A DNA stretch of 64,000 nucleotides from Actinotalea soli. Its GTDB lineage: Bacteria; Actinomycetota; Actinomycetes; Actinomycetales; Cellulomonadaceae. The DNA lies in contig NZ_JAGEMK010000007.1 in the NCBI RefSeq assembly GCF_017565425.1, forward strand, positions 62,001-126,000, given 5' to 3'. Made by a program: the position numbers and the translations under genes. Shown piece by piece: positions 1-64,000 of the stretch (positions are counted from its first letter, which is position 1; every line of letters starts with the position of its first letter). The notes beneath the pieces are model-generated. The model saw only the letters and a list, made by a program, of their open reading frames with translations. It searched no databases and had not been told where the DNA came from.

Positions 1-147
1 TGCCTCCTCGACCAGGTCGCCGAGACCTGCCGCCCGCGCACCGAGAGCCTCGCCGACCCAGCGGATGCGGCCCCCGTCGACCGCGACGACCCCGTCGGGG
101 ATCAGGCCGGTGGGGGTCACCACCCGTCCGCGCAGCAGGGTGGTCAC
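1..147 (-). CDS. nagA: N-terminal part of an amidohydrolase, probably N-acetylglucosamine-6-phosphate deacetylase (partial)
   Basis: Only the first 49 codons lie in the window; the gene runs off the left edge. The peptide opens VTTLLRGRVVTPTG and continues with DGVVAVDGGRIRWVG, the small N-terminal beta-sandwich that precedes the TIM barrel in NagA and related amidohydrolases. The start is a GTG with GAGGAGG seven bases upstream. NagA removes the acetyl group from GlcNAc-6-phosphate in amino-sugar catabolism. The metal-binding HxH and later catalytic residues are outside the window, so another amidohydrolase (dihydroorotase- or imidazolonepropionase-like) cannot be excluded. It is transcribed divergently from the SpeD-like/LuxI-like pair. 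Confidence 0.6.
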   Translation of the reverse strand, partial: MTTLLRGRVVTPTGLIPDGVVAVDGGRIRWVGEALGARAAGLGDLVEEA

Positions 148-247
148 CCAGGGCCTCCTCGAGCTCGTGGGCACGAGGCCGAGAGCGACTCGTGCCCGAT
201 CAGCCTAGTGCGGAGGCCCGCGGCAGGGCATGATCGGTGTGCTGTCG

Positions 248-269
248 GTCACACGGCTGTGACAGCCGT
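248..269. promoter_or_regulatory. Two overlapping perfect dyads, possible operator
   Basis: GTCACA-CGGC-TGTGAC (248-263, 6-bp arms) overlaps ACGGCTG-TGA-CAGCCGT (253-269, 7-bp arms). They lie in the divergent region between the nagA-like gene and the SpeD-like gene. The nested symmetry suggests a protein-binding site for a dimeric regulator. The half-sites resemble CRP/GlxR boxes, but in the inverted orientation. No regulator gene for this locus is visible in the window. Confidence 0.35.
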
Positions 270-310
270 CGGCCGACCGGTGTGGCAACTGGGTGAACGC
301 CCCCCTCAAA

Positions 311-348
311 CAGGGACAGGTCGGACATACTGGCGCGACCTGCCCCTG
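311..348 (+). promoter_or_regulatory. Strong hairpin/dyad upstream of the SpeD-like gene
   Basis: CAGGG-A-CAGGTCG (311-323) pairs with CGACCTG-C-CCCTG (336-348): 12 bp with a single A.C mismatch around a 12-nt centre that contains CATACT (326-331), a -10-like hexamer. It ends 34 nt before the GTG start. It may be an operator covering the core promoter or an RNA stem in the leader. No T-tract follows, so a simple terminator is unlikely. Confidence 0.4.
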
Positions 349-382
349 ACGATCATGGGGCCGAAACCCTCGGAGGACTGCT

Positions 383-724
383 GTGCGAGACCTGGCCCCA
401 GAGATCCATCGTCAGCGCCTCGTCGTGGAGGGACTGTGCCGTGAGCCGATCAGCGCCGCCTCGATCTCCGCCTACCTCTCGCAGCTGTCGAAGTCCATCG
501 ACATGGTCGAGCTCACCGAACCGGTGACCCACCAGTCCCCCCTGTACGGGTGGGCCGGCTGGATCCACTGGGAGACCTCGGGGGCCCACTTCTACGCCTG
601 GGACCAGCCCCGGCTGTTCTTCAGCGTCGACATCTACGCCTGCAAGCCCTTCGTGGCCGAGGCTGCGGTCGAGCTCACCCGTGAGTGGTTCGACGCCACC
701 GAGGTCGTCTACAAGGAGTTCTGA
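383..724 (+). CDS. S-adenosylmethionine decarboxylase-like (SpeD-fold) protein, divergent active site
   Basis: The 113-residue protein matches the length and pattern of prokaryotic SpeD/SpeH, small pyruvoyl enzymes that cleave themselves at a serine and decarboxylate AdoMet for spermidine synthesis. The central stretch WETSGAHFYAW followed by SVDIYAC aligns by eye with B. subtilis ESHLTIHSF...SIDVYTC. Ser66 falls on the processing serine and Cys87 on the catalytic cysteine, while the processing histidine is replaced by Tyr71 (His69 is close by). The start is GTG with GGAGG six bases upstream. The stop overlaps the next start by one base (TGATG), so the two genes are translationally coupled. 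No spermidine synthase gene lies nearby. Seen: fold-level similarity and residue changes. Inferred: it may act on another substrate (SpeD homologues with arginine or ornithine decarboxylase activity are known), may be inactive, or may make decarboxylated AdoMet for the downstream enzyme. Confidence 0.6.
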   Translation: MRDLAPEIHRQRLVVEGLCREPISAASISAYLSQLSKSIDMVELTEPVTHQSPLYGWAGWIHWETSGAHFYAWDQPRLFFSVDIYACKPFVAEAAVELTREWFDATEVVYKEF

Positions 725-1488
725 TGAGCGCCGTCCCGTACTCCATGCACTTCGCCCCCGAGGGCGATCTGCTCGAGTCTGCTCGCGAGTGCGAGGCCGA
801 GGTCTTCCTGCGCTGGTACGGCAACACGCGCGAGCAGCTCGCCGAGGAGTACGGCCCCTACGACGACGCCTCGGCCTTCCTCGCGATCGCGGACCGGGCG
901 GGCGAGGTGGTCGGGGCCGTGCGGCTGCTCGCCCCCGGGGGGCGAGCGGGGCTCAAGACCCTGACCGACGTCGCGGCCCCGCCCTGGTCGGTACCCGGCG
1001 CGAGGGTCGCGGCCGCGGCCGGCCTCGACCTCGGCTCGACCTGGGAGATCGCGACCCTCGGGGTGCGGCGTCAGGACCGGGCCGACGGGCTGCGCCTGTC
1101 CCTGGCGCTGTACCACGGCCTCATCGCGGTGTGCCGGGCCAACGGGATGACCTCGTTCGTGGCCGTGCTCGACGAGCGCGTCCGACGCCTGCTGCACTCG
1201 GTCGGCCTGCTCACGCAGGTGCTGCCGGGGACCTCGACGGCGCCCTACCTGGGCTCCGCGGCGAGCACCCCGGTCTTCGCACGGTGCGTCCCGGTGCTCG
1301 ACAACCAGCGCCAGCAGTTCCCCGACGCCTACCGCCTGGTGACGCTGGGGGTCGGGCTCGACGGCATCACCGTCCCGCCGGCTGAGGCGTTCCGCCTGCA
1401 CGACGGCCTGCGCGCCCCCGACGACCTGTCGAGCACCACGCTGGCCGCCGTCCCCTCCGACCTGGCTCTCCTGACCGGTCGCGCGTAG
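724..1488 (+). CDS. LuxI-like / GNAT-fold acyltransferase
   Basis: The 254-residue protein has the N-terminal layout of acyl-homoserine-lactone synthases: VF at 27-28, Trp31, EEYGPYD at 41-47, a GEVVGAVRLL strand at 60-69 with Arg67, and WEIATLGV at 107-114 matching the WELxRFAV strand of LuxI. The LuxI arginine after that glutamate is Thr111 here, and the acidic ExDxxD set is only partly kept. It therefore looks like a LuxI/FeeM-type N-acyl transferase rather than a proven AHL synthase. The start ATG overlaps the TGA of the SpeD-like gene, fixing the start and implying co-translation. About 60 extra C-terminal residues follow the GNAT core. Likely cytoplasmic; substrate unknown. The natural idea is that it acylates the product of its partner or uses AdoMet itself. 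It converges on a GGDEF-EAL gene 18 bp away. Confidence 0.6.
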   Translation: MSAVPYSMHFAPEGDLLESARECEAEVFLRWYGNTREQLAEEYGPYDDASAFLAIADRAGEVVGAVRLLAPGGRAGLKTLTDVAAPPWSVPGARVAAAAGLDLGSTWEIATLGVRRQDRADGLRLSLALYHGLIAVCRANGMTSFVAVLDERVRRLLHSVGLLTQVLPGTSTAPYLGSAASTPVFARCVPVLDNQRQQFPDAYRLVTLGVGLDGITVPPAEAFRLHDGLRAPDDLSSTTLAAVPSDLALLTGRA

Positions 1489-1506
1489 GCCTGCTGACCG
1501 GACCTG

Positions 1507-3819
1507 CTAGCCCTGCTGACCGAACGCGTCGAGGGAGATCGTCGTCGTCCCCGGGCTGCCGAAGCGCTCGGCCTGACGCCGTCGCACCCACGGCGCGACC
1601 TCCGAGGCCGGCATGGGCCGGGCGACGTGGAAGCCCTGGAGGACGTCGACCCCCATGGGCAGCAGCTCGGCCGCGGCCGCCTGGTCCTCGACGCCCTCGG
1701 CGACCAGGCGCAGCCCGAAGGCGCGGGCCATCTGGGCCGTGGTCTGCACGATCATGCGGCTGCGCTCGTCGGTGGCCACCGGGGTGATGAAGGAGCGGTC
1801 CATCTTGATCTCCTGGACGGGCAGGTCCCGCAGGTAGGACAACGACGAGAACCCGGTCCCGTAGTCGTCGATCGCCACCTGCACCCCGTGGCGCCGTAGC
1901 TCGAGCAGGGCCTCGCGCGCGCGCTCCGGCTCGGCCAGGAACGAGTCCTCGGTGACCTCGACCATGAGTCGGTCGGCGGGGAAGGTGGCGTCGTCGAGGG
2001 CCGAGATGAGCTGGGGCAGGATGCGTCCGCCGACCAGCTCGGGCGGGGCCCAGTTCATCGCGACCCGGAAGGTGAAGCCGGCCTCGGCCCACCGGCGGGT
2101 GTCGGCGAGCACCCGGCGCAGGACCACCTCGGTGACCTCGGCCATCAGGCCCGAGGCACGGGCGTCGGCGAGGAAGGCCACCGGGGAGAGCAGGCCCTCG
2201 GTCGGGTGCCGCCAGCGGACCAGCGCCTCGACGGCGACCACGCCGCCCGTCCGGGCGTCGACCTGCGGCTGGTACCAGACGACGAGCTGACCGGTGGTGA
2301 CGGCCTGACGGAGAGCCTCGCTGCGGGAGAGCCGGTGCTGGGCCAGCCCGTCGTGCGCGGGGTCGAAGAGCAGGGTGCCCGCCCCGGTCTGCTTGGCCTG
2401 GTACATCGCGATGTCGGCCCGGCGCAGGAGCTCGGTCGAGGACTGGTCCTCGGGCTGACGGACGGTGATGCCGACCGAGGCGTCCAGGCTCAGGTCGAGC
2501 CCGCGGACGCGCAAGCGGTCCTTGAGGACGGTGCGCAGGCGCTGGGCCGTCTCGTGCAGGGAGAGGACGTCGTCGCTCGGCACCACGAGGGCGAACTCGT
2601 CCCCGCCGAGCCGGGCCAGGGTGATGCGGTGGTCGAGGTTGGCACGCATCCGGTGCGCGAGGGTCACGAGGACCTCGTCGCCGACCATGTGCCCGAGGCT
2701 GTCGTTGACGTCCTTGAACCCGTCGAGGTCGAGCAGCACGACGCCGATCGACCGCTCCGAACGCAGCCGCGTGTCGACCACGGAGAGCAGGGCGCGTCGG
2801 TTGGGCAGTCCCGTGAGCTCGTCGGTCATCGAGAGCCGCATCGCCTCGGCGGCCCCGCGGGCCTCGCGCAGGGCGATCGTCATCCTGGCCCCGACCCCCA
2901 CGAGGGTGACCAGGGCGGGGATCTTGACCGACCAGCCGACCAGCCCTGGCGGGTCGACCATGAGCATCACGAGGGCCAGGCCGGCCGCGGAGGCGAGCAG
3001 GACGGCGCTGCGGATCCCGTCGTCCTCGGGGGCCACCACGCTCACCCGACGTTCGCAGGCGCCGGCGACGACGAGGGCGAAGCTCGCGCCCCAGAGGGCG
3101 GCGAGGACCAGGCTCGTCGAGTAGGTCCCGTCGTCGTGCCCGAGCAGGAAGGTGCTGTCCGCGACGGCGAGCCCCAGGAACCCGAGGAGGAGCGCGACCG
3201 AGGCGAGCGAGGGCTCCCGGTGCCGGACGAGCACCTGCGCGAGCACGACGCCGAACATCACGACGTTGATCAGCGGGTAGGCGACGGCCAGCAGCAGCGC
3301 GACCCCGCCCGACCCGAAGGTCGTCGTCAGCGGCATCAGCAGCGGGAAGGCGGCGAGGCAGACCGCGGCCCCGCACACGACCAGGGCCTCGAGCCACACG
3401 GCACCGGTCAGCGGAGACCGCCTCGGCCGGTCGACGAGGAGGAAGGCGGCCATCGCGAGGTAGGAGGCGAAGCAGAGGAACTCGCCCGGGGCCGGGAAGG
3501 TGACCGCGGTGACCGTCTGGCCCAGGGAGACGCTCGCCGAGCCGACGGCCCAGACGGCGACCGCGCCGGCCAGGAACAGCAGCGGGACCCGCCGCGCGGG
3601 ACGCAGCGCGGCCACGACGAGCAGGCGGACGACGAGGGTCGTGAAGAACACGCCGAGGGTCACGACCAGGGTGATCCGCACCGGGGTGCTGCCCGAGTCC
3701 CCCGGCACGAGGGCGGCGGTCCCGGCACCCAGGGCCAGGACCAGCCACGGCGCCCAGGCCAGGGCGCGGTCGGCGCGCGCGAGAGCAGGCGACGCGGCGT
3801 CGGCTCGCGCTGCAGCCAT
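1507..3819 (-). CDS. Membrane-anchored GGDEF-EAL c-di-GMP turnover protein
   Basis: The 770-residue protein has about eight hydrophobic segments over residues 20-320 (MASE-like sensor). A GGDEF domain follows (MTDELTGLPNRR near 330, intact GGDEF near 404), then an EAL domain with VVAVEALVRWRHP near 531 and DDYGTGFSSLSYL plus KMDRSFI further on. Both active-site signatures are intact, so it could make or degrade cyclic di-GMP, or one domain could be regulatory. It acts at the membrane. The start ATG has GAGGG eight bases upstream. The gene converges with the LuxI-like gene. A second GGDEF-EAL protein lies at 8734-10800. Confidence 0.9.
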   Translation of the reverse strand: MAAARADAASPALARADRALAWAPWLVLALGAGTAALVPGDSGSTPVRITLVVTLGVFFTTLVVRLLVVAALRPARRVPLLFLAGAVAVWAVGSASVSLGQTVTAVTFPAPGEFLCFASYLAMAAFLLVDRPRRSPLTGAVWLEALVVCGAAVCLAAFPLLMPLTTTFGSGGVALLLAVAYPLINVVMFGVVLAQVLVRHREPSLASVALLLGFLGLAVADSTFLLGHDDGTYSTSLVLAALWGASFALVVAGACERRVSVVAPEDDGIRSAVLLASAAGLALVMLMVDPPGLVGWSVKIPALVTLVGVGARMTIALREARGAAEAMRLSMTDELTGLPNRRALLSVVDTRLRSERSIGVVLLDLDGFKDVNDSLGHMVGDEVLVTLAHRMRANLDHRITLARLGGDEFALVVPSDDVLSLHETAQRLRTVLKDRLRVRGLDLSLDASVGITVRQPEDQSSTELLRRADIAMYQAKQTGAGTLLFDPAHDGLAQHRLSRSEALRQAVTTGQLVVWYQPQVDARTGGVVAVEALVRWRHPTEGLLSPVAFLADARASGLMAEVTEVVLRRVLADTRRWAEAGFTFRVAMNWAPPELVGGRILPQLISALDDATFPADRLMVEVTEDSFLAEPERAREALLELRRHGVQVAIDDYGTGFSSLSYLRDLPVQEIKMDRSFITPVATDERSRMIVQTTAQMARAFGLRLVAEGVEDQAAAAELLPMGVDVLQGFHVARPMPASEVAPWVRRRQAERFGSPGTTTISLDAFGQQG

Positions 3820-4012
3820 GGTGACCCTCGCTCTCTCGACCTACCGCCGCGCGCACCGCGGACGGAGCACGTCCCTGACATGCCCCCCACAGGTCAATCG
3901 GCGCGAATTGTCCGAACTTGAGGCCCGGTGTTCGCCTGTCTCAGGGTGGACCCCTCGGCCGTGATGCGCGCGCCGACCCGCGGGGGCGAGGCAGGGCGCG
4001 CACCGTGCAGCA

Positions 4013-5152
4013 TCACCGGTGCCGTTCCCCTGGGCCGACGTACTCGCTCAGCGGGCGGATCAGGGCGTTGTCGGCGCGCTGCTCGAGGACATGAGCGGTC
4101 CAGCCCATGATGCGGCTCACCGCGAACAGCGGGGTGAACGTCTCGGTCTCGAAGCCCATGAGGTGGTACGCGGGGCCGGCCGGGTAGTCGAGGTTGGGCA
4201 GGATGCCGGTGCGCGCGGTCATCCCCCGCTCGAGGGCCTCGTACCGTTCGAGGAGGTCCTGCCTGCCGGTGTGCTCGACCAGCCGGTCGAGGGCCTCGCG
4301 CATCGTGGGCACCCGGGAGTCGCCGTGCTTGTACACACGGTGCCCGAAGCCCATGATCTTGCGGCGCTCGCCCAGGGCCCGCTCGAGCCACTCCTCGGTG
4401 CCCGCCGCGGACCCGATCTCGGCGAGGGTCTCCATGACGGCCTCGTTGGCGCCCCCGTGCAGCGGGCCCTTGAGGGCACCGATCGCGGCGACCACGGACG
4501 AGTACAGGTCGGACAGGGTCGAGGTGACCACGCGGGCCGTGAAGGTCGAGGCGTTGAACGAGTGCTCGGCGTACAGCACCATCGAGACCTGGAAGGCGTC
4601 GTGCACGACCGGATCGGGCGCCTCGCCGAAGGTCATCCACAGCAGGTTGGCCGCGTGGTCCAGGTCGTCCCGCGGCGGCACCGGGCCCAGCCCCAGCCGC
4701 CGGCGGCGGTCCCGCGCGACGACGGTGGGCAGCTGGGCGAACAGCCGCACCGACCGCGCGAGGTCCGCCTCGGCCGAGGAGTCGCGACCTGCGTCCTCGC
4801 TGCCGATCACGCTGACGGCGGTCCGCAGCACGTCCATGGGATGGGCCGAGCGGGGCAGGGCGTCGACCGTGGCCTCGACCAGAGGCGAGAGGAACCTCTC
4901 GGACCGTTCGAGGTGGGCGAGGCCCTCGAGCTCAGCGGGGTCGGGCAGCTCACCGTGCCAGAGCAGCCACGCGACCTCCTCGACCGCGCAGTCGCGGGCG
5001 AGCTCCTGGACGGGGTAGCCGCGGTAGAGCAGCGAGTTCGACGCGGGGTCCACGTGGGAGACGGCCGTGGTGTCCACGACGACCCCGGCGAGGCCGCGGG
5101 CCACCCGGTGCTCACCCGCGGCGGGCCTCGGCTCGGTCGGTGTGCTGGTCAT
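4013..5152 (-). CDS. prpC: 2-methylcitrate synthase / citrate synthase
   Basis: This 379-residue citrate-synthase-family enzyme condenses propionyl-CoA (or acetyl-CoA) with oxaloacetate. Visible signatures are GPLHGGAN with the first catalytic His, the family motif GFGHRVYKHGDSR, and PNLDYPAG with the catalytic Asp; the C-terminal IRPLSEYVGP is common in the actinobacterial 2-methylcitrate synthases. It is the last gene of the GntR-prpD-prpB-prpC run, starting 55 nt after prpB, which supports the methylcitrate role over the TCA role. The ATG at 5152 has AAGGAG seven bases upstream; the reading frame stays open further upstream, but that extension lacks family similarity. Confidence 0.9.
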   Translation of the reverse strand: MTSTPTEPRPAAGEHRVARGLAGVVVDTTAVSHVDPASNSLLYRGYPVQELARDCAVEEVAWLLWHGELPDPAELEGLAHLERSERFLSPLVEATVDALPRSAHPMDVLRTAVSVIGSEDAGRDSSAEADLARSVRLFAQLPTVVARDRRRRLGLGPVPPRDDLDHAANLLWMTFGEAPDPVVHDAFQVSMVLYAEHSFNASTFTARVVTSTLSDLYSSVVAAIGALKGPLHGGANEAVMETLAEIGSAAGTEEWLERALGERRKIMGFGHRVYKHGDSRVPTMREALDRLVEHTGRQDLLERYEALERGMTARTGILPNLDYPAGPAYHLMGFETETFTPLFAVSRIMGWTAHVLEQRADNALIRPLSEYVGPGERHR

Positions 5153-5207
5153 GTGCGCTCCTTCGCGTCCATGTCGCTGTGCGTCGGTGGGGCAGGTCAG
5201 GGCCGGG

Positions 5208-6110
5208 TCATCCGCCGTACCCGGTCGAGGTGAAGACGGTCGAGTCGAAGCGCTCGTAGCCCGCGTAGTCGAGGAGCTCGTACAACCGCGCGCGGGTCTG
5301 CATCTGCGGGACCAGCGGCTCGAGGGTGCCCCGCTCGGCGAGAAGGTCGAGGGCGTCCTCGGCGGCACCCATCGCGAGGCGGAGCAGCGAGACGGGGTGG
5401 ATGACGACGTCCACGCCGACCTCCGCGAGCCGGGCGTGGGTCACGAGCTCGGTCCGGCCGAACTCGGTCATGTTGGCCAGGAGGGGCACGTCCACCGCGC
5501 GGCGGACCGCCTCGAGCTCGTGCAGGTCGGTCAGCGCCTCGGGGAACACCGCGTCGGCTCCGGCGTCGACCAGGGCACGCAGCCGGTCCAGGGTCGCGTC
5601 GAGACCCTCGACGGCGCGGACGTCGGTCCGGGCCATGATCAGGAGGTCGGGGTCCCGGCGCGCGTCGACCGCGGCCCGGACCCGGCGCAGGGCCGTGGGG
5701 AGGTCGACCACGGCCTTGCCGTCGAGGTGCCCGCACCGCTTGGGGTTGACCTGGTCCTCGACGTGGAGGCCGGCGACGCCGGCGTCCTCGAGCACCTGGA
5801 CGGTGCGGGCCATGCTCATGGGTTCGCCGAAGCCGGTGTCGGCGTCGACCAGGACGGGGAGGTCGGTCACCCGGGCGACCTGCTGGGCACGGTGCGCGAC
5901 CTCGGTGAGGGTGGTCAGCCCGACGTCGGGCAGGCCGAGGTCCGCGGCGACCACCGCCCCCGAGAGATACACCCCGCCCATGCCCTTGTCCTGGATGAGC
6001 CGGGCGGAGAGCGGGTTGAAGGCCCCCGGCATGACGAGCAGCTCGTCGGCGGCGAGGCGGGCGCGCAGGTCGGCCCGCTTGGCCGCGGGGGTCCTGGTCG
6101 AGTGGAGCAT
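5208..6110 (-). CDS. prpB: 2-methylisocitrate lyase
   Basis: The 300-residue protein belongs to the isocitrate lyase/PEP mutase superfamily. It cleaves 2-methylisocitrate to pyruvate and succinate, the final step of propionate oxidation. Key features are the KRCGH active-site loop with the catalytic cysteine, VDADTGFG with the Mg-binding aspartates, GLHVEDQ, and MARTDVRAVEG. Its ATG at 6110 overlaps the TGA of prpD by one base, so translation is coupled. The open frame upstream of this ATG is an antisense/overlap artefact of the prpD region and is excluded. Confidence 0.95.
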   Translation of the reverse strand: MLHSTRTPAAKRADLRARLAADELLVMPGAFNPLSARLIQDKGMGGVYLSGAVVAADLGLPDVGLTTLTEVAHRAQQVARVTDLPVLVDADTGFGEPMSMARTVQVLEDAGVAGLHVEDQVNPKRCGHLDGKAVVDLPTALRRVRAAVDARRDPDLLIMARTDVRAVEGLDATLDRLRALVDAGADAVFPEALTDLHELEAVRRAVDVPLLANMTEFGRTELVTHARLAEVGVDVVIHPVSLLRLAMGAAEDALDLLAERGTLEPLVPQMQTRARLYELLDYAGYERFDSTVFTSTGYGG

Positions 6111-7651
6111 CAGAAGATCCCTCGGGTCGGGGCCACCGCGGCGAGGAGGTCGGGCGGGGCGGTGACGGTGAGCGCGCCGAGCTCCTCGGGGCCCAGCCCG
6201 GGCAGGCGCTGGGCGACCTCGAGGAAACGCTCGGCCTCGGCCTCCTCGAGGACCCCGGCGGCCAGCGTGCGGAACTTCCCGAGGTACTGCTCCCGCGCGA
6301 ACGGCCGCGCACCGAGCGGGTGCGCGTCGGCCACGGCGATCTCCTCGACGAGGCGACGGCCGTCGGTGAAGGTCACCTCGACCCGGCCGCCGAAGGCCTT
6401 CTCGGCCGGGTCGGTCGCGTGGTAGCGGCGGGTCCAGGCGGGGTCCTCGGTCGTGGTGACCTTCTGCCACAGCGCGACCGTGTCGGGCCGGGACGCGCGC
6501 TCGGGGGCGTAGGAGTCCACGTGGTGCCACGCACCGTCCTGGAGGGCCACCGCCACGATGTACGGGATCGAGTGGTCGAGGGTCTCGCGGGACGCGTGCG
6601 GGTCGTACTTCTGCGGGTCGTTCGCCCCCGAGCCGATGACGTGGTGGGTGTGGTGGCTCGTGCGGATCACGATCTGCTCGACCCGCTCGGGGTCGGCCAC
6701 CTCGGGGTGCTCGCGGTGCAGCCGCCGGGCGAGGTCGATGAGGGCCTGGGACTGGTACTCGGCCGAGTGCTCCTTGGTGTAGGTGTCGAGGATCGCCCGC
6801 TTGGGCTCTCCCGGTGCCGGCAGGGGGACCTCGTAGCGCGACCCGGGCCCGTCGAGCAGCCACGCCAGGACCCCGTCCTCCCCCTCGTAGATCGGTGTCG
6901 GCGAGGTCTGGCCGCGCATGGCGCGGTCGACCGCCTCGATCGCGACCTTGGCGGCGAAGGCCGGGGCGTAGGCCTTCCAGGTCGAGATCTCCCCCTTGCG
7001 GGACTGCCGCGTCGCGGTCGTCGTGTGCAGGGCCTGACCCACCGCGTGGAAGGTGGTCACGGGATCGAGGTCCAGGAGGGTGCCCAGGGCCGCAGCCACC
7101 GCGGGCCCGAGGTGGGCGACGTGGTCGATCTTGTGCCGGTGCAGGCTGATCGCCCGCACCAGGTCCACCTGGACCTCGTAGCCCGTGGCCACCGCCCGCA
7201 CGAGCTCGGTCCCGCCGACCCGCCGCCCGCCGGGCAGCGGCCGCCCGAGCAGGTGCTGGGCCACCGCGAGCACGGGGGCGATCGTGTCCCCCGGGTGGGA
7301 GTAGTCCGCGGCGAGGAAGGTGTCGTGGAAGTCGAGCTCGCGCACGGCCGTGCCGTTGGCCCAGGCCGCCCACTCGGGGCTCACCCGACGCACACCCTCC
7401 AGCCCGACGACGGTCGCCCCCGGCGCGCTCGGGTGCGCGAGGGCCTGGTCACGGGCTGCCGCGACGGGAGCCCGCGTCAGGGCGGCCGTGGCCACGGCCA
7501 TGTTGTCGATCAGCCGGTTGACGACCATCTCTTCCACGGCCGGCTCGACCGCGACCGGGTCGGCCGCGACCTCGGCGATCCGCCAGGCGAGCTGCTGCTC
7601 GCGCGGCAGGCCGTCGGCGCTGGGGTGCACACGCAGGTGGTGGGTGATCAC
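6110..7651 (-). CDS. prpD: 2-methylcitrate dehydratase (MmgE/PrpD family)
   Basis: The 513-residue protein has the length and sequence character of PrpD, which dehydrates 2-methylcitrate to 2-methyl-cis-aconitate. Recognisable stretches include [20 protein letters not shown], the conserved substrate-pocket motif near residue 95, then SHPGD, and [18 protein letters not shown] in the middle. It sits between the GntR regulator (ATGA overlap upstream) and prpB (TGATG overlap downstream), so regulator and enzymes form one transcription unit. Hydration to methylisocitrate would need an aconitase encoded elsewhere. Confidence 0.93.
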
Positions 7652-8319
7652 GAGGCTCCTTCGAGGTGGCTGGCGTCGAGAGCGTGGGCACGCAGGGTCA
7701 CGAGGGCCGTGTCGAGGCTCGCGCGGAGGTGGACCGCCGTCGCCTGCGCAGCGAGGGTCTCGTCGCCGTCGGCGATGGCGGTGGCGATCAGACGGTGCTC
7801 GTCCGCGGCGCGCACCAGCCGGGCGGCGTCGCCGTGGGCCAGACGTCTGATCCGCGCCACGTGGGGGCGCAGCCCGGCGAGGGCTCGACGCAGGTGCGGA
7901 CTGCCCATCGCCTCGTCGACCGCCACGTCGAGCTCGGCGACCACCGCGTAGTAGGCGGTGCGGGCGGGGTCGTGGTCGACCAGCAGGGCCGGTGCGGCGG
8001 CGAAGCGCTCCGCGAGCGCGGTGAAGACCTCGGACGAGCCGCGCCGGGCCGCGAGCCGTGCGGCCTGGGTCTCGAGGGCCTCACGGAGCTCGACCAGGTG
8101 CCGGACGTCGGCCGCGTCGAGGCCCGAGACGACGAGGGTGCGCCCCCGCGGCATGGCGAGCCCGTCGGCGACGAGCCGCGCGAGGGCCTCGCGCAGGGGG
8201 GTCCGCGAGACGCCGTGCCGTGCGGCCTGCTCGACCTCGCTGAGCTCTGTCCCCGGTGCAAGCTCCCAGGCGACGATCTCGGCCCGCAGGGCCTGGTAGA
8301 CGCGGTCACTGGCACGCAT
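7648..8319 (-). CDS. GntR-family (FadR/FCD subgroup) regulator of the prp operon
   Basis: This 223-residue transcription factor has an N-terminal winged helix ([20 protein letters not shown], then [20 protein letters not shown]) and an all-helical FCD ligand domain ([13 protein letters not shown], with later histidines that may bind metal). It is the first gene of the operon and overlaps prpD by ATGA. The ATG at 8319 is chosen because similarity begins there; the frame stays open for 23 codons upstream, across an operator. Two CTGYATACAG sites lie upstream, so autoregulation is likely. The natural effector would be a methylcitrate-cycle intermediate; this is inference. Confidence 0.88.
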
Positions 8320-8346
8320 GGCGCGACGATACGCCCCGTCAGGCGT

Positions 8347-8409
8347 TCTGTATACAGAGCATCGCTCAACCCCCGCTTCAGGCGGCACCTGAAGGCTTCC
8401 TGCATACAG
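8347..8409 (-). promoter_or_regulatory. Paired GntR operators upstream of the prp operon
   Basis: A perfect 12-bp palindrome TCTGTATACAGA (8347-8358) and a near-copy CTGCATACAG (8400-8409) lie 52 bp apart, about five helical turns. Between them is a further dyad, CTTCAGG-CGGCA-CCTGAAG (8376-8394). The palindrome half-site GTATAC is typical of FadR-subfamily GntR proteins. The remainder of the intergenic stretch, 8410-8632, shows no gene on either strand that I can support and no recognisable riboswitch. Confidence 0.65.
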
Positions 8410-8632
8410 AGGCCCGAGCGAGTCGGAAATCTCGTCCTCAGCTATGACTCAGAACGGCATGTCCATGGACTGCGGTCACACCGATACGGGAAGATCAGTC
8501 AAGGCCGCGCCCCTGCCGGCCGATGACACTCATGAACGGCGAGCGCACTCGTCACCACCCACCCGGGGTGGCCGTCGGGGGGCAGGGGCGGCCACGGCCG
8601 CGAGGTGCCGATCACCTGACGAGGAGCTCGAC

Positions 8633-8740
8633 ATGGACAAGTGGCGCATCCTGCAGAACAGCACCGTCGTGCGCGTGAGCGCGAGCGCGGCCACCCTGGT
8701 GGCCGCCGCGGCGCTCGTCGGCGCAGGGCACAAGTGGTAG
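8633..8740 (+). CDS. 35-residue single-pass membrane peptide
   Basis: ATG at 8633 is preceded by GAGGAG seven bases upstream. The peptide begins MDKWRILQNSTVVRV and continues with an Ala/Val-rich hydrophobic stretch (about residues 16-32), ending GHKW. Its stop TAG lies inside the first codons of the following GGDEF-EAL gene, which suggests translational coupling. I recognise no family. It could be a small membrane regulator of the downstream protein or a leader peptide controlling its translation. The good SD and tight overlap argue against chance. Confidence 0.5.
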   Translation: MDKWRILQNSTVVRVSASAATLVAAAALVGAGHKW

Positions 8741-10800
8741 ATGTGCAGCCGCGGAGCGCGGACGGGAAGGTGGCTGGCGCCGCCGTCCCGTCCGCGCTCC
8801 TCAACGTCTACGTCGCCCTCGTCGGCGCGTTCGGTGCCGTCGCTCTCACCGCGTCCTTCGTCGGCGGCTCGTGGCCCTCGCTCACCAGCGCGGCGGCCGC
8901 CCCGATCGCCTTCCTCGCCGTCGCCGCAGTCATCGGGGAGACCCGCTCGCTCCCCGTCTCCCGCAACGAGGTCCCGGCGGAGACGATCTCCACCTCGACG
9001 CCGTTCGTCCTCGCGCTCATGGCCTTCGGCGGCGTCGCCGTCGCGGTCGCTGTCCAGGCCGTCGCCAGCCTCATCGACGACCTGGTCAACCGCCGCCCGC
9101 TGCGCAAGTCGGCCTTCAACACCGCCCAGTACGCCGTGAGCGTGGTCGTCGGCAGAGCCGTCTACGCCGGCATGACCGACGTCCCCTTCTTCGGAGGGCC
9201 TGCTCGGGTCGACGTCGACCACCTCGGCGCCCTCCTCACGGCAGGTGTCGTGATGGTCGTGGTCAACCGCGTGCTCGTCGCCGGCGTCGTCTCTCTCGCG
9301 ACCCGACGCCCCGTGGGCGCCATCATCCGAGAGGACGGGTGGTCCGTCACCGCCACCCACATGGTGCTGCTCTCGATCGGCGCTGTCGCCGCCCTCGTCG
9401 CGCAGGACGGGGCCGGGGTGCTCGCCCTCCTCGCCGGGCCTGTCGTCGCCGTGTACCTGACCGCAGCCTCAGCCGTGCGGAGCACCCACCAGGCCACGCA
9501 CGACTCCCTCACCGCGCTCGGCAACCGTGACCGCCTGTACCGCGAGCTCGACCGGCTCCAGGAGCTCAGCGGCCGGACGCCCTCGGCCGCCCCCGGGCTC
9601 GTCCTGGTGGACCTCGACCACTTCAAGGACATCAACGACACCCTCGGCCACCCGGTGGGCGACCAGCTGCTCCGCCAGGTCGCCGCCCGGCTCGTGTCCT
9701 CCCTCGAGGACCCGACCGCGGCGCACCGCCTCGGCGGGGACGAGTTCGCCGTCGTCGTCGCCGGCGGTCTCGAGGAGACCCAGCGCACAGCCCGCGCCCT
9801 GCTGGCCTCGCTCGAGGCCCCGATGCGGGTGGGTGAGCTCGAGCTGCTCGTCCGCGCGAGCGCCGGCGTGGCCGTCGCCCCCGAGCACGGGGCCGACGCC
9901 GAGACCCTCATGAAGAACGCCGACATCGCGCTCTACCAGGCGAAGGTCGACCGCGACCGGATCGTCACCTACTCGAGCGAGTTCGACGTCAACACCGTCG
10001 AACGCCTCCAGCTCCTCGCCGACCTGCGCACCGCGATCGAGACCGGTGAGCTGGGGGTGCAGTACCAGCCCCAGGTCGACCTGGCCTCACGCACCGTCGT
10101 GGGGGTCGAGGCCCTCATCCGCTGGCAGCACCCGACCCGCGGACCGGTCTCCCCCGACGACTTCATCCCCCTGGCCGAGAACTCCGGGCTCATCGCCGCG
10201 CTCACCTTCCACGTGCTCGACGCCGCCCTCGCCGAGCTCGCCCGCTGGCGCGCGGCGGGTCACGACGTCCGTCTCGCGGTCAACCTCTCGGCCCGGCACC
10301 TCTCCGACCTGGCCCTCCCCCGTCAGGTCACCGAGGCGCTGCTGCGCCACGACGTCCCGGCCCCCTCCCTCGTCCTCGAGGTCACCGAGACGGGCATCCT
10401 CTCCGACCCGGCCCGGGTCGACGCCGTCATCGCCTCGCTGCGGGCCCTCGGTGTCGCCATCGCCGTCGACGACTACGGGACGGGCCACGCCTCGCTCAGC
10501 TACCTCAAGCGCCTCGAGGTCGACGAGCTCAAGATCGACAGGTCCTTCGTGAGCGACATGGGCCGGGTCAGCCACGACTACATCATCGTGCGCTCGACCA
10601 TCGCCCTCGCCCGTGACCTGGGCCTCCGGGTGATCGCCGAGGGCATCGAGGAGGAGGAGACCGCAGTCTCGCTGCACGCCCTGGGGTGCTGCATCGGCCA
10701 GGGCTTCCACCTGGGCCGTCCCACGAGTCCCGTGGCGATCCTCGAGCGTCTCGACGCCGAGCGCCAGGTCGCCCTGCCGACGCCGACCGGTCCACGCTGA
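8734..10800 (+). CDS. Membrane-anchored GGDEF-EAL c-di-GMP turnover protein
   Basis: About 688 residues: four to six membrane segments (residues 20-260), a GGDEF domain (TALGNRDRLY near 265, intact LGGDEF at about 333) and an EAL domain (VEALIRWQHP near 458, DDYGTGHASLSYLKRLEVDE, KIDRSF). Both catalytic signatures are intact. It synthesises and/or hydrolyses cyclic di-GMP at the membrane. The GTG at 8734 overlaps the stop of the 35-residue peptide; GTG 8743 is an alternative start, and similarity only becomes clear after about residue 15. The architecture repeats that of 1507-3819, but the sensor regions differ. Confidence 0.88.
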   Translation: MVDVQPRSADGKVAGAAVPSALLNVYVALVGAFGAVALTASFVGGSWPSLTSAAAAPIAFLAVAAVIGETRSLPVSRNEVPAETISTSTPFVLALMAFGGVAVAVAVQAVASLIDDLVNRRPLRKSAFNTAQYAVSVVVGRAVYAGMTDVPFFGGPARVDVDHLGALLTAGVVMVVVNRVLVAGVVSLATRRPVGAIIREDGWSVTATHMVLLSIGAVAALVAQDGAGVLALLAGPVVAVYLTAASAVRSTHQATHDSLTALGNRDRLYRELDRLQELSGRTPSAAPGLVLVDLDHFKDINDTLGHPVGDQLLRQVAARLVSSLEDPTAAHRLGGDEFAVVVAGGLEETQRTARALLASLEAPMRVGELELLVRASAGVAVAPEHGADAETLMKNADIALYQAKVDRDRIVTYSSEFDVNTVERLQLLADLRTAIETGELGVQYQPQVDLASRTVVGVEALIRWQHPTRGPVSPDDFIPLAENSGLIAALTFHVLDAALAELARWRAAGHDVRLAVNLSARHLSDLALPRQVTEALLRHDVPAPSLVLEVTETGILSDPARVDAVIASLRALGVAIAVDDYGTGHASLSYLKRLEVDELKIDRSFVSDMGRVSHDYIIVRSTIALARDLGLRVIAEGIEEEETAVSLHALGCCIGQGFHLGRPTSPVAILERLDAERQVALPTPTGPR

Positions 10801-10803
10801 CCG

Positions 10804-11367
10804 GTGCTCCTCGCCGTCGCGTGCCTGGTCGCGGTCCTCTCCCCGCTGCTCGTCGGGCGGTGGCCGGCGGGGCTGGTGCTGCACCGTTGGCGCCGGCCAT
10901 GGCTCGTCTGGGTCGCCCTGCTCGTGCAGAGCGTGGCCCTCACGGCGCCCCTGCCCCGCGGCCTCGTCGCAGGGCTGCACGTCGCGACCTACGGCCTGGC
11001 CCTGGTGTTCCTGTGGACCAACCGGCAGATCCCCGGGGTGCTGCTCGTCGGGCTCGGGACGGCCTCGAACGCCCTCGGCATCGCGGTCAACGGCGGGGTG
11101 CTGCCGGCATCGCCCGAGGCCGCCGCCGCCGCGGGCCGCGCCACCCGCGAAGGCTTCTCCAACACGGCGGTCCTCGACGACCCGCGCCTACCCTGGCTCG
11201 GTGACGTCGTCGCCTGGCCCGCTCCCCTGCCCCTGGCCAACACCGCCAGCGTGGGGGACGTCCTGGTCCTGCTCGGCGTGGTCCTCGCCACGTGGAGCAG
11301 CACCCGTCGGCTCGGTCGACCGGCCGCACCACCGGGACCCCGGTCGGGCGAGGTGACGGCGGGATGA
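10804..11367 (+). CDS. DUF5317-type membrane protein
   Basis: The 187-residue protein has four to five hydrophobic segments and the central NALGIAVNGGVLPAS motif typical of the DUF5317 family of small actinobacterial/Firmicute membrane proteins. Function is unknown. It begins with GTG four bases after the stop of the GGDEF-EAL gene, and its own stop overlaps the next ATG (ATGA), so 8633-12032 reads as one operon. Confidence 0.7.
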   Translation: MLLAVACLVAVLSPLLVGRWPAGLVLHRWRRPWLVWVALLVQSVALTAPLPRGLVAGLHVATYGLALVFLWTNRQIPGVLLVGLGTASNALGIAVNGGVLPASPEAAAAAGRATREGFSNTAVLDDPRLPWLGDVVAWPAPLPLANTASVGDVLVLLGVVLATWSSTRRLGRPAAPPGPRSGEVTAG

Positions 11368-12032
11368 CCACGATCCCGCTCGACGCCCCGGGCCCCGGCT
11401 GCGAGCCCCTCGCCCCGGGCCTGCTCGCCGAGCCGGTCGCCGCCGTCACGAGCCTGGCCTTCGTCGTGGCCGCCCTGGTGATCGTCCTGACGACGCGCGG
11501 CCGGTCCGGGTACGCGCTGCTCGTCGCGGGCGTGGGGGTCGGGTCGGTGATCGCCCACGGCCCCGACCCCGCCTACGCCGACCTCGCCCACGACCTCCCG
11601 CTGGTGGCGACCCTCGCCTTCGTCGCGGCCGACTCCGCGGCAGCCCTGCGGCGGCGGTCGCGCTCGTGGTGGTGGTGGGCCGGCCCGACGGTCGCCCTGG
11701 TCCCCCTCATCCTTCTCGCCCCGCGGATCGCGGACCTCGCCCAGGCAGGGATCGCCGTCCTCGCGGTGGCGCTCACCGTGTGGCGCGCCGCCCGGGACCC
11801 TGCGTCGCGGACCCGGATCGCCTGGACCGTGGGGCTGCTGGCCGTGGGGGCGGTCATCGGCACCCTCTCGCGCGCGGGAGGGCCGCTGTGCGTCCCGGAG
11901 AGCGTGATCCAGGGGCACGCGGTCTGGCACGTGCTGGCCTCGGCAGCCCTCGTGGTCCTGGCCCCGGCCCTCGCGCCGGTCACCCGTTCGCGCGGCCAGG
12001 GCCCCTGGTCGGCGCGCCGCTCGTCCTGGTGA
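11364..12032 (+). CDS. Seven-helix membrane protein, ceramidase/CREST-like
   Basis: The 222-residue polytopic protein has about seven hydrophobic segments. Two histidine-bearing stretches, IAHGPDPAYADLAHDLPL near residue 65 and QGHAVWHVLAS near residue 187, resemble the Ser-Asp-His metal site of the CREST superfamily (alkaline ceramidase, PAQR receptors, hemolysin III), predicted membrane hydrolases. The ATG overlaps the upstream TGA, fixing the start. The substrate is unknown, and the assignment rests on motif spacing only. Confidence 0.5.
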   Translation: MTTIPLDAPGPGCEPLAPGLLAEPVAAVTSLAFVVAALVIVLTTRGRSGYALLVAGVGVGSVIAHGPDPAYADLAHDLPLVATLAFVAADSAAALRRRSRSWWWWAGPTVALVPLILLAPRIADLAQAGIAVLAVALTVWRAARDPASRTRIAWTVGLLAVGAVIGTLSRAGGPLCVPESVIQGHAVWHVLASAALVVLAPALAPVTRSRGQGPWSARRSSW

Positions 12033-12179
12033 CCCGGGTGCTGACCAGCACGGGGGCCAGGCTCTCGGCCCCCTCGGCGAGGGTCGGGGTAGCCGAGACG
12101 TCACGCGGCCACCCCACCGGGACCGAGGTCGACGCCGGGGTGCGGCACCGGCCGTCGGTGGTCGCCGCGACAATGGGGC

Positions 12180-13844
12180 GTGACCTACCTGGTGCTCGTC
12201 GACGACCCGACGCGGCCCGGCGCCGTCGTCGTGCACGAGGTCACCGACGCCGGTGAGCTCGTCGCCTCGGTGGGCGTGACCGCAGCCGAGCTGCCCGGCC
12301 TCGTCGCTGCACGCGAGGCCCAGCGTCCGCGGTGGGTGTGGGACGACACCGCCCGCCGGTACCCACCGCTGCTCGCCGCGGGGGTCCAGGTGGCCCGGTG
12401 CCACGACCTGCGTCTGTGCCACGCCGTGCTGCGACGCAGCGCCCGCTGCCAGGACTCGGCCCTGGCGCGGGCGGCCCCGGGGCCCTGGGACGGACCTCGA
12501 CCCGACGGGCAGCACGCGCAGGCCGCGACGCTGTTCGACGACGCGCCGTCCTCGGGCGAGGTCACCGAGCTCGACCCGCTCACCGAGCTGCGGCTCCAGC
12601 TCGCCGCGGTGGCCGGCTCGACCGCACCGGGCCGACTGCGCCTGCTGCTCGCCGCGGAGTCCACCGGTGCGCTGATCGCCGCCGAGATGCGGCACGACGG
12701 GATGCCCTGGAGCACCGAGGTCCACGACGAGCTGCTGACCCGACTGCTGGGTGAGCGCCCACGCCACGGCGGCCGCCCACCCCGGCTGGCGGCCCTGGCC
12801 GAGCAGGTCCGCGCGGCTCTGGACCAGCCGGCCCTCAACCTGGACTCCCAGCCCGACCTGCTCCGCGGACTGCGGTCGGCAGGCCTCGACGTCGCCTCGA
12901 CCCGCACCCACGAGATCCGCGCACTCGTGCACCCGGCCGTCGGTCCGCTGCTCGAGTACAAGAAGCTGGCCCGACTGCTCAGCGCGAACGGCTGGACCTG
13001 GATGGAGGCATGGGTCCGCCACGGCCGCTACCGCCCGGACTACGTCCCGGGCGGGGTGGTCACGGGGCGGTGGGCGACGAGCGGAGGCGGGGCCCTCCAG
13101 CTCCCGGCGAGCATCCGTGCGGCGGTCCGTGCCGACCCGGGCTGGAAGCTCGTGGTCGCCGACGCCGCCCAGCTCGAGCCCCGGGTCCTCGCGGCGATGT
13201 CAGGCGACCGCGCGATGGCCGCCGCGGGGCGCGAGGCCGACCTGTACCAGGGGGTCGTGGACGCGGGGATCGTGCACACCCGCGAGCAGGCCAAGTACGC
13301 GATGCTCGGAGCCATCTACGGCGCCACCACGGGGCCGAGCGCGGTGCTGATGCCGCAGCTGGCCCGCGCCTACCCTCGCGCCGTCGAGCTGGTCGAGGCG
13401 GCCGCCCGGGACGGCGAGCGCGGCGCCGTCGTCTCGACCTGGCTGGGCCGCTCCTCCCCCGCGCCCGGACCGGTCTGGGGCGCCGCCGTGCAGGCCGCGG
13501 TGAGCGAGGACGCCGAGGCCGACGCCGTCAGGGACGCCCGACGACACCGCCGCGACTGGGGACGGTTCACCCGCAACTTCGTGGTCCAGGGCACCGCCGC
13601 CGAGTGGGCCCTGTGCTGGATGGCGGCGCTGCGGCGCCGGCTCCGCGAGATCGAGGGGAGGCCGCACCTGGTGTTCTTCCTGCACGACGAGGTCATGGTG
13701 CACACCCCGACCGGGGCCGCAGCCCTGGTCGCCGACGCCGTGCGCGAGGCTGCCGCCGAGGCCGGACGGCTGCTGTTCGGGTCCAGCGCCGTCGAGTTCA
13801 CCCTCGACGTGTCCGTGGTCGACGCCTACGACGAGGCGGGCTGA
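12180..13844 (+). CDS. PolA-like bifunctional 3'-5' exonuclease/DNA polymerase
   Basis: A 554-residue family A polymerase, shorter than Pol I and lacking the 5'-3' exonuclease. The polymerase core is clear: GRWATSGGGALQLP, motif A VVADAAQLEPRVLA (DYSQIELR in Pol I), motif B KYAMLGAIYGATTG, and motif C FFLHDEVMVHTP. The N-terminal 200 residues occupy the place of the 3'-5' exonuclease domain but look degenerate. Actinobacteria commonly carry this second PolA-like enzyme; its role is not settled (repair or translesion synthesis are possible). The GTG start follows a GACAAT hexamer by five bases and may be leaderless. It converges with the GNAT gene 10 bp downstream. Confidence 0.85.
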   Translation: MTYLVLVDDPTRPGAVVVHEVTDAGELVASVGVTAAELPGLVAAREAQRPRWVWDDTARRYPPLLAAGVQVARCHDLRLCHAVLRRSARCQDSALARAAPGPWDGPRPDGQHAQAATLFDDAPSSGEVTELDPLTELRLQLAAVAGSTAPGRLRLLLAAESTGALIAAEMRHDGMPWSTEVHDELLTRLLGERPRHGGRPPRLAALAEQVRAALDQPALNLDSQPDLLRGLRSAGLDVASTRTHEIRALVHPAVGPLLEYKKLARLLSANGWTWMEAWVRHGRYRPDYVPGGVVTGRWATSGGGALQLPASIRAAVRADPGWKLVVADAAQLEPRVLAAMSGDRAMAAAGREADLYQGVVDAGIVHTREQAKYAMLGAIYGATTGPSAVLMPQLARAYPRAVELVEAAARDGERGAVVSTWLGRSSPAPGPVWGAAVQAAVSEDAEADAVRDARRHRRDWGRFTRNFVVQGTAAEWALCWMAALRRRLREIEGRPHLVFFLHDEVMVHTPTGAAALVADAVREAAAEAGRLLFGSSAVEFTLDVSVVDAYDEAG

Positions 13845-13854
13845 GGCCTGTCCG

Positions 13855-14958
13855 TCAGGGAGTGACGGGCAGGTCCCGGTGCCAGGACTGCGTCACGTAG
13901 GAGGTGACGAACCCCGTGGACCGGTAGAGGTCGACCGCGCCGGTCGGCGAGTCGGCGTCGACCTCGAGGCCCACCCGGTCGCGTCCGCGCTCGGCCGCGT
14001 CGGCGATCACCGTGGCCAGCAGGGCCTTGGCAGCACCACGCCCCCGGGCCGAGCGCAGCACCCCGAGGTACTCGACGTAGCTGCCCTCGGACCCCGTGCC
14101 GTCGCCCAGGGCGACCGAGCCGACGAGGGCACCGGCCGGTCGGGGGCCCGTGTCCCCCTCGTCGTCGGTGATCTCGGCGATCCACCAGTGGTCCCACCGG
14201 TGGCCGGGGTCCTCGCGGAGCCGGGTCACGAACTGGTCGAAGGTCTCGGGGTGGTAGTTGAAGTGGTCGGTGAAGGCCTCCTCGAGCACGTCGTGCACGG
14301 TGCGGAGGTCGGTCTGCTCGGGCATCCCGTCCTCGCCGCGCCGCACGCTCCGGACGGCCAGGCCCGTGCCCGGTTCGACGGCCGCTGCGGGGGCGGGGTC
14401 CTCGGCGGTGACCGGGCGGCTCATCTGGAACCAGGTCCGCGTCAGGGCGTAGCCCGCCGCCTCGAGCCATGCCTGCTGGCGCTCGTCCTGCTCGAAGGAC
14501 CCGCTGTCCATCTGCGTCTCGACGACCCCGCGGCCGCGCGCGAGGTCGCTGGCTGCCGTCGCGGCCCACGCGAAGAGGTCCGCAGCGATCGGGTCAGCGA
14601 CCGCGCGCTCGAGGTCGGGGTCCACGACCACGGAGATCACCACGCGGGCCGCCGCGCGGTCGTGCACCGTGGCCCAGGCACGCGGCACCCCCGCCTCGTC
14701 CCGCAGGACGAGGTGCTCACGCAGGTCGGAGCGCTCTCCGGCGACCGACGTCTCGACGTCGCGCTCGGTCGCGGCGGCGCGTCCACGGGCAGCGAGCTCG
14801 TGGCGGCGCAGCAGGGCGGTCAGCCCGGGCACCTCGGCCGTCGAGGGCACGACGGCCGACCACCCGGGGAGCGTCGGTGGGCGACCGTGGTCGGTCCTCG
14901 TGCTGGCGGGGCTGGCAGGGCGGCCGGTCAGTGAGCTCACCGAGGGATTCTCTCGCAC
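13855..14958 (-). CDS. Tandem-GNAT acetyltransferase
   Basis: A 367-residue protein with two GNAT folds in tandem, the layout of mycothiol synthase MshD and Eis-like enzymes. The C-terminal half has a good acetyl-CoA loop, LGVLRSARGRGAAKALL, followed by GLEVDADSPTGAVDLYRSTGF, typical of active GNATs. The N-terminal half lacks a clear pyrophosphate loop. The substrate cannot be read from the sequence. Start is uncertain between GTG 14958 and GTG 14940; neither has a strong SD. Confidence 0.75.
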   Translation of the reverse strand: MRENPSVSSLTGRPASPASTRTDHGRPPTLPGWSAVVPSTAEVPGLTALLRRHELAARGRAAATERDVETSVAGERSDLREHLVLRDEAGVPRAWATVHDRAAARVVISVVVDPDLERAVADPIAADLFAWAATAASDLARGRGVVETQMDSGSFEQDERQQAWLEAAGYALTRTWFQMSRPVTAEDPAPAAAVEPGTGLAVRSVRRGEDGMPEQTDLRTVHDVLEEAFTDHFNYHPETFDQFVTRLREDPGHRWDHWWIAEITDDEGDTGPRPAGALVGSVALGDGTGSEGSYVEYLGVLRSARGRGAAKALLATVIADAAERGRDRVGLEVDADSPTGAVDLYRSTGFVTSYVTQSWHRDLPVTP

Positions 14959-14998
14959 CCGGGGCCTGCGGGACGACCTCGTCCGGGCGACGAGGGGC

Positions 14999-15421
14999 TC
15001 AGACGGTGCGCACCGTCACCGGGACCCCCGCCTCGACCGTCCGAGAGACGGTGCACGCTCGGTCGTGGGAGACCTGCAGCGCCCGGGGCAGGGCGGCGCG
15101 GGCCGAGTCCCCGTCCGCACCCTCGGGGAAGGCGATCGTGAAGGTGAGCTCGATGTCCCTCAGGATGTTCCCCGAGTCGTCGCGGACCTTCTCGGCCCCG
15201 ACCGTGGCCCGGAAGGTGGTGGGCTCGGCGCGGCGGCTCGTCAGGGCGTCGACGTCGACCGCCGAGCAGCCCGCGATCGCCGCGAGGAGCAGCTCGACGG
15301 GGGTGAACTCGGACGTCGAGCCGGTGCCCATCTGCAGGGTCCCGCCCCGCTCGTTGGTCGCGCGGTAGGTGCCTGTCTCGACCCGCTCGAGCTCGACATG
15401 ACGGTGCGTGGAGGTGCTCAT
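14999..15421 (-). CDS. OsmC-family peroxiredoxin-like protein
   Basis: 140 residues, the normal OsmC/YhfA length. The two redox cysteines are visible in LLLAAIAGCSAVDVD and HDRACTVSRT. OsmC proteins reduce organic hydroperoxides or act in related thiol chemistry. The ATG at 15421 has GAGGA eight bases upstream. It lies 40 bp upstream of, and in the same direction as, the tandem GNAT gene, so the two may be cotranscribed. Confidence 0.88.
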   Translation of the reverse strand: MSTSTHRHVELERVETGTYRATNERGGTLQMGTGSTSEFTPVELLLAAIAGCSAVDVDALTSRRAEPTTFRATVGAEKVRDDSGNILRDIELTFTIAFPEGADGDSARAALPRALQVSHDRACTVSRTVEAGVPVTVRTV

Positions 15422-15657
15422 GCGGTGATCCTCGCACCCGGCAGCCCCTGGGTCACGGCCGCCCCCCGCTGCTGCGTCCCGCCATCGCCCCCGCTCCGGA
15501 CCCCGCAGCCCCCGGCTCGTCGAGGTGCGGCCGCGCGGCCGTCGGTCCGTGTTCACCTGCCGGGCCAGGACCGTTCAGCCCGCCCTGGCAGCGTCGGGGC
15601 TCCGTGGGCCGACGGCACGAGCCGGGGCCCGAGGCACCTGTCACATGAGGAGAACCC

Positions 15658-16458
15658 GTGTCCTGGTACGACCCGTCCGCCCCACCCCTGGTCATCTCGC
15701 ACCGCGGGGACCACCGCCACCACGTCGAGAACACCCTGCCCGCGATCGAGGCCGCGATGCTGGGCGGGGCGGACATGGTCGAGATCGACGTCCAGCTCGC
15801 TGCCGACGGGGCCGTGGTGGTCCACCACGACGCGACGTTCAGCCGCTTGTGGGACGACCCCCGCCCCGTGGCCGCTGTCGACACCGCGGCCGTGCGGTCC
15901 CTGGGCGCCGAGGACCGCCGCGTCCCGCTCCTGGTGGACGCCCTCGATCTCTCGCGCAGCACGGGGGTCCCGCTGGTCATCGACCAGAAGACCCCCGAGG
16001 TCGCGGCAGCGGCCGCCCTCCTGGTGCAGGGCGTCGGCATGAGTGAGCAGACAGGGTTCTGCGGGGAGCTCGGTGGTCTGTGGCAGGTGCGCCACACGAC
16101 CCCCGGGGCGCGCATCTTCTACAACGCCGTGGGCCTGGCCCCGCCGGACGTGCGCGTCCTCGGGCTGCTGCGCCCGGAGCTGTACAACCCGGAGCACTCG
16201 ACCCTCGCCCCGATCCTGGTCGACGCCCTGCACGGGCTGGGTATCGGCGTCTCGTGCTGGACCCCGAACGCCCGGCACGACATCGAGCGGATGCTGGGCA
16301 TGGGGCTCGACGCGATCATGTCCGACGACCTGCCGCTGCTGCGCTCGGTCGTGGACGGCACGGACTGGCGGGCCGCGCGAGGCGCCGCCCAGGGCCCCGC
16401 GCGGACCAGCGCCGCCGACGACGCCGCGCAGCCCGCCGGCTCCCTCGTCGAGGTCTGA
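15658..16458 (+). CDS. Glycerophosphodiester phosphodiesterase family protein
   Basis: The 266-residue TIM-barrel enzyme hydrolyses glycerophosphodiesters to glycerol-3-phosphate and an alcohol. Motifs: ISHRGDHRHHVENTLPAIEAA with the catalytic His-Arg and metal Glu, VEIDVQLAADGAVVVHHD with the metal ligands and second His, and WTPNARHDIERMLGMGLDAIMSDD at the C-terminus. There is no signal peptide, so it is cytoplasmic. The GTG start follows GAGGAGAACCC. The gene ends at a strong bidirectional terminator. Confidence 0.92.
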   Translation: MSWYDPSAPPLVISHRGDHRHHVENTLPAIEAAMLGGADMVEIDVQLAADGAVVVHHDATFSRLWDDPRPVAAVDTAAVRSLGAEDRRVPLLVDALDLSRSTGVPLVIDQKTPEVAAAAALLVQGVGMSEQTGFCGELGGLWQVRHTTPGARIFYNAVGLAPPDVRVLGLLRPELYNPEHSTLAPILVDALHGLGIGVSCWTPNARHDIERMLGMGLDAIMSDDLPLLRSVVDGTDWRAARGAAQGPARTSAADDAAQPAGSLVEV

Positions 16459-16484
16459 CCGGCAGCCTCCTGCCTCACCCACGC

Positions 16485-16525
16485 CGAAGGGCCCGTCCGG
16501 TGACGATCACCGGACGGGCCCTTCG
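16485..16525. terminator. Strong bidirectional terminator hairpin
   Basis: A perfect 19-bp stem (16485-16503 with 16507-16525) around a CGA loop lies between two convergent genes, the GDPD and the sugar ABC ATPase. Poly-T is absent, as is frequent in high-GC actinobacterial terminators. Confidence 0.85.
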
Positions 16526-16588
16526 TCTCGTGCGCAGCTCTCCGTGGGTCCCGGCGTCCGTCATGCCGAGCCCTGCGCGCCCGACGGT

Positions 16589-17692
16589 TCAGCGCAGGGC
16601 GTCGCCGTCCGGCCCGAAGAGCAGCACCTCGTCGAGGTGCGTCCGCAGCACGAGCGGCTGCCCCTCGGTCACGACCTGACGCTTGCCCACCCGCACCACG
16701 AGGTGCCCGGCGCGGACGCTGACCCCCGGGGTGAGGTTGGTGGGGTCGGCGAAGACGAAGGTCTCCGACCCCATCCGCTCGATCCGGGTCACCCTGGCGG
16801 CGAGGTCACCTGCCCGAGGCGGTTCGCCGTCGGCGACGACCTCGAGCCCCTCGGGACGGATGCCCACGGTGACCTCCGAGGGACCGGGCCCCTGGGCCGC
16901 GACCATCAGCTCGAGGGAGTCGCTCACGACGGCTCGTCCCTCACGGACCGGGACGGCGTCCACGAGGTTGATCGCCGGCGAGCCGATGAACCCGGCCACG
17001 AAGGTGTTCCGTGGCCGCTCGTACAGCTCGGTGGGGCTGCCGACCTGCTGCAGCTCCCCGTCGAGGAGAACGCACACCCGGTCCCCCATCGTCATCGCCT
17101 CGGTCTGGTCGTGGGTGACGTAGACCGTGGTCGTGCCGAGGCGGCGCTGCAGGCCCGCGATCTCGGCCCGGGTCGAGACGCGCAGCTTGGCGTCGAGGTT
17201 GGACAGCGGCTCGTCCATGCAGAAGACCTTGGGGTTGCGCACGATCGCGCGTCCCATGGCCACCCGCTGCCGCTGCCCGCCGGACATCCGCGAGGGACGT
17301 CGGTCGAGCAGGTCCTCGAGCTGCAGGATCCGCGCCGCCTCCGCCACGCGCGCCCTGGTCTCGGCCTTGGAGACCCCCACGTTGCGCAGGGCGAAGCCCA
17401 TGTTCTCCCCCGCCGTCATGTTGGGGTAGAGGGCGTAGCTCTGGAACACCATGGCGACGTCCCGGTCCCGGGCCCGACGCGTGGTCACGTCAGCCCCGTC
17501 GATCAGGACCCGTCCGCCGGTCACAGGCTCGAGCCCGGCGAGCATCCGCAGGCTCGTGGACTTCCCGCAGCCCGAGGGGCCCACGACGACGAGGAGCTCG
17601 CCGTCGTGGACCTCGAGCTCGAGCCGGTCCACCGCGGGGCGCGTGCTCTGGGGGTAGGTCCGGGAGGCTCCCTCGAAGGTCACCGTGGCCAT
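16589..17692 (-). CDS. Sugar ABC transporter ATPase (MalK/MsmK/UgpC type)
   Basis: 367 residues. Walker A GPSGCGKST (about 39-47), Q-loop MVFQSYALYP, signature MSGGQRQRVAMGRAI, Walker B VFCMDEPLSNLDAKLR and H-loop VYVTHD are intact, followed by a C-terminal TOBE-like domain (GIRPEGLEV) typical of MalK-type carbohydrate importers. It is the only ATPase in the 16.6-26.3 kb sugar region, so it may energise both permease pairs. The ATG at 17692 has GGGAG seven bases upstream. Last gene of its operon, 34 bp after the binding-protein gene. Confidence 0.93.
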   Translation of the reverse strand: MATVTFEGASRTYPQSTRPAVDRLELEVHDGELLVVVGPSGCGKSTSLRMLAGLEPVTGGRVLIDGADVTTRRARDRDVAMVFQSYALYPNMTAGENMGFALRNVGVSKAETRARVAEAARILQLEDLLDRRPSRMSGGQRQRVAMGRAIVRNPKVFCMDEPLSNLDAKLRVSTRAEIAGLQRRLGTTTVYVTHDQTEAMTMGDRVCVLLDGELQQVGSPTELYERPRNTFVAGFIGSPAINLVDAVPVREGRAVVSDSLELMVAAQGPGPSEVTVGIRPEGLEVVADGEPPRAGDLAARVTRIERMGSETFVFADPTNLTPGVSVRAGHLVVRVGKRQVVTEGQPLVLRTHLDEVLLFGPDGDALR

Positions 17693-17726
17693 GTCACTCC
17701 CTCTCCTCCGCGACGGGCCGGCTCGA

Positions 17727-19046
17727 TCACAGCTGGGGCTCGATGTCCCGCTCGACGACCGTGCGGGTCTCCTCGTCGAGCTCGGTGAACACCGTCTCGA
17801 CGTCCTCGCCACCGGTGGTGATCCGGTCCAGGGCCGCACCGATGCGCGCGCCGCCACCGGGGACGAAGACGCGGGCGTAGTCCTGCGGGGAGGTCAGCTC
17901 GAGCTGCTCGAGGGCCGTCCGGGCGTTGGGGTTCTCCTCCAGGAAGGCGAGCGTCTCCTCCGTCTCGAGGGCGGCCTTCTGCACGGGCATGTAGCCCGTG
18001 GCCTGGGTGAAGGTGACGGTGTTCTCGGTGTTGGTGAAGAACGCGATGAACTCCATGGCGGCCTCCTGGCGCGCCCGGTCGATGCCTGCCGGGATACCCA
18101 GCCCGGCGCCACCCGTGGTGACACCCGGCTGCGGGCCCGGGAGGAAGGCCGTGCCGAACTCGAACTCCGTGGTCTCGGTGAGGCCGCCGAGGCTGCCCGT
18201 GGACGCGAGGAGGGAGGCCGCCTGGCCAGCACCGAACTGGTTGTTCGGGTCGTTCGAGATGGCGAGGTTGCCGGTCTCGACCTGGTCCTGCAGGAACTCT
18301 CCGGCGGCGATCGACCCGTCGGTGGTGAAGGTGGGCTCCCACTCGTCCGAGTACGCCCCGCCGAAGGTCCAGATCATGCCCTGGAAGAGCCAGTCGAGGT
18401 AGGCGCTGCCGTCCGGTGCCACGAGCGGCGCGACGTCGGGGTTCGCCTCCTGGAGGTCGGCGCCCCACTCGGCGAACTCGTCCCAGGTCTCAGGACCGCG
18501 GTCGGGCAGGCCAGCGGCCTCCCACATGTCCTTGTTGTAGTAGAAGAGCGGCGTCGACCGCGAGTACGGCAGGGCGTAGTGGGCGTCGTCGAAGGCGTAG
18601 TCCTCGCGGAGCGAGTCCACGTAGCCCTCCGAGTCCACGCCGACGGTCTCCCACAGCTCGTCCATCGGGGCGAGGGCGTCGGTCAGCGCGAAGTTGAACC
18701 AGGTCACGTCGGAGACGATGACGACGTCGGGCAGGTCCCCGCCGGCCAGCGCGGCGTTGAGCCGCTGGGCGACCTCCTCGTAGTCGGCGCCCGCGCTGAC
18801 CAGGTTGACCTCGATCCCGTGCTCGGCCTCGTAGGCCGCGATGAGCTCCTCCTCGACCTCCTTGGACCCGCCCGGGTGGTTGGACCAGAAGGTCAGGGAC
18901 TCGACCTCGTTCGCGTCGGCCGTGGTTCCCGCCGCGGGGGCCTCGTCGGTGTCGACCGACCCGGTCCCCGCGCAGGCGGCGAGCAGCGTCAGGGCGAGGC
19001 CTCCGACGACGAGCCGCGAGGCGGTCCGGCGGTTCAGTGCGTTCAT
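17727..19046 (-). CDS. Extracellular sugar-binding lipoprotein (ABC importer 1)
   Basis: 439 residues. A lipoprotein signal peptide (basic start, VVGGLALTLLAACAG lipobox with Cys about 25) is followed by a family 1 solute-binding fold (VESLTFWSNHPGG, GGDLPDVVIVSD, YYNKDMWEAAGLP). It captures an oligo- or monosaccharide at the cell surface and delivers it to the permeases at 19126-20981. The ATG at 19046 is preceded by AGGAG nine bases upstream. The sugar cannot be told from sequence; the adjacent beta-galactosidase points to galactosides. Confidence 0.92.
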   Translation of the reverse strand: MNALNRRTASRLVVGGLALTLLAACAGTGSVDTDEAPAAGTTADANEVESLTFWSNHPGGSKEVEEELIAAYEAEHGIEVNLVSAGADYEEVAQRLNAALAGGDLPDVVIVSDVTWFNFALTDALAPMDELWETVGVDSEGYVDSLREDYAFDDAHYALPYSRSTPLFYYNKDMWEAAGLPDRGPETWDEFAEWGADLQEANPDVAPLVAPDGSAYLDWLFQGMIWTFGGAYSDEWEPTFTTDGSIAAGEFLQDQVETGNLAISNDPNNQFGAGQAASLLASTGSLGGLTETTEFEFGTAFLPGPQPGVTTGGAGLGIPAGIDRARQEAAMEFIAFFTNTENTVTFTQATGYMPVQKAALETEETLAFLEENPNARTALEQLELTSPQDYARVFVPGGGARIGAALDRITTGGEDVETVFTELDEETRTVVERDIEPQL

Positions 19047-19125
19047 GCGAGTGTGCTCCTGTGTCGTGGTCGTGCATGGGTGGGACAGATGGGGGAACGT
19101 CGGTTCGGGGGCGTCGCCGCCGGGG

Positions 19126-19977
19126 TCATCCCTTGACCGCACCGGCCGTGAGGCCCTTGATCATGTGGCGCTGGAGGAGGAGGAAGACCACGAGGATCGG
19201 CACCATGGTCAGCACCGTCCCGGCCATGACGGGGCCCCAGTTGGTCAGGCCCTCGGCGTCCTGCAGCTGGGTCAGCCCCACCGGCAGCGGGGCCACCGAC
19301 GAGTCGTCGGCGATGAGCAGCGGCCACAGGTACTGGTTCCACTCGTTGACCACGGTGATCAAGGTGAAGGCGATCAGGGTCGGCCAGGACATCGGCAGCA
19401 CCACGCGGACGAGCGTGCGGATGGGGCCGGCGGCGTCCATCTCGGCGGCCTCGAGCACCTCGCTCGGCAGGGAGAGGAAGTGGTTGCGCATCAGGAAGGT
19501 GCCGAAGGCCACGCCGGCGAGCGGCACGATGATCCCGGTGAAGCTGTTGCGCCAGCCGAGGCTGGAGACCAGGGCGTAGTTGCTGATCATCGTGATCTGG
19601 CTGGGCACCATGAGGGCCGCGATGATGAACATCAGCACGACCCCGCGTCCGGGGAACCGCAGGAAGGCCAGCGCGTAGGCCGACAGCACCCCGAGCACCA
19701 CCTGCACCGCGGTGAGCATGACGGTGATGATGATCGAGTTGCGCAGGTAGTCGAGGAAGTCGACACCGGTGCGCACGGTGCTGAAGTTCTCGGCGGTCAC
19801 CGGGTCGGGCAGCCAGGTCACCGGGACGGTGTAGATGTCGGGCCGCTCCTTGAGGGCCGCGGCGAGGATCCAGTAGAGCGGCAGCGCCACGACCAGGATG
19901 ACGATCAGCATGCCGAGGTACCCGCCGGCGGCGCGCAGGGCACCGGAGCGCTCGTGCGGGGCGAGGGTGGCGGTCAC
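19126..19977 (-). CDS. Sugar ABC permease, MalG type (importer 1)
   Basis: 283 residues with six membrane segments and the cytoplasmic EAA loop EAAEMDAAGPIRTLVRVVLP, which docks on the ATPase. GTG at 19977 overlaps the stop of the MalF-type permease (GTGA), so translation is coupled. A longer open frame upstream of this GTG lies antiphase over the MalF gene and is not used. Confidence 0.93.
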   Translation of the reverse strand: MTATLAPHERSGALRAAGGYLGMLIVILVVALPLYWILAAALKERPDIYTVPVTWLPDPVTAENFSTVRTGVDFLDYLRNSIIITVMLTAVQVVLGVLSAYALAFLRFPGRGVVLMFIIAALMVPSQITMISNYALVSSLGWRNSFTGIIVPLAGVAFGTFLMRNHFLSLPSEVLEAAEMDAAGPIRTLVRVVLPMSWPTLIAFTLITVVNEWNQYLWPLLIADDSSVAPLPVGLTQLQDAEGLTNWGPVMAGTVLTMVPILVVFLLLQRHMIKGLTAGAVKG

Positions 19978-20981
19978 TTCTGGCGCCCCCGCTCCATGAG
20001 GAAGACCTGGGCCAGGGTGATGAGCAGGAGGGCCACGAACATGATCGAGGCGACGGTCGCGCCATAGCCCGCGCGAAGGTTCACGAAGGTCTCCTGGTAG
20101 ATCTGGTAGACCATCGTCGTCGTCCCGTCGCCGAGCGGTCCGCCCCGGGTCATCGTGTGGATCACGTCGAAGACCTGGAAGCTGTTGAGCAGCACCGTGA
20201 TGAGCAGGAAGAAGGTCGCGGGACGCAGCTGGGGCCAGGTGACGCGGCGGAACTTGGTCCAGGTCGAGGCCGCGTCGATCTCGGCGGCCTCGTCGAGCTC
20301 GGCCCGGCGCCCCTGGAGGGCCGCGAGGTAGATGACGAAGGTGTAGCCCAGGTTCTTCCACACGTAGGTGGTGGTCACCATGAACAGCGCCCACCGGGGG
20401 TCCTGGTAGAAGGACGGGGCGTCGATCCCCAGGCGACCGAGGACGTCCTGGACGAGGCCGAAGGTCGGGTCGAAGACGAACTGGAAGGCGACCCCGACGG
20501 CGGCCCCCGCGAGCACGAAGGGGGCGAAGACCAGGGACCGCACCGCGTTGCGCCCGACGAGCTTCTGGTCGAGGAGCAGGGCGAGCGCGAGGCCCAGGAC
20601 CATCGAGCCGACCACCGCGGCCCCCGTGAAGACCACCGTGTTCCACAGCACCGTCTGGCTGCTCGAGCTGGTGAACCACTCGACGTAGTTGTCGAAGCCG
20701 ATGTACTGGGCGGTCGGCGAGGCGATGTTCCAGCTCGTGAAGGACAGCCGGAAGTTGTCGAGCAGCGGGCGGTAGGTGAACACGCCCAGCAGCACGAGGT
20801 TCGGGAAGAGGAAGGCGAGGGCCAGGAGCACCTCGCGGCGGCGGTAGCGCTGCCCGCGGGTGGTCACCACCCGAGCCCCCGAGCCGGGTGGTGGGGCGGT
20901 CAGGGCCGCCACGGGGCGGTCCTCGGTCCTGGCGTCTGCGGTCACGTGGAGTGACTCTGCAGGCGTCAGGTGAGCCCGCAC
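19974..20981 (-). CDS. Sugar ABC permease, MalF type (importer 1)
   Basis: 335 residues with six to seven membrane segments and the EAA loop DEAAEIDAASTWTKFRRVTWP. First gene of the importer 1 operon. GTG 20981 and GTG 20945 are both possible starts and neither has a clear SD; the first membrane helix begins about 48 residues in from 20981. A long palindrome (21053-21106) separates it from the upstream beta-galactosidase. Confidence 0.9.
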   Translation of the reverse strand: MRAHLTPAESLHVTADARTEDRPVAALTAPPPGSGARVVTTRGQRYRRREVLLALAFLFPNLVLLGVFTYRPLLDNFRLSFTSWNIASPTAQYIGFDNYVEWFTSSSSQTVLWNTVVFTGAAVVGSMVLGLALALLLDQKLVGRNAVRSLVFAPFVLAGAAVGVAFQFVFDPTFGLVQDVLGRLGIDAPSFYQDPRWALFMVTTTYVWKNLGYTFVIYLAALQGRRAELDEAAEIDAASTWTKFRRVTWPQLRPATFFLLITVLLNSFQVFDVIHTMTRGGPLGDGTTTMVYQIYQETFVNLRAGYGATVASIMFVALLLITLAQVFLMERGRQK

Positions 20982-21052
20982 CCAACAAGATCAGCAGCCC
21001 AGGTGAACCACGGGTGAAATCGCGTCCTCCACCCTCTCCGGCCCCCACCCCG

Positions 21053-21106
21053 CTCTCGTGTCAGAACCTCGGATACCCAGGGGTATCCGAGGTTCTGACA
21101 CGAGAG
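21053..21106. terminator. 26-bp perfect inverted repeat, likely terminator
   Basis: Arms 21053-21078 and 21081-21106 are exact reverse complements around a 2-nt centre. Pairing can extend another 7 bp (CCCCACC/GGTGGGG) past a 3-nt bulge. It begins 8 nt beyond the stop of the beta-galactosidase gene on the minus strand and lies 72 bp before the MalF-type gene. It probably terminates the upstream operon; an operator or a mobile repeat copy are alternatives. No T-tract is visible. Confidence 0.7.
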
Positions 21107-21113
21107 GGTGGGG

Positions 21114-22865
21114 TCAGACGTCGACGGGGCCGAGGTCAGGGGCCTCGACGAAGCGTGCGGTGCCGGTGCTCGCGGCGTGCAGCTCGAGGACCACGAGCTC
21201 GTTCTGCACCCGCACCACGGGCCCCGGCACGTAGAGGGTGCGCGTCGGCCCCGCTGCGGAGTAGCGGCCCAGCAGGGTCCCGTTGACCCACACGAGCCCC
21301 TTGGTGAACCCGTCCAGCCGCAGGAAGTGGTCCCGCCCCGCGAGGGAGACGAAGGAACCGGCACGCAGCACCGGACCGGGGACGGGGGCCTCGGGGTCGA
21401 CCGCGACGGCTCCGGCGAGGTGGGACACGAGGTCCTCGGCATCGAGGGGCAAGGCCCCGGCCTGCCACCCGGTGAGCTCGCGGGTCGCGGTGCGCGCCGG
21501 GCCGATGAGCCCCTTGGCCTCGCCCAGCCTCGGGCCGTAGTTCACCCTGCCCTCGTTCTCGAGCACCAGGGTCAGCTCCCCCGCGCGCGGGGGCAGCGGG
21601 ACCGAGCGCACCCCGTCGCGCCTGCTCAGCAGGCCGACCACCTCGCCGTCGTGCAGCACCAGGGCCCTGTCCCGCACCTCCGCGACGGTGAGGACCCGGT
21701 CCTCGGCCTCGACACGGGTGCGGTAGACGGTGAACCCCGACCACTGGCCCATCTCGTCGGTGGTGGGCAGGTGGTCCCAGCCTGCCAGCCGCTCGGGCAG
21801 CAGGCCGCTCAGCGGGACCTGGCGATCGAGGGCCACCTCGAGCACGGGGCCCGCAGGGGAGGCCGCCGGGAGGTCCTCGGGGACCGGCGCGTGCCGCCCG
21901 AGGGCCTCCCGCATCGCGTGGTACTTGGGCGTCACCGCCCCGTGCTCGGCGAGCGGCGCGTCGTAGTCGTACGAGGTCGTGATGGGCAGGAACCAGCCCT
22001 TGTCGTTCGCCCCGTTGGTGAGGCCCAGGTTGGTGCCGCCGTGGAACATGTAGAGGTTGACCGACGCGCCGGTCGAGAGCAGGGCGTCCAGGTCGGTGGC
22101 GTTCGCCTCGGGGGCGGCCACGTGGTGCGGCAGCCCCCAGGAGTCGAACCAGCCGTTCCAGTACTCCATGCACATCAGCGGGCCGGTCGGCTGGTGCCGG
22201 CGCAGGGTCGCGAGGCGCTCGGGGCTGCGCGAGCCGAAGGTCGCCGTGCGGTGCAGCTCGGGCAGGCCGCCCCGCTCGAGCATCCCGTCGTTCGCCTGGT
22301 CGCAGGTGATGAGCGGGACGGTGATGCCGTGCTCGCGGGTCAGGTCGACCAGGGCGCGCAGGTAGTCCTTGTCGTCGCCGTAGGCGCCGTACTCGTTCTC
22401 GACCTGCACGAGGATCACCGGTCCGCCGTCGGCCACCTGGCGCGGGGCGACGATCGGCATGAGAGCTGCGTAGTACTCGGCGACGGCCGCCATGTAGGTG
22501 GGCTCGTGGCGGCGGATGCCGACACCCTCCTCGGCGAACAGCCAGGCGGGCAGTCCACCGTTGTCCCACTCAGCACAGATGTAGGGCCCGGGCCGCACGA
22601 TCGCGTGCATGCCCTCGGCGGCGACCAGGTCGAGGAACCGGCCCAGGTCCCGCGGGCCGGTGGTGTCGAAGACGCCGCGTTCAGGGGCGTGGAAGTTCCA
22701 CGCCACGTAGGTCTCGATCGTGTTGAGGCCCATGAGCCGCGCCTTGCGGATCCGGTCGGCCCACAGGTCCGGGTGCACCCGGAAGTAGTGCAGGGCACCG
22801 GAGAGCACCTGGCGGGGCTCGCCGTCGAGCAGGAAGTCGTGCTCACCGATCTCGAAGGTCGGCAT
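21114..22865 (-). CDS. Beta-galactosidase, glycoside hydrolase family 35
   Basis: 583 residues. The GH35 signature GGPVILVQVENEYGAYG holds the acid/base Glu, and the nucleophile Glu is in LMCMEYWNGWFDSWG; the start GEPRQVLSGALHYFRVHPDLW is also diagnostic. The C-terminus carries jelly-roll domains (FLRLDGFTKGLVWVNGTLLG). No signal peptide is seen, so it should act on imported galactosides in the cytoplasm. ATG at 22865 has GAGGAG six bases upstream. It lies between the two importer gene sets, downstream of importer 2 and separated from it by a G14/C19 tract. Confidence 0.95.
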   Translation of the reverse strand: MPTFEIGEHDFLLDGEPRQVLSGALHYFRVHPDLWADRIRKARLMGLNTIETYVAWNFHAPERGVFDTTGPRDLGRFLDLVAAEGMHAIVRPGPYICAEWDNGGLPAWLFAEEGVGIRRHEPTYMAAVAEYYAALMPIVAPRQVADGGPVILVQVENEYGAYGDDKDYLRALVDLTREHGITVPLITCDQANDGMLERGGLPELHRTATFGSRSPERLATLRRHQPTGPLMCMEYWNGWFDSWGLPHHVAAPEANATDLDALLSTGASVNLYMFHGGTNLGLTNGANDKGWFLPITTSYDYDAPLAEHGAVTPKYHAMREALGRHAPVPEDLPAASPAGPVLEVALDRQVPLSGLLPERLAGWDHLPTTDEMGQWSGFTVYRTRVEAEDRVLTVAEVRDRALVLHDGEVVGLLSRRDGVRSVPLPPRAGELTLVLENEGRVNYGPRLGEAKGLIGPARTATRELTGWQAGALPLDAEDLVSHLAGAVAVDPEAPVPGPVLRAGSFVSLAGRDHFLRLDGFTKGLVWVNGTLLGRYSAAGPTRTLYVPGPVVRVQNELVVLELHAASTGTARFVEAPDLGPVDV

Positions 22866-22899
22866 GGGTCTCCTCAGGGGCGGGGGCGATGCGCGGGGC

Positions 22900-22934
22900 G
22901 GGGGGGGGGGGGGCGCCCCCCCCCCCCCCCCCCC
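22900..22934. repeat. Homopolymer palindrome G14-CG-C19
   Basis: Positions 22900-22913 are 14 G, then CG, then 19 C (22916-22934). The tract lies in the 79-bp gap between the importer 2 binding-protein gene and the beta-galactosidase gene. It could fold as a GC hairpin, act as a slippage-prone expression switch, or be an assembly error in a homopolymer. Confidence 0.8.
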
Positions 22935-22944
22935 GTCCGGACGG

Positions 22945-24276
22945 TCAGTCGACGGTGAAGCCCTGGTCGTTGCCGTAGGTGATCGAGGCCTCCTGCCAGG
23001 TGGCCAGGCCCTCGGTCAGCGACGTGCCCGAGACGTAGGCCTGCCCCACGGTGTCGTTGAAGATGCTGTTGGCGTAGACCTGGAAGGGCAGGTACTGCCA
23101 GCCCTCGACGACGTCGGCAGCGGACTGGGCGAGGACCTCGTTGATCTTCTGGCCGCCGAAGTACTCGTACTCGCGCTCGAGGAACTCCTCGGACTCCAGG
23201 TCGGCCGTGGTGGCCGGGAAGCCACCGCCGTCGAGGCGGATCTGCACGCCGTCGCCGTGCGCGGCGAACTCGAGGAAGTCGTACGCGAGGGCCGCGTTGT
23301 TGTTCTCCCCGCCCTCGAGCACGGACATCGCCGACCCGCCGTTCTCAGCCGTGGCCTGCTCGCCCTCGGTCCACTGCGGCATGGGGGCGACCCGCCAGTC
23401 CCCCGAGGCGTCGGGAACCCCGGACTCGAAGTTCCCGGGCATCCACGCTCCGATGGTGAGGGTCGCGATCGTGCCGTTGCCCAGGCCCTGGTACCACTCG
23501 TCGCTCCAGGAGCTGATCGGGGCGACCAGCTCCTCGTCGACGAGCTGCTGCCAGGTCTCGGCGAAGGCCTGCGAGCCCTCGTCCGTGAAGTCGATCGTCA
23601 CGTCGGTGCCGTCCACCGTGTACGGCGTCCCGCCGGCCTGCCAGATCATCGAGGTGGTGAAGCCGGCGTCACCCGTGTCGTTGGTGATGGACACGGCCGG
23701 GTCGGCCTCGTTCAGCGCGCGGGCCGCCTCGACGTACTCGTCCCACGTGGTCGGGACCTCGACGCCGTGCTCGTCGAAGACCGCGGCGTTGTAGAACAGG
23801 GCCATGGGGCCTGAGTCGAGGGGCAGGCCGTAGATGCCCTCCCCCTGCGAGACCGCGGTCCACGGACCCGGGGTGAAGGCCCCGTCCAGCTCGGCGGCGC
23901 CGAGGTCGCTGAGGTCGGTCAGGGCCTCACCGATCGAGAACTGGGGCAGCGCGTAGTACTCGACCTGCGCGAGGTCGGGGATGCCCGAGCCCGCCGCGAT
24001 GGCGTTCTGCAGGGCCGTGTACTGGTCGTTGCCGGTCCCTGCGTTGACGATGTCGATCGTCACCTCCGGGTTGGCCTCCATGTAGGCCTCGGCGATGGGC
24101 TCGACCGTCGGGTCCCAGGCCCAGACCGTCAGCTCGCCGCCCTCCTCGGCAGCGGCCTCGGGGTCGGTGTCGCTCGAGCCGCCTCCGCAGGCGGTGAGGG
24201 TCAGGGCCAGGGCACCGACCACGGCGGTGCCGCGCAGGGCGGCACCTCGGGCGGTGCGTCGGGTGGTGCGGGTCAT
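22945..24276 (-). CDS. Extracellular sugar-binding lipoprotein (ABC importer 2)
   Basis: 443 residues. Lipoprotein signal peptide with lipobox LTACGG (Cys about 30) and Gly/Ser linker, then a family 1 sugar-binding fold (GELTVWAWDP, GIPDLAQVEYYALPQF, LFYNAAVFDEHGVEVPTTWDEY). Third gene of the importer 2 operon after its two permeases. ATG at 24276 is preceded by GAGAGGA. The sequence is clearly different from the importer 1 binding protein, so the two systems likely take different sugars. Confidence 0.93.
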   Translation of the reverse strand: MTRTTRRTARGAALRGTAVVGALALTLTACGGGSSDTDPEAAAEEGGELTVWAWDPTVEPIAEAYMEANPEVTIDIVNAGTGNDQYTALQNAIAAGSGIPDLAQVEYYALPQFSIGEALTDLSDLGAAELDGAFTPGPWTAVSQGEGIYGLPLDSGPMALFYNAAVFDEHGVEVPTTWDEYVEAARALNEADPAVSITNDTGDAGFTTSMIWQAGGTPYTVDGTDVTIDFTDEGSQAFAETWQQLVDEELVAPISSWSDEWYQGLGNGTIATLTIGAWMPGNFESGVPDASGDWRVAPMPQWTEGEQATAENGGSAMSVLEGGENNNAALAYDFLEFAAHGDGVQIRLDGGGFPATTADLESEEFLEREYEYFGGQKINEVLAQSAADVVEGWQYLPFQVYANSIFNDTVGQAYVSGTSLTEGLATWQEASITYGNDQGFTVD

Positions 24277-24311
24277 CAGTGGTCCTCTCACGTCGTCGTG
24301 GGTCGGGGACA

Positions 24312-24328
24312 GCGGGACTCGGTCCCGC
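24312..24328 (-). other. Small intercistronic hairpin
   Basis: GCGGGAC-TCG-GTCCCGC, a 7-bp stem with a 3-nt loop, between the MalG-type permease and the binding-protein gene. Such stems often protect the abundant binding-protein mRNA or lower read-through from other parts of an ABC operon. The rest of the 136-bp gap shows nothing else. Confidence 0.35.
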
Positions 24329-24412
24329 GGTGGCTCGGTCGGGGGTGGGGTTCAGGGGTGGTGGACGTCCGGACCGGGGCTCGGGCCGGGGAACAGGGGC
24401 GACGCGCGGGCG

Positions 24413-25351
24413 TCACTCCTTGACGGAGCCGGCGGCGAGGCCGGACTGCCAGTAGCGCTGCAGGAAGAGGAAGGCGATCACCAGGGGCACGATCGTCAGG
24501 ACCGAGCCGGTGATCACGAGGTTGAAGATCGCCTCGCCGCCAGCCGTGGCGGCCTGGGCGTTCCAGGCGTTGAGCCCCAGGGTCAGGGGGTACCAGTCAG
24601 GGTTCTTGAGCATGATCAGGGGCAGGAAGTAGTTGTTCCACGTCGCGACCATCGTGAAGAGCAGCACCGTGACGATGCCCGGAGCCAGCAGCGGCAGGCA
24701 GATCTGGACGAAGGTCCGGAGCTCGCTCGCGCCGTCGACGCGGGCGGCCTCGAGCAGCTCGCGAGGGATCGCCTCGGCCGCGAAGGTCCACATGAGGTAC
24801 AGACCGAAGGGAGAGATCAGCGACGGGATGATGACCGACCACGGGGTGTTGGTCAGGCCCATCTGGCTGAACATGAGGAAGGTCGGCACCGCGAGGGCCG
24901 TGCCCGGCACGGCGACCGCACCGATGACGACGGCGAAGACGCCGCGCTTGCCCGGGAAGTCGAACTTGGCCAGCCCGTACCCCCCGGCGACCGCCAGGGC
25001 CGTGGCCCCGCCCGCGCCGAGCACCACGTACAGGACGGTGTTGGCGAACCAGCGCAGGAAGATCCCGTCGTCGTAGCTGACGGTGGCAGCGATGTTGCTG
25101 AACAGCGCGAAGGAGTCCCCGAACCACAGCCCGAAGGAGGTGAACAGGTCCCCCTGGGTCTTGGTCGCGTTGATGAGCAACCAGGCCAGCGGCAGGAGCG
25201 AGTAGACGAGGACGATGCCCGTGAGCACCGTGAGCAGCGGGCTGCGGCGGGGCCGCGAGCCGCGGTGGCCCCGGCGCGGGCTCGTGGGGCGGGCCTGGCG
25301 CAGCCGCGGTCCGCGGACCGGGCGCGGGGTGGTCGGGCTCTGGGTGGTCAT
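24413..25351 (-). CDS. Sugar ABC permease, MalG type (importer 2)
   Basis: 312 residues: a basic, Pro/Arg-rich N-tail of about 38 residues, six membrane segments, and the EAA loop LEAARVDGASELRTFVQICLP. ATG at 25351 lies three bases after the stop of the MalF-type gene, so the pair is cotranscribed. Confidence 0.93.
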   Translation of the reverse strand: MTTQSPTTPRPVRGPRLRQARPTSPRRGHRGSRPRRSPLLTVLTGIVLVYSLLPLAWLLINATKTQGDLFTSFGLWFGDSFALFSNIAATVSYDDGIFLRWFANTVLYVVLGAGGATALAVAGGYGLAKFDFPGKRGVFAVVIGAVAVPGTALAVPTFLMFSQMGLTNTPWSVIIPSLISPFGLYLMWTFAAEAIPRELLEAARVDGASELRTFVQICLPLLAPGIVTVLLFTMVATWNNYFLPLIMLKNPDWYPLTLGLNAWNAQAATAGGEAIFNLVITGSVLTIVPLVIAFLFLQRYWQSGLAAGSVKE

Positions 25352-25354
25352 GGC

Positions 25355-26266
25355 TCACGCCTCCTTGCGCATGCCGCGCAGCTGGACGACGTAGGCGATC
25401 GCCATCGTGAGCAGGCCCATGATGATGGCCACGGTGGCCGAGTAGTTGTACTGCTGCCCCGAGAAGGAGAGCGAGTACGCGTACAGGTTGGGCGTGAAGT
25501 ACGTGGTGATGGCGTTCGGCGCCAGGGCCTGCAGGATGCTCGGCTCGTTGAACAGCTGGAAGCTGCCGATGATCGAGAAGATGGTCGCGATGACCAGGGC
25601 ACCGCGGATCGCCGGGATCTTGATCGCGCGGATCACCTGCCACTGCCCCGCGCCGTCGATCTCGGCGGCCTCGTACAGGGAGGTGGGGACGGTGCGCAGC
25701 GCCGCGTAGAAGATCAGCATGTTGTAGCCGACGAACTCCCAGGTCACGATGTTGCCGATCGCGGCGAGCACCAGGTCCGGGGACAGGGGGTTGGGCAGGC
25801 TGACCCCGAGGGCGTCGTTGATGTTGCCCACCAGGCCGAACCGCGTGCCGTACATGAACCCCCACATGAGGGTCGCGACGACGGCCGGGACGGCGTAGGG
25901 CAGGAAGATCGAGATGCGGAAGAAGTCCCGTCCGTACAGGCGCCCGCTGTCGATCGCGAGGGCGACGAGCAGCGCGATGCCGAGCATGATCGGCACCTGC
26001 ACGACGAGGAAGGCGCTCACGCGGCCCAACGCCGACCAGAACTGGTCGTCCTGGAGGGCGCGCTGGTAGTTCTCGAGCCCGACGAAGGTGGTGCCTCCCA
26101 CGAGCTGCGTGCGGAAGACGCTGAGCCAGATCGAGTAGATGATCGGCGCGAGGAACACCAGGGCGAAGACCGCCATGAACGGCCCGACGAAGCCCCACCC
26201 GGACCACCTGCGCGCCTGACGACGTCGCGGGGCCACCGGCGGGGTGACGGCCACGGCCTGCGCCAT
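25355..26266 (-). CDS. Sugar ABC permease, MalF type (importer 2)
   Basis: 303 residues, six membrane segments, EAA loop YEAAEIDGAGQWQVIRAIKIP. First gene of the importer 2 operon, divergent from the LacI regulator. ATG at 26266 has GGGAG eight bases upstream. The palindrome TGTTTACGTAAACA sits 49 bp before the start, so LacI repression of this operon is likely. No dedicated ATPase follows; the MalK-type gene at 16589 could serve both systems. Confidence 0.93.
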   Translation of the reverse strand: MAQAVAVTPPVAPRRRQARRWSGWGFVGPFMAVFALVFLAPIIYSIWLSVFRTQLVGGTTFVGLENYQRALQDDQFWSALGRVSAFLVVQVPIMLGIALLVALAIDSGRLYGRDFFRISIFLPYAVPAVVATLMWGFMYGTRFGLVGNINDALGVSLPNPLSPDLVLAAIGNIVTWEFVGYNMLIFYAALRTVPTSLYEAAEIDGAGQWQVIRAIKIPAIRGALVIATIFSIIGSFQLFNEPSILQALAPNAITTYFTPNLYAYSLSFSGQQYNYSATVAIIMGLLTMAIAYVVQLRGMRKEA

Positions 26267-26315
26267 GAGGAACTCCCTCGTCTCTCGGCTGTCCTGCTCG
26301 GGGGCGGCACGGTGA

Positions 26316-26329
26316 TGTTTACGTAAACA
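26316..26329 (-). promoter_or_regulatory. LacI-type operator for the importer 2 operon
   Basis: TGTTTACGTAAACA is a perfect 14-bp palindrome with the central CG typical of LacI/GalR-family sites. It lies between the divergent importer operon and lacI-type gene, immediately upstream of the importer. Confidence 0.8.
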
Positions 26330-26391
26330 CCCTGCGCACCGCGCACTCTTGCACCGCCGAGGGCGGGTGTCAAACCCCAGGTGGCGGGCGA

Positions 26392-26419
26392 TGGTGACGT
26401 GAACATCGAGCGCTATGCT
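26392..26419 (+). promoter_or_regulatory. Promoter of the LacI-type gene with embedded second operator
   Basis: A -35-like TGGTGA (26392-26397) and -10 TATGCT (26414-26419) are separated by 16 bp, and the -10 ends six bases before GTG 26426, so the transcript is probably leaderless. TGGTGACGTGAACA (26392-26405) matches 11 of 14 positions of the upstream palindrome and overlaps the -35, which suggests weaker autorepression. Confidence 0.6.
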
Positions 26420-26425
26420 GCACGG

Positions 26426-27496
26426 GTGCCCCTGGACGACGGCGCTTCGACGGCCGCCCCACCCTCCCCCGGCAAGAGCCGGTCGGGCCCCTCCATGGCC
26501 GACGTCGCCGCCCTGGCGGGGGTCTCCTCGCAGACCGTCTCGAGGGTCTCGACCGACCCGGACAAGGTCCGCCCCGAGACCCGCCGTCGGGTCCAGGCCG
26601 CGATGACCGAGCTCGGCTACTCCCCCAACACCGCGGCCCGCGCCCTGCGCTACGGCAGCTTCGAGACCATCGGCCTGATCGCGCACCGCCTGGCACGGAC
26701 CGGGGAGTCCCGCACGGTCGAGGCCGTGGTCGAGGCGGCCCGACGCCACGGGTACACGGTCAGCCTGATCGACGTCCGCAGCCCGTCCTCCACGGATGTC
26801 GACGAGGCGGTCGCACGGCTGAGCCACCAGGCGATCGACGGGCTGATCATCATCCGGGCCGAGACCGCGACCCCCGCGACCCTCGCCCTCCCCCCTCGCC
26901 TGCCGGTCGTCGTCTCGGACTCCCGGTTCGTCGGTCACCACCCCGCCATCGCGACGGACCAGACCGACGGGACCCGTCAGGCCGTCAGCCACCTGCTCGA
27001 GCTGGGTCACCGCACCGTGCACCACCTGGCCGGGCCCGAGGACTCCGCACCCGCGGAGCAGCGACTCACGGCCTGGCACGACTGCCTGGTCACCGCCGGC
27101 CGCGAGGCGCCCACACCCCGGCGCGGCGACTGGTCAGCCGGCTCGGGGTACGAGCTCGGACGCAGCCTCGCCGAGGACCCCGAGGTCACTGCGGTGTTCT
27201 GCGCCAACGACGAGATGGCCGCAGGCCTCTACCGCGCCCTGCGCGAGGCCGGCCTGCGCGTCCCGGAGGACGTCTCGGTGGTCGGCTTCGACGACATCCC
27301 GCTGGCCGAGCACCTCTGGCCCCCGCTGACCACCGTCGCGCAGGACTTCCACCTCATCGGACAGCTCCTGGTCGACCTGCTCCTCGAGCAGGTCCGTGAC
27401 CGCAAGGACCTGGCCGACCACCGGACCCTCGTCCCGGTCGAGCTCGTGGTGCGGTCCAGCACGGCCCCGCCGCGACCGTCGTCGCCGCGCACCTAG
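26426..27496 (+). CDS. LacI-family transcriptional regulator of galactoside uptake
   Basis: About 356 residues. The N-terminal HTH (SMADVAALAGVSSQTVSRVS at 23-42, then the hinge with SPNTAARALRYG) is followed by a periplasmic-binding-like effector domain ending CANDEMAAGLYRALREAG and VSVVGFDDIPLAEHLWPPLTTV. It should bind the nearby operators and release them on binding a sugar inducer. GTG 26426 is chosen because a -10 lies six bases upstream and family similarity begins soon after; GTG 26381 is in frame but would put operator DNA inside the gene. Confidence 0.92.
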   Translation: MPLDDGASTAAPPSPGKSRSGPSMADVAALAGVSSQTVSRVSTDPDKVRPETRRRVQAAMTELGYSPNTAARALRYGSFETIGLIAHRLARTGESRTVEAVVEAARRHGYTVSLIDVRSPSSTDVDEAVARLSHQAIDGLIIIRAETATPATLALPPRLPVVVSDSRFVGHHPAIATDQTDGTRQAVSHLLELGHRTVHHLAGPEDSAPAEQRLTAWHDCLVTAGREAPTPRRGDWSAGSGYELGRSLAEDPEVTAVFCANDEMAAGLYRALREAGLRVPEDVSVVGFDDIPLAEHLWPPLTTVAQDFHLIGQLLVDLLLEQVRDRKDLADHRTLVPVELVVRSSTAPPRPSSPRT

Positions 27497-27549
27497 CCCT
27501 CCCCGACCTGTCGTCCGTCGCAGCCCCCGCCGTACCCTACGATCCCTAC

Positions 27550-28569
27550 ATGCGATCGATTCTCATTCTTAGTACAGCGGTGTGCGGCGCCCTCGCCCTC
27601 ACGGCCTGCACCAGCCCTTCCCCCAGCACCCCCGACGCCGAGGCCGTCACCGCGGCCGGCTCACCTGCCGAGGTCACGAGCTGCGGTCTCGACCTCGAGG
27701 TGGCCCAGGCCCCGACCCAGGCCGTCACCCTCGAGCAGGGAGCCACCGAGGTCCTGCTCGCCCTGGGTCTCGAGGACAGCATGGTCGGGACCAGCTACCT
27801 CACCGACGCCGTCGCCCCGGAGCTCTCCGAGGCCTACGCCAGCGTGCCGGTCCTGGCTGACCAGTACCCGACCGCCGAGCAGCTGCGCGGCGTCGAGCCG
27901 GACTTCGTGTACTCGATGCGGGCCTCGGCCTTCGCGACGGACGCCGTCGGCCCCCGTGCCGAGCTCCTCGACCTCGGGGTTCCCGCCTACCTGTCGGCCA
28001 ACGACTGCGAGGACCCGAGCCTGGTGGTCGGTCCGGCCGACTTCGACCGGATCTTCACCGAGGTCCGGGACCTCGCTGCGATCTTCGGGGTGCCCGAGCG
28101 CGCCGAGGAGCTCGTCACCGAGCAGCAGGCCGCCCTCGACGAGGTCACGGCCAGCGCCTCCGAGGTGGGCTCCCTCGACGTGGTCTGGATCTACTCGACG
28201 ATCAACGGTGCTCCGATCGTCGCCGGCTCGACGGGCCTCCCCCAGACGTTGACCGACCTCGCCGGGGCGACCAACGCCTTCGACGACCTCGACGCCCAGT
28301 GGTCCGAGACGACCTGGGACGAGATCGCCCAGCGCGACCCCGGCGTGGTCGTGCTGGCCGACCTGTCCCGAGGCCTGCCCGGGGACAGCGCCGAGGAGAA
28401 GGCCGACCACCTGCGCGAGGACCCCGTCGCCTCCCTGCTGAGCGCCGTGCAGGCGGACCAGCTCGTGCCGATCCCCGCGACGGAGATGGACCCCTCGGTC
28501 CGCAGCATCGACGCCCTGCAGACCCTCTCGGCCGCCCTGGTGACCTTCGCCGCGGAGGAGTCCGCATGA
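27550..28569 (+). CDS. FecB/BtuF-type substrate-binding lipoprotein
   Basis: 339 residues. The lipobox ALTACTS (Cys about 20) marks a surface lipoprotein of the cluster that binds siderophores, heme, cobalamin and related cofactors (VTLEQGATEVLLALGLEDSMVG, then AEQLRGVEPDFVYS). It heads a four-gene importer operon with overlapping ends (ATGA with the methyltransferase). A TACGAT hexamer ends six bases before the ATG, indicating a leaderless transcript. Ligand unknown. The cassette resembles one proposed for deazaflavin F420-0 uptake in actinobacteria, but iron-chelate or corrinoid uptake fits equally from sequence. Confidence 0.85.
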   Translation: MRSILILSTAVCGALALTACTSPSPSTPDAEAVTAAGSPAEVTSCGLDLEVAQAPTQAVTLEQGATEVLLALGLEDSMVGTSYLTDAVAPELSEAYASVPVLADQYPTAEQLRGVEPDFVYSMRASAFATDAVGPRAELLDLGVPAYLSANDCEDPSLVVGPADFDRIFTEVRDLAAIFGVPERAEELVTEQQAALDEVTASASEVGSLDVVWIYSTINGAPIVAGSTGLPQTLTDLAGATNAFDDLDAQWSETTWDEIAQRDPGVVVLADLSRGLPGDSAEEKADHLREDPVASLLSAVQADQLVPIPATEMDPSVRSIDALQTLSAALVTFAAEESA

Positions 28570-29357
28570 GCGCGCCCACCACCCCTGCTCCCGCGACGGC
28601 AGACCTGCTCGGATGGTCCCGTGCGCACCTCGACGCCTGGGACCGCCAGCAGAGCGCCTACATCACCCGGCGCGAGGAACGCTTCGCGATGATGCTCGAC
28701 GTGCTTGAGCAGGTCGCCCCCGCGGACGCCGTGGTGCTGGACCTGGCCTGCGGGCCCGGCTCGGTGAGCGCGCGGGTCCTCGAGCGCCTGCCCGGGGCCA
28801 CGTGCATCGCCGTCGACCTCGACCCGGTGCTCCTCGAGCTCGGCCGTCAGGCCCTCGGCGACCACGGCGCCCACCTGAGGTTCGTCGAGGCGGACCTGTG
28901 GGAGCCCGGCTGGGCCGGGGCCCTGGAGGGTGCGCGCCCGCACGCCGTCCTGAGCTCGACCGCTCTGCACTGGCTCCCGGCCGACGTCCTGACACGCGTC
29001 TACCGCGGCGCCCGGGACGTCCTCGCCCCGCAGGGTGTGCTCATGAACGCCGACCACCTCCGCTTCCGCGGCGGCCGCCCGCTCTTCGAGGAGCTGAGCC
29101 GTCAGGACGACGAGGCCACCCAGGCACGGGCGCACGGCGAGGGGGCTCTGAGCTGGGACGACTGGTGGTCCGAGCTCGTCGCCCACGAGCACTTCGCCCC
29201 CCTCGCCGCCGAGCGTGAGCGTCGCTTCGCCGACCGCCCGCCCAACCCTGACCTGTCCCTGACCTTTCACCTCGAGGCCCTGCGCATGGCCGGATTCAGC
29301 GAGGCAGGCCCGATCTGGCAGCACCTGGATGACTACGTCCTCCTCGCACAGGCCTGA
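28566..29357 (+). CDS. Class I SAM-dependent methyltransferase inside the importer operon
   Basis: 263 residues. Rossmann motif I VVLDLACGPGSVSARVLERL (about 60-78), acidic motif II CIAVDLDPVLLELG, then SSTALHWLPADVL, resembling small-molecule methyltransferases of the trans-aconitate/Tam type. ATG overlaps the binding-protein stop (ATGA), and its 3' end overlaps the permease gene by 29 bp, so it is embedded in the transport operon. It might modify the imported ligand; the substrate is not readable from sequence. Confidence 0.85.
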   Translation: MSAPTTPAPATADLLGWSRAHLDAWDRQQSAYITRREERFAMMLDVLEQVAPADAVVLDLACGPGSVSARVLERLPGATCIAVDLDPVLLELGRQALGDHGAHLRFVEADLWEPGWAGALEGARPHAVLSSTALHWLPADVLTRVYRGARDVLAPQGVLMNADHLRFRGGRPLFEELSRQDDEATQARAHGEGALSWDDWWSELVAHEHFAPLAAERERRFADRPPNPDLSLTFHLEALRMAGFSEAGPIWQHLDDYVLLAQA

Positions 29358-30405
29358 GACCGACGGGCGCAGGCTGAGGCTCGGGGCACACCCGGCACCC
29401 CTCGCACCCTGGCAGGTCGCCCTGCTCGCCGTCCTCGCGCTGGTCGCGGTCGCGCTCCTCGCGATCGCGGCCGGCGGGGGCGCGGTGACCCTCGAGCAGA
29501 CGGCGCGCTCGCTGGCCGCCCACGTCGGTCTGCCCGTCGTGCCGCCCCCTCCCCTGACCGACTCGATCGTGTGGGAGCTCCGCGTCCCGCGGGTGCTGCT
29601 GGCTGCGGTCGCGGGTGCGGGGCTCGCGGTCTCCGGGTGCGTGCTGCAGGCCGTGACCCGCAACCCCCTGGCCGAGCCGTACCTGCTGGGCATCTCCTCG
29701 GGGGCCTCGACCGGCGCCGTCCTCGTCCTGGCGACGGGTCTGGGCGCGGGGTCCGTCAGCCTCGCCGGTGGGGCGCTGGTCGGCGGTCTGGTCGCCTTCG
29801 GGCTCGTGCTGCTCCTCATGGGGCCCCGGGACCCGAGCGCCAACCGGATCGTGCTCACCGGGGTGGTCGTCGGGCAGCTCTTCACGGCGCTGACCTCCCT
29901 CGTCCTGCTCGGCTGGGGCGACGCCGACGCCGCGCGCGGCCTGACGTACTGGTTGGTCGGCTCGCTCGCCGCAGCCCGGTGGGACGCCGTCATCCTGTGC
30001 GCCGTGGTCACCGGGGTGGCCCTCGTCCTCTTCGTCGCCCTCGGTCCTGATCTCGACGGCCTGGCCTTCGGGAACGAGAGCGCGAGCTCCCTCGGGGTCG
30101 ACGTCGGGTCCGTCCGGCTCGCCGTCCTCCTCGGGGCCGCGGCGACCACGGCCGTCCTGGTGGCCTCGATCGGCGCGATCGGGTTCGTCGGGCTGATCGT
30201 GCCCCACGCCACGCGGTACCTCGTCGGTCACCGCCACCGCGCCCTGCTGCCGACCTCGGCCGTCGTCGGGGCCCTGTTCCTCGTGCTCGCGGACACCGCA
30301 GGCCGGATCGCCCTGGCGCCGCGCCAGGTGCCCGCCGGAGTCGTCACGGCCCTGCTGGGCGTGCCCGTGTTCCTCGTCATCCTCCGACGCAAGGAGCGCA
30401 CATGA
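29329..30405 (+). CDS. FecCD-family ABC permease
   Basis: 358 residues with about nine to ten membrane segments. Typical FecCD stretches are LRVPRVLLAAVAGAGLAVSG, QAVTRNPLAEPYLLGISSGA and IGFVGLIVPHATRYLVG with the ATPase-coupling loop. Starts inside the methyltransferase gene and ends with an ATGA overlap into the ATPase gene. Confidence 0.93.
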   Translation: MTTSSSHRPETDGRRLRLGAHPAPLAPWQVALLAVLALVAVALLAIAAGGGAVTLEQTARSLAAHVGLPVVPPPPLTDSIVWELRVPRVLLAAVAGAGLAVSGCVLQAVTRNPLAEPYLLGISSGASTGAVLVLATGLGAGSVSLAGGALVGGLVAFGLVLLLMGPRDPSANRIVLTGVVVGQLFTALTSLVLLGWGDADAARGLTYWLVGSLAAARWDAVILCAVVTGVALVLFVALGPDLDGLAFGNESASSLGVDVGSVRLAVLLGAAATTAVLVASIGAIGFVGLIVPHATRYLVGHRHRALLPTSAVVGALFLVLADTAGRIALAPRQVPAGVVTALLGVPVFLVILRRKERT

Positions 30406-31223
30406 GCGCGGGACCGGTCCACCTGCGTGCCGAGCACCTCACAGTCCTCCGGCGCGGCCGGGCCATCGTCGACGACGTCCGGCTCGAGGCGCGACCGGGT
30501 CAGGTGACGGGGCTGATCGGGCCCAACGGCTCGGGCAAGTCGACGGTGCTGCGCTGCCTCGCCGCGACCCTGCGCCCCACGAGCGGTCGGGTGCTGCTCG
30601 ACGGCGTCGAGGTCGCCGGCATGCCGCGGCGGCGGCTGGCGCGGGCGGTGGCCACCATGGACCAGGCGAGCGAGACCGAGCTCGACCTCACGGTGCGCGA
30701 CGTGGTGCAGCTCGGTCGGCTGCCGCACCGCTCACGCTGGGCCGCCGGCTCGGCCGAGGACGCCATGGTGTGCGCCGAAGCCCTCGAGCGGGTCGACATG
30801 GGCGGGCTCGAGGGGCGCCCCTGGCGCACGCTCTCGGGCGGGGAGCGCCAGCGCGTGCAGGTCGCACGGGTTCTCGCGCAGCAGCCCCGCGGCCTGCTCC
30901 TGGACGAGCCCACCAATCATCTCGACGTCCAGCACCAGTTCGAGCTCCTGGACCTGCTCACGGCGACCGGACTCACGGTGGTGGTCGTCCTGCACGACCT
31001 CAGCCTCGCGGCACGGTACTGCGACTCTCTCGTCGTGCTGCGCGAGGGTCGGGTCGAGGGGCAGGGCCCGCCGCAGCAGATGCTCACCCCGGACCTCATC
31101 GAGAAGGTCTTCCGTGTGCGGGCCGAGGTGTGGGCGGACGAGGGTGGCACCGCGGTGCGCCTGCTCGGGAGCGCCGGTCGGCAGATCGACAGGCCTTGCA
31201 CCATGCGCGCACCGGCCCCGTGA
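30402..31223 (+). CDS. FecE/BtuD-type ABC ATPase
   Basis: 273 residues. Walker A GPNGSGKST (about 45-53), signature LSGGERQRVQVARVLAQQP, Walker B GLLLDEPTNHLDVQHQ and switch His VVVLHDLSLAARYCD. It pairs with the FecCD permease to power uptake. The C-terminal tail beyond VRLLG adds about 18 residues that look non-conserved. Confidence 0.94.
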   Translation: MSAGPVHLRAEHLTVLRRGRAIVDDVRLEARPGQVTGLIGPNGSGKSTVLRCLAATLRPTSGRVLLDGVEVAGMPRRRLARAVATMDQASETELDLTVRDVVQLGRLPHRSRWAAGSAEDAMVCAEALERVDMGGLEGRPWRTLSGGERQRVQVARVLAQQPRGLLLDEPTNHLDVQHQFELLDLLTATGLTVVVVLHDLSLAARYCDSLVVLREGRVEGQGPPQQMLTPDLIEKVFRVRAEVWADEGGTAVRLLGSAGRQIDRPCTMRAPAP

Positions 31224-31283
31224 CGCTCGCGGCCGCCAGGCCTCCCTGAGGCGCGCCCGGCACGACCGGTAGATGATGACGAG

Positions 31284-32802
<1,519 letters not shown>

Positions 32803-32816
<14 letters not shown>

Positions 32817-35466
32817 CCGGCCCCGGCTGGCTCGCGGCGGTCTCACCGGCGCTCGAGGCGGCGGGGTGCTCGACCTCGACGTGCGGGTGGCGTCGCTCGA
32901 GCTTGGCCCCCTCGACGTCCACGTCGGGCAGGATGCGGTCGAGCCAGCGCGGCAGCCACCAGGCCTTGTCCCCCGCGAGGTGCATGAGTGCCGGGATCAG
33001 CAGCATGCGGACCACGAAGGCGTCGACGAGCACGCCGAAGGCCAGGGCGAACCCGATCGGCCGGATCATCGCGCTGTGGGCGAAGATGAACCCGCCGAAG
33101 ACCGAGATCATGATGATCGCCGCAGCGGTGACCACCGCCCGACCGGCCCGGAAGCCCTGGGCGACCGCGAGCCGTGCCGGCGCGCCGTGGGCGTAGGCCT
33201 CGCGCATGCCTGTCCCGAGGAACAGCATGTAGTCCATCGCGAGCCCGAACAGGATGCCGACCAGGATCGTCGGCAGGAAGTTCAGCACCGGGCCCGGGGA
33301 CTCCACCCCGAACACGCCGCCCAACCAGCCCCACTGGTAGATCGCCACGACCCCGCCGAGGGCCGCGAAGAAGGACAGGATGAACCCGAGGGTCGCGATG
33401 ACCGGCACGTAGATCGACCGGAACACGAGCATCAGGATGACCATCGACAGGCCCACGACCACCGCGAGGTAGGTCGGCAGGGCGTCGGCGAGGGCCTGCG
33501 AGACGTCGATGCTGCCGCTCGCGGCCCCCGCGATGCCGAAGGTCGCATCCCCGTCGACGACGTCCAGCTCGCGCAGGTCGGTGACGAGCTGCTCGGTCGA
33601 CTCGCTCGTGGGTCCCTCGGCCGGGACCACCTGGAAGGCGACGAGCCCGCCGTCCTCCGAGGCGCCGACCGGGGCGACGGCGACGACGTCGTCCTGGCTG
33701 AAGAGCTGCTGGGCGATGGCGACCTGCGTGCTGAGGTCCTCCCCGGCGCCGTCAGCCACCTCGGCCACGGCGAGCAGGGTGCCGTTCTGACCGTCGCCGA
33801 ACTTCTCGGTGACGGTCTCGTAGGCCTGGTACTGGGTCGAGTCGGACGGCTCCGAGGAGCCGTCCGGCAGGCCGAGCCGCAGGTCGAGGGCCGGCAGCGC
33901 GATCACGACGAGGGCGGCCGCGCCGAGCACGACGCGGGCGACCGCGCTCGTGGTCGACATGGGGCGCGCCGCGGCGACCGGTGAGGGTGCGGCCGCACCG
34001 GGGGTGGCCGCCGCACCGTGCAGGGCTGCCCGCTCCTTCGTGCTGAGGATGCGCGGCCCGACCAGGGAGAGCAGCGCGGGGGTCATGGTGACCGCGATCA
34101 TCACCGCGACGGCCACGCAGAACGCGGCGACGGTGCCCATGAGGCCCAGGAACGGGATGCCCGTGATGTTGAGCCCGAGCAGCGCGATGAGGACCGTCGC
34201 ACCGGCGAAGACCACCGCGTTGCCCGAGGTCCCGTTGGCCAGGCCGATGGACTCCTCGACGTCGTAACCCTGCTTGAGCTGACGCCGGTGACGGTTGACG
34301 ATGAACAGCGAGTAGTCGATCCCGACCGCCAGGCCGAGCATCAGGCCGAGCACGGGGGTCACCGAGACCATCTCGACCACGCCGGAGAGGGACAGGGCAC
34401 CGAGGGCCCCGATGCCGACGCCGACGAGGGCCGTGAGGATGGGCAGTCCGGCACCGATCAGGGTGCCGAGCATGACGAGCAGGACGATCGCGGCGACGAC
34501 GACGCCGACGGCCTCGCCCACGCCGAGGATCTCGGGGGTGGCCGTGGCGATGTCGGCGCCGAAGCTCGACTCCACCCCGTCGACCGGCGGGTCCCCGAGC
34601 ACCTCCATGACCTCGTCCTTGGTCTCCTGGGTGATCTCGAACTGGCTCTCGGAGAACGAGAGGTTGGCGATCGCGGCGCTGCCGTCCTCCGAGACGAGGC
34701 GGATCTCGGCGGCACCCTCGAGCAGCTGGGCACCCAGCTCGGCCTCGGTGGCCTGCTCCTCGAGCATCGTCGCCTGCTCCTCGAGCTCGGCGCGCCCGGC
34801 CTCGAGCTCGGCCTCCTGGGCCTCGAGGGCCGTCTGCTGCGCGTCGAGCTGGGCGAGCCCTGCGTCGACCTCGGCCTGCTGGGCGTCGAGCTGGGGTGCG
34901 GCCAGGTCGAACGCCCCGGCGGCCTCGGCCTGCTCGCGGGCGGCGTCGATCGCGGCCTGCCCCTGCTCGAGCTCGGCCCGCGCGGCGTCGAGCTGGGCGC
35001 GACCGTCCTCGAGCTGGGCGGCGCCGTCGTCGATCTGCGCGCGGCCCTGCTCGATCTGCGCGCGCCCGTCCTCGATCTGAGCCAGCCCGTCCTCGAGGGC
35101 CTGCTGCTGCTCGGCGCGCTCGGCCTCGGTCTGGAACGGGTCGATGACCCCCTCGACGCCGTCGACCTCGGTGACCCCCGCGAGCCAGGGGCTCAGCTCG
35201 TCGCGCTGGGCCTGGGTGATCTCGGAGCCGTCCTCGGTGCTGAGGACCACGGTGCCGGTGCCACCTGCTGCCGAGGGGAACTCCTCCTCGAGCTGCTCGG
35301 TCACCTCGGCGGTCGGGGTGTTGGGGATCGTCAGGGCCGTCGTCAGGGTGCCGCCGCCGACGGCGAAGGCGACCCCCGCGAGCGCGAGGACGGCCACCCA
35401 GGCGGCGACCACGAGGCGGGCACGCCGCGCCGCGAGGCGTCCGAGTCGGAACAGGATCTCAGCCAT
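32803..35466 (-). CDS. MMPL/RND-family membrane exporter with a large coiled-coil ectodomain
   Basis: 887 residues. Eleven to twelve membrane helices in two six-helix halves, each with the MMPL proton-relay helix (VGIDYSLFIVNRHRRQL; FGLAMDYMLFLGTGMREAY). Between helices 1 and 2, residues about 105-240 form repeated EDGRAQIEQGRAQ-like units rich in Gln, Glu and Ala, a long coiled coil such as seen in YhgE/Pip-type proteins. It probably exports lipids, glycolipids or drugs by proton motive force. ATG at 35466 has AAAGG six bases upstream. It follows the TetR gene by 86 bp on the same strand, so it is the likely target. Confidence 0.92.
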
Positions 35467-35552
35467 GTCGACCTTTCGAGGTGCATGAGGCGGGAAGGAT
35501 GCGGTGCTGCGGTGCAAGAGTCTGGGACGGACGGGGGGCGGAGGGGAGCCGG

Positions 35553-36227
35553 TCAGGCGGAGGTCGGGTCCCCGGGGTCGTGCTCGCGGGCGTACCCCGA
35601 CCGGAGCCGGGCGAGGAAGCGGTCGACCAGGCTCGACCACACCGCGCGCGAGGCGTCGTCGTCGGCTGCGGCGGTGGCCTCGTACCAGTGGCGGTGCACG
35701 ACGAGCACCCCGTGGAGCACGGTGTTGACGAGCAGGTCGATCTCGAGAGCGTCGACCCCGGGCCTCCGCTCGCGCATCGCGGCGGCGAGGCGCAGGCCAC
35801 CGTCCTCGAGCACGCGGAGCAGCACGCCGTCGACCCAGGGGGACTGATCCTTGTCCCCGAGCGACCGCGTCAGGTAGGACATCGACGGGACGAGGTCGGT
35901 GGCCCGGACCGCAGCGGCCAGCTCGTCGAAGGCCTCGTCGACGGAGGCACTCCTCTGCGCCGCGTCCTCGGGGGGAGGCTGGGCCGTGTAGCAGTCGACC
36001 AGCTCGGCCATGACGTCGTCGAAGACCGCGGCCAGGACGTCCCCGAGGGAGGCGAAGTGGTTGAAGACGGTGCGGCGCGAGACGTCGGCGCGCACGGCGA
36101 GGTCCTCGATGGTGAAGTTCAGCCCGCCGGTCTCCTCGAGCAGGACAGCCGCGGCCGCGACGATGGCCCTCCGGTGGCGCTCCTTGAGGGCAGCGCGCCG
36201 GTCAGTGATGGGATGAATCGCGGGCAC
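35553..36227 (-). CDS. TetR-family regulator of the MMPL exporter
   Basis: 224 residues. HTH near the N-terminus (FTIEDLAVRADVSRRTVFNHF, with starting helix AIVAAAAVLLEETG), helical ligand domain after residue 65. GTG at 36227 is chosen because TACTAT ends five bases upstream and TTGCAC lies 18 bp further back, giving a good leaderless promoter. Two palindromes at this promoter suggest autorepression with co-control of the MMPL gene. Confidence 0.9.
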   Translation of the reverse strand: MPAIHPITDRRAALKERHRRAIVAAAAVLLEETGGLNFTIEDLAVRADVSRRTVFNHFASLGDVLAAVFDDVMAELVDCYTAQPPPEDAAQRSASVDEAFDELAAAVRATDLVPSMSYLTRSLGDKDQSPWVDGVLLRVLEDGGLRLAAAMRERRPGVDALEIDLLVNTVLHGVLVVHRHWYEATAAADDDASRAVWSSLVDRFLARLRSGYAREHDPGDPTSA

Positions 36228-36232
36228 GGCGC

Positions 36233-36280
36233 ATAGTAGGCAGGTCACTGCACTGAGTGCAACGGTGCACTGGGTGCACC
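36233..36280 (-). promoter_or_regulatory. tetR promoter with two operator palindromes
   Basis: Minus-strand -10 TACTAT (36233-36238), 18-bp spacer, -35 TTGCAC (36257-36262). TGCACTGAGTGCA (36249-36261) overlaps the -35; GGTGCACTGGGTGCACC (36264-36280) lies directly upstream. The shared core TGCACTGRGTGCA repeats at a 17-bp interval, a layout seen for TetR proteins binding as paired dimers. Confidence 0.7.
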
Positions 36281-36322
36281 TGGCGACCAGGCCTCCCGCA
36301 GACGCGGTGCGGGACGGGTAGG

Positions 36323-37270
36323 TCAGTGGGCCGCCCGGGCGCCCCCACGCCGAGGCAGCACGTGCATGACCGCGACGACGACAGCCCCCACCACCAGCCC
36401 CACCAGCGCCGAGGCGAGGGTGTTCACCACCCAGGCCACGAACCCGCCCACCCCCGCGAGCCCGTGCACGGCCTCCTCGAGGTGGTGGACCAGGGCGTAG
36501 GGGGCGTGCCAGCCGAGCTCGTCGACCCCCACCAGCAGGATGTGCCCGCCGACCCAGAGCATCGCGACGATGCCGACCGTCGAGAGGACGGCGAGCACCG
36601 AGGGCATCGCGCGGACCAGGAGGCGTCCGCCCGCGGCGACGGCCCCCCGGCGGGTCTTGGCGAGGTGCAGCCCGATGTCGTCCATCTTCACGATCAGGCC
36701 GACGATGCCGTAGACCAGGGCCGTGATGCCGAGAGCGACGACGACGAGGATGACGGCGCGGGAGACCAGCGGCTCGTCGGCCACCTCGTTGAGCGCGATC
36801 ACCATGATCTCCGCCGAGAGGATGAAGTCCGTGCGGATCGCCCCGCTGACCACGGTCTTCTCGGCGTCCTCGCCCTGCACGGCCGCGGGCACGGCCGTCT
36901 TGGCCTTGGCGTGCCCGGTGACCAGCTCGTAGACCTTCTCGGCGCCCTCGAAGGCGAGGTACGCACCCCCGACCATGAGGATCGGGGTCAGCAGCCACGG
37001 CAGCAGCTCGCTGAGCAGCAGCGCGGCCGGGAGGATGAAGAGCAGCTTGTTGCGCAGCGAGCCGACGGCGATCCTGCGCACGATGGGCAGCTCGCGCGCG
37101 GCCACCACGCCGTGGATGTAGCGCGGGGTCACCGCGGTGTCGTCGATCACGACCCCCGCAGCCTTCGCGCTCGCCCGGCCCGCGGCGGCGCCGACGTCGT
37201 CCACCGACGCAGCGGCGAGCTTCGCGAGAGCCGCGATGTCATCCAGAAGAGCTGCCAGACCGCCGGCCAT
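36323..37270 (-). CDS. DUF808 (YedI-type) membrane protein
   Basis: 315 residues with six to seven hydrophobic segments. The opening AGGLAALLDDIAALAKLAA and the middle KTVVSGAIRTDFILSAEIMVI and DEPLVSRAVIL are characteristic of the YedI/DUF808 family. Function is unknown. ATG at 37270 is preceded by GGGAGA. No operon partner is evident. Confidence 0.88.
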   Translation of the reverse strand: MAGGLAALLDDIAALAKLAAASVDDVGAAAGRASAKAAGVVIDDTAVTPRYIHGVVAARELPIVRRIAVGSLRNKLLFILPAALLLSELLPWLLTPILMVGGAYLAFEGAEKVYELVTGHAKAKTAVPAAVQGEDAEKTVVSGAIRTDFILSAEIMVIALNEVADEPLVSRAVILVVVALGITALVYGIVGLIVKMDDIGLHLAKTRRGAVAAGGRLLVRAMPSVLAVLSTVGIVAMLWVGGHILLVGVDELGWHAPYALVHHLEEAVHGLAGVGGFVAWVVNTLASALVGLVVGAVVVAVMHVLPRRGGARAAH

Positions 37271-37461
37271 CAGGTCTCCCTCGTCAGCACCGCGAGCCTC
37301 ACGCGCGCCGCGGCCGGGTGCCGGGCCCTGCTTCGTCTCGGCGACAGAGTAGGCGACCGCGGCGACCCGTGGGGGCCACGCCCCCCGGCGCGCGCAACCA
37401 CCTGACCTGACCTAGCGTGACGCAGGTCCGGTCTGCCGACCGCGGAAGGGTCGTCGTCACC

Positions 37462-38655
37462 ATGAGCCACCACCAGCACCACGACGTCCTCGTCGTCGGA
37501 GGTGGCAACGCGGGCATCTCCCTCGCCGCCAAGCTCCGCCGAGACGGCTGCCACGACGTCGCCCTCGTCGAGCCCAGCCCGGTGCACCACTACCGGCCGA
37601 TGCTGTCCTTCGTCGCGGCCGGGACCGCCCGCCTCGCGGACCTCCGCCGGCCCCAGTCCCAGGCCATGCCCGCCGGGTGCCGCTGGTACGCGAGCCGGGT
37701 GACCGCCGTCGACCCCGCGCGCTCGACCGTCGAGCTCGCGGACGGCGAGACCCTCACCTACGGCGACCTCGTCGTCTGCCCCGGGTCGGAGGTCGACTGG
37801 GACGCCCTGCCCGGGTCCCGCGAGGCCGTCGCGACCCCCGCGGCGTCGACGAGCTACCTGCCCGAGCACGCCGAGCAGACCTGGACGATGCTCTCCTCCC
37901 TCACCGCGGGCACCGCCGTCTTCGTCATCTCCGACCAGCACGTCCCGTGCTCGCCCGTCGCCCTCAAGCCCCTGCTCATGGCGGCCGACCACTGGCGCAC
38001 CGTCGGCACCCTCGGCGCGATCGACATCGAGCTCGTGGTCGAGGGGACGCACCTGGTCGACCACGCCCGCGCCGACCAGGAGCTGCGCGCCGCCGCGGAG
38101 GGCTACGGGGTCCACCTGCGCACCTCGACCACCGTCGATCGCATCGACCCCGCGCAGCAGGTCCTGCACCTGCGCTCCCTCGAGGGCACGAGCGAGGTGC
38201 GCTACGACGCCCTGTACCTCGCCCCGCCGCACCGAGCCCCCTCGTGGATCGCGGCGAGCGACCTCAGCAGCGAGAGCAGCGCGGGCTTCGTCGCGGTGGA
38301 TCCCCTCACCCTGCAGCACCGCACCCACCCGCGCGTGTGGGGCCTCGGGGACGCGGCGGACCTCGACACCCTCCCCTCGGGCGGTGCGCTGCGCAAGCAG
38401 GCCCCGGTGGTCGCGCACAACATCGCCGCCCGCCGGACGGGCCGCCCGATGCGGCACTACTCGGGCTACTCGATCGCCCCTGTGACGACGTCCAGGTCCC
38501 GCCTGCTGCTCGCCGAGTTCGACCGCCACGGCAGGCCCGAGCCGACGTTGCGCTTCCCCGACCTCGCGCGCCCGCGCCGCAGCACCCTGGTGTTCGACCG
38601 CTACGTCGAGCCGCAGGTCTACTGGCGTCGTCTGCTGCGCGGGCACGTGTCCTGA
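37462..38655 (+). CDS. FAD-dependent oxidoreductase, sulfide:quinone reductase-like
   Basis: 397 residues of the disulfide-reductase fold. FAD-binding DVLVVGGGNAGISLAAKL at the start, LVEPSPVHHYRPMLSFVAAG (SQR-type loop), VISDQHVPCSPVALKPLLMA with a cysteine where SQR has a redox Cys, and VWGLGDAADL binding FAD near the end. This layout matches SQR and its human SQRDL-like relatives, but only part of the catalytic Cys set is seen, so NDH-2 or other quinone reductase activity is possible. ATG 37462; GGAAGG lies about 12 nt upstream. Confidence 0.8.
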   Translation: MSHHQHHDVLVVGGGNAGISLAAKLRRDGCHDVALVEPSPVHHYRPMLSFVAAGTARLADLRRPQSQAMPAGCRWYASRVTAVDPARSTVELADGETLTYGDLVVCPGSEVDWDALPGSREAVATPAASTSYLPEHAEQTWTMLSSLTAGTAVFVISDQHVPCSPVALKPLLMAADHWRTVGTLGAIDIELVVEGTHLVDHARADQELRAAAEGYGVHLRTSTTVDRIDPAQQVLHLRSLEGTSEVRYDALYLAPPHRAPSWIAASDLSSESSAGFVAVDPLTLQHRTHPRVWGLGDAADLDTLPSGGALRKQAPVVAHNIAARRTGRPMRHYSGYSIAPVTTSRSRLLLAEFDRHGRPEPTLRFPDLARPRRSTLVFDRYVEPQVYWRRLLRGHVS

Positions 38656-38701
38656 CGTGCTCGCCCGCGCTGCCTGAGGGCGACCGAGGCTGGCGCCCTC
38701 G

Positions 38702-39160
38702 CTACCGCTGACGAGGATCGACCGCGAGCAGGCGGAGGGTCTCCTCGTCCTCCACACCGCCGAAGTACCGATCCAGGACGGCGACGAACGTCTCCTTCCA
38801 CGACCGGTCGGCGTCGTCCCCGGCTGCTCGGAGGAACAGGGTCATCGAGGAGCGGAGCTTCTGCGCGTCGATCTCGCCCATCACCGCGACGGGGTCGTCG
38901 CCGGGCAGGTCCGCCAGGGCCTGGGCGCACTCGACGAGCCGGGGGCCCAGCACCGGGTCGGCGAGGTATCGACGTGCCTCCTCGATCCCGTCGATCCCAT
39001 AGTGCTGAGCCGTGGCGCTGCGACCGAGTCCGCGCAGCTGCGGGAGGACGAACCACATCCAGTGGCTGCGCTTGCGGCCCGCACGGAGCTCGGCGAGCGC
39101 CGTGGCGTACGTGCCCTCCTGCTCCTGAGCGGCGAGGAAGCGTCCGAGATCCGTCGTCAT
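38702..39160 (-). CDS. DUF1810 family protein
   Basis: 152 residues. LGRFLAAQEQEGTYATALAEL and KRSHWMWFVLPQLRGLG are the hallmark of DUF1810 (calpastatin-like fold name in older entries). Soluble, function unknown. ATG at 39160 has AGGATGG upstream. It is monocistronic, 55 bp upstream of nothing on the same strand but preceding the AlgH-type gene divergently arranged in neither case; all three genes 38702-39776 lie on the minus strand. Confidence 0.88.
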   Translation of the reverse strand: MTTDLGRFLAAQEQEGTYATALAELRAGRKRSHWMWFVLPQLRGLGRSATAQHYGIDGIEEARRYLADPVLGPRLVECAQALADLPGDDPVAVMGEIDAQKLRSSMTLFLRAAGDDADRSWKETFVAVLDRYFGGVEDEETLRLLAVDPRQR

Positions 39161-39215
39161 GCGGCCATCCTGCCCGAGCACCCGGCACGTCGCTGCCGCA
39201 CGCACAGGACCGTGC

Positions 39216-39776
39216 TCAGTTGAGGCTCGGGTCCACCGGGGCGGTCGAGAGGATCGCGATGGCGCCGCCCTGCCGTCGCATCACGGCCTTCCACAGTCCC
39301 GCCGGGTCCGCGGTGACGACGTCGGAGGGCAAGGCCGGGAAGACGTACCAGTCCCCCGCCGCGACCTCGGCCTCGAGCTGCCCGCCGGACCACCCGGCAT
39401 GCCCCGCGAACACCCGCAGCCCGAGCACCCCGCGGACCGCCTCGGGCTCGGCGTCGAGGTCCGCGAGACCGAAGGCCCCGGCGACCCTCGTCACGGCGCG
39501 CGGGGGGTCGACCCCGGCGACGAGGGTCGCGACCGCGAGCGCCCCGTCGAGCCCCACCGGGCCGCCCTGGAAGAGGTTCGGCGGACCCGCCACGACGTCC
39601 TGCCAGGTCGGGAGCACGGACCCCACGGCGACGTCGAGCTCGCGGTTGAGCACCACCCCCAGCGCCCCCTCCTCGTCGAGGTGGAGCAGCAGGACGACGG
39701 CGCGCCGGAAGTTCTCGTCCGCGAGCTGCGGCACCGCGACGAGGAGGTCCCCCGGGGCCAGCCGCGTCTGCTCCAT
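39216..39776 (-). CDS. YqgE/AlgH family protein (UPF0301)
   Basis: 186 residues. LAPGDLLVAVPQLADENFRRAVVLLLHLDEEGALGVVLNR is the family signature, followed by GGPVGLDGALAV and RVFAGHAGWSGGQLEAE. A conserved cytoplasmic protein of unclear role. ATG at 39776 has GAGGA nine bases upstream. It lies 55 bp upstream of the DUF1810 gene in the same direction. Confidence 0.92.
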   Translation of the reverse strand: MEQTRLAPGDLLVAVPQLADENFRRAVVLLLHLDEEGALGVVLNRELDVAVGSVLPTWQDVVAGPPNLFQGGPVGLDGALAVATLVAGVDPPRAVTRVAGAFGLADLDAEPEAVRGVLGLRVFAGHAGWSGGQLEAEVAAGDWYVFPALPSDVVTADPAGLWKAVMRRQGGAIAILSTAPVDPSLN

Positions 39777-39823
39777 GCCCCCATCCTCGCGGACGACGCG
39801 GCGGGCGTCGTCCGGGGGCAGCC

Positions 39824-39895
39824 CTACGCCTCCTGCGCCGCCGCCCACGCGGCGACCCGGGCAGCGCTCTCGACCTCGGAGAGGTCCTCGACTCG
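39824..39895 (-). other. Possible 3' remnant of a gene
   Basis: The gap 39777-40145 holds no complete gene I can support. On the minus strand the frame ending at 39824 reads SRVEDLSEVESAARVAAWAAAQEA with strong GC3 bias, like the C-terminus of a real protein, but upstream of about 39895 the frame loses coding character. It may be a decayed gene tail at the edge of an inserted segment. The remaining gap carries a small dyad CACGCA-GA-TGCGTG (40113-40126) just before the next gene. Confidence 0.2.
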
Positions 39896-40145
39896 GGACG
39901 ACGGCGTCGGCGTCAGGGCGGTCGAGGCCGAGCGAGGAGCAGTCCGCCTCGCCAGCGGGGGCTCGCGGGCCCCGAGGGCTAGTCCCGGGCGGCAACCGGT
40001 CAGGGGCGCGACCCGTGCCGTCGTCGTGCGTCGGTGGACCAGTCGTTCGACATGCAGTTCACCCGCTCGGCGGTCACCGAACCAGGCTCGAACACGGGAA
40101 GATCGCGCGGGCCACGCAGATGCGTGCCTCAGCGAGAGGATCCGC

Positions 40146-42029
40146 ATGGCTACCGTCCGACCTAGCGCCGCTCGACGGTACCCTCGGGTCGCCGCGCTGG
40201 GCATCGTCGCCCTGCTCGTCCTCCTGCTCGGAGCCACACCGGCGCACGCCGCAAGGACCGGAAGCGTCACCGGCGTGATCGAGGGGCTCCTCCCCGGCGA
40301 GGCAGCGAACATTCACCTCGCTCTTCGTTGCGGCACGACGTACGAGTCCGCTGTGCTCGCCCCGGATGGGAGCTTTGCCTTCCCCGACCAGTTCACCCAC
40401 GGTGGCACCTGCAACCTGTTCGTCGACCCCCAAGGGGACCTCCAGGCCAAGTACCTCCCGTCGTACGTCGGTCGAGTTGCTGGGACGTTCCGTTACGAAT
40501 TCTCCTCGAGCCCGGGCCCGTACCCGGGCGAGCACGTCGTGCTTGGGGCGCCAGTCGTACGACCTCGACTCTCCGGCACGGTGATCACCCCTGACGGGGC
40601 CGCGCTGAGCGACGACGTCCTGGTTCAGGTCCGACCAGACTTCGAGGGCAGGAGCACTGCCATCGTCCAAGACACGGGGGTCTTCACCCTCGACGACCTG
40701 CGCCCCGGCAGCGAGCACGACGTGCGGGTGAACTCGCAGAGCGGCCCGTCGTCTTACGCAGCCGGATGGTACTCGGCCGGCGCACCAGGGAACTTCTCGT
40801 TCTACTGGGTCGAAGCGACACGGCTCGTCCTCGCCCCCGGTGAGGTGATCGACGACCTCGAGATCACGCTCCGACGCTGCGCGACCGTCACGGGCACGAT
40901 CGTCGGGCTTCCCTCAGGCCAGAGCGGTGAGGTCCACGTCGTCGACACCCACACGTGGTTGCGGCGTACTGCCGCGTTCGACGCGGGCCCCGGCCGCACG
41001 TCGGCGACGTTCGCGGTCCCAGGTGTCGCGCCAGGCTCGCACGCCGTGGCTGTCCTCTACAGCGACAGCGGGCGTGAGGTGGAGCGCTGGCTCAACGGCA
41101 ACGACTACGAGACACCAGGACCCGAGGTTCTTGAGGTGGACAGGACCTGCGCTGATGTGGGCGGCGTCTACTTCGCGCTGGGCGCGCCGATCAAGCCCGG
41201 GTCGCCGCCGCTCGTGAGCGGCACTCCCCAGGTGGGCGAGGTGCTCACCGCAAGCTCGAGCACGTGGGACGTGGCATCGCCAACGCTCACCTACCAGTGG
41301 CTCGGTGATGGGGTTCCGCTCCGTGGAGCGACTGAGCGTGCCTACACGGTGGCGCCTGCAGACCTCGGCAGCCGCCTCTCCGTCCTCGTGACGGCGAGCG
41401 CGGCAGGCCGGGCGCCTGGCGAAGCACGGTCGGAGCCGACCGAGGCCGTGGCAGCAGGGGACGCACCGGTCGTCACGACGCCGCCGAAGGTGACGGGGAC
41501 TGCCGAGGTCGGGCAGAAGCTGACCGCGAGCCGAGGTAGCTGGTCGCTGCCGGGTCTCACGTACAGCTACCGATGGCTAAGGGACGGCGCGCACATCCCA
41601 GGCGCCACGTCATCGACGTACCGCCTCACCGCGAAGGATGCGGGCCGGAAGGTCCAGGCCCGTGTCGTCGTGAGGCGGGACGGCTACAGCACTGCGACGG
41701 CGACCTCCTCTGCGCGCAAGGTCACGAAGATCTCGCCCACCGTCGACGTCCGGTTGCCGTCGCCGATGCCCCGTGGTGCCGCCGGGACGGCCAGCGTCAC
41801 CGTGAAGACCGCCGCCACGAGTGCACCGACCGGGACCGTCAAGATCACGGTGGCGGGCGCAACCGTCACGAAGAACCTGCCCGCCTCTGCGCGGGGCACG
41901 GTGGCGGTTCGGTTGCCGAAGGTCTCGAAGGCGGGTGCCACCCGAGTGACTGTGACCTTCACGCCGTCCTCGGCAACAGCCCGCTCGACAGCAGCAAGGA
42001 CCCTTGCCAAGACTCTCCGCGTCGTCTGA
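40146..42029 (+). CDS. Secreted multi-domain protein with Ig-like repeats
   Basis: 627 residues. Signal peptide (basic start, LGIVALLVLLLGATPAHA, cleavage after AHA near 36). Then about 300 residues of beta-rich segments similar to carboxypeptidase-regulatory/CnaB-like modules (GSVTGVIEG, PRLSGTVITPDG, ATVTGTIVGLPSG), two tandem Ig-like repeats (SGTPQVGEVLTASSSTWD...YQWLGDGVPLRGAT and TGTAEVGQKLTASRGSWS...YRWLRDGAHIPGAT) and a C-terminal Ig-like Big_3_5-type domain. No LPXTG or membrane anchor is seen, so it is probably released or wall-associated by other means. ATG has AGAGGA upstream. Codon use is less biased than neighbours, consistent with recent acquisition. Confidence 0.8.
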   Translation: MATVRPSAARRYPRVAALGIVALLVLLLGATPAHAARTGSVTGVIEGLLPGEAANIHLALRCGTTYESAVLAPDGSFAFPDQFTHGGTCNLFVDPQGDLQAKYLPSYVGRVAGTFRYEFSSSPGPYPGEHVVLGAPVVRPRLSGTVITPDGAALSDDVLVQVRPDFEGRSTAIVQDTGVFTLDDLRPGSEHDVRVNSQSGPSSYAAGWYSAGAPGNFSFYWVEATRLVLAPGEVIDDLEITLRRCATVTGTIVGLPSGQSGEVHVVDTHTWLRRTAAFDAGPGRTSATFAVPGVAPGSHAVAVLYSDSGREVERWLNGNDYETPGPEVLEVDRTCADVGGVYFALGAPIKPGSPPLVSGTPQVGEVLTASSSTWDVASPTLTYQWLGDGVPLRGATERAYTVAPADLGSRLSVLVTASAAGRAPGEARSEPTEAVAAGDAPVVTTPPKVTGTAEVGQKLTASRGSWSLPGLTYSYRWLRDGAHIPGATSSTYRLTAKDAGRKVQARVVVRRDGYSTATATSSARKVTKISPTVDVRLPSPMPRGAAGTASVTVKTAATSAPTGTVKITVAGATVTKNLPASARGTVAVRLPKVSKAGATRVTVTFTPSSATARSTAARTLAKTLRVV

Positions 42030-42128
42030 CCTGTCGCCGAGCGCCTGGCGGGAGGCTGGCGACCCCGAGGCCGCGGTCCGTCCGGCGTCCACCCGTGGTC
42101 TCGCGCGGCGGGAAGGGCGGTGCGGCTC

Positions 42129-43643
42129 CTACGCGAGGCCGACCAGCGCGACCACGACGCCCACCGCACCGAGCCCGGCCAGGGCGTAGGCCGGTCGGCG
42201 GGGCATCTCGCCGTCGCGCGCCATGCCGCGGCCGAACATGAAGTAGACGAAGGGGTGCACCAGGAACGGCATCGCGAACACGAAGGCGATCAGCGCGGCA
42301 GCCTCGGCGCCGAACAGCCCGCCCTGGAGGGCCGCGAACACGCCGAAGTGCGACAGCGCGGCACTGGTGGCCATGACCGAGTGCGCCAGTGACAGGTGAG
42401 CCAGCATCAGGAGCCCACCGAACAGCGCTATCAGCTGCCATCCGAAGGAGAACAGCATCAGTCCCTTCACCTCGGCGCGGTCCTCGCCCGCGGATCGGCG
42501 GACCTGGCGCAGCGCGAGGGCGGTGAGCGCCAGGCCGATCACCGCCATCGCTGCCGTCGGCCACACCAGGAGCTGCCCCGCGTCGAGGCTGAACGCGAGG
42601 ATCCCGAACAGGAACACGTGCCCGAAGAACGGCACCGAGATCATGATCGGCGCACGACGCCTGGCGATCTCGCCCATGTCGCCGGCGGTGCAGGCGCCGG
42701 TGAGCCCGGCGTGCGACAGCGCCCCGGCCATCCCCGGCGCGAGGTTCCGCACCGCGGCCGTGCGGCCGACGAGCATCAGCACCGAGATCCCGCCGAACAT
42801 CCACATGAGCTGTCCGAAGAAGCCGTACAGGAGCATCGGCGCCATGCCGTCCAGCGCCAGCGACTCGACCAGCAGCGAACCGCCGATGATGAAGTTCGCC
42901 GCCAGCACCACGGGGATCCCGCCGAACATCAGCGCCCGCACCGCCGGCCCGTGCGTCCATCGTGGGAAGACCCACCCCAGGGCCACGGCGATCAGCATCG
43001 AGAAGAAGATCGGCGGGAAGGCAGCGATCTCCCGCACCCCGTCGGCGATGAAGGCGGCACCGGCGAGGACGAGGATCAGGAGGACCAGCTCGACGGTGCC
43101 CTTGCCGAGGTAGCGGCGCTTGTTGGCGATCTGAGCACCCGGGTCGACCAGGATGACTGCGAAGACCAGACCCAGGTATGCCAGCAGCGGCAGGATCTCC
43201 TGCTGCCCGCCCCCGGTGCCGAGCAGGACCCTCACGGTCGCGTCCACACCCAGCAGGACGAAGAACGAGCGCACGATGAAGACGAACTGCGTGCGGCCGG
43301 TGCCGAGCACGACCTCCTTGTTGTTGAGCACGACGGACCTGTCGTCCGGCACCGTCACCCCACCGAACAGGCGTCGGAGCTCCTGGCCACCGACGAAGAA
43401 CGACGCCGTGAGCGCGACGATGGTGGCGCGCGAGAGCATGTTCATGAGGTAGAGGTCGGGCAGGCCCGCGGTGCCCGCCCCCGTCGCCACGAGCAGGGCG
43501 CCCAGGGTGAGGCCGAAGACCACGATGATCAGGATCGCCGAGTACCGCGACCCCGCGACGACGGCGCGGGCCACCATCACGATCGGCACGAGGACCAGCA
43601 GGGTCAGCCAGAACTGGTCGAGGAAGGCGATGGCGTCGATCAT
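42129..43643 (-). CDS. Polytopic membrane protein of unknown family
   Basis: 504 residues with about 13 hydrophobic segments spread along the whole length, so an integral transporter or channel. Conserved-looking stretches between helices include SVVLNNKEVVLGTGRTQFVF (near 103), AGAQ-like DPGAQIANKRRYLGKG (near 166) and ALSHAGLTGACTAGDMGEI (near 309). I do not recognise the family; the overall hydropathy recalls GltS/ESS-type symporters but no signature is present. ATG at 43643. It is convergent with the Ig-repeat gene and downstream of tRNA-fMet, separated by a terminator. Confidence 0.65.
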   Translation of the reverse strand: MIDAIAFLDQFWLTLLVLVPIVMVARAVVAGSRYSAILIIVVFGLTLGALLVATGAGTAGLPDLYLMNMLSRATIVALTASFFVGGQELRRLFGGVTVPDDRSVVLNNKEVVLGTGRTQFVFIVRSFFVLLGVDATVRVLLGTGGGQQEILPLLAYLGLVFAVILVDPGAQIANKRRYLGKGTVELVLLILVLAGAAFIADGVREIAAFPPIFFSMLIAVALGWVFPRWTHGPAVRALMFGGIPVVLAANFIIGGSLLVESLALDGMAPMLLYGFFGQLMWMFGGISVLMLVGRTAAVRNLAPGMAGALSHAGLTGACTAGDMGEIARRRAPIMISVPFFGHVFLFGILAFSLDAGQLLVWPTAAMAVIGLALTALALRQVRRSAGEDRAEVKGLMLFSFGWQLIALFGGLLMLAHLSLAHSVMATSAALSHFGVFAALQGGLFGAEAAALIAFVFAMPFLVHPFVYFMFGRGMARDGEMPRRPAYALAGLGAVGVVVALVGLA

Positions 43644-43807
43644 GCGCGAAGTATGCCAACCGGTCCGCTCCGGGACGGGGGCGGTTGGTCCCCCGGTCCG
43701 CGTCCCAGCGATGACACCCTGCCGTCACGCACGTGTCGGTCACGACTCGGGGCCACAGGGCCCCGAGCAGCCCCGAGGCGCCGGCAGGCCGACGGCCGCA
43801 CCAACGC

Positions 43808-43845
43808 CAGAGGCCCTCCCGATCCGAAGATCAAGAGGGCCTCTG
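43808..43845 (-). terminator. Terminator of tRNA-fMet
   Basis: CAGAGGCCCTC (43808-43818) pairs perfectly with GAGGGCCTCTG (43835-43845) around a 16-nt loop, 18 nt downstream of the tRNA 3' end on the minus strand. Confidence 0.75.
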
Positions 43846-43862
43846 AACTGCTACTTCACAAG

Positions 43863-43936
43863 TAGCGGGGGCAGGATTTGAACCTGCGACCTCTGGGTTA
43901 TGAGCCCAGCGAGCTACCGAGCTGCTCCACCCCGCG
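43863..43936 (-). tRNA. Initiator tRNA-Met (CAT)
   Basis: A 74-nt cloverleaf: acceptor CGCGGGG, D-arm GAGC..GCTC, anticodon stem CTGGG/CCCAG with loop CTCATAA, TPsiC arm GCAGG-TTCAAAT-CCTGC. The three G-C pairs at the base of the anticodon stem and the unpaired first acceptor position (C1 opposite U72) mark it as the initiator rather than elongator. CCA is not encoded. Confidence 0.97.
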
Positions 43937-44040
43937 TCGGTGATTCCAGACTACGGCACCCCTCCCGTGAGACCAAATCGGACCCGGGACGTCGCGGTCC
44001 CCCGCCCGGGCCTGCGCCCGCGGTCTCCGCTCGGAACGAC

Positions 44041-44091
44041 CGGAGCGGGGTGGCTTCGGGTCTCATGATGACCCGAGCCCACCCCGCTCCG
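44041..44091. terminator. Long terminator-like hairpin between tRNA-fMet and the UPF0182 gene
   Basis: A 13-bp arm (44041-44053 with 44079-44091), a small internal loop, and an inner 6-7-bp stem (44056-44062 with 44070-44076) around TCATGAT. It is second in a tandem pair downstream of the UPF0182 gene and may also insulate the tRNA. Confidence 0.6.
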
Positions 44092-44104
44092 TCGAAGACG
44101 AGCG

Positions 44105-44140
44105 GCGGGAGGCCGACCCCTCGCGGGGCCGGCCTCCCGC
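44105..44140 (-). terminator. Terminator of the UPF0182 gene
   Basis: GCGGGAGGCC (44105-44114) pairs with GGCCTCCCGC (44131-44140), with an inner CCCC/GGGG stem around TCGC. It begins four bases after the UPF0182 stop codon. Confidence 0.8.
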
Positions 44141-44144
44141 GGTG

Positions 44145-47100
44145 TCAGCCGTCGAGCTCGTTCTCGGCCGCGATGGCCGCCTCGAGCGCGTCCTGCAGCC
44201 GCTCCTGGGCCTCGCCGTACGCGGCGAAGTCACCGTCGGCCAGGGCCTCCTGGCCCTCGAGGAGTGCCGCGTTCGCGTCGGCGAGCGCCGCGTCCAGGCG
44301 GGCCCGCGCGTCACCGGTCGGCGCCGGGTCCGTCGTCGGCTCGGTCGTGGGCTCCGTCGTCGGCCCGGCCGGCTCGGTGGGCTCGACCTCGTCGACGATG
44401 TCGTCCGGGGACTCGCCGGGAGCGTCGTCCACCGGCGCGTCCGGGACCTCCTCGACGTCCGACCCCGGCTCGACGCCCTCGACCCCGGCGTCGCCCTCGA
44501 AGACCTGGTCGAGGGCCTCCTCGAGGGTCTCGGCGAAGCCGATCTGGTCGCCGAAGGAGACCAGCACCCGCTGCAGCAGCGGGAACCGGGTGCCCTCGGA
44601 GGCCTGGACGTACACGGGCTGCACGTAGAGCAGACCGCCACCGACCGGCAGGGTCAGCAGGTTGCCGCTGACCACCGTGGAGTTGCCGAGCTGGAGCACG
44701 TTGAGGCTCTGCGAGACCTCGGGGTTGGACCGGAAGTTGTTCTGCACCTGGCCCGGTCCGGGCACCGTCGTGTTCCTGGGGAGCTCGAGGAGCCTGAGCT
44801 GGCCATAGCCTTCACGCCTCTCCCCCGCCTGGTCGCCTGGCTCGGCGTCGACCGCGAGGAAGCCCGTGAGGACGTTGCGGTCGGTCTGACCGCCCGGGAT
44901 GAAGGTCGACGTCAGGGAGAACGTGGGCTCGTCCTGGGTCGGCATCTCGAGGGTCAGGTAGTACGGCGGCTGCGTGAGCGACTCGGTGACCGGGTCCTGC
45001 GGGTTCTGCCAGAAGTCCTGGCCCGAGTAGTACTCGGCCGCGGTGTCCACGTGGTAGGTCGCGAGCAGGTTGCGCTGCACCTTGAACATGTCCTCCGGGT
45101 AGCGGAGGTGGCTCATCAGGTCACCGCTGATCTCGGACATGGGCTGGATCTTGGTCGGGAAGATGCCCTGCCAGGTCTGCAGGACCGGGTCCTCGTCGTC
45201 CCAGGCGTACAGGGTGACCTCGCCCGTGTAGGCGTCGACCGTGGCCTTGACCGAGTTGCGGACGTAGTTCACCTCCTGCGGGGCGAGGGCGGCGATGGTG
45301 TCCGACTGGCCGGTGAGCGCATCGACGGTCACGTCGTCCAGGGACCGCGAGGCCGCGTAGGGGTAGCCGTCACCGGTGGTGTAGCCGTCCACGATCCACA
45401 TCACCTTCTCGTCGACCACCGCGGGGTACACGCGGGTGTCGAGGGTCAGGTACGGGGCGACCTTGCCGACGCGGTCGCGCGGGTCGCGGTCGAAGAGGAT
45501 CTGCGACTCCTCGGTCACGCGGTCGGAGAACAGGATCTGCTCCGAGCCGAACTTGACCGCGAAGAGCAGCTGGTTCCACAGGGTGCCGATGCTCGGGCCC
45601 GCGGTGATCTCGTCGGTCGGGAAGGTCGTGTTGACCTGGCCGCTCGGCTCGTCGTCGTCCGGGAAGTCCAGCTCCCACGGCTCGGTGCCCTCGGGGGCAC
45701 CGACGATCGAGTAGTCGGGGCTGTTCTGGCCGAAGTAGATCCGCGGCTCGTAGTCGCCCAGCGACCCCTCGGACGGGATCCCGCCCTGGTAGAACGCCGG
45801 ACGGCCGTCGGAGGCCGTGGTGTTCCCGTAGGCCGCGACCACGCCGAACCCGTGCGTGAACACGGTGTGGTCGTTGACCCAGGTGCGCTGGTCGGCGCCG
45901 AGGCCCCCGAGGTTGAGCTCGCGGACCGCGATCACGGTGTCGCGGCTCTCGCCGTCGATCTGGTACCGGTCCACCGCGAGGGTGTCGGGGAAGTTGTAGT
46001 ACTGCTTGTTCTGCTGCAGCTGGCGGAACGACGGGCTGACGACCGCCGGGTCGAGCAGACGGATGCTCGCGGTGGTCTCGGCGTCCTCGCGCAGGGCCCC
46101 CGCCTGACCGACCAGGGTCGCGTCGTAGGAGGTGTACTCGACCTCGTCCAGGCCGAAGGCCGTCCGCGTCGCATCGATGTTGCGCTGGATGTACTCGGCC
46201 TCGAGGGCCTGGGCGTTCGGCTCGACCTCGAACCGCTGCATCACCGCCGGGTACACCCCGCCGACCGCGATCGCGGCGACCACCATGGTCCCCACGCCGA
46301 TCGCCGGCAGTCGCCAGGTGCCGCGCACGGCGGCCACCAGGAAGAGCGCCCCGACGAGCAGGGCGACAACAGTGAGGATCGCCTTGGCGGGCATCACGGC
46401 GTTGACGTCGGCGTAGGCCGCACCCTGGATGAGCTCACCCTGGCTGACGAGCAGGGAGTAGCGGTCCAGCCAGTAGTTCGCGGCGATCAGCACCATGATC
46501 AGAGCAGCGGTGACGCCCAGCTGGACGCGCGCGGCCCGCGTCGTGCGGTCCCCGGTGCCGCCGAGCCGCAGCCCGCCGTACAGGTACTGGGTGGCCAGGC
46601 CCGCGATGCCGGCGATGACCGCGACGGCCATGAGGAAGGACACCACGAAGCGCAGGGCCGGCAGCGTGAACATGAAGAAGGAGATGTCCATGCCGAACTC
46701 GGGGTCCGCGACGCCGAAGTCGGTGCCGTTGAGGAAGAGCTGGACGGTCTCCCACTGGGCCGAGGCCGCTGCCCCGGCGAAGAAGCCGAGGACCGCGGGG
46801 GCCGCCAGGATCACCAGGCGGCGGAGGGGCTCGACCATCTCGCGGTACTGGTCCAGCGAGGCCTGCTCGGGCGTCGAGGGGGCGTAGATCGGCCGCGTGC
46901 GGTAGCCGATCGAGAGGGCGGCGAACACCGCCGCCGCCATGATGACGAACCCGGCCGCGAAGAGGAGGCCGCGGGTCAGCCACTCGACCCGCAGCACGTC
47001 GACGTACCCGACCGCGTCGAACCAGAGGACCTCGGTCCACAGGTTCGCGGCGAGCATGAACAGGATGCCCAGCACGACGAGGACCACCACGGTCGGACCG

Positions 47101-47168
47101 AGGGCTCCTCGGCGTCGGCCCGGGCGCGCGGCTCCGGGGGCTGGTCGGGGGGATGAAGCAAAGGTCAC
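44145..47168 (-). CDS. UPF0182 family large membrane protein
   Basis: About 1007 residues. Six to seven N-terminal membrane helices (residues 20-330) precede a large extracytoplasmic domain (QQNKQYYNFPDTLAVDRYQI, GVVAAYGNTTASDGRPAF, LRYPEDMFKVQRNLLATYHV), the layout of UPF0182/PF03699 (Rv3193c). An acidic Pro/Thr/Glu-rich linker (PAGPTTEPTTEPTTDPAP) and a short helical tail end the protein. Function is unknown. GTG 47168 is chosen, with GAGG nine bases upstream and similarity beginning just after; the frame is open to 47264. Confidence 0.93.
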   Translation of the reverse strand: MTFASSPRPAPGAARPGRRRGALGPTVVVLVVLGILFMLAANLWTEVLWFDAVGYVDVLRVEWLTRGLLFAAGFVIMAAAVFAALSIGYRTRPIYAPSTPEQASLDQYREMVEPLRRLVILAAPAVLGFFAGAAASAQWETVQLFLNGTDFGVADPEFGMDISFFMFTLPALRFVVSFLMAVAVIAGIAGLATQYLYGGLRLGGTGDRTTRAARVQLGVTAALIMVLIAANYWLDRYSLLVSQGELIQGAAYADVNAVMPAKAILTVVALLVGALFLVAAVRGTWRLPAIGVGTMVVAAIAVGGVYPAVMQRFEVEPNAQALEAEYIQRNIDATRTAFGLDEVEYTSYDATLVGQAGALREDAETTASIRLLDPAVVSPSFRQLQQNKQYYNFPDTLAVDRYQIDGESRDTVIAVRELNLGGLGADQRTWVNDHTVFTHGFGVVAAYGNTTASDGRPAFYQGGIPSEGSLGDYEPRIYFGQNSPDYSIVGAPEGTEPWELDFPDDDEPSGQVNTTFPTDEITAGPSIGTLWNQLLFAVKFGSEQILFSDRVTEESQILFDRDPRDRVGKVAPYLTLDTRVYPAVVDEKVMWIVDGYTTGDGYPYAASRSLDDVTVDALTGQSDTIAALAPQEVNYVRNSVKATVDAYTGEVTLYAWDDEDPVLQTWQGIFPTKIQPMSEISGDLMSHLRYPEDMFKVQRNLLATYHVDTAAEYYSGQDFWQNPQDPVTESLTQPPYYLTLEMPTQDEPTFSLTSTFIPGGQTDRNVLTGFLAVDAEPGDQAGERREGYGQLRLLELPRNTTVPGPGQVQNNFRSNPEVSQSLNVLQLGNSTVVSGNLLTLPVGGGLLYVQPVYVQASEGTRFPLLQRVLVSFGDQIGFAETLEEALDQVFEGDAGVEGVEPGSDVEEVPDAPVDDAPGESPDDIVDEVEPTEPAGPTTEPTTEPTTDPAPTGDARARLDAALADANAALLEGQEALADGDFAAYGEAQERLQDALEAAIAAENELDG

Positions 47169-47363
47169 GGGTCTGTACCTCGTCGAAGCTCGGCGGGCGG
47201 CGGGTCGTCGTCCAGGAGCCCGAGGCAGACGGCGTCGTCGTCCGTACCCGGGGCTCAGCAGCACAACGTGCGTGCGTGGCCTCAGGTTCCCACAGGACCT
47301 TCACGCACCGCGCACGCTCGGGCCCCTGGTGACCGGATCGTGACCACCTGACACGATGGACCC

Positions 47364-47960
47364 ATGACGGACCACGCCGGCCACGAGCCCACGCCCGCCA
47401 CCGACGCCCCCCGCCCCCCGGCCCTCGAGCCCGGGACCCGGGGCCTGGCCGACGCCGTGGCCGAGATCGAGCGGCACGTCGCCACCTCGGGCTGGGACGG
47501 CCCGGTGCGCGTCTTCGCCCTCGTGGCCACGGGCCGCGCCCTGGACGCCGAGCCCGGGCTGGCCCAGCAGCTCCCCGCCCCCGTGGTCGAGGTCGCGCGC
47601 CAGGACCCGCACCACATGACCTCGGTCGAGCAGGAGGGCCTGCCCGAGTCCGCGTCCCTCGAGGAGCTGCTCGGCGGGATGTCCTGGCCCGCGACGGTCG
47701 ACGGCGCCGCCGTGGTCGTCGAGCGGGTCGTGCTGCCCCCTGAGGCCGAGGAGGCCATGCCGACCGATCCCGACGCGGCCCTCGAGTACCTCATGAGTCA
47801 CCCCGACCGTCAGGACGTGCGCCTGGCCGTCGGAGCCCTGCGGACGGGAGAGACCTGGTGTGCGGTCCGCACCCGGGCCAACGACGAGGACGCCGCGGTC
47901 GGCGGCGGTCCCGACGTCGTGCCGGGGCTCGTGGCGGCGGTGCGCGCAACCCTCGACTGA
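47364..47960 (+). CDS. PPA1309 family protein
   Basis: 198 residues, soluble. LADAVAEIERHVATSGWDGPVRVFALV and SHPDRQDVRLAVGALRTGETWCAVRTR are the actinobacterial PPA1309-family pattern. Function unknown. A CACGAT hexamer ends six bases before the ATG, so the transcript may be leaderless. Divergent from UPF0182 and convergent with the PDZ/Lon-like gene, as in related genomes. Confidence 0.85.
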   Translation: MTDHAGHEPTPATDAPRPPALEPGTRGLADAVAEIERHVATSGWDGPVRVFALVATGRALDAEPGLAQQLPAPVVEVARQDPHHMTSVEQEGLPESASLEELLGGMSWPATVDGAAVVVERVVLPPEAEEAMPTDPDAALEYLMSHPDRQDVRLAVGALRTGETWCAVRTRANDEDAAVGGGPDVVPGLVAAVRATLD

Positions 47961-47973
47961 GCGCGACCCGCGG

Positions 47974-49134
47974 TCAGCCGGTGCAGGCCGGCAGGGCCTC
48001 ACCGTCCCCCGTGCCGATCGCCAGGACCGCGGCGCGGGCCTCCGCCAGGGTGCCCACGCTCACGACGCGCAGGTCGTCAGGCACGTGCCCGACGACCTCG
48101 TCGCAGTTCGCCTCGGGGGCGAGGAACCAGGCAGCCTCGTCCCGCACGGCGCCGGCGAGCTTCTGCCGGATCCCGCCGATCGGGCCGATCGCGCCGGTGA
48201 GGTCCACCGTGCCGGTGCCGGCGACGACCTCGCCCCCGGTCTCGTCCTCCTCGGTGAGCATGTCGATGATCCCGAGGGCGAACATGCTGCCCGCGCTCGG
48301 TCCGCCGATGTCCTCGATGGCGATGCTGACGTCCACCGGCAGCTCGAACTCAGGATCGATGATCACCCCGAGCAGCGCGCGGCCGTTCGTCTCGTCCTCG
48401 ACGGTGGTGATCTCGAGCTCGTGCCGCGACCCCGAGCGCTCGACCCCGAGCAGCACCGTCTCCCCGGGCTGCACCTCGTCCATGCGGGCGCTCAGGGCGG
48501 AGAAGCTCGCCAGGTCCTCCCCGTCGAGGTCCTGCACGACGTCCTCGGCCTGGACGACGCCCTCGGCCCCCGACCCGGCCATCGCCTCGACGACGACGAG
48601 CTCGGTCGGCACCTCGTAGCCGAGCTCCTCGAGGGCCGCGACCGCCGCGTGCTCCTGCGAGGAGATCATCAGCGCCTGGTTGCGCTCGTCGATGTCCTCG
48701 CGGGTGTCGGTCGTGGGGAACACCTGCTCGACAGGGGTCACGGCCCGCGACCCGTCGAGCCAGCCCCGGACCAGCATCGGCAGGCCTACCGGGTACCCCG
48801 GGCCACCGGAGACCGAGACCGTCGTGAGCAGCAACGAGCCGGAGGACTCGTAGGTCTCGGTGCCCGACACCGTGATCAGCGGCTGCCCCGCGCTCTCCCC
48901 CAGGGTGTCCCGGGTGGGGCCCGGGGACTGCACGGCGTACGGCACCGGGATGACGGCCGCCACGGCCACGAGGATCGAGGTGGCCACGGTCGCCGCCGCG
49001 AGCGTGATGGCCCGCGGCGTCACCGGGGGCACCGGGGCCAACGCGTCGGCAGGCTCCTGCTCCGGCTCAGCTCCGTCAGGCTGCTGCGGGAACGGGTAGG
49101 GCTGCGTGGCGGCCGGGGGCTCGGGATGCGTCAC
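47974..49134 (-). CDS. Membrane-anchored PDZ/Lon-like S16 protease (YlbL/Rv3194c type)
   Basis: 386 residues. Proline-rich cytoplasmic N-tail, one membrane helix (ITLAAATVATSILVAVAAV, about 43-61), a PDZ domain (VVVEAMAGSGAEGVVQAEDVV), then a Lon-type catalytic domain with Ser in GGPSAGSMFALGII and Lys in GGIRQKLAGA, forming the Ser-Lys dyad. It acts outside the membrane in envelope protein quality control or processing; substrate unknown. GTG start at 49134. Confidence 0.92.
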   Translation of the reverse strand: MTHPEPPAATQPYPFPQQPDGAEPEQEPADALAPVPPVTPRAITLAAATVATSILVAVAAVIPVPYAVQSPGPTRDTLGESAGQPLITVSGTETYESSGSLLLTTVSVSGGPGYPVGLPMLVRGWLDGSRAVTPVEQVFPTTDTREDIDERNQALMISSQEHAAVAALEELGYEVPTELVVVEAMAGSGAEGVVQAEDVVQDLDGEDLASFSALSARMDEVQPGETVLLGVERSGSRHELEITTVEDETNGRALLGVIIDPEFELPVDVSIAIEDIGGPSAGSMFALGIIDMLTEEDETGGEVVAGTGTVDLTGAIGPIGGIRQKLAGAVRDEAAWFLAPEANCDEVVGHVPDDLRVVSVGTLAEARAAVLAIGTGDGEALPACTG

Positions 49135-49258
49135 CGGGACATTCTGCGCCTAGAGCGAACCTGCGTGCTGACGCGCCCACGACGACGCCCCTCTCACGGC
49201 TCGCGCACAGCCGTTGCGGTTACCGTGGAGAACCCGCCGACGTCCTTGGGAGCGCACG

Positions 49259-50767
49259 ATGAGCAACCAGCCCTCCGACCCCGACCGGCCCGAGCTCCCG
49301 CCGCAGCTCACCGAGCTGCTCCGGTCCCTGCTCGGTCCTGACGCGGACCAGGTGATCGAGGAGATGTCCGAGCGTGGGCTCGGCATGACCGGGCCCGACG
49401 GGACCCCCGTGGACCTGCAGGCGATGGTGCAGGCCGCCGGGCTCCCCGAGGACCCTGCTGCCCTGGGCCAGGTGCTCGAGCAGGTCAAGCGGATGCTCGC
49501 CGCCTCGGGGGACGGACCCGTCAACTGGGACCTCGCGCACGACCTCGCGCGGCAGGTCGCCGTCGCGGAGGGAGACCCGTCGGTCGACGAGCAGCAGCGC
49601 CGCGAGGTGACGGCGGCCTTCTCGGTCGCCGAGCTGTGGCTCGACGTCGCGACGGACCTCCCGCCCTCGGGCGGACCGGTCCGCGCCTGGAGCCGCTCGG
49701 AGTGGGTCGAGAGCACGCTGGGCACCTGGCGGACCCTCGCCGAGCCGGTCGCGAGCTCGGTGGCCGACGCCCTCGCCGACACCCTCGCGAGCCAGGCCAC
49801 CGACGTGCTCGGCGCCCTGGGCGACCAGGAAGCCCTCGGTCTCACGGGGGGTGCGGGTCAGATGATGCGCCAGCTCGGTGGGGCCGTCTTCGGCATGCAG
49901 GTCGGCCAGGCCGCCGGCACCCTCTCGCACGAGGTCTTCGGCTCGACCGACATCGGCATCCCGCTCACCGAGGGGCCCGGCACCGCCCTGGTCCCCCGCA
50001 ACGTCACGGCCTTCGCCGAGGACCTCGACGTCCCGGTCGAGGAGGTCCGCATCTTCCTGGCTCTGCGCGAGGCCGCCCACGCCCGCCTGTTCACACACGT
50101 CACGTGGCTGCGGGCGCACCTGATCGGCGCGGTGCAGGCCTACGCACGCGGCATCGCGATCGACACCGACTCCCTCGAGGAGGCCGTCCGCACGATCGAC
50201 CCCACCGATCCCGCGGCCCTCCAGGAGGCGCTGTCGGGCGGCGTGTTCTCGATCGGCACGACTCCCGAGCAGCAGGCCGCGCTGCTGCGCCTCGAGACCG
50301 CGCTGGCCCTGGTCGAGGGCTGGGTCGACGAGGTCACCGCGGCGGCTGCCGTCGCGCACCTGCCGCACACCTCTGCCCTGCGCGAGATGATGCGCCGCCG
50401 CCGTGCTGCGGGCGGACCGGCCGAGGACACCTTCGCGACCCTGGTCGGCCTCGAGCTGCGCCCCCGCCGGTCGCGGGATGCCGCGACGCTGTGGTCGCTC
50501 ATCGCGGCTGACGGTGGCGCGGCCGCGCGGGACGCCGTCTGGGAGCACCCCGACCTGCTGCCGACCGCTGAGGACCTCGACGACCCGTCCGGCTACACCG
50601 CCCGGCGCACGGCCGAGGGCGACGAGCACGCCGACCTCGACCGAGCCCTCGAGGAGATCTTCGCCGCCGACGAGGGCAAGGACGGCGACGGAGCGGGTCA
50701 GCAGGACCCGGAGCACGGGCCGGGGCCGGGCAGGAACCCGGACGACGGAGGGACGCAGTCCTCGTAG
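49259..50767 (+). CDS. DUF2342 zinc-dependent metalloprotease-like protein
   Basis: 502 residues, the Rv3195 family sometimes labelled coenzyme F420 biosynthesis-associated. The region GTALVPRNVTAFAEDL, then FLALREAAHARLF at about 270 with the RExxH metal motif and HVTWLRAHLI, is family-specific. No signal peptide; cytoplasmic. Divergent from the PDZ/Lon gene. ATG at 49259 has GGGAG eight bases upstream. A link to F420 is only an older annotation. Confidence 0.9.
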   Translation: MSNQPSDPDRPELPPQLTELLRSLLGPDADQVIEEMSERGLGMTGPDGTPVDLQAMVQAAGLPEDPAALGQVLEQVKRMLAASGDGPVNWDLAHDLARQVAVAEGDPSVDEQQRREVTAAFSVAELWLDVATDLPPSGGPVRAWSRSEWVESTLGTWRTLAEPVASSVADALADTLASQATDVLGALGDQEALGLTGGAGQMMRQLGGAVFGMQVGQAAGTLSHEVFGSTDIGIPLTEGPGTALVPRNVTAFAEDLDVPVEEVRIFLALREAAHARLFTHVTWLRAHLIGAVQAYARGIAIDTDSLEEAVRTIDPTDPAALQEALSGGVFSIGTTPEQQAALLRLETALALVEGWVDEVTAAAAVAHLPHTSALREMMRRRRAAGGPAEDTFATLVGLELRPRRSRDAATLWSLIAADGGAAARDAVWEHPDLLPTAEDLDDPSGYTARRTAEGDEHADLDRALEEIFAADEGKDGDGAGQQDPEHGPGPGRNPDDGGTQSS

Positions 50768-50840
50768 CTGCCCTGCGAGCCCAGCGCTGCCGGCCCGGTG
50801 CTGTCGTCCCGGGGTCGGTACCCGCTCACGGGGCACCCGC

Positions 50841-51545
50841 TCAGGGCTCGGTGACCTGCTCCTCGCCGTCGTCCTCGTCCGCGGGGGCGTCGGTCGCGTA
50901 GGCGACCCCCTCGAGGAACCCGCGTGCCCGCTCGGTCCTGGGGTACCGCTCGACCAGTGCCCAGAACTCGGGCCCGTGGCCGGCCTGGAGCAGGTGGGCG
51001 AGCTCGTGCAGGAGCACGTAGTCGAGCACCCAGCGCGGCATGCCGCGCACCCGGGAGGAGATCCGGATGGTGCCCTCCCCCGGGGTGCACGAGCCCCAGC
51101 GGCGACCCTGGTTGGTCACCCACGCCACGCTCGTCGGCTGGGCACGACCCTCGAGGTACCGCGTCGAGAGCTCGGTCGCGCGGGCCAGCAGCTGCTCGTC
51201 CGAGGGCCGCCGGCGCTGCTCCTGGGAGACGAGCTTGGTGACCATGCGCCTGACCCACTCGCGCTCCTGGGTCCGCGTGAAGCGCGCAGGGATCGCGACG
51301 ACGAGGCGGCCACCCTCACGGAAGGCGGTGACCGTGCGGACGCGTCGGCGGCTGCGGCGGACCTCGACCGCGTCGAGGGCCTGCGCGAGGGCGTCGGCGC
51401 GATCCTCCTCGGACCCCGGTGCGGGTCCCGGGGCATCGTCCGGCCCCCCCGGTGGATGAGGGGCGTCCCGGCCCTCGGCAGCGCCGGACCGGGACGCGGC
51501 CTGCGCGCTGCGTCCCTCCCGTGCGGCTGCTCCGTCCTGGGGCAC
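50841..51545 (-). CDS. YgjP/WLM-type metallopeptidase (DUF45)
   Basis: 234 residues. The zinc motif HELAHLLQAGHGPEFW lies near 179, with GRRWGSCTPGEGTIRIS and WVLDYVLLHELAH typical of YgjP. N-terminal 60 residues are low-complexity and unconserved. GTG 51545 is chosen because TACCGT (minus strand, 51552-51557) ends six bases upstream, a leaderless arrangement; GTG 51593 is the longer alternative. Confidence 0.85.
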   Translation of the reverse strand: MPQDGAAAREGRSAQAASRSGAAEGRDAPHPPGGPDDAPGPAPGSEEDRADALAQALDAVEVRRSRRRVRTVTAFREGGRLVVAIPARFTRTQEREWVRRMVTKLVSQEQRRRPSDEQLLARATELSTRYLEGRAQPTSVAWVTNQGRRWGSCTPGEGTIRISSRVRGMPRWVLDYVLLHELAHLLQAGHGPEFWALVERYPRTERARGFLEGVAYATDAPADEDDGEEQVTEP

Positions 51546-51745
51546 CTGAGCACGGTAGCGCCCGCGGCCGACACGCGACGTGGCCTGGACCACACCCGGC
51601 GCGCCGGGCCCCGCTCCTGCGGCGGTCCACGGGGCTGAGCACTACGCTGTCGGTGCACGGTGACGCCCGCCTCCCTGGCGGGGCTCATCAACGCCGGCCG
51701 GGTCGATCGCGTCCGGTGCGCAAGCCTTCTGAACGGAGATACCTC

Positions 51746-51901
51746 ATGGCCGAGACCTACAAGGGCGACTTCTACTGCGTGAAGTGCAAGGAGAAGCGTG
51801 AGGCTGAGGGCGACGTGGTCGTCGCCAACGGTCGCAGGATGGCGAAGGGCGTGTGCCCCGTCTGCAGCACCAAGCTGAACCGGATCCTCGGCAAGGCCTG
51901 A
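51746..51901 (+). CDS. DUF5679 small zinc-ribbon protein
   Basis: 51 residues: MAETYKGDFYCVKCKEKREA, then CPVCSTKLNRILGKA, two CxxC pairs forming a zinc ribbon. A conserved actinobacterial micro-protein of unknown role, possibly nucleic acid-binding. ATG at 51746 has GGAGA eight bases upstream. A hairpin terminator follows the stop at once. Confidence 0.9.
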   Translation: MAETYKGDFYCVKCKEKREAEGDVVVANGRRMAKGVCPVCSTKLNRILGKA

Positions 51902-51914
51902 CGCTCGCCACGAG

Positions 51915-51940
51915 AGGCGGCCCCGTCGTGGGCCGCCTTT
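51915..51940 (+). terminator. Intrinsic terminator after the DUF5679 gene
   Basis: AGGCGGCCC (51915-51923) pairs with GGGCCGCCT (51930-51938) around a 6-nt loop, followed by TT. Confidence 0.85.
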
Positions 51941-52000
51941 CGCATGTCCGGCTCCTGTGGACAGCCACCGTCGGAGTCCTCCAGACGCCAGGCTGGTGCC

Positions 52001-53089
52001 GTGCGAGGAGACGACGCGAGGCAGGGGACGGGACCACGGCTACGTCCCGGGGTCGAGGTGCTGTGGTGCGACACCACCACCGTGCAGCTCGGCACCGACG
52101 ACCGCTGGGCGGTCCGCCTGAGCGACCTGTCCCCCGCGAGCGCCCGCGCACTGATGTCGGTGCCCCGGGGTGCTGATGCCCCCTCCTTGCGGCGCGCCCT
52201 CCGGGCCGAGGGGGTCGACCCCCTCGAGATCGAGGCGGTCCTGGCCCATCTCGCGGCCAGCCGTCTGCTCCTGGAGACCACGGGCGTGCGCTCCAGCCCC
52301 GAGGAGCTCACCTGGTCGCTCCTCACCGAGGACGCCGACCCTCGCCCCGTCCTCGCCCCCCGCGCCCGGCAGGTCGTCCGGGTCTGCGGTCTGGGACGCA
52401 CGGGACTGGGCATCGCGGCCGGGCTCGCCGCAGGCGGGGTCGGGACCCTCGAGCTCGACGACGACCTGCTCGTGGGCCCGCACGACACGGGGGCCGGAGG
52501 CTTCACGGCCCGTGACGTCGGCGCCGTCCGGTCGACCGCGGCCGCCAGGGTGCTGCACGACGTCGCGCCGACCGTGCGGACCGCCCCGCACCGTGGCGGC
52601 CGACGGAACGGCCGCTCGCCGGCCGCACCGGACCTCGTCGTCCTGGTCGAGCACGGGGCCGCCGACCCGGTACGTCACCGCCCGTGGCTGCGGGAGTCCG
52701 TCGACCACCTCTCGGTGGTCCTGCGCGAGGCCTCGGTCCTGGTCGGACCGCTCGTGCGTCCAGGGCACGGACCCTGCCTGCACTGCGTGGACCTGCACCG
52801 CGCGGAGCAGGATCCCTACTGGCCCACCGTCGCGGCCCAGCTCGCCCTCGGAGGGACGCGGTCCCGTCGGGGCGAGGAGACGGTGCTCGCCCTGACCGCG
52901 GCCGCGCTGGCCACCGGGCAGGTGCTCGCACACCTGGACGGGCTGGCGGCGACCACGCACACCGGGGCTCTCGAGGTGCGCCTGCCCGAGGCCGTGCCCC
53001 GGAGCATGGGTTGGCCGGTGCACCCGGACTGCGGGTGCACCGGCCTGGTGACGGACGGATCAGCGGCCGAGCCGGCCGCCCGGGTCTGA
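52001..53089 (+). CDS. ThiF-like / TOMM cyclodehydratase-type leader-binding protein
   Basis: About 362 residues. The region VVRVCGLGRTGLGIAAGLAAGGVGTLELDD is an E1/ThiF Rossmann core, and GPCLHCVDLHR with a later CGC supplies the four-cysteine zinc site of TOMM (thiazole/oxazole-modified microcin) cyclodehydratase C domains. The N-terminal 100 residues have the place of a winged-helix leader-binding domain. The YcaO partner and a precursor peptide are not nearby, so the pathway is incomplete here. GTG 52001 is chosen because a start at 51944 would lie on the terminator of the preceding gene. Confidence 0.65.
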   Translation: MRGDDARQGTGPRLRPGVEVLWCDTTTVQLGTDDRWAVRLSDLSPASARALMSVPRGADAPSLRRALRAEGVDPLEIEAVLAHLAASRLLLETTGVRSSPEELTWSLLTEDADPRPVLAPRARQVVRVCGLGRTGLGIAAGLAAGGVGTLELDDDLLVGPHDTGAGGFTARDVGAVRSTAAARVLHDVAPTVRTAPHRGGRRNGRSPAAPDLVVLVEHGAADPVRHRPWLRESVDHLSVVLREASVLVGPLVRPGHGPCLHCVDLHRAEQDPYWPTVAAQLALGGTRSRRGEETVLALTAAALATGQVLAHLDGLAATTHTGALEVRLPEAVPRSMGWPVHPDCGCTGLVTDGSAAEPAARV

Positions 53090-53108
53090 GGACGGTCCCG
53101 GCCGACGG

Positions 53109-53474
53109 TCATGCCGCCGGTCGGGACTCGTCCTTGCGGGGTCGTCCGCGACCGCGCTTGCGCGGGACGACGACACCGTCGACGAACACCTCGCCTCCCC
53201 AGACTCCCCAGGGCTCCGAGCGCGCCACGGCCCCTGCCAGACAGCCCTCACGGAGGGGGCAGTCCTGGCACAGGGACTTGGCGAGCTCGACCTCCCGGCT
53301 CGCCTCGGCGAACCACAGCTCGGAGTCGTGCTCCCGGCACGGGATGAGCGAGGCGACGAGCTGGTCGAAGGCCTGCTCCTCGCTGGGTGTGGTGGGAGCG
53401 GCAGGTGCAGCAGGGACGGGCCAGGGGCCTGATCCGCCCTGGTTCAACGTGTCGAGCAGCGTGGTGAGCCGCAC
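53109..53474 (-). CDS. whiB7: WhiB7-type transcriptional regulator
   Basis: 121 residues. Four cysteines for the 4Fe-4S cluster (Cys46, Cys69, Cys72, Cys78 in SLCQDCPLREGC), the sigma-contact turn EPWGVWGGE at 87-95 and the AT-hook KRGRGRPRK near 106-114. The AT-hook distinguishes WhiB7 from other WhiB proteins. It turns on intrinsic antibiotic resistance genes with the primary sigma factor. GTG at 53474 has AGGAGG seven bases upstream. It is preceded by a long leader with uORF and attenuator (see other entries) and by uvrD2, as in mycobacteria. Confidence 0.95.
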   Translation of the reverse strand: MRLTTLLDTLNQGGSGPWPVPAAPAAPTTPSEEQAFDQLVASLIPCREHDSELWFAEASREVELAKSLCQDCPLREGCLAGAVARSEPWGVWGGEVFVDGVVVPRKRGRGRPRKDESRPAA

Positions 53475-53564
53475 GAGGTCCTCCTGAGTTCCGGAGTGGA
53501 CAGCTGGTCGGGTGCCGGGATCGACGGACCTTCGCTGACCGCCCGGAGGCGGAGGAATGCAGAA

Positions 53565-53595
53565 GGCCGCGGGTCCCGAGATGGACTCCGCGGCC
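53565..53595 (-). terminator. Attenuator hairpin in the whiB7 leader
   Basis: GGCCGCGG (53565-53572) pairs with CCGCGGCC (53588-53595), extended by an inner GTCC/GGAC stem with one bulge. On the minus-strand RNA it is followed by TTCT. It lies between the upstream ORF and the whiB7 start, the position of the known whiB7 attenuator. Confidence 0.8.
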
Positions 53596-53615
53596 TGGTG
53601 AGGCTCCTGGTCGTG

Positions 53616-53807
53616 TCAGACCGTGAGCGCCCCCGTGACGGAGTCGGGCTCGGTGGCAGAGGTGAGTCCCTCGCCGCGCAGACGCGGGCGGATGCCGAGG
53701 TACGCGGACACACCACTCCCCTGGATCAGATCCAGAGCGGGTGCGACAGGACGCGGCACGAAACCCGCTGCCATCGCAGCGCCGTTCACCACTGTCATCG
53801 TCTTCAT
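53616..53807 (-). CDS. whiB7 leader upstream ORF
   Basis: 63 residues from ATG 53807: MKTMTVVNGAAMAAGFVPRP, then a tail ending TGALTV. It fills the leader between the promoter and the attenuator. Known whiB7 leaders in mycobacteria and Streptomyces carry such a uORF; ribosome stalling on it prevents termination. This one is longer than usual. The SD is weak but G-rich (AGGGGGTGGG). Confidence 0.65.
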   Translation of the reverse strand: MKTMTVVNGAAMAAGFVPRPVAPALDLIQGSGVSAYLGIRPRLRGEGLTSATEPDSVTGALTV

Positions 53808-53876
53808 CAGTGCACCCACCCCCTCTCTGATCAGGCCCAGGCCTCTTCGGCCCGACCTCCTACAAGGACGTGAAGA

Positions 53877-53915
53877 ACTCTAGAACCGCGCCCCAGGACC
53901 GCACAACCGAATTAA
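53877..53915 (-). promoter_or_regulatory. whiB7 autoregulated promoter
   Basis: Minus strand: TTAATT (53910-53915), a 3-bp gap, -35 TTGTGC (53901-53906), 18-bp spacer, -10 TAGAGT (53877-53882). An AT-rich block three bases upstream of the -35 is the established WhiB7 binding signature. Transcription would begin near 53870, giving a leader of about 395 nt. The whole stretch 53475-53937 holds only this regulatory leader. Confidence 0.8.
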
Positions 53916-53937
53916 CGACCGAGTTCGGCGAGGGTGC

Positions 53938-55938
53938 TCAGAGGCCGGGCTGCGGGTGCTCGGCGACCAGGGCGAGCAGTGAGGAGCCGTAGCGGTCGAG
54001 CTTGGCGGGGCCGATCCCCCGCACCCGGGCGAGCTCGGCGATCGTGGTCGGGCGGTCCCTGGCCACGGTCTCGAGGGCCGCGTCCACGACGATCGTCCAG
54101 GCCGGCTTGTCGGCCTCGACCGCCACCGTGCGGCGCCACTCGTGGAGGGCCTCGAGCAGCACTGGGTCCACGTCCTCGAGGTCGACGGCAGACCCTCCGG
54201 CGACCCCCGACCGACGCCCGCGGCCCCCGGTGGGCCACAGCCCGTCGAGGAAGCGCGTGCGCTTGCGGCTCGCACGCGACCCGGGGTTGCGTGCCCGGGC
54301 GTAGCTGAGCTCGAGGTGCTCACGGGCCCGGGTGATCCCGACGTAGAGCAGGCGCCGCTCCTCGGCCACGGCGGCGTCGGTCTCGGCCAGGGAGATCGGC
54401 ATGAGGCCCTCGCTCAGGCCGGTGAGGAAGACCGCGTCCCACTCGAGCCCCTTGGCGGCGTGCAGGGAGGCGAGGGTCACGCCGTCGACAGCGGGGGCGT
54501 GCTGGGCCGAGGCCCGCTCGTCGAGCTCGGCGACCAGGTCCACCAAGGTTGCCTCCGGGCGGGTCGCGACGAGGTCGTCCGCGAGCGCGACCAGGGCCTG
54601 GACCGAGTCCCACCGCTCGCGCACCGCCCCGCGGGCCGCCGGTGCCTCCTCGGTCCACCCGACCGAGGCCAGGACCCCGCGCACCGCCTCACCCAGCGAG
54701 GTGTCCGCCGAGGAGCGCGCCGCCCCGCGCAGCAGCACGATCGCGTCCCGCACCTCCTTGCGGGCGAAGAACCGCTCCCCGCCCCGGACGAGGTAGCCGA
54801 TGCCCGCGTCGGCCAGGGCCTGCTCGTGGGCCTCGGACTGCGCGTTGGTCCGGTACAGCACAGCGATCTCGCTCGCGGGGGTGCCCGCGGCGATCAGCCG
54901 CCCCACCCGTGCGGCGACCCCCGAGGCCTCGGCCTCGTCGTCGTCGTAGACCGTGAAGCCGACCGGCGGCCCGGTCGGGCGCTGGGCCACGAGCTCGAGG
55001 GCCGTGGTGCCGCGCCGGCGACCGGGGACCGCGCTGAGGAGACGGTTGGCGAGGTCGACCACCTGCGGGGTCGAGCGGTAGTCCCGCACCAGCCGGACGA
55101 CCTGGGCCCCGGGGCGCTTCTGCGCGAAGGTGAGAAGGTGGTGCGGCGTCGCTCCGGTGAAGGAGTAGATGGTCTGGCTCGGGTCCCCGACCACGCACAG
55201 CTCGTGACGGCCGCCGAGCCACTGGTCGAGCAGGTACTGCTGGGCCGGGGAGACGTCCTGGTACTCGTCCACCACGAAGTGCCGGTACTGCCCGCGGACG
55301 GTCTCGGCGACGTCGCGCCGGCTCTCGAGCATGTGCCCGAGCATGACGAGGACGTCCTCGAAGTCGATGACCCCGCGCGCGTCCTTGGCCTCCTCGTAGG
55401 CGGTGATGAGCCGGGCGACCGTCGCACGGTCGTACCCCGCGGGCGGCGGGCGGTCGGTCGCGGTCGCGGCCCGGACGTAGTCGTCGGCCGCGACCAGGCT
55501 CACCTTGGACCACTCGATCTCCGAGGCGAGGTCACGGATGCTGAGTCGGTCCACGCCCAGGCTGAGGCGGGCCGCGGCCTCGGCGACCACGGAGGCCTTG
55601 TGCTCGAGGATGCGCGGCGGGGTGCCGCCGACCACCTGGGGCCAGAAGTAGCTCAGCTGCCGCAGCGCCGCGGCGTGGAAGGTGCGCGCCTGGACCCCCG
55701 CGACCCCGAGCTGCCGCAGCCGGGTGCGCATCTCTCCCGCGGCCCGCGCGGTGAAGGTCACCGCCAGGACGCTCGTCGGCTTGTAGGTCCCCGTCCGGAC
55801 CCCGTAGGCGATGCGGTGCGTGATGGCTCGCGTCTTGCCGGTACCCGCTCCCGCGAGCACGCAGACGGGGCCGGTGAGGGCGAGGGCGACCGCGCGCTGG
55901 TCGGGGTCGAGGGCGTCGAGGAGCTGGTCGGCGGACAT
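53938..55938 (-). CDS. uvrD2: UvrD2-type superfamily 1 DNA helicase
   Basis: 666 residues. Walker A AGAGTGKTRAIT near 30, GVIDFEDVLVMLGH, DEYQDVSPAQQYLLDQ, GDPSQTIYSFTGA, VRLVRDYRSTPQVV and VTLASLHAAKGLEWDAVFL give the complete SF1A helicase set. A C-terminal HRDC-like domain follows (LDEALHEWRR-type start, then TIAELARVRGIGPAKLDRYG). It unwinds DNA 3'-5' in repair and is the Rv3198c counterpart. ATG at 55938. It lies divergent from mrx1 and upstream of the whiB7 leader on the same strand. Confidence 0.94.
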   Translation of the reverse strand: MSADQLLDALDPDQRAVALALTGPVCVLAGAGTGKTRAITHRIAYGVRTGTYKPTSVLAVTFTARAAGEMRTRLRQLGVAGVQARTFHAAALRQLSYFWPQVVGGTPPRILEHKASVVAEAAARLSLGVDRLSIRDLASEIEWSKVSLVAADDYVRAATATDRPPPAGYDRATVARLITAYEEAKDARGVIDFEDVLVMLGHMLESRRDVAETVRGQYRHFVVDEYQDVSPAQQYLLDQWLGGRHELCVVGDPSQTIYSFTGATPHHLLTFAQKRPGAQVVRLVRDYRSTPQVVDLANRLLSAVPGRRRGTTALELVAQRPTGPPVGFTVYDDDEAEASGVAARVGRLIAAGTPASEIAVLYRTNAQSEAHEQALADAGIGYLVRGGERFFARKEVRDAIVLLRGAARSSADTSLGEAVRGVLASVGWTEEAPAARGAVRERWDSVQALVALADDLVATRPEATLVDLVAELDERASAQHAPAVDGVTLASLHAAKGLEWDAVFLTGLSEGLMPISLAETDAAVAEERRLLYVGITRAREHLELSYARARNPGSRASRKRTRFLDGLWPTGGRGRRSGVAGGSAVDLEDVDPVLLEALHEWRRTVAVEADKPAWTIVVDAALETVARDRPTTIAELARVRGIGPAKLDRYGSSLLALVAEHPQPGL

Positions 55939-56062
55939 CGCCCCCGAGTCTGGCAGGCTCCGCCGACACGTCCGACCGCGAGCGGGAGCCGGGGTGGGAC
56001 GCGGGAAGAGGACGCGGTCCTCGCGGGTTACGGTGACGACAGCCGACGACGTGAGGGATCTG

Positions 56063-56332
56063 ATGAGCGACGCCACGACCACCCCGCCCGCCCCGGGCTC
56101 GGTGACCATGTACTCGACGACCTGGTGCGGCTACTGCCGCCGCCTGAAGTCCCAGATGGACTCGGCAGGCGTGCCCTACACCGAGGTCAACATCGAGGAG
56201 CACCCTGGCGCGGCGAGCTACGTGGAGCAGATCAACGGCGGGAACCAGACGGTGCCGACCCTGCTCTTCCCCGACGGGACGTCCGCGACCAACCCCTCCC
56301 TCGCCGAGGTCCAGCAGCGCCTCGCGGGCTGA
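56063..56332 (+). CDS. mrx1: Mycoredoxin
   Basis: 89 residues, glutaredoxin fold. The active site WCGYCRRLK (Cys22 and Cys25 region), cis-proline TVPTLLFPDG and GGNQTVPT are those of mycoredoxin-1, which reduces mycothiol mixed disulfides in actinobacteria. ATG at 56063 has AGGGA six bases upstream. It sits between uvrD2 and nudC, as in M. tuberculosis (Rv3198A). Confidence 0.95.
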   Translation: MSDATTTPPAPGSVTMYSTTWCGYCRRLKSQMDSAGVPYTEVNIEEHPGAASYVEQINGGNQTVPTLLFPDGTSATNPSLAEVQQRLAG

Positions 56333-56347
56333 GCAGGCGCTCGGCGC

Positions 56348-57397
56348 TCAGTCGCTCTCGATCGGGGCGCCGAGCCAGTCCTCGATGAGGGCCCGAGCCA
56401 CCGAGGCACGGGTGGGCAGCAGCACCTCGCCCCGCCCGACGGCCCCGACGAGCTCGTCCCGGGTGAACCACCGCGCCTCGGTGAGCTCGTCGCCGTCGAC
56501 GTCGATCTCGGTCGAGGTCGCCCGCGCCGTGAAGGCCAGCATGAGGGAGGCCGGGAACGGCCACGGCTGGCTGCCCTGGTAGGCGACCTCCCCGACCACG
56601 ACGCCGACCTCCTCGCCGACCTCGCGGCGCACCGCCGCCTCGAGGGACTCCCCCGGCTCGACGTACCCCGCGAGGGTCGAGAAGCGCCGCTCGGGCCAGT
56701 GCGGCGCGTGCCCCAGGAGCAGGCGGTCCTGGTCGTCGGTGACGGCCATGATGACCGCGGGGTCGGTGCGCGGGTAGTGATCGGACCCGTCGACCGTGCA
56801 GCGCCGCACCCAGCCACCGAGGGCCGGGACGGTCGGCGCACCGCAGCGGGGGCAGTGCACGTGCCGCGGGTGCCACGCCGCGAGCCCGACCGCCGCCGCA
56901 GCCAGCCCGGTGTCGCGGTCCTCGAGCCGGTGCCCGACCTCGCGCAGCGTCGCCCAGGTGGCACCGTCGACCAGTGCTGCCAGCACCGTCGAGCCCGAGT
57001 CCCTGGCGTCGACACCCATGTCGAGCCGGTCCTGGGGGCGGGGGTCCCCCGGGGGCAGCACGAGGGCGAGGAAGGTCGTGCCCTCGTGCTCCCCGAGGAA
57101 GAACCACAGCAGCGCGCCGGCCGTCACCCCGGCGTCCGACGTCCGGTCGGCCGGGCCTGCGGGTGCGCGGTCGGCGAGGCGTCCGGCGTCGACGGGGGCG
57201 GGGATGCCTGCCTGCTCGAGCTCGGCCGGCCGGCGCAGGTCCAGGGCCTCGCCCGTGACGGCGAGCCGGCTGCCGTGCAGGACGAGAACCCGGGTGCCCT
57301 CGTCCCGCCAGGCCGCGGCGAGCAGCTCCGGCTCGCTGCGGCGGTGGGCCGCACGGTCGGCGACGGCGCGGGAGAGCGGCAAGGAGTCCGAGTTCAT
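56348..57397 (-). CDS. nudC: NADH pyrophosphatase / decapping Nudix hydrolase
   Basis: 349 residues. Zinc site CPRCGAP with a third Cys in RRCTVDGSDHYPRTDP, and the Nudix box AGYVEPGESLEAAVRREVGEEVGV is intact; SQPWPFPASLMLAF is the NudC-specific SQPWPFPxS motif. It hydrolyses NAD(H) and can remove NAD caps from RNA. The fourth zinc Cys of the E. coli enzyme is not seen. The start ATG is preceded at six bases by TACGGT, so the mRNA may be leaderless. Confidence 0.94.
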   Translation of the reverse strand: MNSDSLPLSRAVADRAAHRRSEPELLAAAWRDEGTRVLVLHGSRLAVTGEALDLRRPAELEQAGIPAPVDAGRLADRAPAGPADRTSDAGVTAGALLWFFLGEHEGTTFLALVLPPGDPRPQDRLDMGVDARDSGSTVLAALVDGATWATLREVGHRLEDRDTGLAAAAVGLAAWHPRHVHCPRCGAPTVPALGGWVRRCTVDGSDHYPRTDPAVIMAVTDDQDRLLLGHAPHWPERRFSTLAGYVEPGESLEAAVRREVGEEVGVVVGEVAYQGSQPWPFPASLMLAFTARATSTEIDVDGDELTEARWFTRDELVGAVGRGEVLLPTRASVARALIEDWLGAPIESD

Positions 57398-57403
57398 CTC
57401 GCC

Positions 57404-57474
57404 ACCGTACGGCGCGACCGATCGCGGACACACCCGCGGCTGGCTGTGCCGGGTGGCTCCCGGGAGCCTACGGT
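57404..57474. promoter_or_regulatory. Divergent leaderless promoters of nudC and the kinase-like gene
   Basis: TACGGT occurs on the minus strand at 57404-57409, six bases before the nudC ATG, and on the plus strand at 57469-57474, six bases before the GTG of the kinase-like gene. The same hexamer at the same distance on both sides indicates two leaderless transcripts. Clear -35 elements are not evident. Confidence 0.6.
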
Positions 57475-57480
57475 TGGCCC

Positions 57481-58659
57481 GTGGCCCGCTCCCCCCTGTC
57501 CCTCGCCGCGCTGGCGACGGTCGCGATCCCCCGGCTCGACGTCGTCGACGCCCGCGCCGCGCGACCCTCGGGCGGTGACGTGGACTCGGCCGTCGTGATC
57601 GACGCCGCAGGCCGTCGCTGGGTGGTCCGTGCCCCGCGCTCGAGCGCGGCCGGCGCGGCCCTCGAGGCCGAGGTCGCCCTGCTGAGCCGTCTGATGGAGC
57701 ACGTCGACGCCGATCGCCTGCCCTTCGACGTGCCGCGGCCCGTGGGCTTCGCCCCGCTGCCCGAGGGCGGGCGCGCGGTGGTGCACCCCCAGCTCAAGGG
57801 TCGCCCTTTGGCCCTCGAGCTGCTGGGACCCGGACCAGGGCTCGCGGCCCAGGTCGGCCGCGCGATCGGCGCCCTCCACGAGCTCCCCGAGCAGACCGTC
57901 GAGGACGCCGGCCTCCCGGTCTACGAGGCCGAGGCGTACCGCCAGCGCCGCCTCTCCGAGGTGGACGAGGCAGCCCGTACGGGGTACGTGCCGGCTGGGC
58001 TGCTGCGCCGCTGGGAGCGGGCCCTCGAGGACGTCGCCCTGTGGCGCTTCCGACCGACGGTGGTCCACGGGGACCTGTCCTCGGAGCAGGTGCTGTGCTC
58101 GCGGGAGGCCCCGACCGGGATCCTCGGCTGGTCCGAGGCCAAGGTCGCCGACCCTGCCGACGACCTCGCCTGGTTGCTGGTGGCGGCCCCGCAGGAGGCG
58201 GTGGACCCGATCGTCGAGGCCTACACCCTGCGCCGGACCGAGACCAGCGACCGCCACCTCGTCGAGCGCGCGATGCTGGCGGGCGAGCTCGCCCTGGCCC
58301 GGTGGCTGCTGCACGGCGTACGCAACGACAGCGCCGAGGTCGTCGACGACGCGACCGCCATGCTGGTCGAGCTGGACGAGCAGACCTCGGCCGAAGAGGC
58401 ACCCGTGGTGACCGCTCCCGGCTTCGCCTCGGCGGGCTTCTCCTCGGCCGGCTCCTCCCTCGAGGAGGACGCTGCGGCGGCCGACGAGCCCGGACCGCCG
58501 AGCGGCTCAGGGCCGTCGCACGACCCCGCCCCCGACGGCCCTGAGCCGGACGACTCCACTCCCGAGGGCTCAGCCCCCGAGGGCTCAGCCCCCGAAGGCT
58601 CAGCCCCGGAGGCCCTCTCCCCGGGAGACTCGCTCGGGGAGCCTCAGCCCCGGTCCTGA
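57481..58659 (+). CDS. Aminoglycoside/macrolide phosphotransferase-fold protein with a repetitive acidic tail
   Basis: 392 residues. Kinase fold: nucleotide lobe with WVVRAPRSSAAGAALEAE, Brenner loop VVHGDLSSEQVL (HGD kept, the usual Asn replaced by Gln), and metal motif GILGWSEAKVADPADDLAW where DFG/IDW is WSEA. This resembles macrolide 2'-phosphotransferase relatives; housekeeping small-molecule kinase functions are as likely as resistance. After about residue 300 comes a disordered tail with PEGSA repeats. GTG start, leaderless. The 3' end overlaps adnB by 16 bp. Confidence 0.8.
   Translation: MARSPLSLAALATVAIPRLDVVDARAARPSGGDVDSAVVIDAAGRRWVVRAPRSSAAGAALEAEVALLSRLMEHVDADRLPFDVPRPVGFAPLPEGGRAVVHPQLKGRPLALELLGPGPGLAAQVGRAIGALHELPEQTVEDAGLPVYEAEAYRQRRLSEVDEAARTGYVPAGLLRRWERALEDVALWRFRPTVVHGDLSSEQVLCSREAPTGILGWSEAKVADPADDLAWLLVAAPQEAVDPIVEAYTLRRTETSDRHLVERAMLAGELALARWLLHGVRNDSAEVVDDATAMLVELDEQTSAEEAPVVTAPGFASAGFSSAGSSLEEDAAAADEPGPPSGSGPSHDPAPDGPEPDDSTPEGSAPEGSAPEGSAPEALSPGDSLGEPQPRS
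58561..58605 (+). repeat. Three 15-bp tandem repeats encoding PEGSA
   Basis: Units 58561-58575, 58576-58590 and 58591-58605 (the third differs at one base) encode PEGSA three times in the C-terminal tail of the kinase-like protein, with a partial fourth after. Likely to vary in copy number between strains. Confidence 0.85.
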
Positions 58660-61600
58660 CCGCGCACGAGGGCCTCGATCTCGGCCTCCTCGAGGAGCCG
58701 CTGGGGCCGGACCGTCTCGTCGGCCGCCACGTAGTAGAACGCCGCACGGACCTGGTCGAGGGGGGTGCCCGTCCATCGGGACCAGGCGAGCCGGTAGACG
58801 GCGAGCTGCAGCTCGCGGTGCCCGGCCGCGGCCGGGTCCTGCGGGGGGCGCCCGGTCTTCCAGTCGACGACGACGACCCCTCCGGGGACCTCGGGGTCGG
58901 TGAAGACGGCGTCGATCCGGGAGCGGACCATCACATCACCGACCGGGGTCTCGACGTCGACCTCGATGGCCAGCGGGCTGCGACGGGCCCAGGGCGAGGC
59001 CAGGAAGGTGCTGCGCAGCTGCTCGAGGTCCTCGTCCTCACGGAGGGACTCGTCGTCGGCGCCGGGCAGCGTGTCGACGTCCACGAGCGCCGCTGACCCG
59101 AAGTAGCTCTCGACCCACGCGTGGAAGAGGGTCCCACGTCGGGCGTGCACCGAGGGGGCTAGAGGTACGGGACGGCGCAGCTGGAGCGCGAAGCCCTCGC
59201 GGTCTCCGGCCAGCCGGACCACGGCCGAGGCCGACAGGTGCGCGGGCAGGGCGACAGCCGAGCGGTCCGCGTGGGTCCGGTGGCGCTCGTCCAGGAGCAG
59301 GTCGACGACCTGGGCGAGGTCGGAGTCCTCGTGCTCCGGCCCGTCGGGCCCAGCAGGGCCGTCACGACCAGCAGCAGCGGCCGCGGCGGCGACGGCCGCC
59401 TCGACGGCCGCCGCGGCCTGGGCGAGTCGGGCCTGCCGGGCCGCCCCGAAGGGCTGCTCGACGGGCCAGTGCGGGTGCTCCCCCGGTTCGGGCTCGGGCT
59501 TGACCGGGGTGCGGACCTGGCCGTCGGGCCCCGGTGCCGCTGGGTCGGGGGCGAGCTCGAGGAGGGGCACGAGGTCCTCGGTGAGCTCGTGGAGGAAGGC
59601 CGAGGGACCGGTGGGCCGGCTGCCATCACGCCACCACGACCCGCTGAGCTGGAGCAGGCTCCGAGCCCTGGTCAGGGCCACGTAGGCGAGGCGGCGCTCC
59701 TCGGCCAGCTGGTGGTCGCCGTGGGCCAGGCGGTACTCCTCGAGACGCCCCGCGAGGTCGGCGACCTCGAGCCCCGGGGCCAGGTCGACGTCGGGCAGGC
59801 TGTCGCGGTCCCCTCGCAGGGAGGTCGGCAAGGAGCCGTGGTCCTTGATCCAGCCTGAGGTGCGCGGCTGGCTCGGGAAGGAGCGCTCGACGAGCCCCGG
59901 GACCGCGACCACGTCCCACTCGAGTCCCTTCGAGGCGTGCACCGTGAGGAGCTGCACCGCGTGCGGGTCCATCTCGGCGACGGGGGCCTCGAGACCACGC
60001 TCCTCGCGCTGGGCGGCCTCGAGCCAGGCCAGGAAGGCGCCCAGCGTGCCGGTCTCGCTCGTGTCGCTGAAGGAGGCCGCGACCGAGCGGAAGGCGTCGA
60101 GGTTGGCCCGTGCGCCGGCGGGGCTGACCCCGGGACGGGAGGCCACCTCGATGTCGAGGCCCAGCAGGCGCTCGGCCTCTCCCACGAGGTCCACGACGGG
60201 CAGGAAGGTCTGGCTGCGCAGGGTCCGTAGCACCGCGGCGAGGTCGGCCAGGCGGCCACGGCCCACCTCGGAGAGGGAGCGGTCGCGCCTGCTGCGCCAT
60301 CCCGGCCGGGGAAGGTCGTCGAGGGCGTCGACGAGACTTCGCTCGTCGACGACGTCCGCCTCGCTCTCTGGGGCCGGGTCCGCGGATCGGCCGCCGGGGC
60401 GCGGTCCGGCGAGCTCGGCCGACCAGTCGTTCAGGGCGTGCAGGTCCGCCAGCCCGAGCCGGGCGCGGGGCCCGGTGAGCAGTCGCATCAGGGAGTCTCC
60501 CCGCGACGGGTCGTGCGCGGCCTCGAGGGCGGCGACGAGGTCGACCACCTCCGGGGTGCTGAGCAGCCCGCCCAGACCCACCACCTCGACGGCGAGCCCC
60601 GCCTCGAGCAGGGCGGCCTGGAGCGCGGGGAACTGGGCCCGACGACGGCACAGCACCGCGGCGGTGGGCTCGGGCTCCTCCGGCCGACGCAAGGCAGCCC
60701 TGCCCGCGACGACGAACTCCGCGACGGCGCGGGCCTCGTCCTCGACGGTCTCGAGGTACACGGCCTTGACCTCGCCGGCCCCGGCCCCCGGGCGGGGGGC
60801 GAGCTCCGGGAGGGCGATGGGCGAACCGGCGCGCAGCGGTGCGGCGACGAGGTTCGCGGCGGCGAGCACCGCGCGGTCGTTGCGCCAGGAGGTCGCCAGG
60901 GCCAGCACCTCGGTCGGGCGGTCCGCCCCGGGGAAGTGGTCGGGGAAGCGCGCCAGGCCCCCGGCACTCGCCCCGCGCCAGCCGTAGATGGCCTGGTGCG
61001 GGTCCCCCACCGCGGTGACGGGGTGGCCCCGGCCCGCGCCGGTGCCCGAGCCGAACAGGTGGCGCAGCAGCTCGAGCTGGGCGACCGAGGTGTCCTGGTA
61101 CTCGTCGAGCAGCACCACCCCGTACCGCGCCCGCTCCCCCGCGCCGACCTCGGGGACCTCGCGCGCGAGCCGGGCCGCCACCGCGACCTGGTCGGCGAAG
61201 TCCATGACGTCGTCCTCCCGCTTGCGCTCGGCGAAGGCCTCGACGAGGTCGACCAGCCGTGAGCGCAGCTGCAGAGAGGCGCGGACCTCCTGCACGAGCC
61301 TGGTCTGCGTGGCCGTGACCTTGGCCAGGGTCGGGGCCTCCGCGATCCGGTCGACCAGCCGCTGCGCCTCGTGGCGGAGGGCCTCGGGCTCGACGAGGTG
61401 CTCGGCGAGCGCCCCGGCGAGGTCGAGGACAGCGGTCGTGATGGTCGAGGGGGCGAGGTCGACCTCGAGGTCGCTGGTCCACTGCTCGACGAGATCGTGG
61501 GCGAGCTGCCACCGCCCGGCCTCGCCGAGCAGCCGGGCGGAGGGCTCGAGACCCAGGCGCAGGGCGTGGTCGCCGACGAGCCCGGCGGCGTACGCGTTGT

Positions 61601-61949
61601 ACGTCGAGACGGTAGGGACGGCCAGCGCCGAGCGGCGGGCGTCCTGGCCGAGGGCGAGGCGGACCGCCCGCAGGCGTCGCCGGACCCGGTCGGAGAGCTC
61701 GCCCGCGGCCTTGCGGGTGAAGGTCAGCCCGAGCACCTGCTCGGCGTCGACCAGGCCGTTGACGATGAGGAAGACGACCCGCGAGGCCATGGTCTCGGTC
61801 TTGCCCGAGCCCGCCCCGGCGACGACCAGGAGGGGCTCGAGAGGAGCCTCGATCACCGCGACCTGCTCATCGGTCGGGCGGTGCTGACCGAGCATCTCGG
61901 CGATCTGCACCGCGCGGAGCTGCAGGGTGTCGGTGCGGGGGGTGCTCAT
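58644..61949 (-). CDS. adnB: AdnB subunit of the AdnAB helicase-nuclease
   Basis: 1101 residues. N-terminal SF1 motor: Walker A VVAGAGSGKTETM near 45, LLDEYQDTSVAQLELLRHLF, GDPHQAIYGWRGAS and LTVHASKGLEWDVVAVPG. C-terminal RecB-type nuclease: RRGTLFHAWVESYFG, RSRIDAVFTD, VVVDWKTGRPP and ELQLAVYRLAW with the Asp/Lys metal residues. It resects double-strand breaks with AdnA. ATG at 61949 overlaps the adnA stop (ATGA). Length agrees with mycobacterial AdnB. Confidence 0.93.
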   Translation of the reverse strand: MSTPRTDTLQLRAVQIAEMLGQHRPTDEQVAVIEAPLEPLLVVAGAGSGKTETMASRVVFLIVNGLVDAEQVLGLTFTRKAAGELSDRVRRRLRAVRLALGQDARRSALAVPTVSTYNAYAAGLVGDHALRLGLEPSARLLGEAGRWQLAHDLVEQWTSDLEVDLAPSTITTAVLDLAGALAEHLVEPEALRHEAQRLVDRIAEAPTLAKVTATQTRLVQEVRASLQLRSRLVDLVEAFAERKREDDVMDFADQVAVAARLAREVPEVGAGERARYGVVLLDEYQDTSVAQLELLRHLFGSGTGAGRGHPVTAVGDPHQAIYGWRGASAGGLARFPDHFPGADRPTEVLALATSWRNDRAVLAAANLVAAPLRAGSPIALPELAPRPGAGAGEVKAVYLETVEDEARAVAEFVVAGRAALRRPEEPEPTAAVLCRRRAQFPALQAALLEAGLAVEVVGLGGLLSTPEVVDLVAALEAAHDPSRGDSLMRLLTGPRARLGLADLHALNDWSAELAGPRPGGRSADPAPESEADVVDERSLVDALDDLPRPGWRSRRDRSLSEVGRGRLADLAAVLRTLRSQTFLPVVDLVGEAERLLGLDIEVASRPGVSPAGARANLDAFRSVAASFSDTSETGTLGAFLAWLEAAQREERGLEAPVAEMDPHAVQLLTVHASKGLEWDVVAVPGLVERSFPSQPRTSGWIKDHGSLPTSLRGDRDSLPDVDLAPGLEVADLAGRLEEYRLAHGDHQLAEERRLAYVALTRARSLLQLSGSWWRDGSRPTGPSAFLHELTEDLVPLLELAPDPAAPGPDGQVRTPVKPEPEPGEHPHWPVEQPFGAARQARLAQAAAAVEAAVAAAAAAAGRDGPAGPDGPEHEDSDLAQVVDLLLDERHRTHADRSAVALPAHLSASAVVRLAGDREGFALQLRRPVPLAPSVHARRGTLFHAWVESYFGSAALVDVDTLPGADDESLREDEDLEQLRSTFLASPWARRSPLAIEVDVETPVGDVMVRSRIDAVFTDPEVPGGVVVVDWKTGRPPQDPAAAGHRELQLAVYRLAWSRWTGTPLDQVRAAFYYVAADETVRPQRLLEEAEIEALVRGQDRG

Positions 61950-64000
61950 GCGCCGACCACGCGCCCCTCGGGCTGCACCGGGCAGGAGCGGCTCACGGGG
62001 CAGGTGCGGCACAGGGCGTTGACCGTCGCGGTCGGGGCCGAGCGGGTGACGGCTTCGACGACCTCCTCGAGCATCCCCTCGACCCAGCGGGGGTCCTCGT
62101 CCTCCGTGGGAGCGACCTGCTCCCGCCCGGCCCAGGTCTTGTTCGCCGTGCCGACGTAGACGAGGGAGGCGCCGCCGCTGGTGCTGCCCGGTGCCAGGTG
62201 CTCGAACGCCCCCGCCTCCACCGCTGCCTGGTAGGCGCCGAGCTGGGCGTGCCGGGCGGCCTCGCCCTTGGCCACGGGACTACGCCCGGTCTTGAGGTCC
62301 ACGACCCGCAGCCGGGGTCGGCCGTCAGGGCCGTCCTCAGCGCGTTCGAGCCGGTCGACGCTCCCCCGCAGGACCACCCGGCCGAGCTCGACGTGGAAGG
62401 GTTCCTCGACCGCGACCACCGCACCCGCGGTACGCAGGTAGGCCGCGAGGTGCCGGATCATCGCCGCGGCCCGGCGGCGCTGGACCGACCCGACCCAGCC
62501 CTCGGCGAGGCCGAGCCGGGACCAGCGTTCGTCGAGGGCCGCGGCGAGCTCGGCCTCGGTGCCGGTCGGCAGGGCTGCGGCGATCTCGTGCACGAGGGTC
62601 CCCAGGGACTGCTCACGGGAGTCCGCGGCCCTGCCCCCGGCGGCCTCGAGGGCCCAGCGCAGGGCGCAGGAGGAGGCCGACTCGAGGGTCGAGGGGCTCA
62701 GCGGCACCGGCTCCTCCTCGGACCAGAGCGGGGCCGTGGTCGAGAGCGCCGTGGTGCCGTACCACTGGTCGGGACGCGCACCGGGGACGGCGTGGGCCAC
62801 GAGGCGGGCCAGGAGCCGGGCCGCCGGGTGGTCCGGCCCAGGCACGACGCCGTCCGCGAGGGCGACGCCCTCGAGCTCGGCGCGGCACTGGGCCACGACG
62901 GCACGCAGGTCGAGGCCCGGGGGGACGGTGGTGAGCCGGTGGTCCGGGCCCTCGTCCTGCGGACCCGGGTCGATCAGGTCCACCAGGCCGGAGGGCTGGT
63001 GATCGGTGTCCCGCACGGCGGTCACGACGAGCTGTCGCCGGGCGCGAGAGGTCGCGACCGCAAACGCCCGCAGCTCGTCGTCGAGCACCGCGGCGCGGGC
63101 CTCGGCCGCCGCGGAGGCCCCGTCACCTGCGACCCCCGGGACGCCCCGGCCCGAGAGCAGGTCGACGAGCTGCTGCGCACCGAGCATCGAGTCCCGCAGA
63201 CGCAGGTCGGGCCACGTCCCCTCCTGGACCCCGGCGACCACCACGACCTCCCACTCGCCGCCGGCCGCTCCGGCCGCGGTGAGCAGGGCGACGGACTCGG
63301 CGGTGTCGCCGTGCGCGGCGAGGGAGTCCGCCGGCAGGTCCTGCGAGCGCAGGTGCTCGAGGAAGGCCTCGGCCGGGGCCTGGGGCAGCCGGTCGACGAA
63401 CTGCTCGGCCGCGCGGAACAGCGCGAGCACCGCGTCGAGGTCACGGTCGGCCCGTGCCCCGCCAGGTCCGCCCGCGAGCGCGCTGCGCCGCCAGCCCTCG
63501 CCGAGGGCGGCGGTCGACCACAGCGCCCAGAGGACGTCCAGCACGGACGCCCCGGGGTCGGCCGCGACGGCGCGCCCCGCGGCCAGGACCTGGGCCAGCC
63601 GCTGCACGGGCCGGCGCACGGTGGCCGGCAGGGTGTGGGCGCGGCCCGGCTCGGCGAGCACCTCGGCGAGCAGGGGGTCGCTCGAACGACCGCCCCCGGC
63701 CGCGAGCTCCTCGGCGCGCAGGGCGCGACGCACGCGGCGCAGGCCCACCGCGTCGAGCCCGCCGAGCGGGGACGTGAGCAGCAACGACGCGACCTCGGCG
63801 TCGAGGGCCTCAGGGTCGAGGACGCAGGCCAAGGCGTCGAGCAACGGGCGCACGGCCGGCTCGGCGCGGAGCGGGACGTCGCTGCCCACCACCGCCACGG
63901 GAACCTGCGCGGCGAGCAACGCCCGGCGCAGGGCGGTGACCTGGGCCCCCGAGCGCACCACGACGGCCATCGCGCTCCACGGCACCCCGTCGTGCAGGCG
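61946..64000 (-). CDS. adnA: AdnA subunit of the AdnAB helicase-nuclease (partial)
   Basis: The C-terminal 684 residues are present; the N-terminal motor start lies beyond the right edge. Visible are the helicase domain 2 region (GGEWEVVVVAGVQEGTWPDLR) and a RecB-like nuclease (SLGTLVHEIAAALP, RLRVVDLKTGRSPV, HAQLGAYQAAVEAG). Cys in ESASSCALRWALE and the C-terminal CRTCPVSRSCPV triple give the four ligands of an AddB-type 4Fe-4S cluster. Its stop overlaps the adnB start, so the subunits are translated together. Confidence 0.92.
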   Translation of the reverse strand, partial: RLHDGVPWSAMAVVVRSGAQVTALRRALLAAQVPVAVVGSDVPLRAEPAVRPLLDALACVLDPEALDAEVASLLLTSPLGGLDAVGLRRVRRALRAEELAAGGGRSSDPLLAEVLAEPGRAHTLPATVRRPVQRLAQVLAAGRAVAADPGASVLDVLWALWSTAALGEGWRRSALAGGPGGARADRDLDAVLALFRAAEQFVDRLPQAPAEAFLEHLRSQDLPADSLAAHGDTAESVALLTAAGAAGGEWEVVVVAGVQEGTWPDLRLRDSMLGAQQLVDLLSGRGVPGVAGDGASAAAEARAAVLDDELRAFAVATSRARRQLVVTAVRDTDHQPSGLVDLIDPGPQDEGPDHRLTTVPPGLDLRAVVAQCRAELEGVALADGVVPGPDHPAARLLARLVAHAVPGARPDQWYGTTALSTTAPLWSEEEPVPLSPSTLESASSCALRWALEAAGGRAADSREQSLGTLVHEIAAALPTGTEAELAAALDERWSRLGLAEGWVGSVQRRRAAAMIRHLAAYLRTAGAVVAVEEPFHVELGRVVLRGSVDRLERAEDGPDGRPRLRVVDLKTGRSPVAKGEAARHAQLGAYQAAVEAGAFEHLAPGSTSGGASLVYVGTANKTWAGREQVAPTEDEDPRWVEGMLEEVVEAVTRSAPTATVNALCRTCPVSRSCPVQPEGRVVGA

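Follow-up and report, generated by a model that had tools for sequence, protein, structure and literature searches.

A SpeD-like and LuxI/FeeM-fold gene pair facing a GGDEF-EAL gene in Actinotalea soli, and its possible role in signalling

A stretch of 64,000 nucleotides of the Actinotalea soli genome (hereafter the window) begins with two short coupled genes, encoding an AdoMet decarboxylase-like (SpeD-like) protein and a LuxI-like acyltransferase. What might these two enzymes make together, and is there a gene at hand that could respond to the product? Most known examples of LuxI-type signalling come from Proteobacteria, where LuxR proteins act as receptors. The first-pass annotation of the window had described the pair and a GGDEF-EAL gene converging on it, and knew of no described pathway with this pair. 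Likewise, no described equivalent of the combination of SpeD, acyltransferase and GGDEF-EAL was found in the open-licence literature searched.

Predicted folds and residues of the paired proteins

The first gene (positions 383-724, forward strand) starts with GTG, is preceded by a Shine-Dalgarno-like GGAGG (372-376, forward strand) and encodes a protein of 113 residues. In hmmscan this protein scores 31.7 bits against PF02675 (AdoMet_dc), above the cut-off of 25 bits, and the same family matches 28 of the 28 aligned members. Its AlphaFold2 model, based on 25 rows of homologues found here, has a pLDDT of 96.6, and the top Foldseek match is the SpeD of T. maritima (1tmi; E 2e-8, TM 0.81/0.79), in line with a class 1b AdoMet decarboxylase-like protein and upholding the SpeD fold first read from the translation. 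When the own genome was searched with PF02675 there was no match, but even the gene at 383-724 went undetected, so that this silence counts little against another speD. The scan of positions 1-4000 found a single terminator-like site, located within the SpeD-like gene, and no sigma-70-type promoter.

In a profile alignment to 1tlu, S66 falls on the processing residue Ser63 and C87 on the catalytic Cys83 of the T. maritima enzyme, while Y71 occupies the position of His68. This Tyr is found in 28/28 aligned members; indeed S66, G67, Y71, W73, and C87 are all invariant across the 28 rows, including the plasmid and other bacterial members. All 23 SpeDs of the module clade carry a His three residues past the Ser. 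His68 is required for processing or catalysis in the T. maritima enzyme and is listed in PMC10407285 among the residues essential for processing; its replacement by Tyr means that the SpeD-like protein might not form a pyruvoyl group. The invariance of S66, G67, W73, and C87, among them the processing Ser and the catalytic Cys, argues for chemistry.

The second gene (724-1488, forward strand) encodes a putative N-acyltransferase of 254 residues. It scores below the cut-offs of the curated models for autoinducer synthases and related enzymes: 21.7 bits against PF00765 (Autoind_synth; cut-off 24), 26.8 against the TraI AHL synthase model (cut-off 292) and 37.9 against the exosortase-associated TIGR03694 (cut-off 112), the last being the best NCBIfam match and matching 18 of 21 members of the family. 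The AlphaFold2 model (pLDDT 88.7, with 21 rows of homologues found here) has its lowest Foldseek E-value with the AHL synthase BjaI (7e-8; 4e-6 with LasI), and its highest TM-scores among the 50 matches listed are those to FeeM (2g0b_A; 0.58 by query, 0.75 by target). Ordinary GNATs follow closely in the same search, with E-values of about 1e-6 to 1e-5. Membership of the LuxI/FeeM branch is therefore likely, though not exclusive, and the grouping with ordinary GNATs that the first-pass annotation had named as counting against its reading retains some probability. The earlier LuxI-like call is probably right at the level of fold type, and the structure predictions then proposed as a check have given confident models for both proteins.

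The residues described as invariant in LuxI proteins, in EsaI numbering, are R24, F28, W34, D45, D48, R68, E97, and R100. In the acyltransferases studied here the F28 and R68 positions are kept, R24 is replaced by Glu and W34 mostly by Asn (also by Glu or Asp), while the E97 position holds Asp or Glu and R100 is Thr (T111), the last two assignments being made by motif position only. In the alignment with LasI, F28 and R67 match a Phe and an Arg of that enzyme, and E24, N34, and G44 stand where it has Arg, Trp, and Asp. Across 29 sequences the invariant residues are E24, F52, R67, K78, W88, T111, D150, S178, and P200. The likeness to the LuxI AHL synthases (BjaI, LasI, EsaI) consists of the closest Foldseek E-value and one Phe and one Arg. 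A canonical AHL synthase is ruled out by these residues, since the LuxI invariants are mostly not kept, and by the sub-cut-off scores. With FeeM-type N-acyl amino acid synthases and exosortase-associated acyltransferases the protein has in common a W-[DE]-[IV] motif with its acidic residue, in addition to the high TM-score of FeeM; however, the Pfam FeeM model (PF21926) reaches only 1/21 members, with an E-value of 0.0056. Neither of the two pair proteins was found to contain a PilZ domain.

Conservation of the pair and relatives of the SpeD-like protein

The stop codon of the SpeD-like gene and the ATG start of the acyltransferase gene overlap in a TGATG junction (722-726, forward strand). 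A search of 59 related genomes with the acyltransferase gave 14 matches, of which the one in G049 was set aside (weak and partial, with two stops and no SpeD). In all 13 remaining genomes, the own genome included, which belong to the order of the window, SpeD lies directly upstream of the acyltransferase gene with the TGATG kept, a conservation that rules out chance. The tight coupling seen at first pass is therefore real, and the adjacency in relatives on which the first-pass annotation had made its reading depend was found wherever the acyltransferase was present. In a second class, that of genome G338, the acyltransferase gene adjoins SpeD in 9/9 loci, with one acyltransferase cut by the contig end, and the distance from SpeD stop to acyltransferase start ranges from -1 (TGATG, 3/9) to +53.

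The SpeD-acyltransferase unit is rare and patchy. Within the genus it is present in 10 of 19 genomes, and a scan of the genome contigs gave one locus only. A sample of 396 genomes of the order contained SpeD in five, none of them new, and a sample of 396 genomes of the phylum likewise in five, where only the own genome (G000), G338, and G241 belong to this clade, G329 and G437 having been set aside as remote. The class of G338 yielded SpeD matches in 10/257 genomes; nine are in the module SpeD clade, and G939 (33% identity, other clade) was set aside. Two loci, L014 and L015, were dropped from the counts as a repeat of G005. The phylum-wide search with the acyltransferase matched 2/396 genomes, the own genome and G338, and may miss relatives because only six candidates were scored per genome. 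Two genomes of another family fall within the acyltransferase clade of the genus, with supports of 88/71 and 88/83 at the deciding forks; this placement, moderately supported, hints at transfer. G241 has SpeD without the acyltransferase: its SpeD, of the module clade, is located between an amidohydrolase gene (PF04909) and a divergent GGDEF-EAL gene (L036, 6693-10938).

Beyond Actinobacteria, remote relatives of SpeD are encoded on plasmids of Nostoc, Halioglobus, and Acaryochloris (three in all). Neither the acyltransferase model nor the GGDEF-EAL model of the module gave a match in the three plasmid stretches at E 1, and a plasmid search for acyltransferase relatives found none. On the Acaryochloris plasmid an annotated GNAT gene with two GNAT-like halves lies directly upstream of the remote SpeD (L040, 3908-5357); the module acyltransferase model does not match it. 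Another SpeD-like clade comes from contigs of uncultivated viruses (L089-L114, L135). Its members share 37-44% identity with the window protein, show an ESGxHxYxW motif and have Tyr where T. maritima has His68, and a common LAPxIxRQR start is shared by the plasmid relatives and 26 viral-contig proteins. The remote row L115 is without the Tyr. Module and viral SpeDs lie on opposite sides of a branch with support 85/81. The next gene looks like a saccharopine dehydrogenase-type gene in four of nine viral loci inspected (two checked by Pfam). The viral contigs searched contained no acyltransferase, and the neighbours scanned in 29 of 52 viral SpeD loci included neither an acyltransferase nor a GGDEF-EAL gene. 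Sequenced phage records gave no match to the SpeD subfamily at the limits used. Among the plasmid, viral-contig and phage records covered, no characterised member of the subfamily is known; phage SpeDs with proven activity have been described (PMC9992855).

The convergent GGDEF-EAL gene and its promoter

The GGDEF-EAL gene (1507-3819, reverse strand) was correctly placed at first pass: it converges on the acyltransferase gene, with 18 bp between the stop codons. It encodes a protein of 770 residues with nine transmembrane-like segments by hydropathy (residues 20-311), followed by GGDEF (331-480) and EAL (501-735) domains, and no PAS domain or other Pfam match was found in the first ~310 residues. 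The question left by the first-pass annotation, which third gene recurs across relatives, is answered by this gene. It is convergent in 19 of the 22 loci (13 + 9) seeded by SpeD or acyltransferase, although in G955 only the gene end is on the contig; in the other three it is divergent from SpeD (G882), off the cut contig (G877) or absent from the ~690 bp left (G888). The GGDEF-EAL gene, named only briefly at first pass beside the remark that no receptor gene is adjacent, is the best receptor or effector candidate. Among all acyltransferase loci the convergent gene is found in 27 of 29, eight of the 27 having been reached via the sensor; G877, cut within the acyltransferase gene, is a thirtieth locus and stands outside the 29. 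The genus gives the same association, with the sensor half found in 11/19 genomes: the 10 bearing the pair and G004, where a 3,790-bp contig ends inside the GGDEF-EAL gene.

Other neighbours do not recur in this manner. The first 15 neighbourhoods contain 15 GGDEF-EAL genes and 13 called acyltransferase genes, while every other family has at most four called members; the simple ORF caller used for them overlooked the majority of the SpeD genes, which are small. With G241 added to the 22 loci, the resulting 23 neighbourhoods gave 276 called ORFs; 21 of these are GGDEF/EAL-like, comprising 20 module genes and one other. The distances of acyltransferase and GGDEF-EAL proteins are correlated (r 0.92 in 27 loci, 0.91 in 13, and 0.81 in 9), with shared descent not corrected for. 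The stop-to-stop distance varies from -106 to +65 bp over the 27 convergent loci, and the genes overlap in 10 of these; antisense effects between the two convergent transcripts are possible.

The GGDEF motif is intact in 27/28 proteins (one SGDEF), as is the EAL motif (one EGL), and the other motifs of the EAL domain are largely kept, so that both enzyme activities may be present. The sensor regions of the two classes are 19% identical and align with an hhalign probability of 72; they are probably, though not securely, related.

The sensor region also occurs apart from the pair. The sensor profile of the second class matched in 43/253 genomes and that of the window order in 13/173, the best matches being known modules (five and four, respectively). 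Nineteen further sensor loci were examined (11 + 8), covering 11 of 49 non-module places for the second-class profile and, for the window-order profile, the loci of 9 of 12 non-module rows. Eleven of them contain neither acyltransferase nor SpeD, which makes the sensor superfamily wider than the module. The other eight (G853, G984, G903, G461, G475 twice, G513, and G474), mostly among the higher-scoring sensor matches, have a convergent acyltransferase gene without SpeD; since they were found via the sensor, GGDEF-EAL is given in them and the acyltransferase is the observation. SpeD is therefore the dispensable member, and the acyltransferase and GGDEF-EAL form the core. Most known loci contain SpeD, which was repeatedly lost or gained: the tree shows four label changes, and well-supported branches force two or more of them. 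The SpeD-bearing and the SpeD-less acyltransferases are partly told apart by positions 153 and 176.

Upstream of the GGDEF-EAL gene lies a sigma-28 (flagellar)-like promoter, TCAAG-N14-GCCGATTG (3895-3921, reverse strand). TCAAG, 14-15 bases and a GCCGAT-like element are found before all 13 GGDEF-EAL genes of the window order, starting 105-183 bp before the conserved region. In each case the best site outscores no fewer than 97% of 60 sequences resampled with a Markov model, the consensus having first been seen in the window itself. By the same resampling test at 5%, none of 23 SpeD upstream regions has such a site. Of two upstream regions tested in the second class, that of G241 passes (p 0.02) and that of G338 fails (p 0.15). 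The pattern TCANN-N14-[GT][CT]CGAT was seen by eye in 8/15 upstream regions, those of flagellin and flgN-like genes of G000, G001, G008, and G016; this promoter comparison is post hoc, the strict scan having missed most flagellar promoters. The other seven lie inside a sigma-factor-like gene, precede likely operon-internal genes or belong to G040, where the flagellin start was not found. These sites suggest that the sensor gene may be under sigma-28 control. In the window, a perfect TCAAG-N15-GCCGATGA, resembling the GGDEF-EAL promoter, also occurs at 8499-8526 (forward strand), before a 35-codon ORF (8633-8740, forward strand).

Flagellin was found in 23 of 28 genomes searched. It is missing in 4/19 module-bearing genomes (G017, G338, G900, and G947, with completeness of 85% for G900 and 70% for G947) versus 1/9 without the full module (G004). 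Because four of the five flagellin-less genomes carry the module, flagellin does not track it; this distribution is evidence against a strict motility link, and such a link via flagellin was rejected.

Proposed function and alternative explanations

The locus may be a signal-synthesis-and-response module, a proposition that we regard as evenly balanced. The SpeD-like protein, probably a self-processed pyruvoyl-dependent decarboxylase with a new substrate, would make or modify an amine, and the translationally coupled LuxI/FeeM-fold enzyme would transfer to this amine an acyl group from acyl-ACP or acyl-CoA. The convergent GGDEF-EAL protein would sense the N-acyl amine, or a related amphiphile, through its membrane domain of ~9 helices, and would change c-di-GMP and thereby the motile or sessile state. 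For SpeD-less modules the acyl acceptor would be an amine that the cell already contains. Both the role of the product as a signal, not as a lipid, and the decarboxylase activity of SpeD in this setting are inferred. A bolder version, offered as a tentative possibility, is a new type of actinobacterial cell-cell signalling, in which a pyruvoyl enzyme derived from SpeD supplies an amine, or else decarboxylated AdoMet, for acylation by the LuxI/FeeM-type enzyme. The product would be read directly by a GGDEF-EAL protein that has a sensor of a new kind, with ~9 TM segments, and is expressed from a flagellar-type promoter, so that population density is converted to c-di-GMP without LuxR.

The pair might instead make an N-acyl amine lipid or surfactant acting at the cell surface, with the GGDEF-EAL protein controlling its timing or what the lipid acts with, and with neither a diffusible signal nor binding by the sensor. 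The exosortase-associated TIGR03694, the best NCBIfam match of the acyltransferase, points in this direction, as do metagenomic clones in which a FeeM-like synthase is fused to PilZ, a domain that binds c-di-GMP, and in which c-di-GMP was proposed to regulate synthesis (PMC4897644). No PilZ domain was found in the present pair, however, and the GGDEF-EAL protein beside it is itself an enzyme and has an unassigned membrane region; in the genus it occurs together with the pair. We consider a lipid product somewhat unlikely. The role of the SpeD-like protein could also differ, if it were not a decarboxylase but a non-catalytic partner, e.g., a subunit that binds AdoMet for the acyltransferase or serves as its scaffold. 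An obligate subunit would fit its strong conservation (mean distance 0.27 versus 0.66 for the acyltransferase in 13 loci) and translational coupling, and the Tyr at the His68 position is in keeping with a loss of catalysis, but the four other invariant residues argue for chemistry, and eight acyltransferases do without SpeD, which makes a non-catalytic role unlikely.

Very improbable is an ordinary polyamine AdoMet decarboxylase gene with an unrelated GNAT neighbour. The above-threshold match to PF02675, the T. maritima SpeD fold and the good matches of ordinary GNATs to the acyltransferase model would all agree with it; against it stand the junction kept in all 13 loci of the window order and the membership in a SpeD subfamily with Tyr for His. 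As a main reading it was rejected on this Tyr and on the constant acyltransferase partner.

The preferred reading, a module linking signal synthesis to c-di-GMP, is best understood as a possible analogue of RpfF/RpfR built from other folds. RpfR is a GGDEF-EAL protein, and RpfF, which synthesises DSF, has a different fold. In Burkholderia and relatives this BDSF system ties a signal synthase to a receptor affecting c-di-GMP (PMC6361424), and the present module too has a synthase gene next to a GGDEF-EAL gene. There is no homology to RpfF or to the PAS sensor of RpfR: RpfR senses by a PAS domain, whereas the module sensor is a ~9-TM region without a Pfam family, and the module differs further in its LuxI/FeeM/GNAT-fold synthase, SpeD-like partner and convergent gene order. 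Re-use of the SpeD fold for new substrates has a precedent in the SpeD homologues that became ornithine or arginine decarboxylases (SpeDC and SpeDA) and that cluster with polyamine genes in the examples given in PMC10407285; the module SpeD differs from them in the Tyr at H68 and in its acyltransferase partner. If the proposal is true, the genetic link between a LuxI/FeeM-fold enzyme and a membrane-bound enzyme of c-di-GMP, seen in two classes of actinobacteria, would form a direct route from signal to second messenger, the SpeD fold would gain a new role and a sensor region without a Pfam family would gain a function.

Next to the module, the window contains a row of genes on the reverse strand (4013-8388) encoding citrate synthase, a PEP-mutase/isocitrate-lyase-type enzyme, a PrpD-type protein and a GntR-FCD regulator, which together are probably a 2-methylcitrate (propionate) operon.
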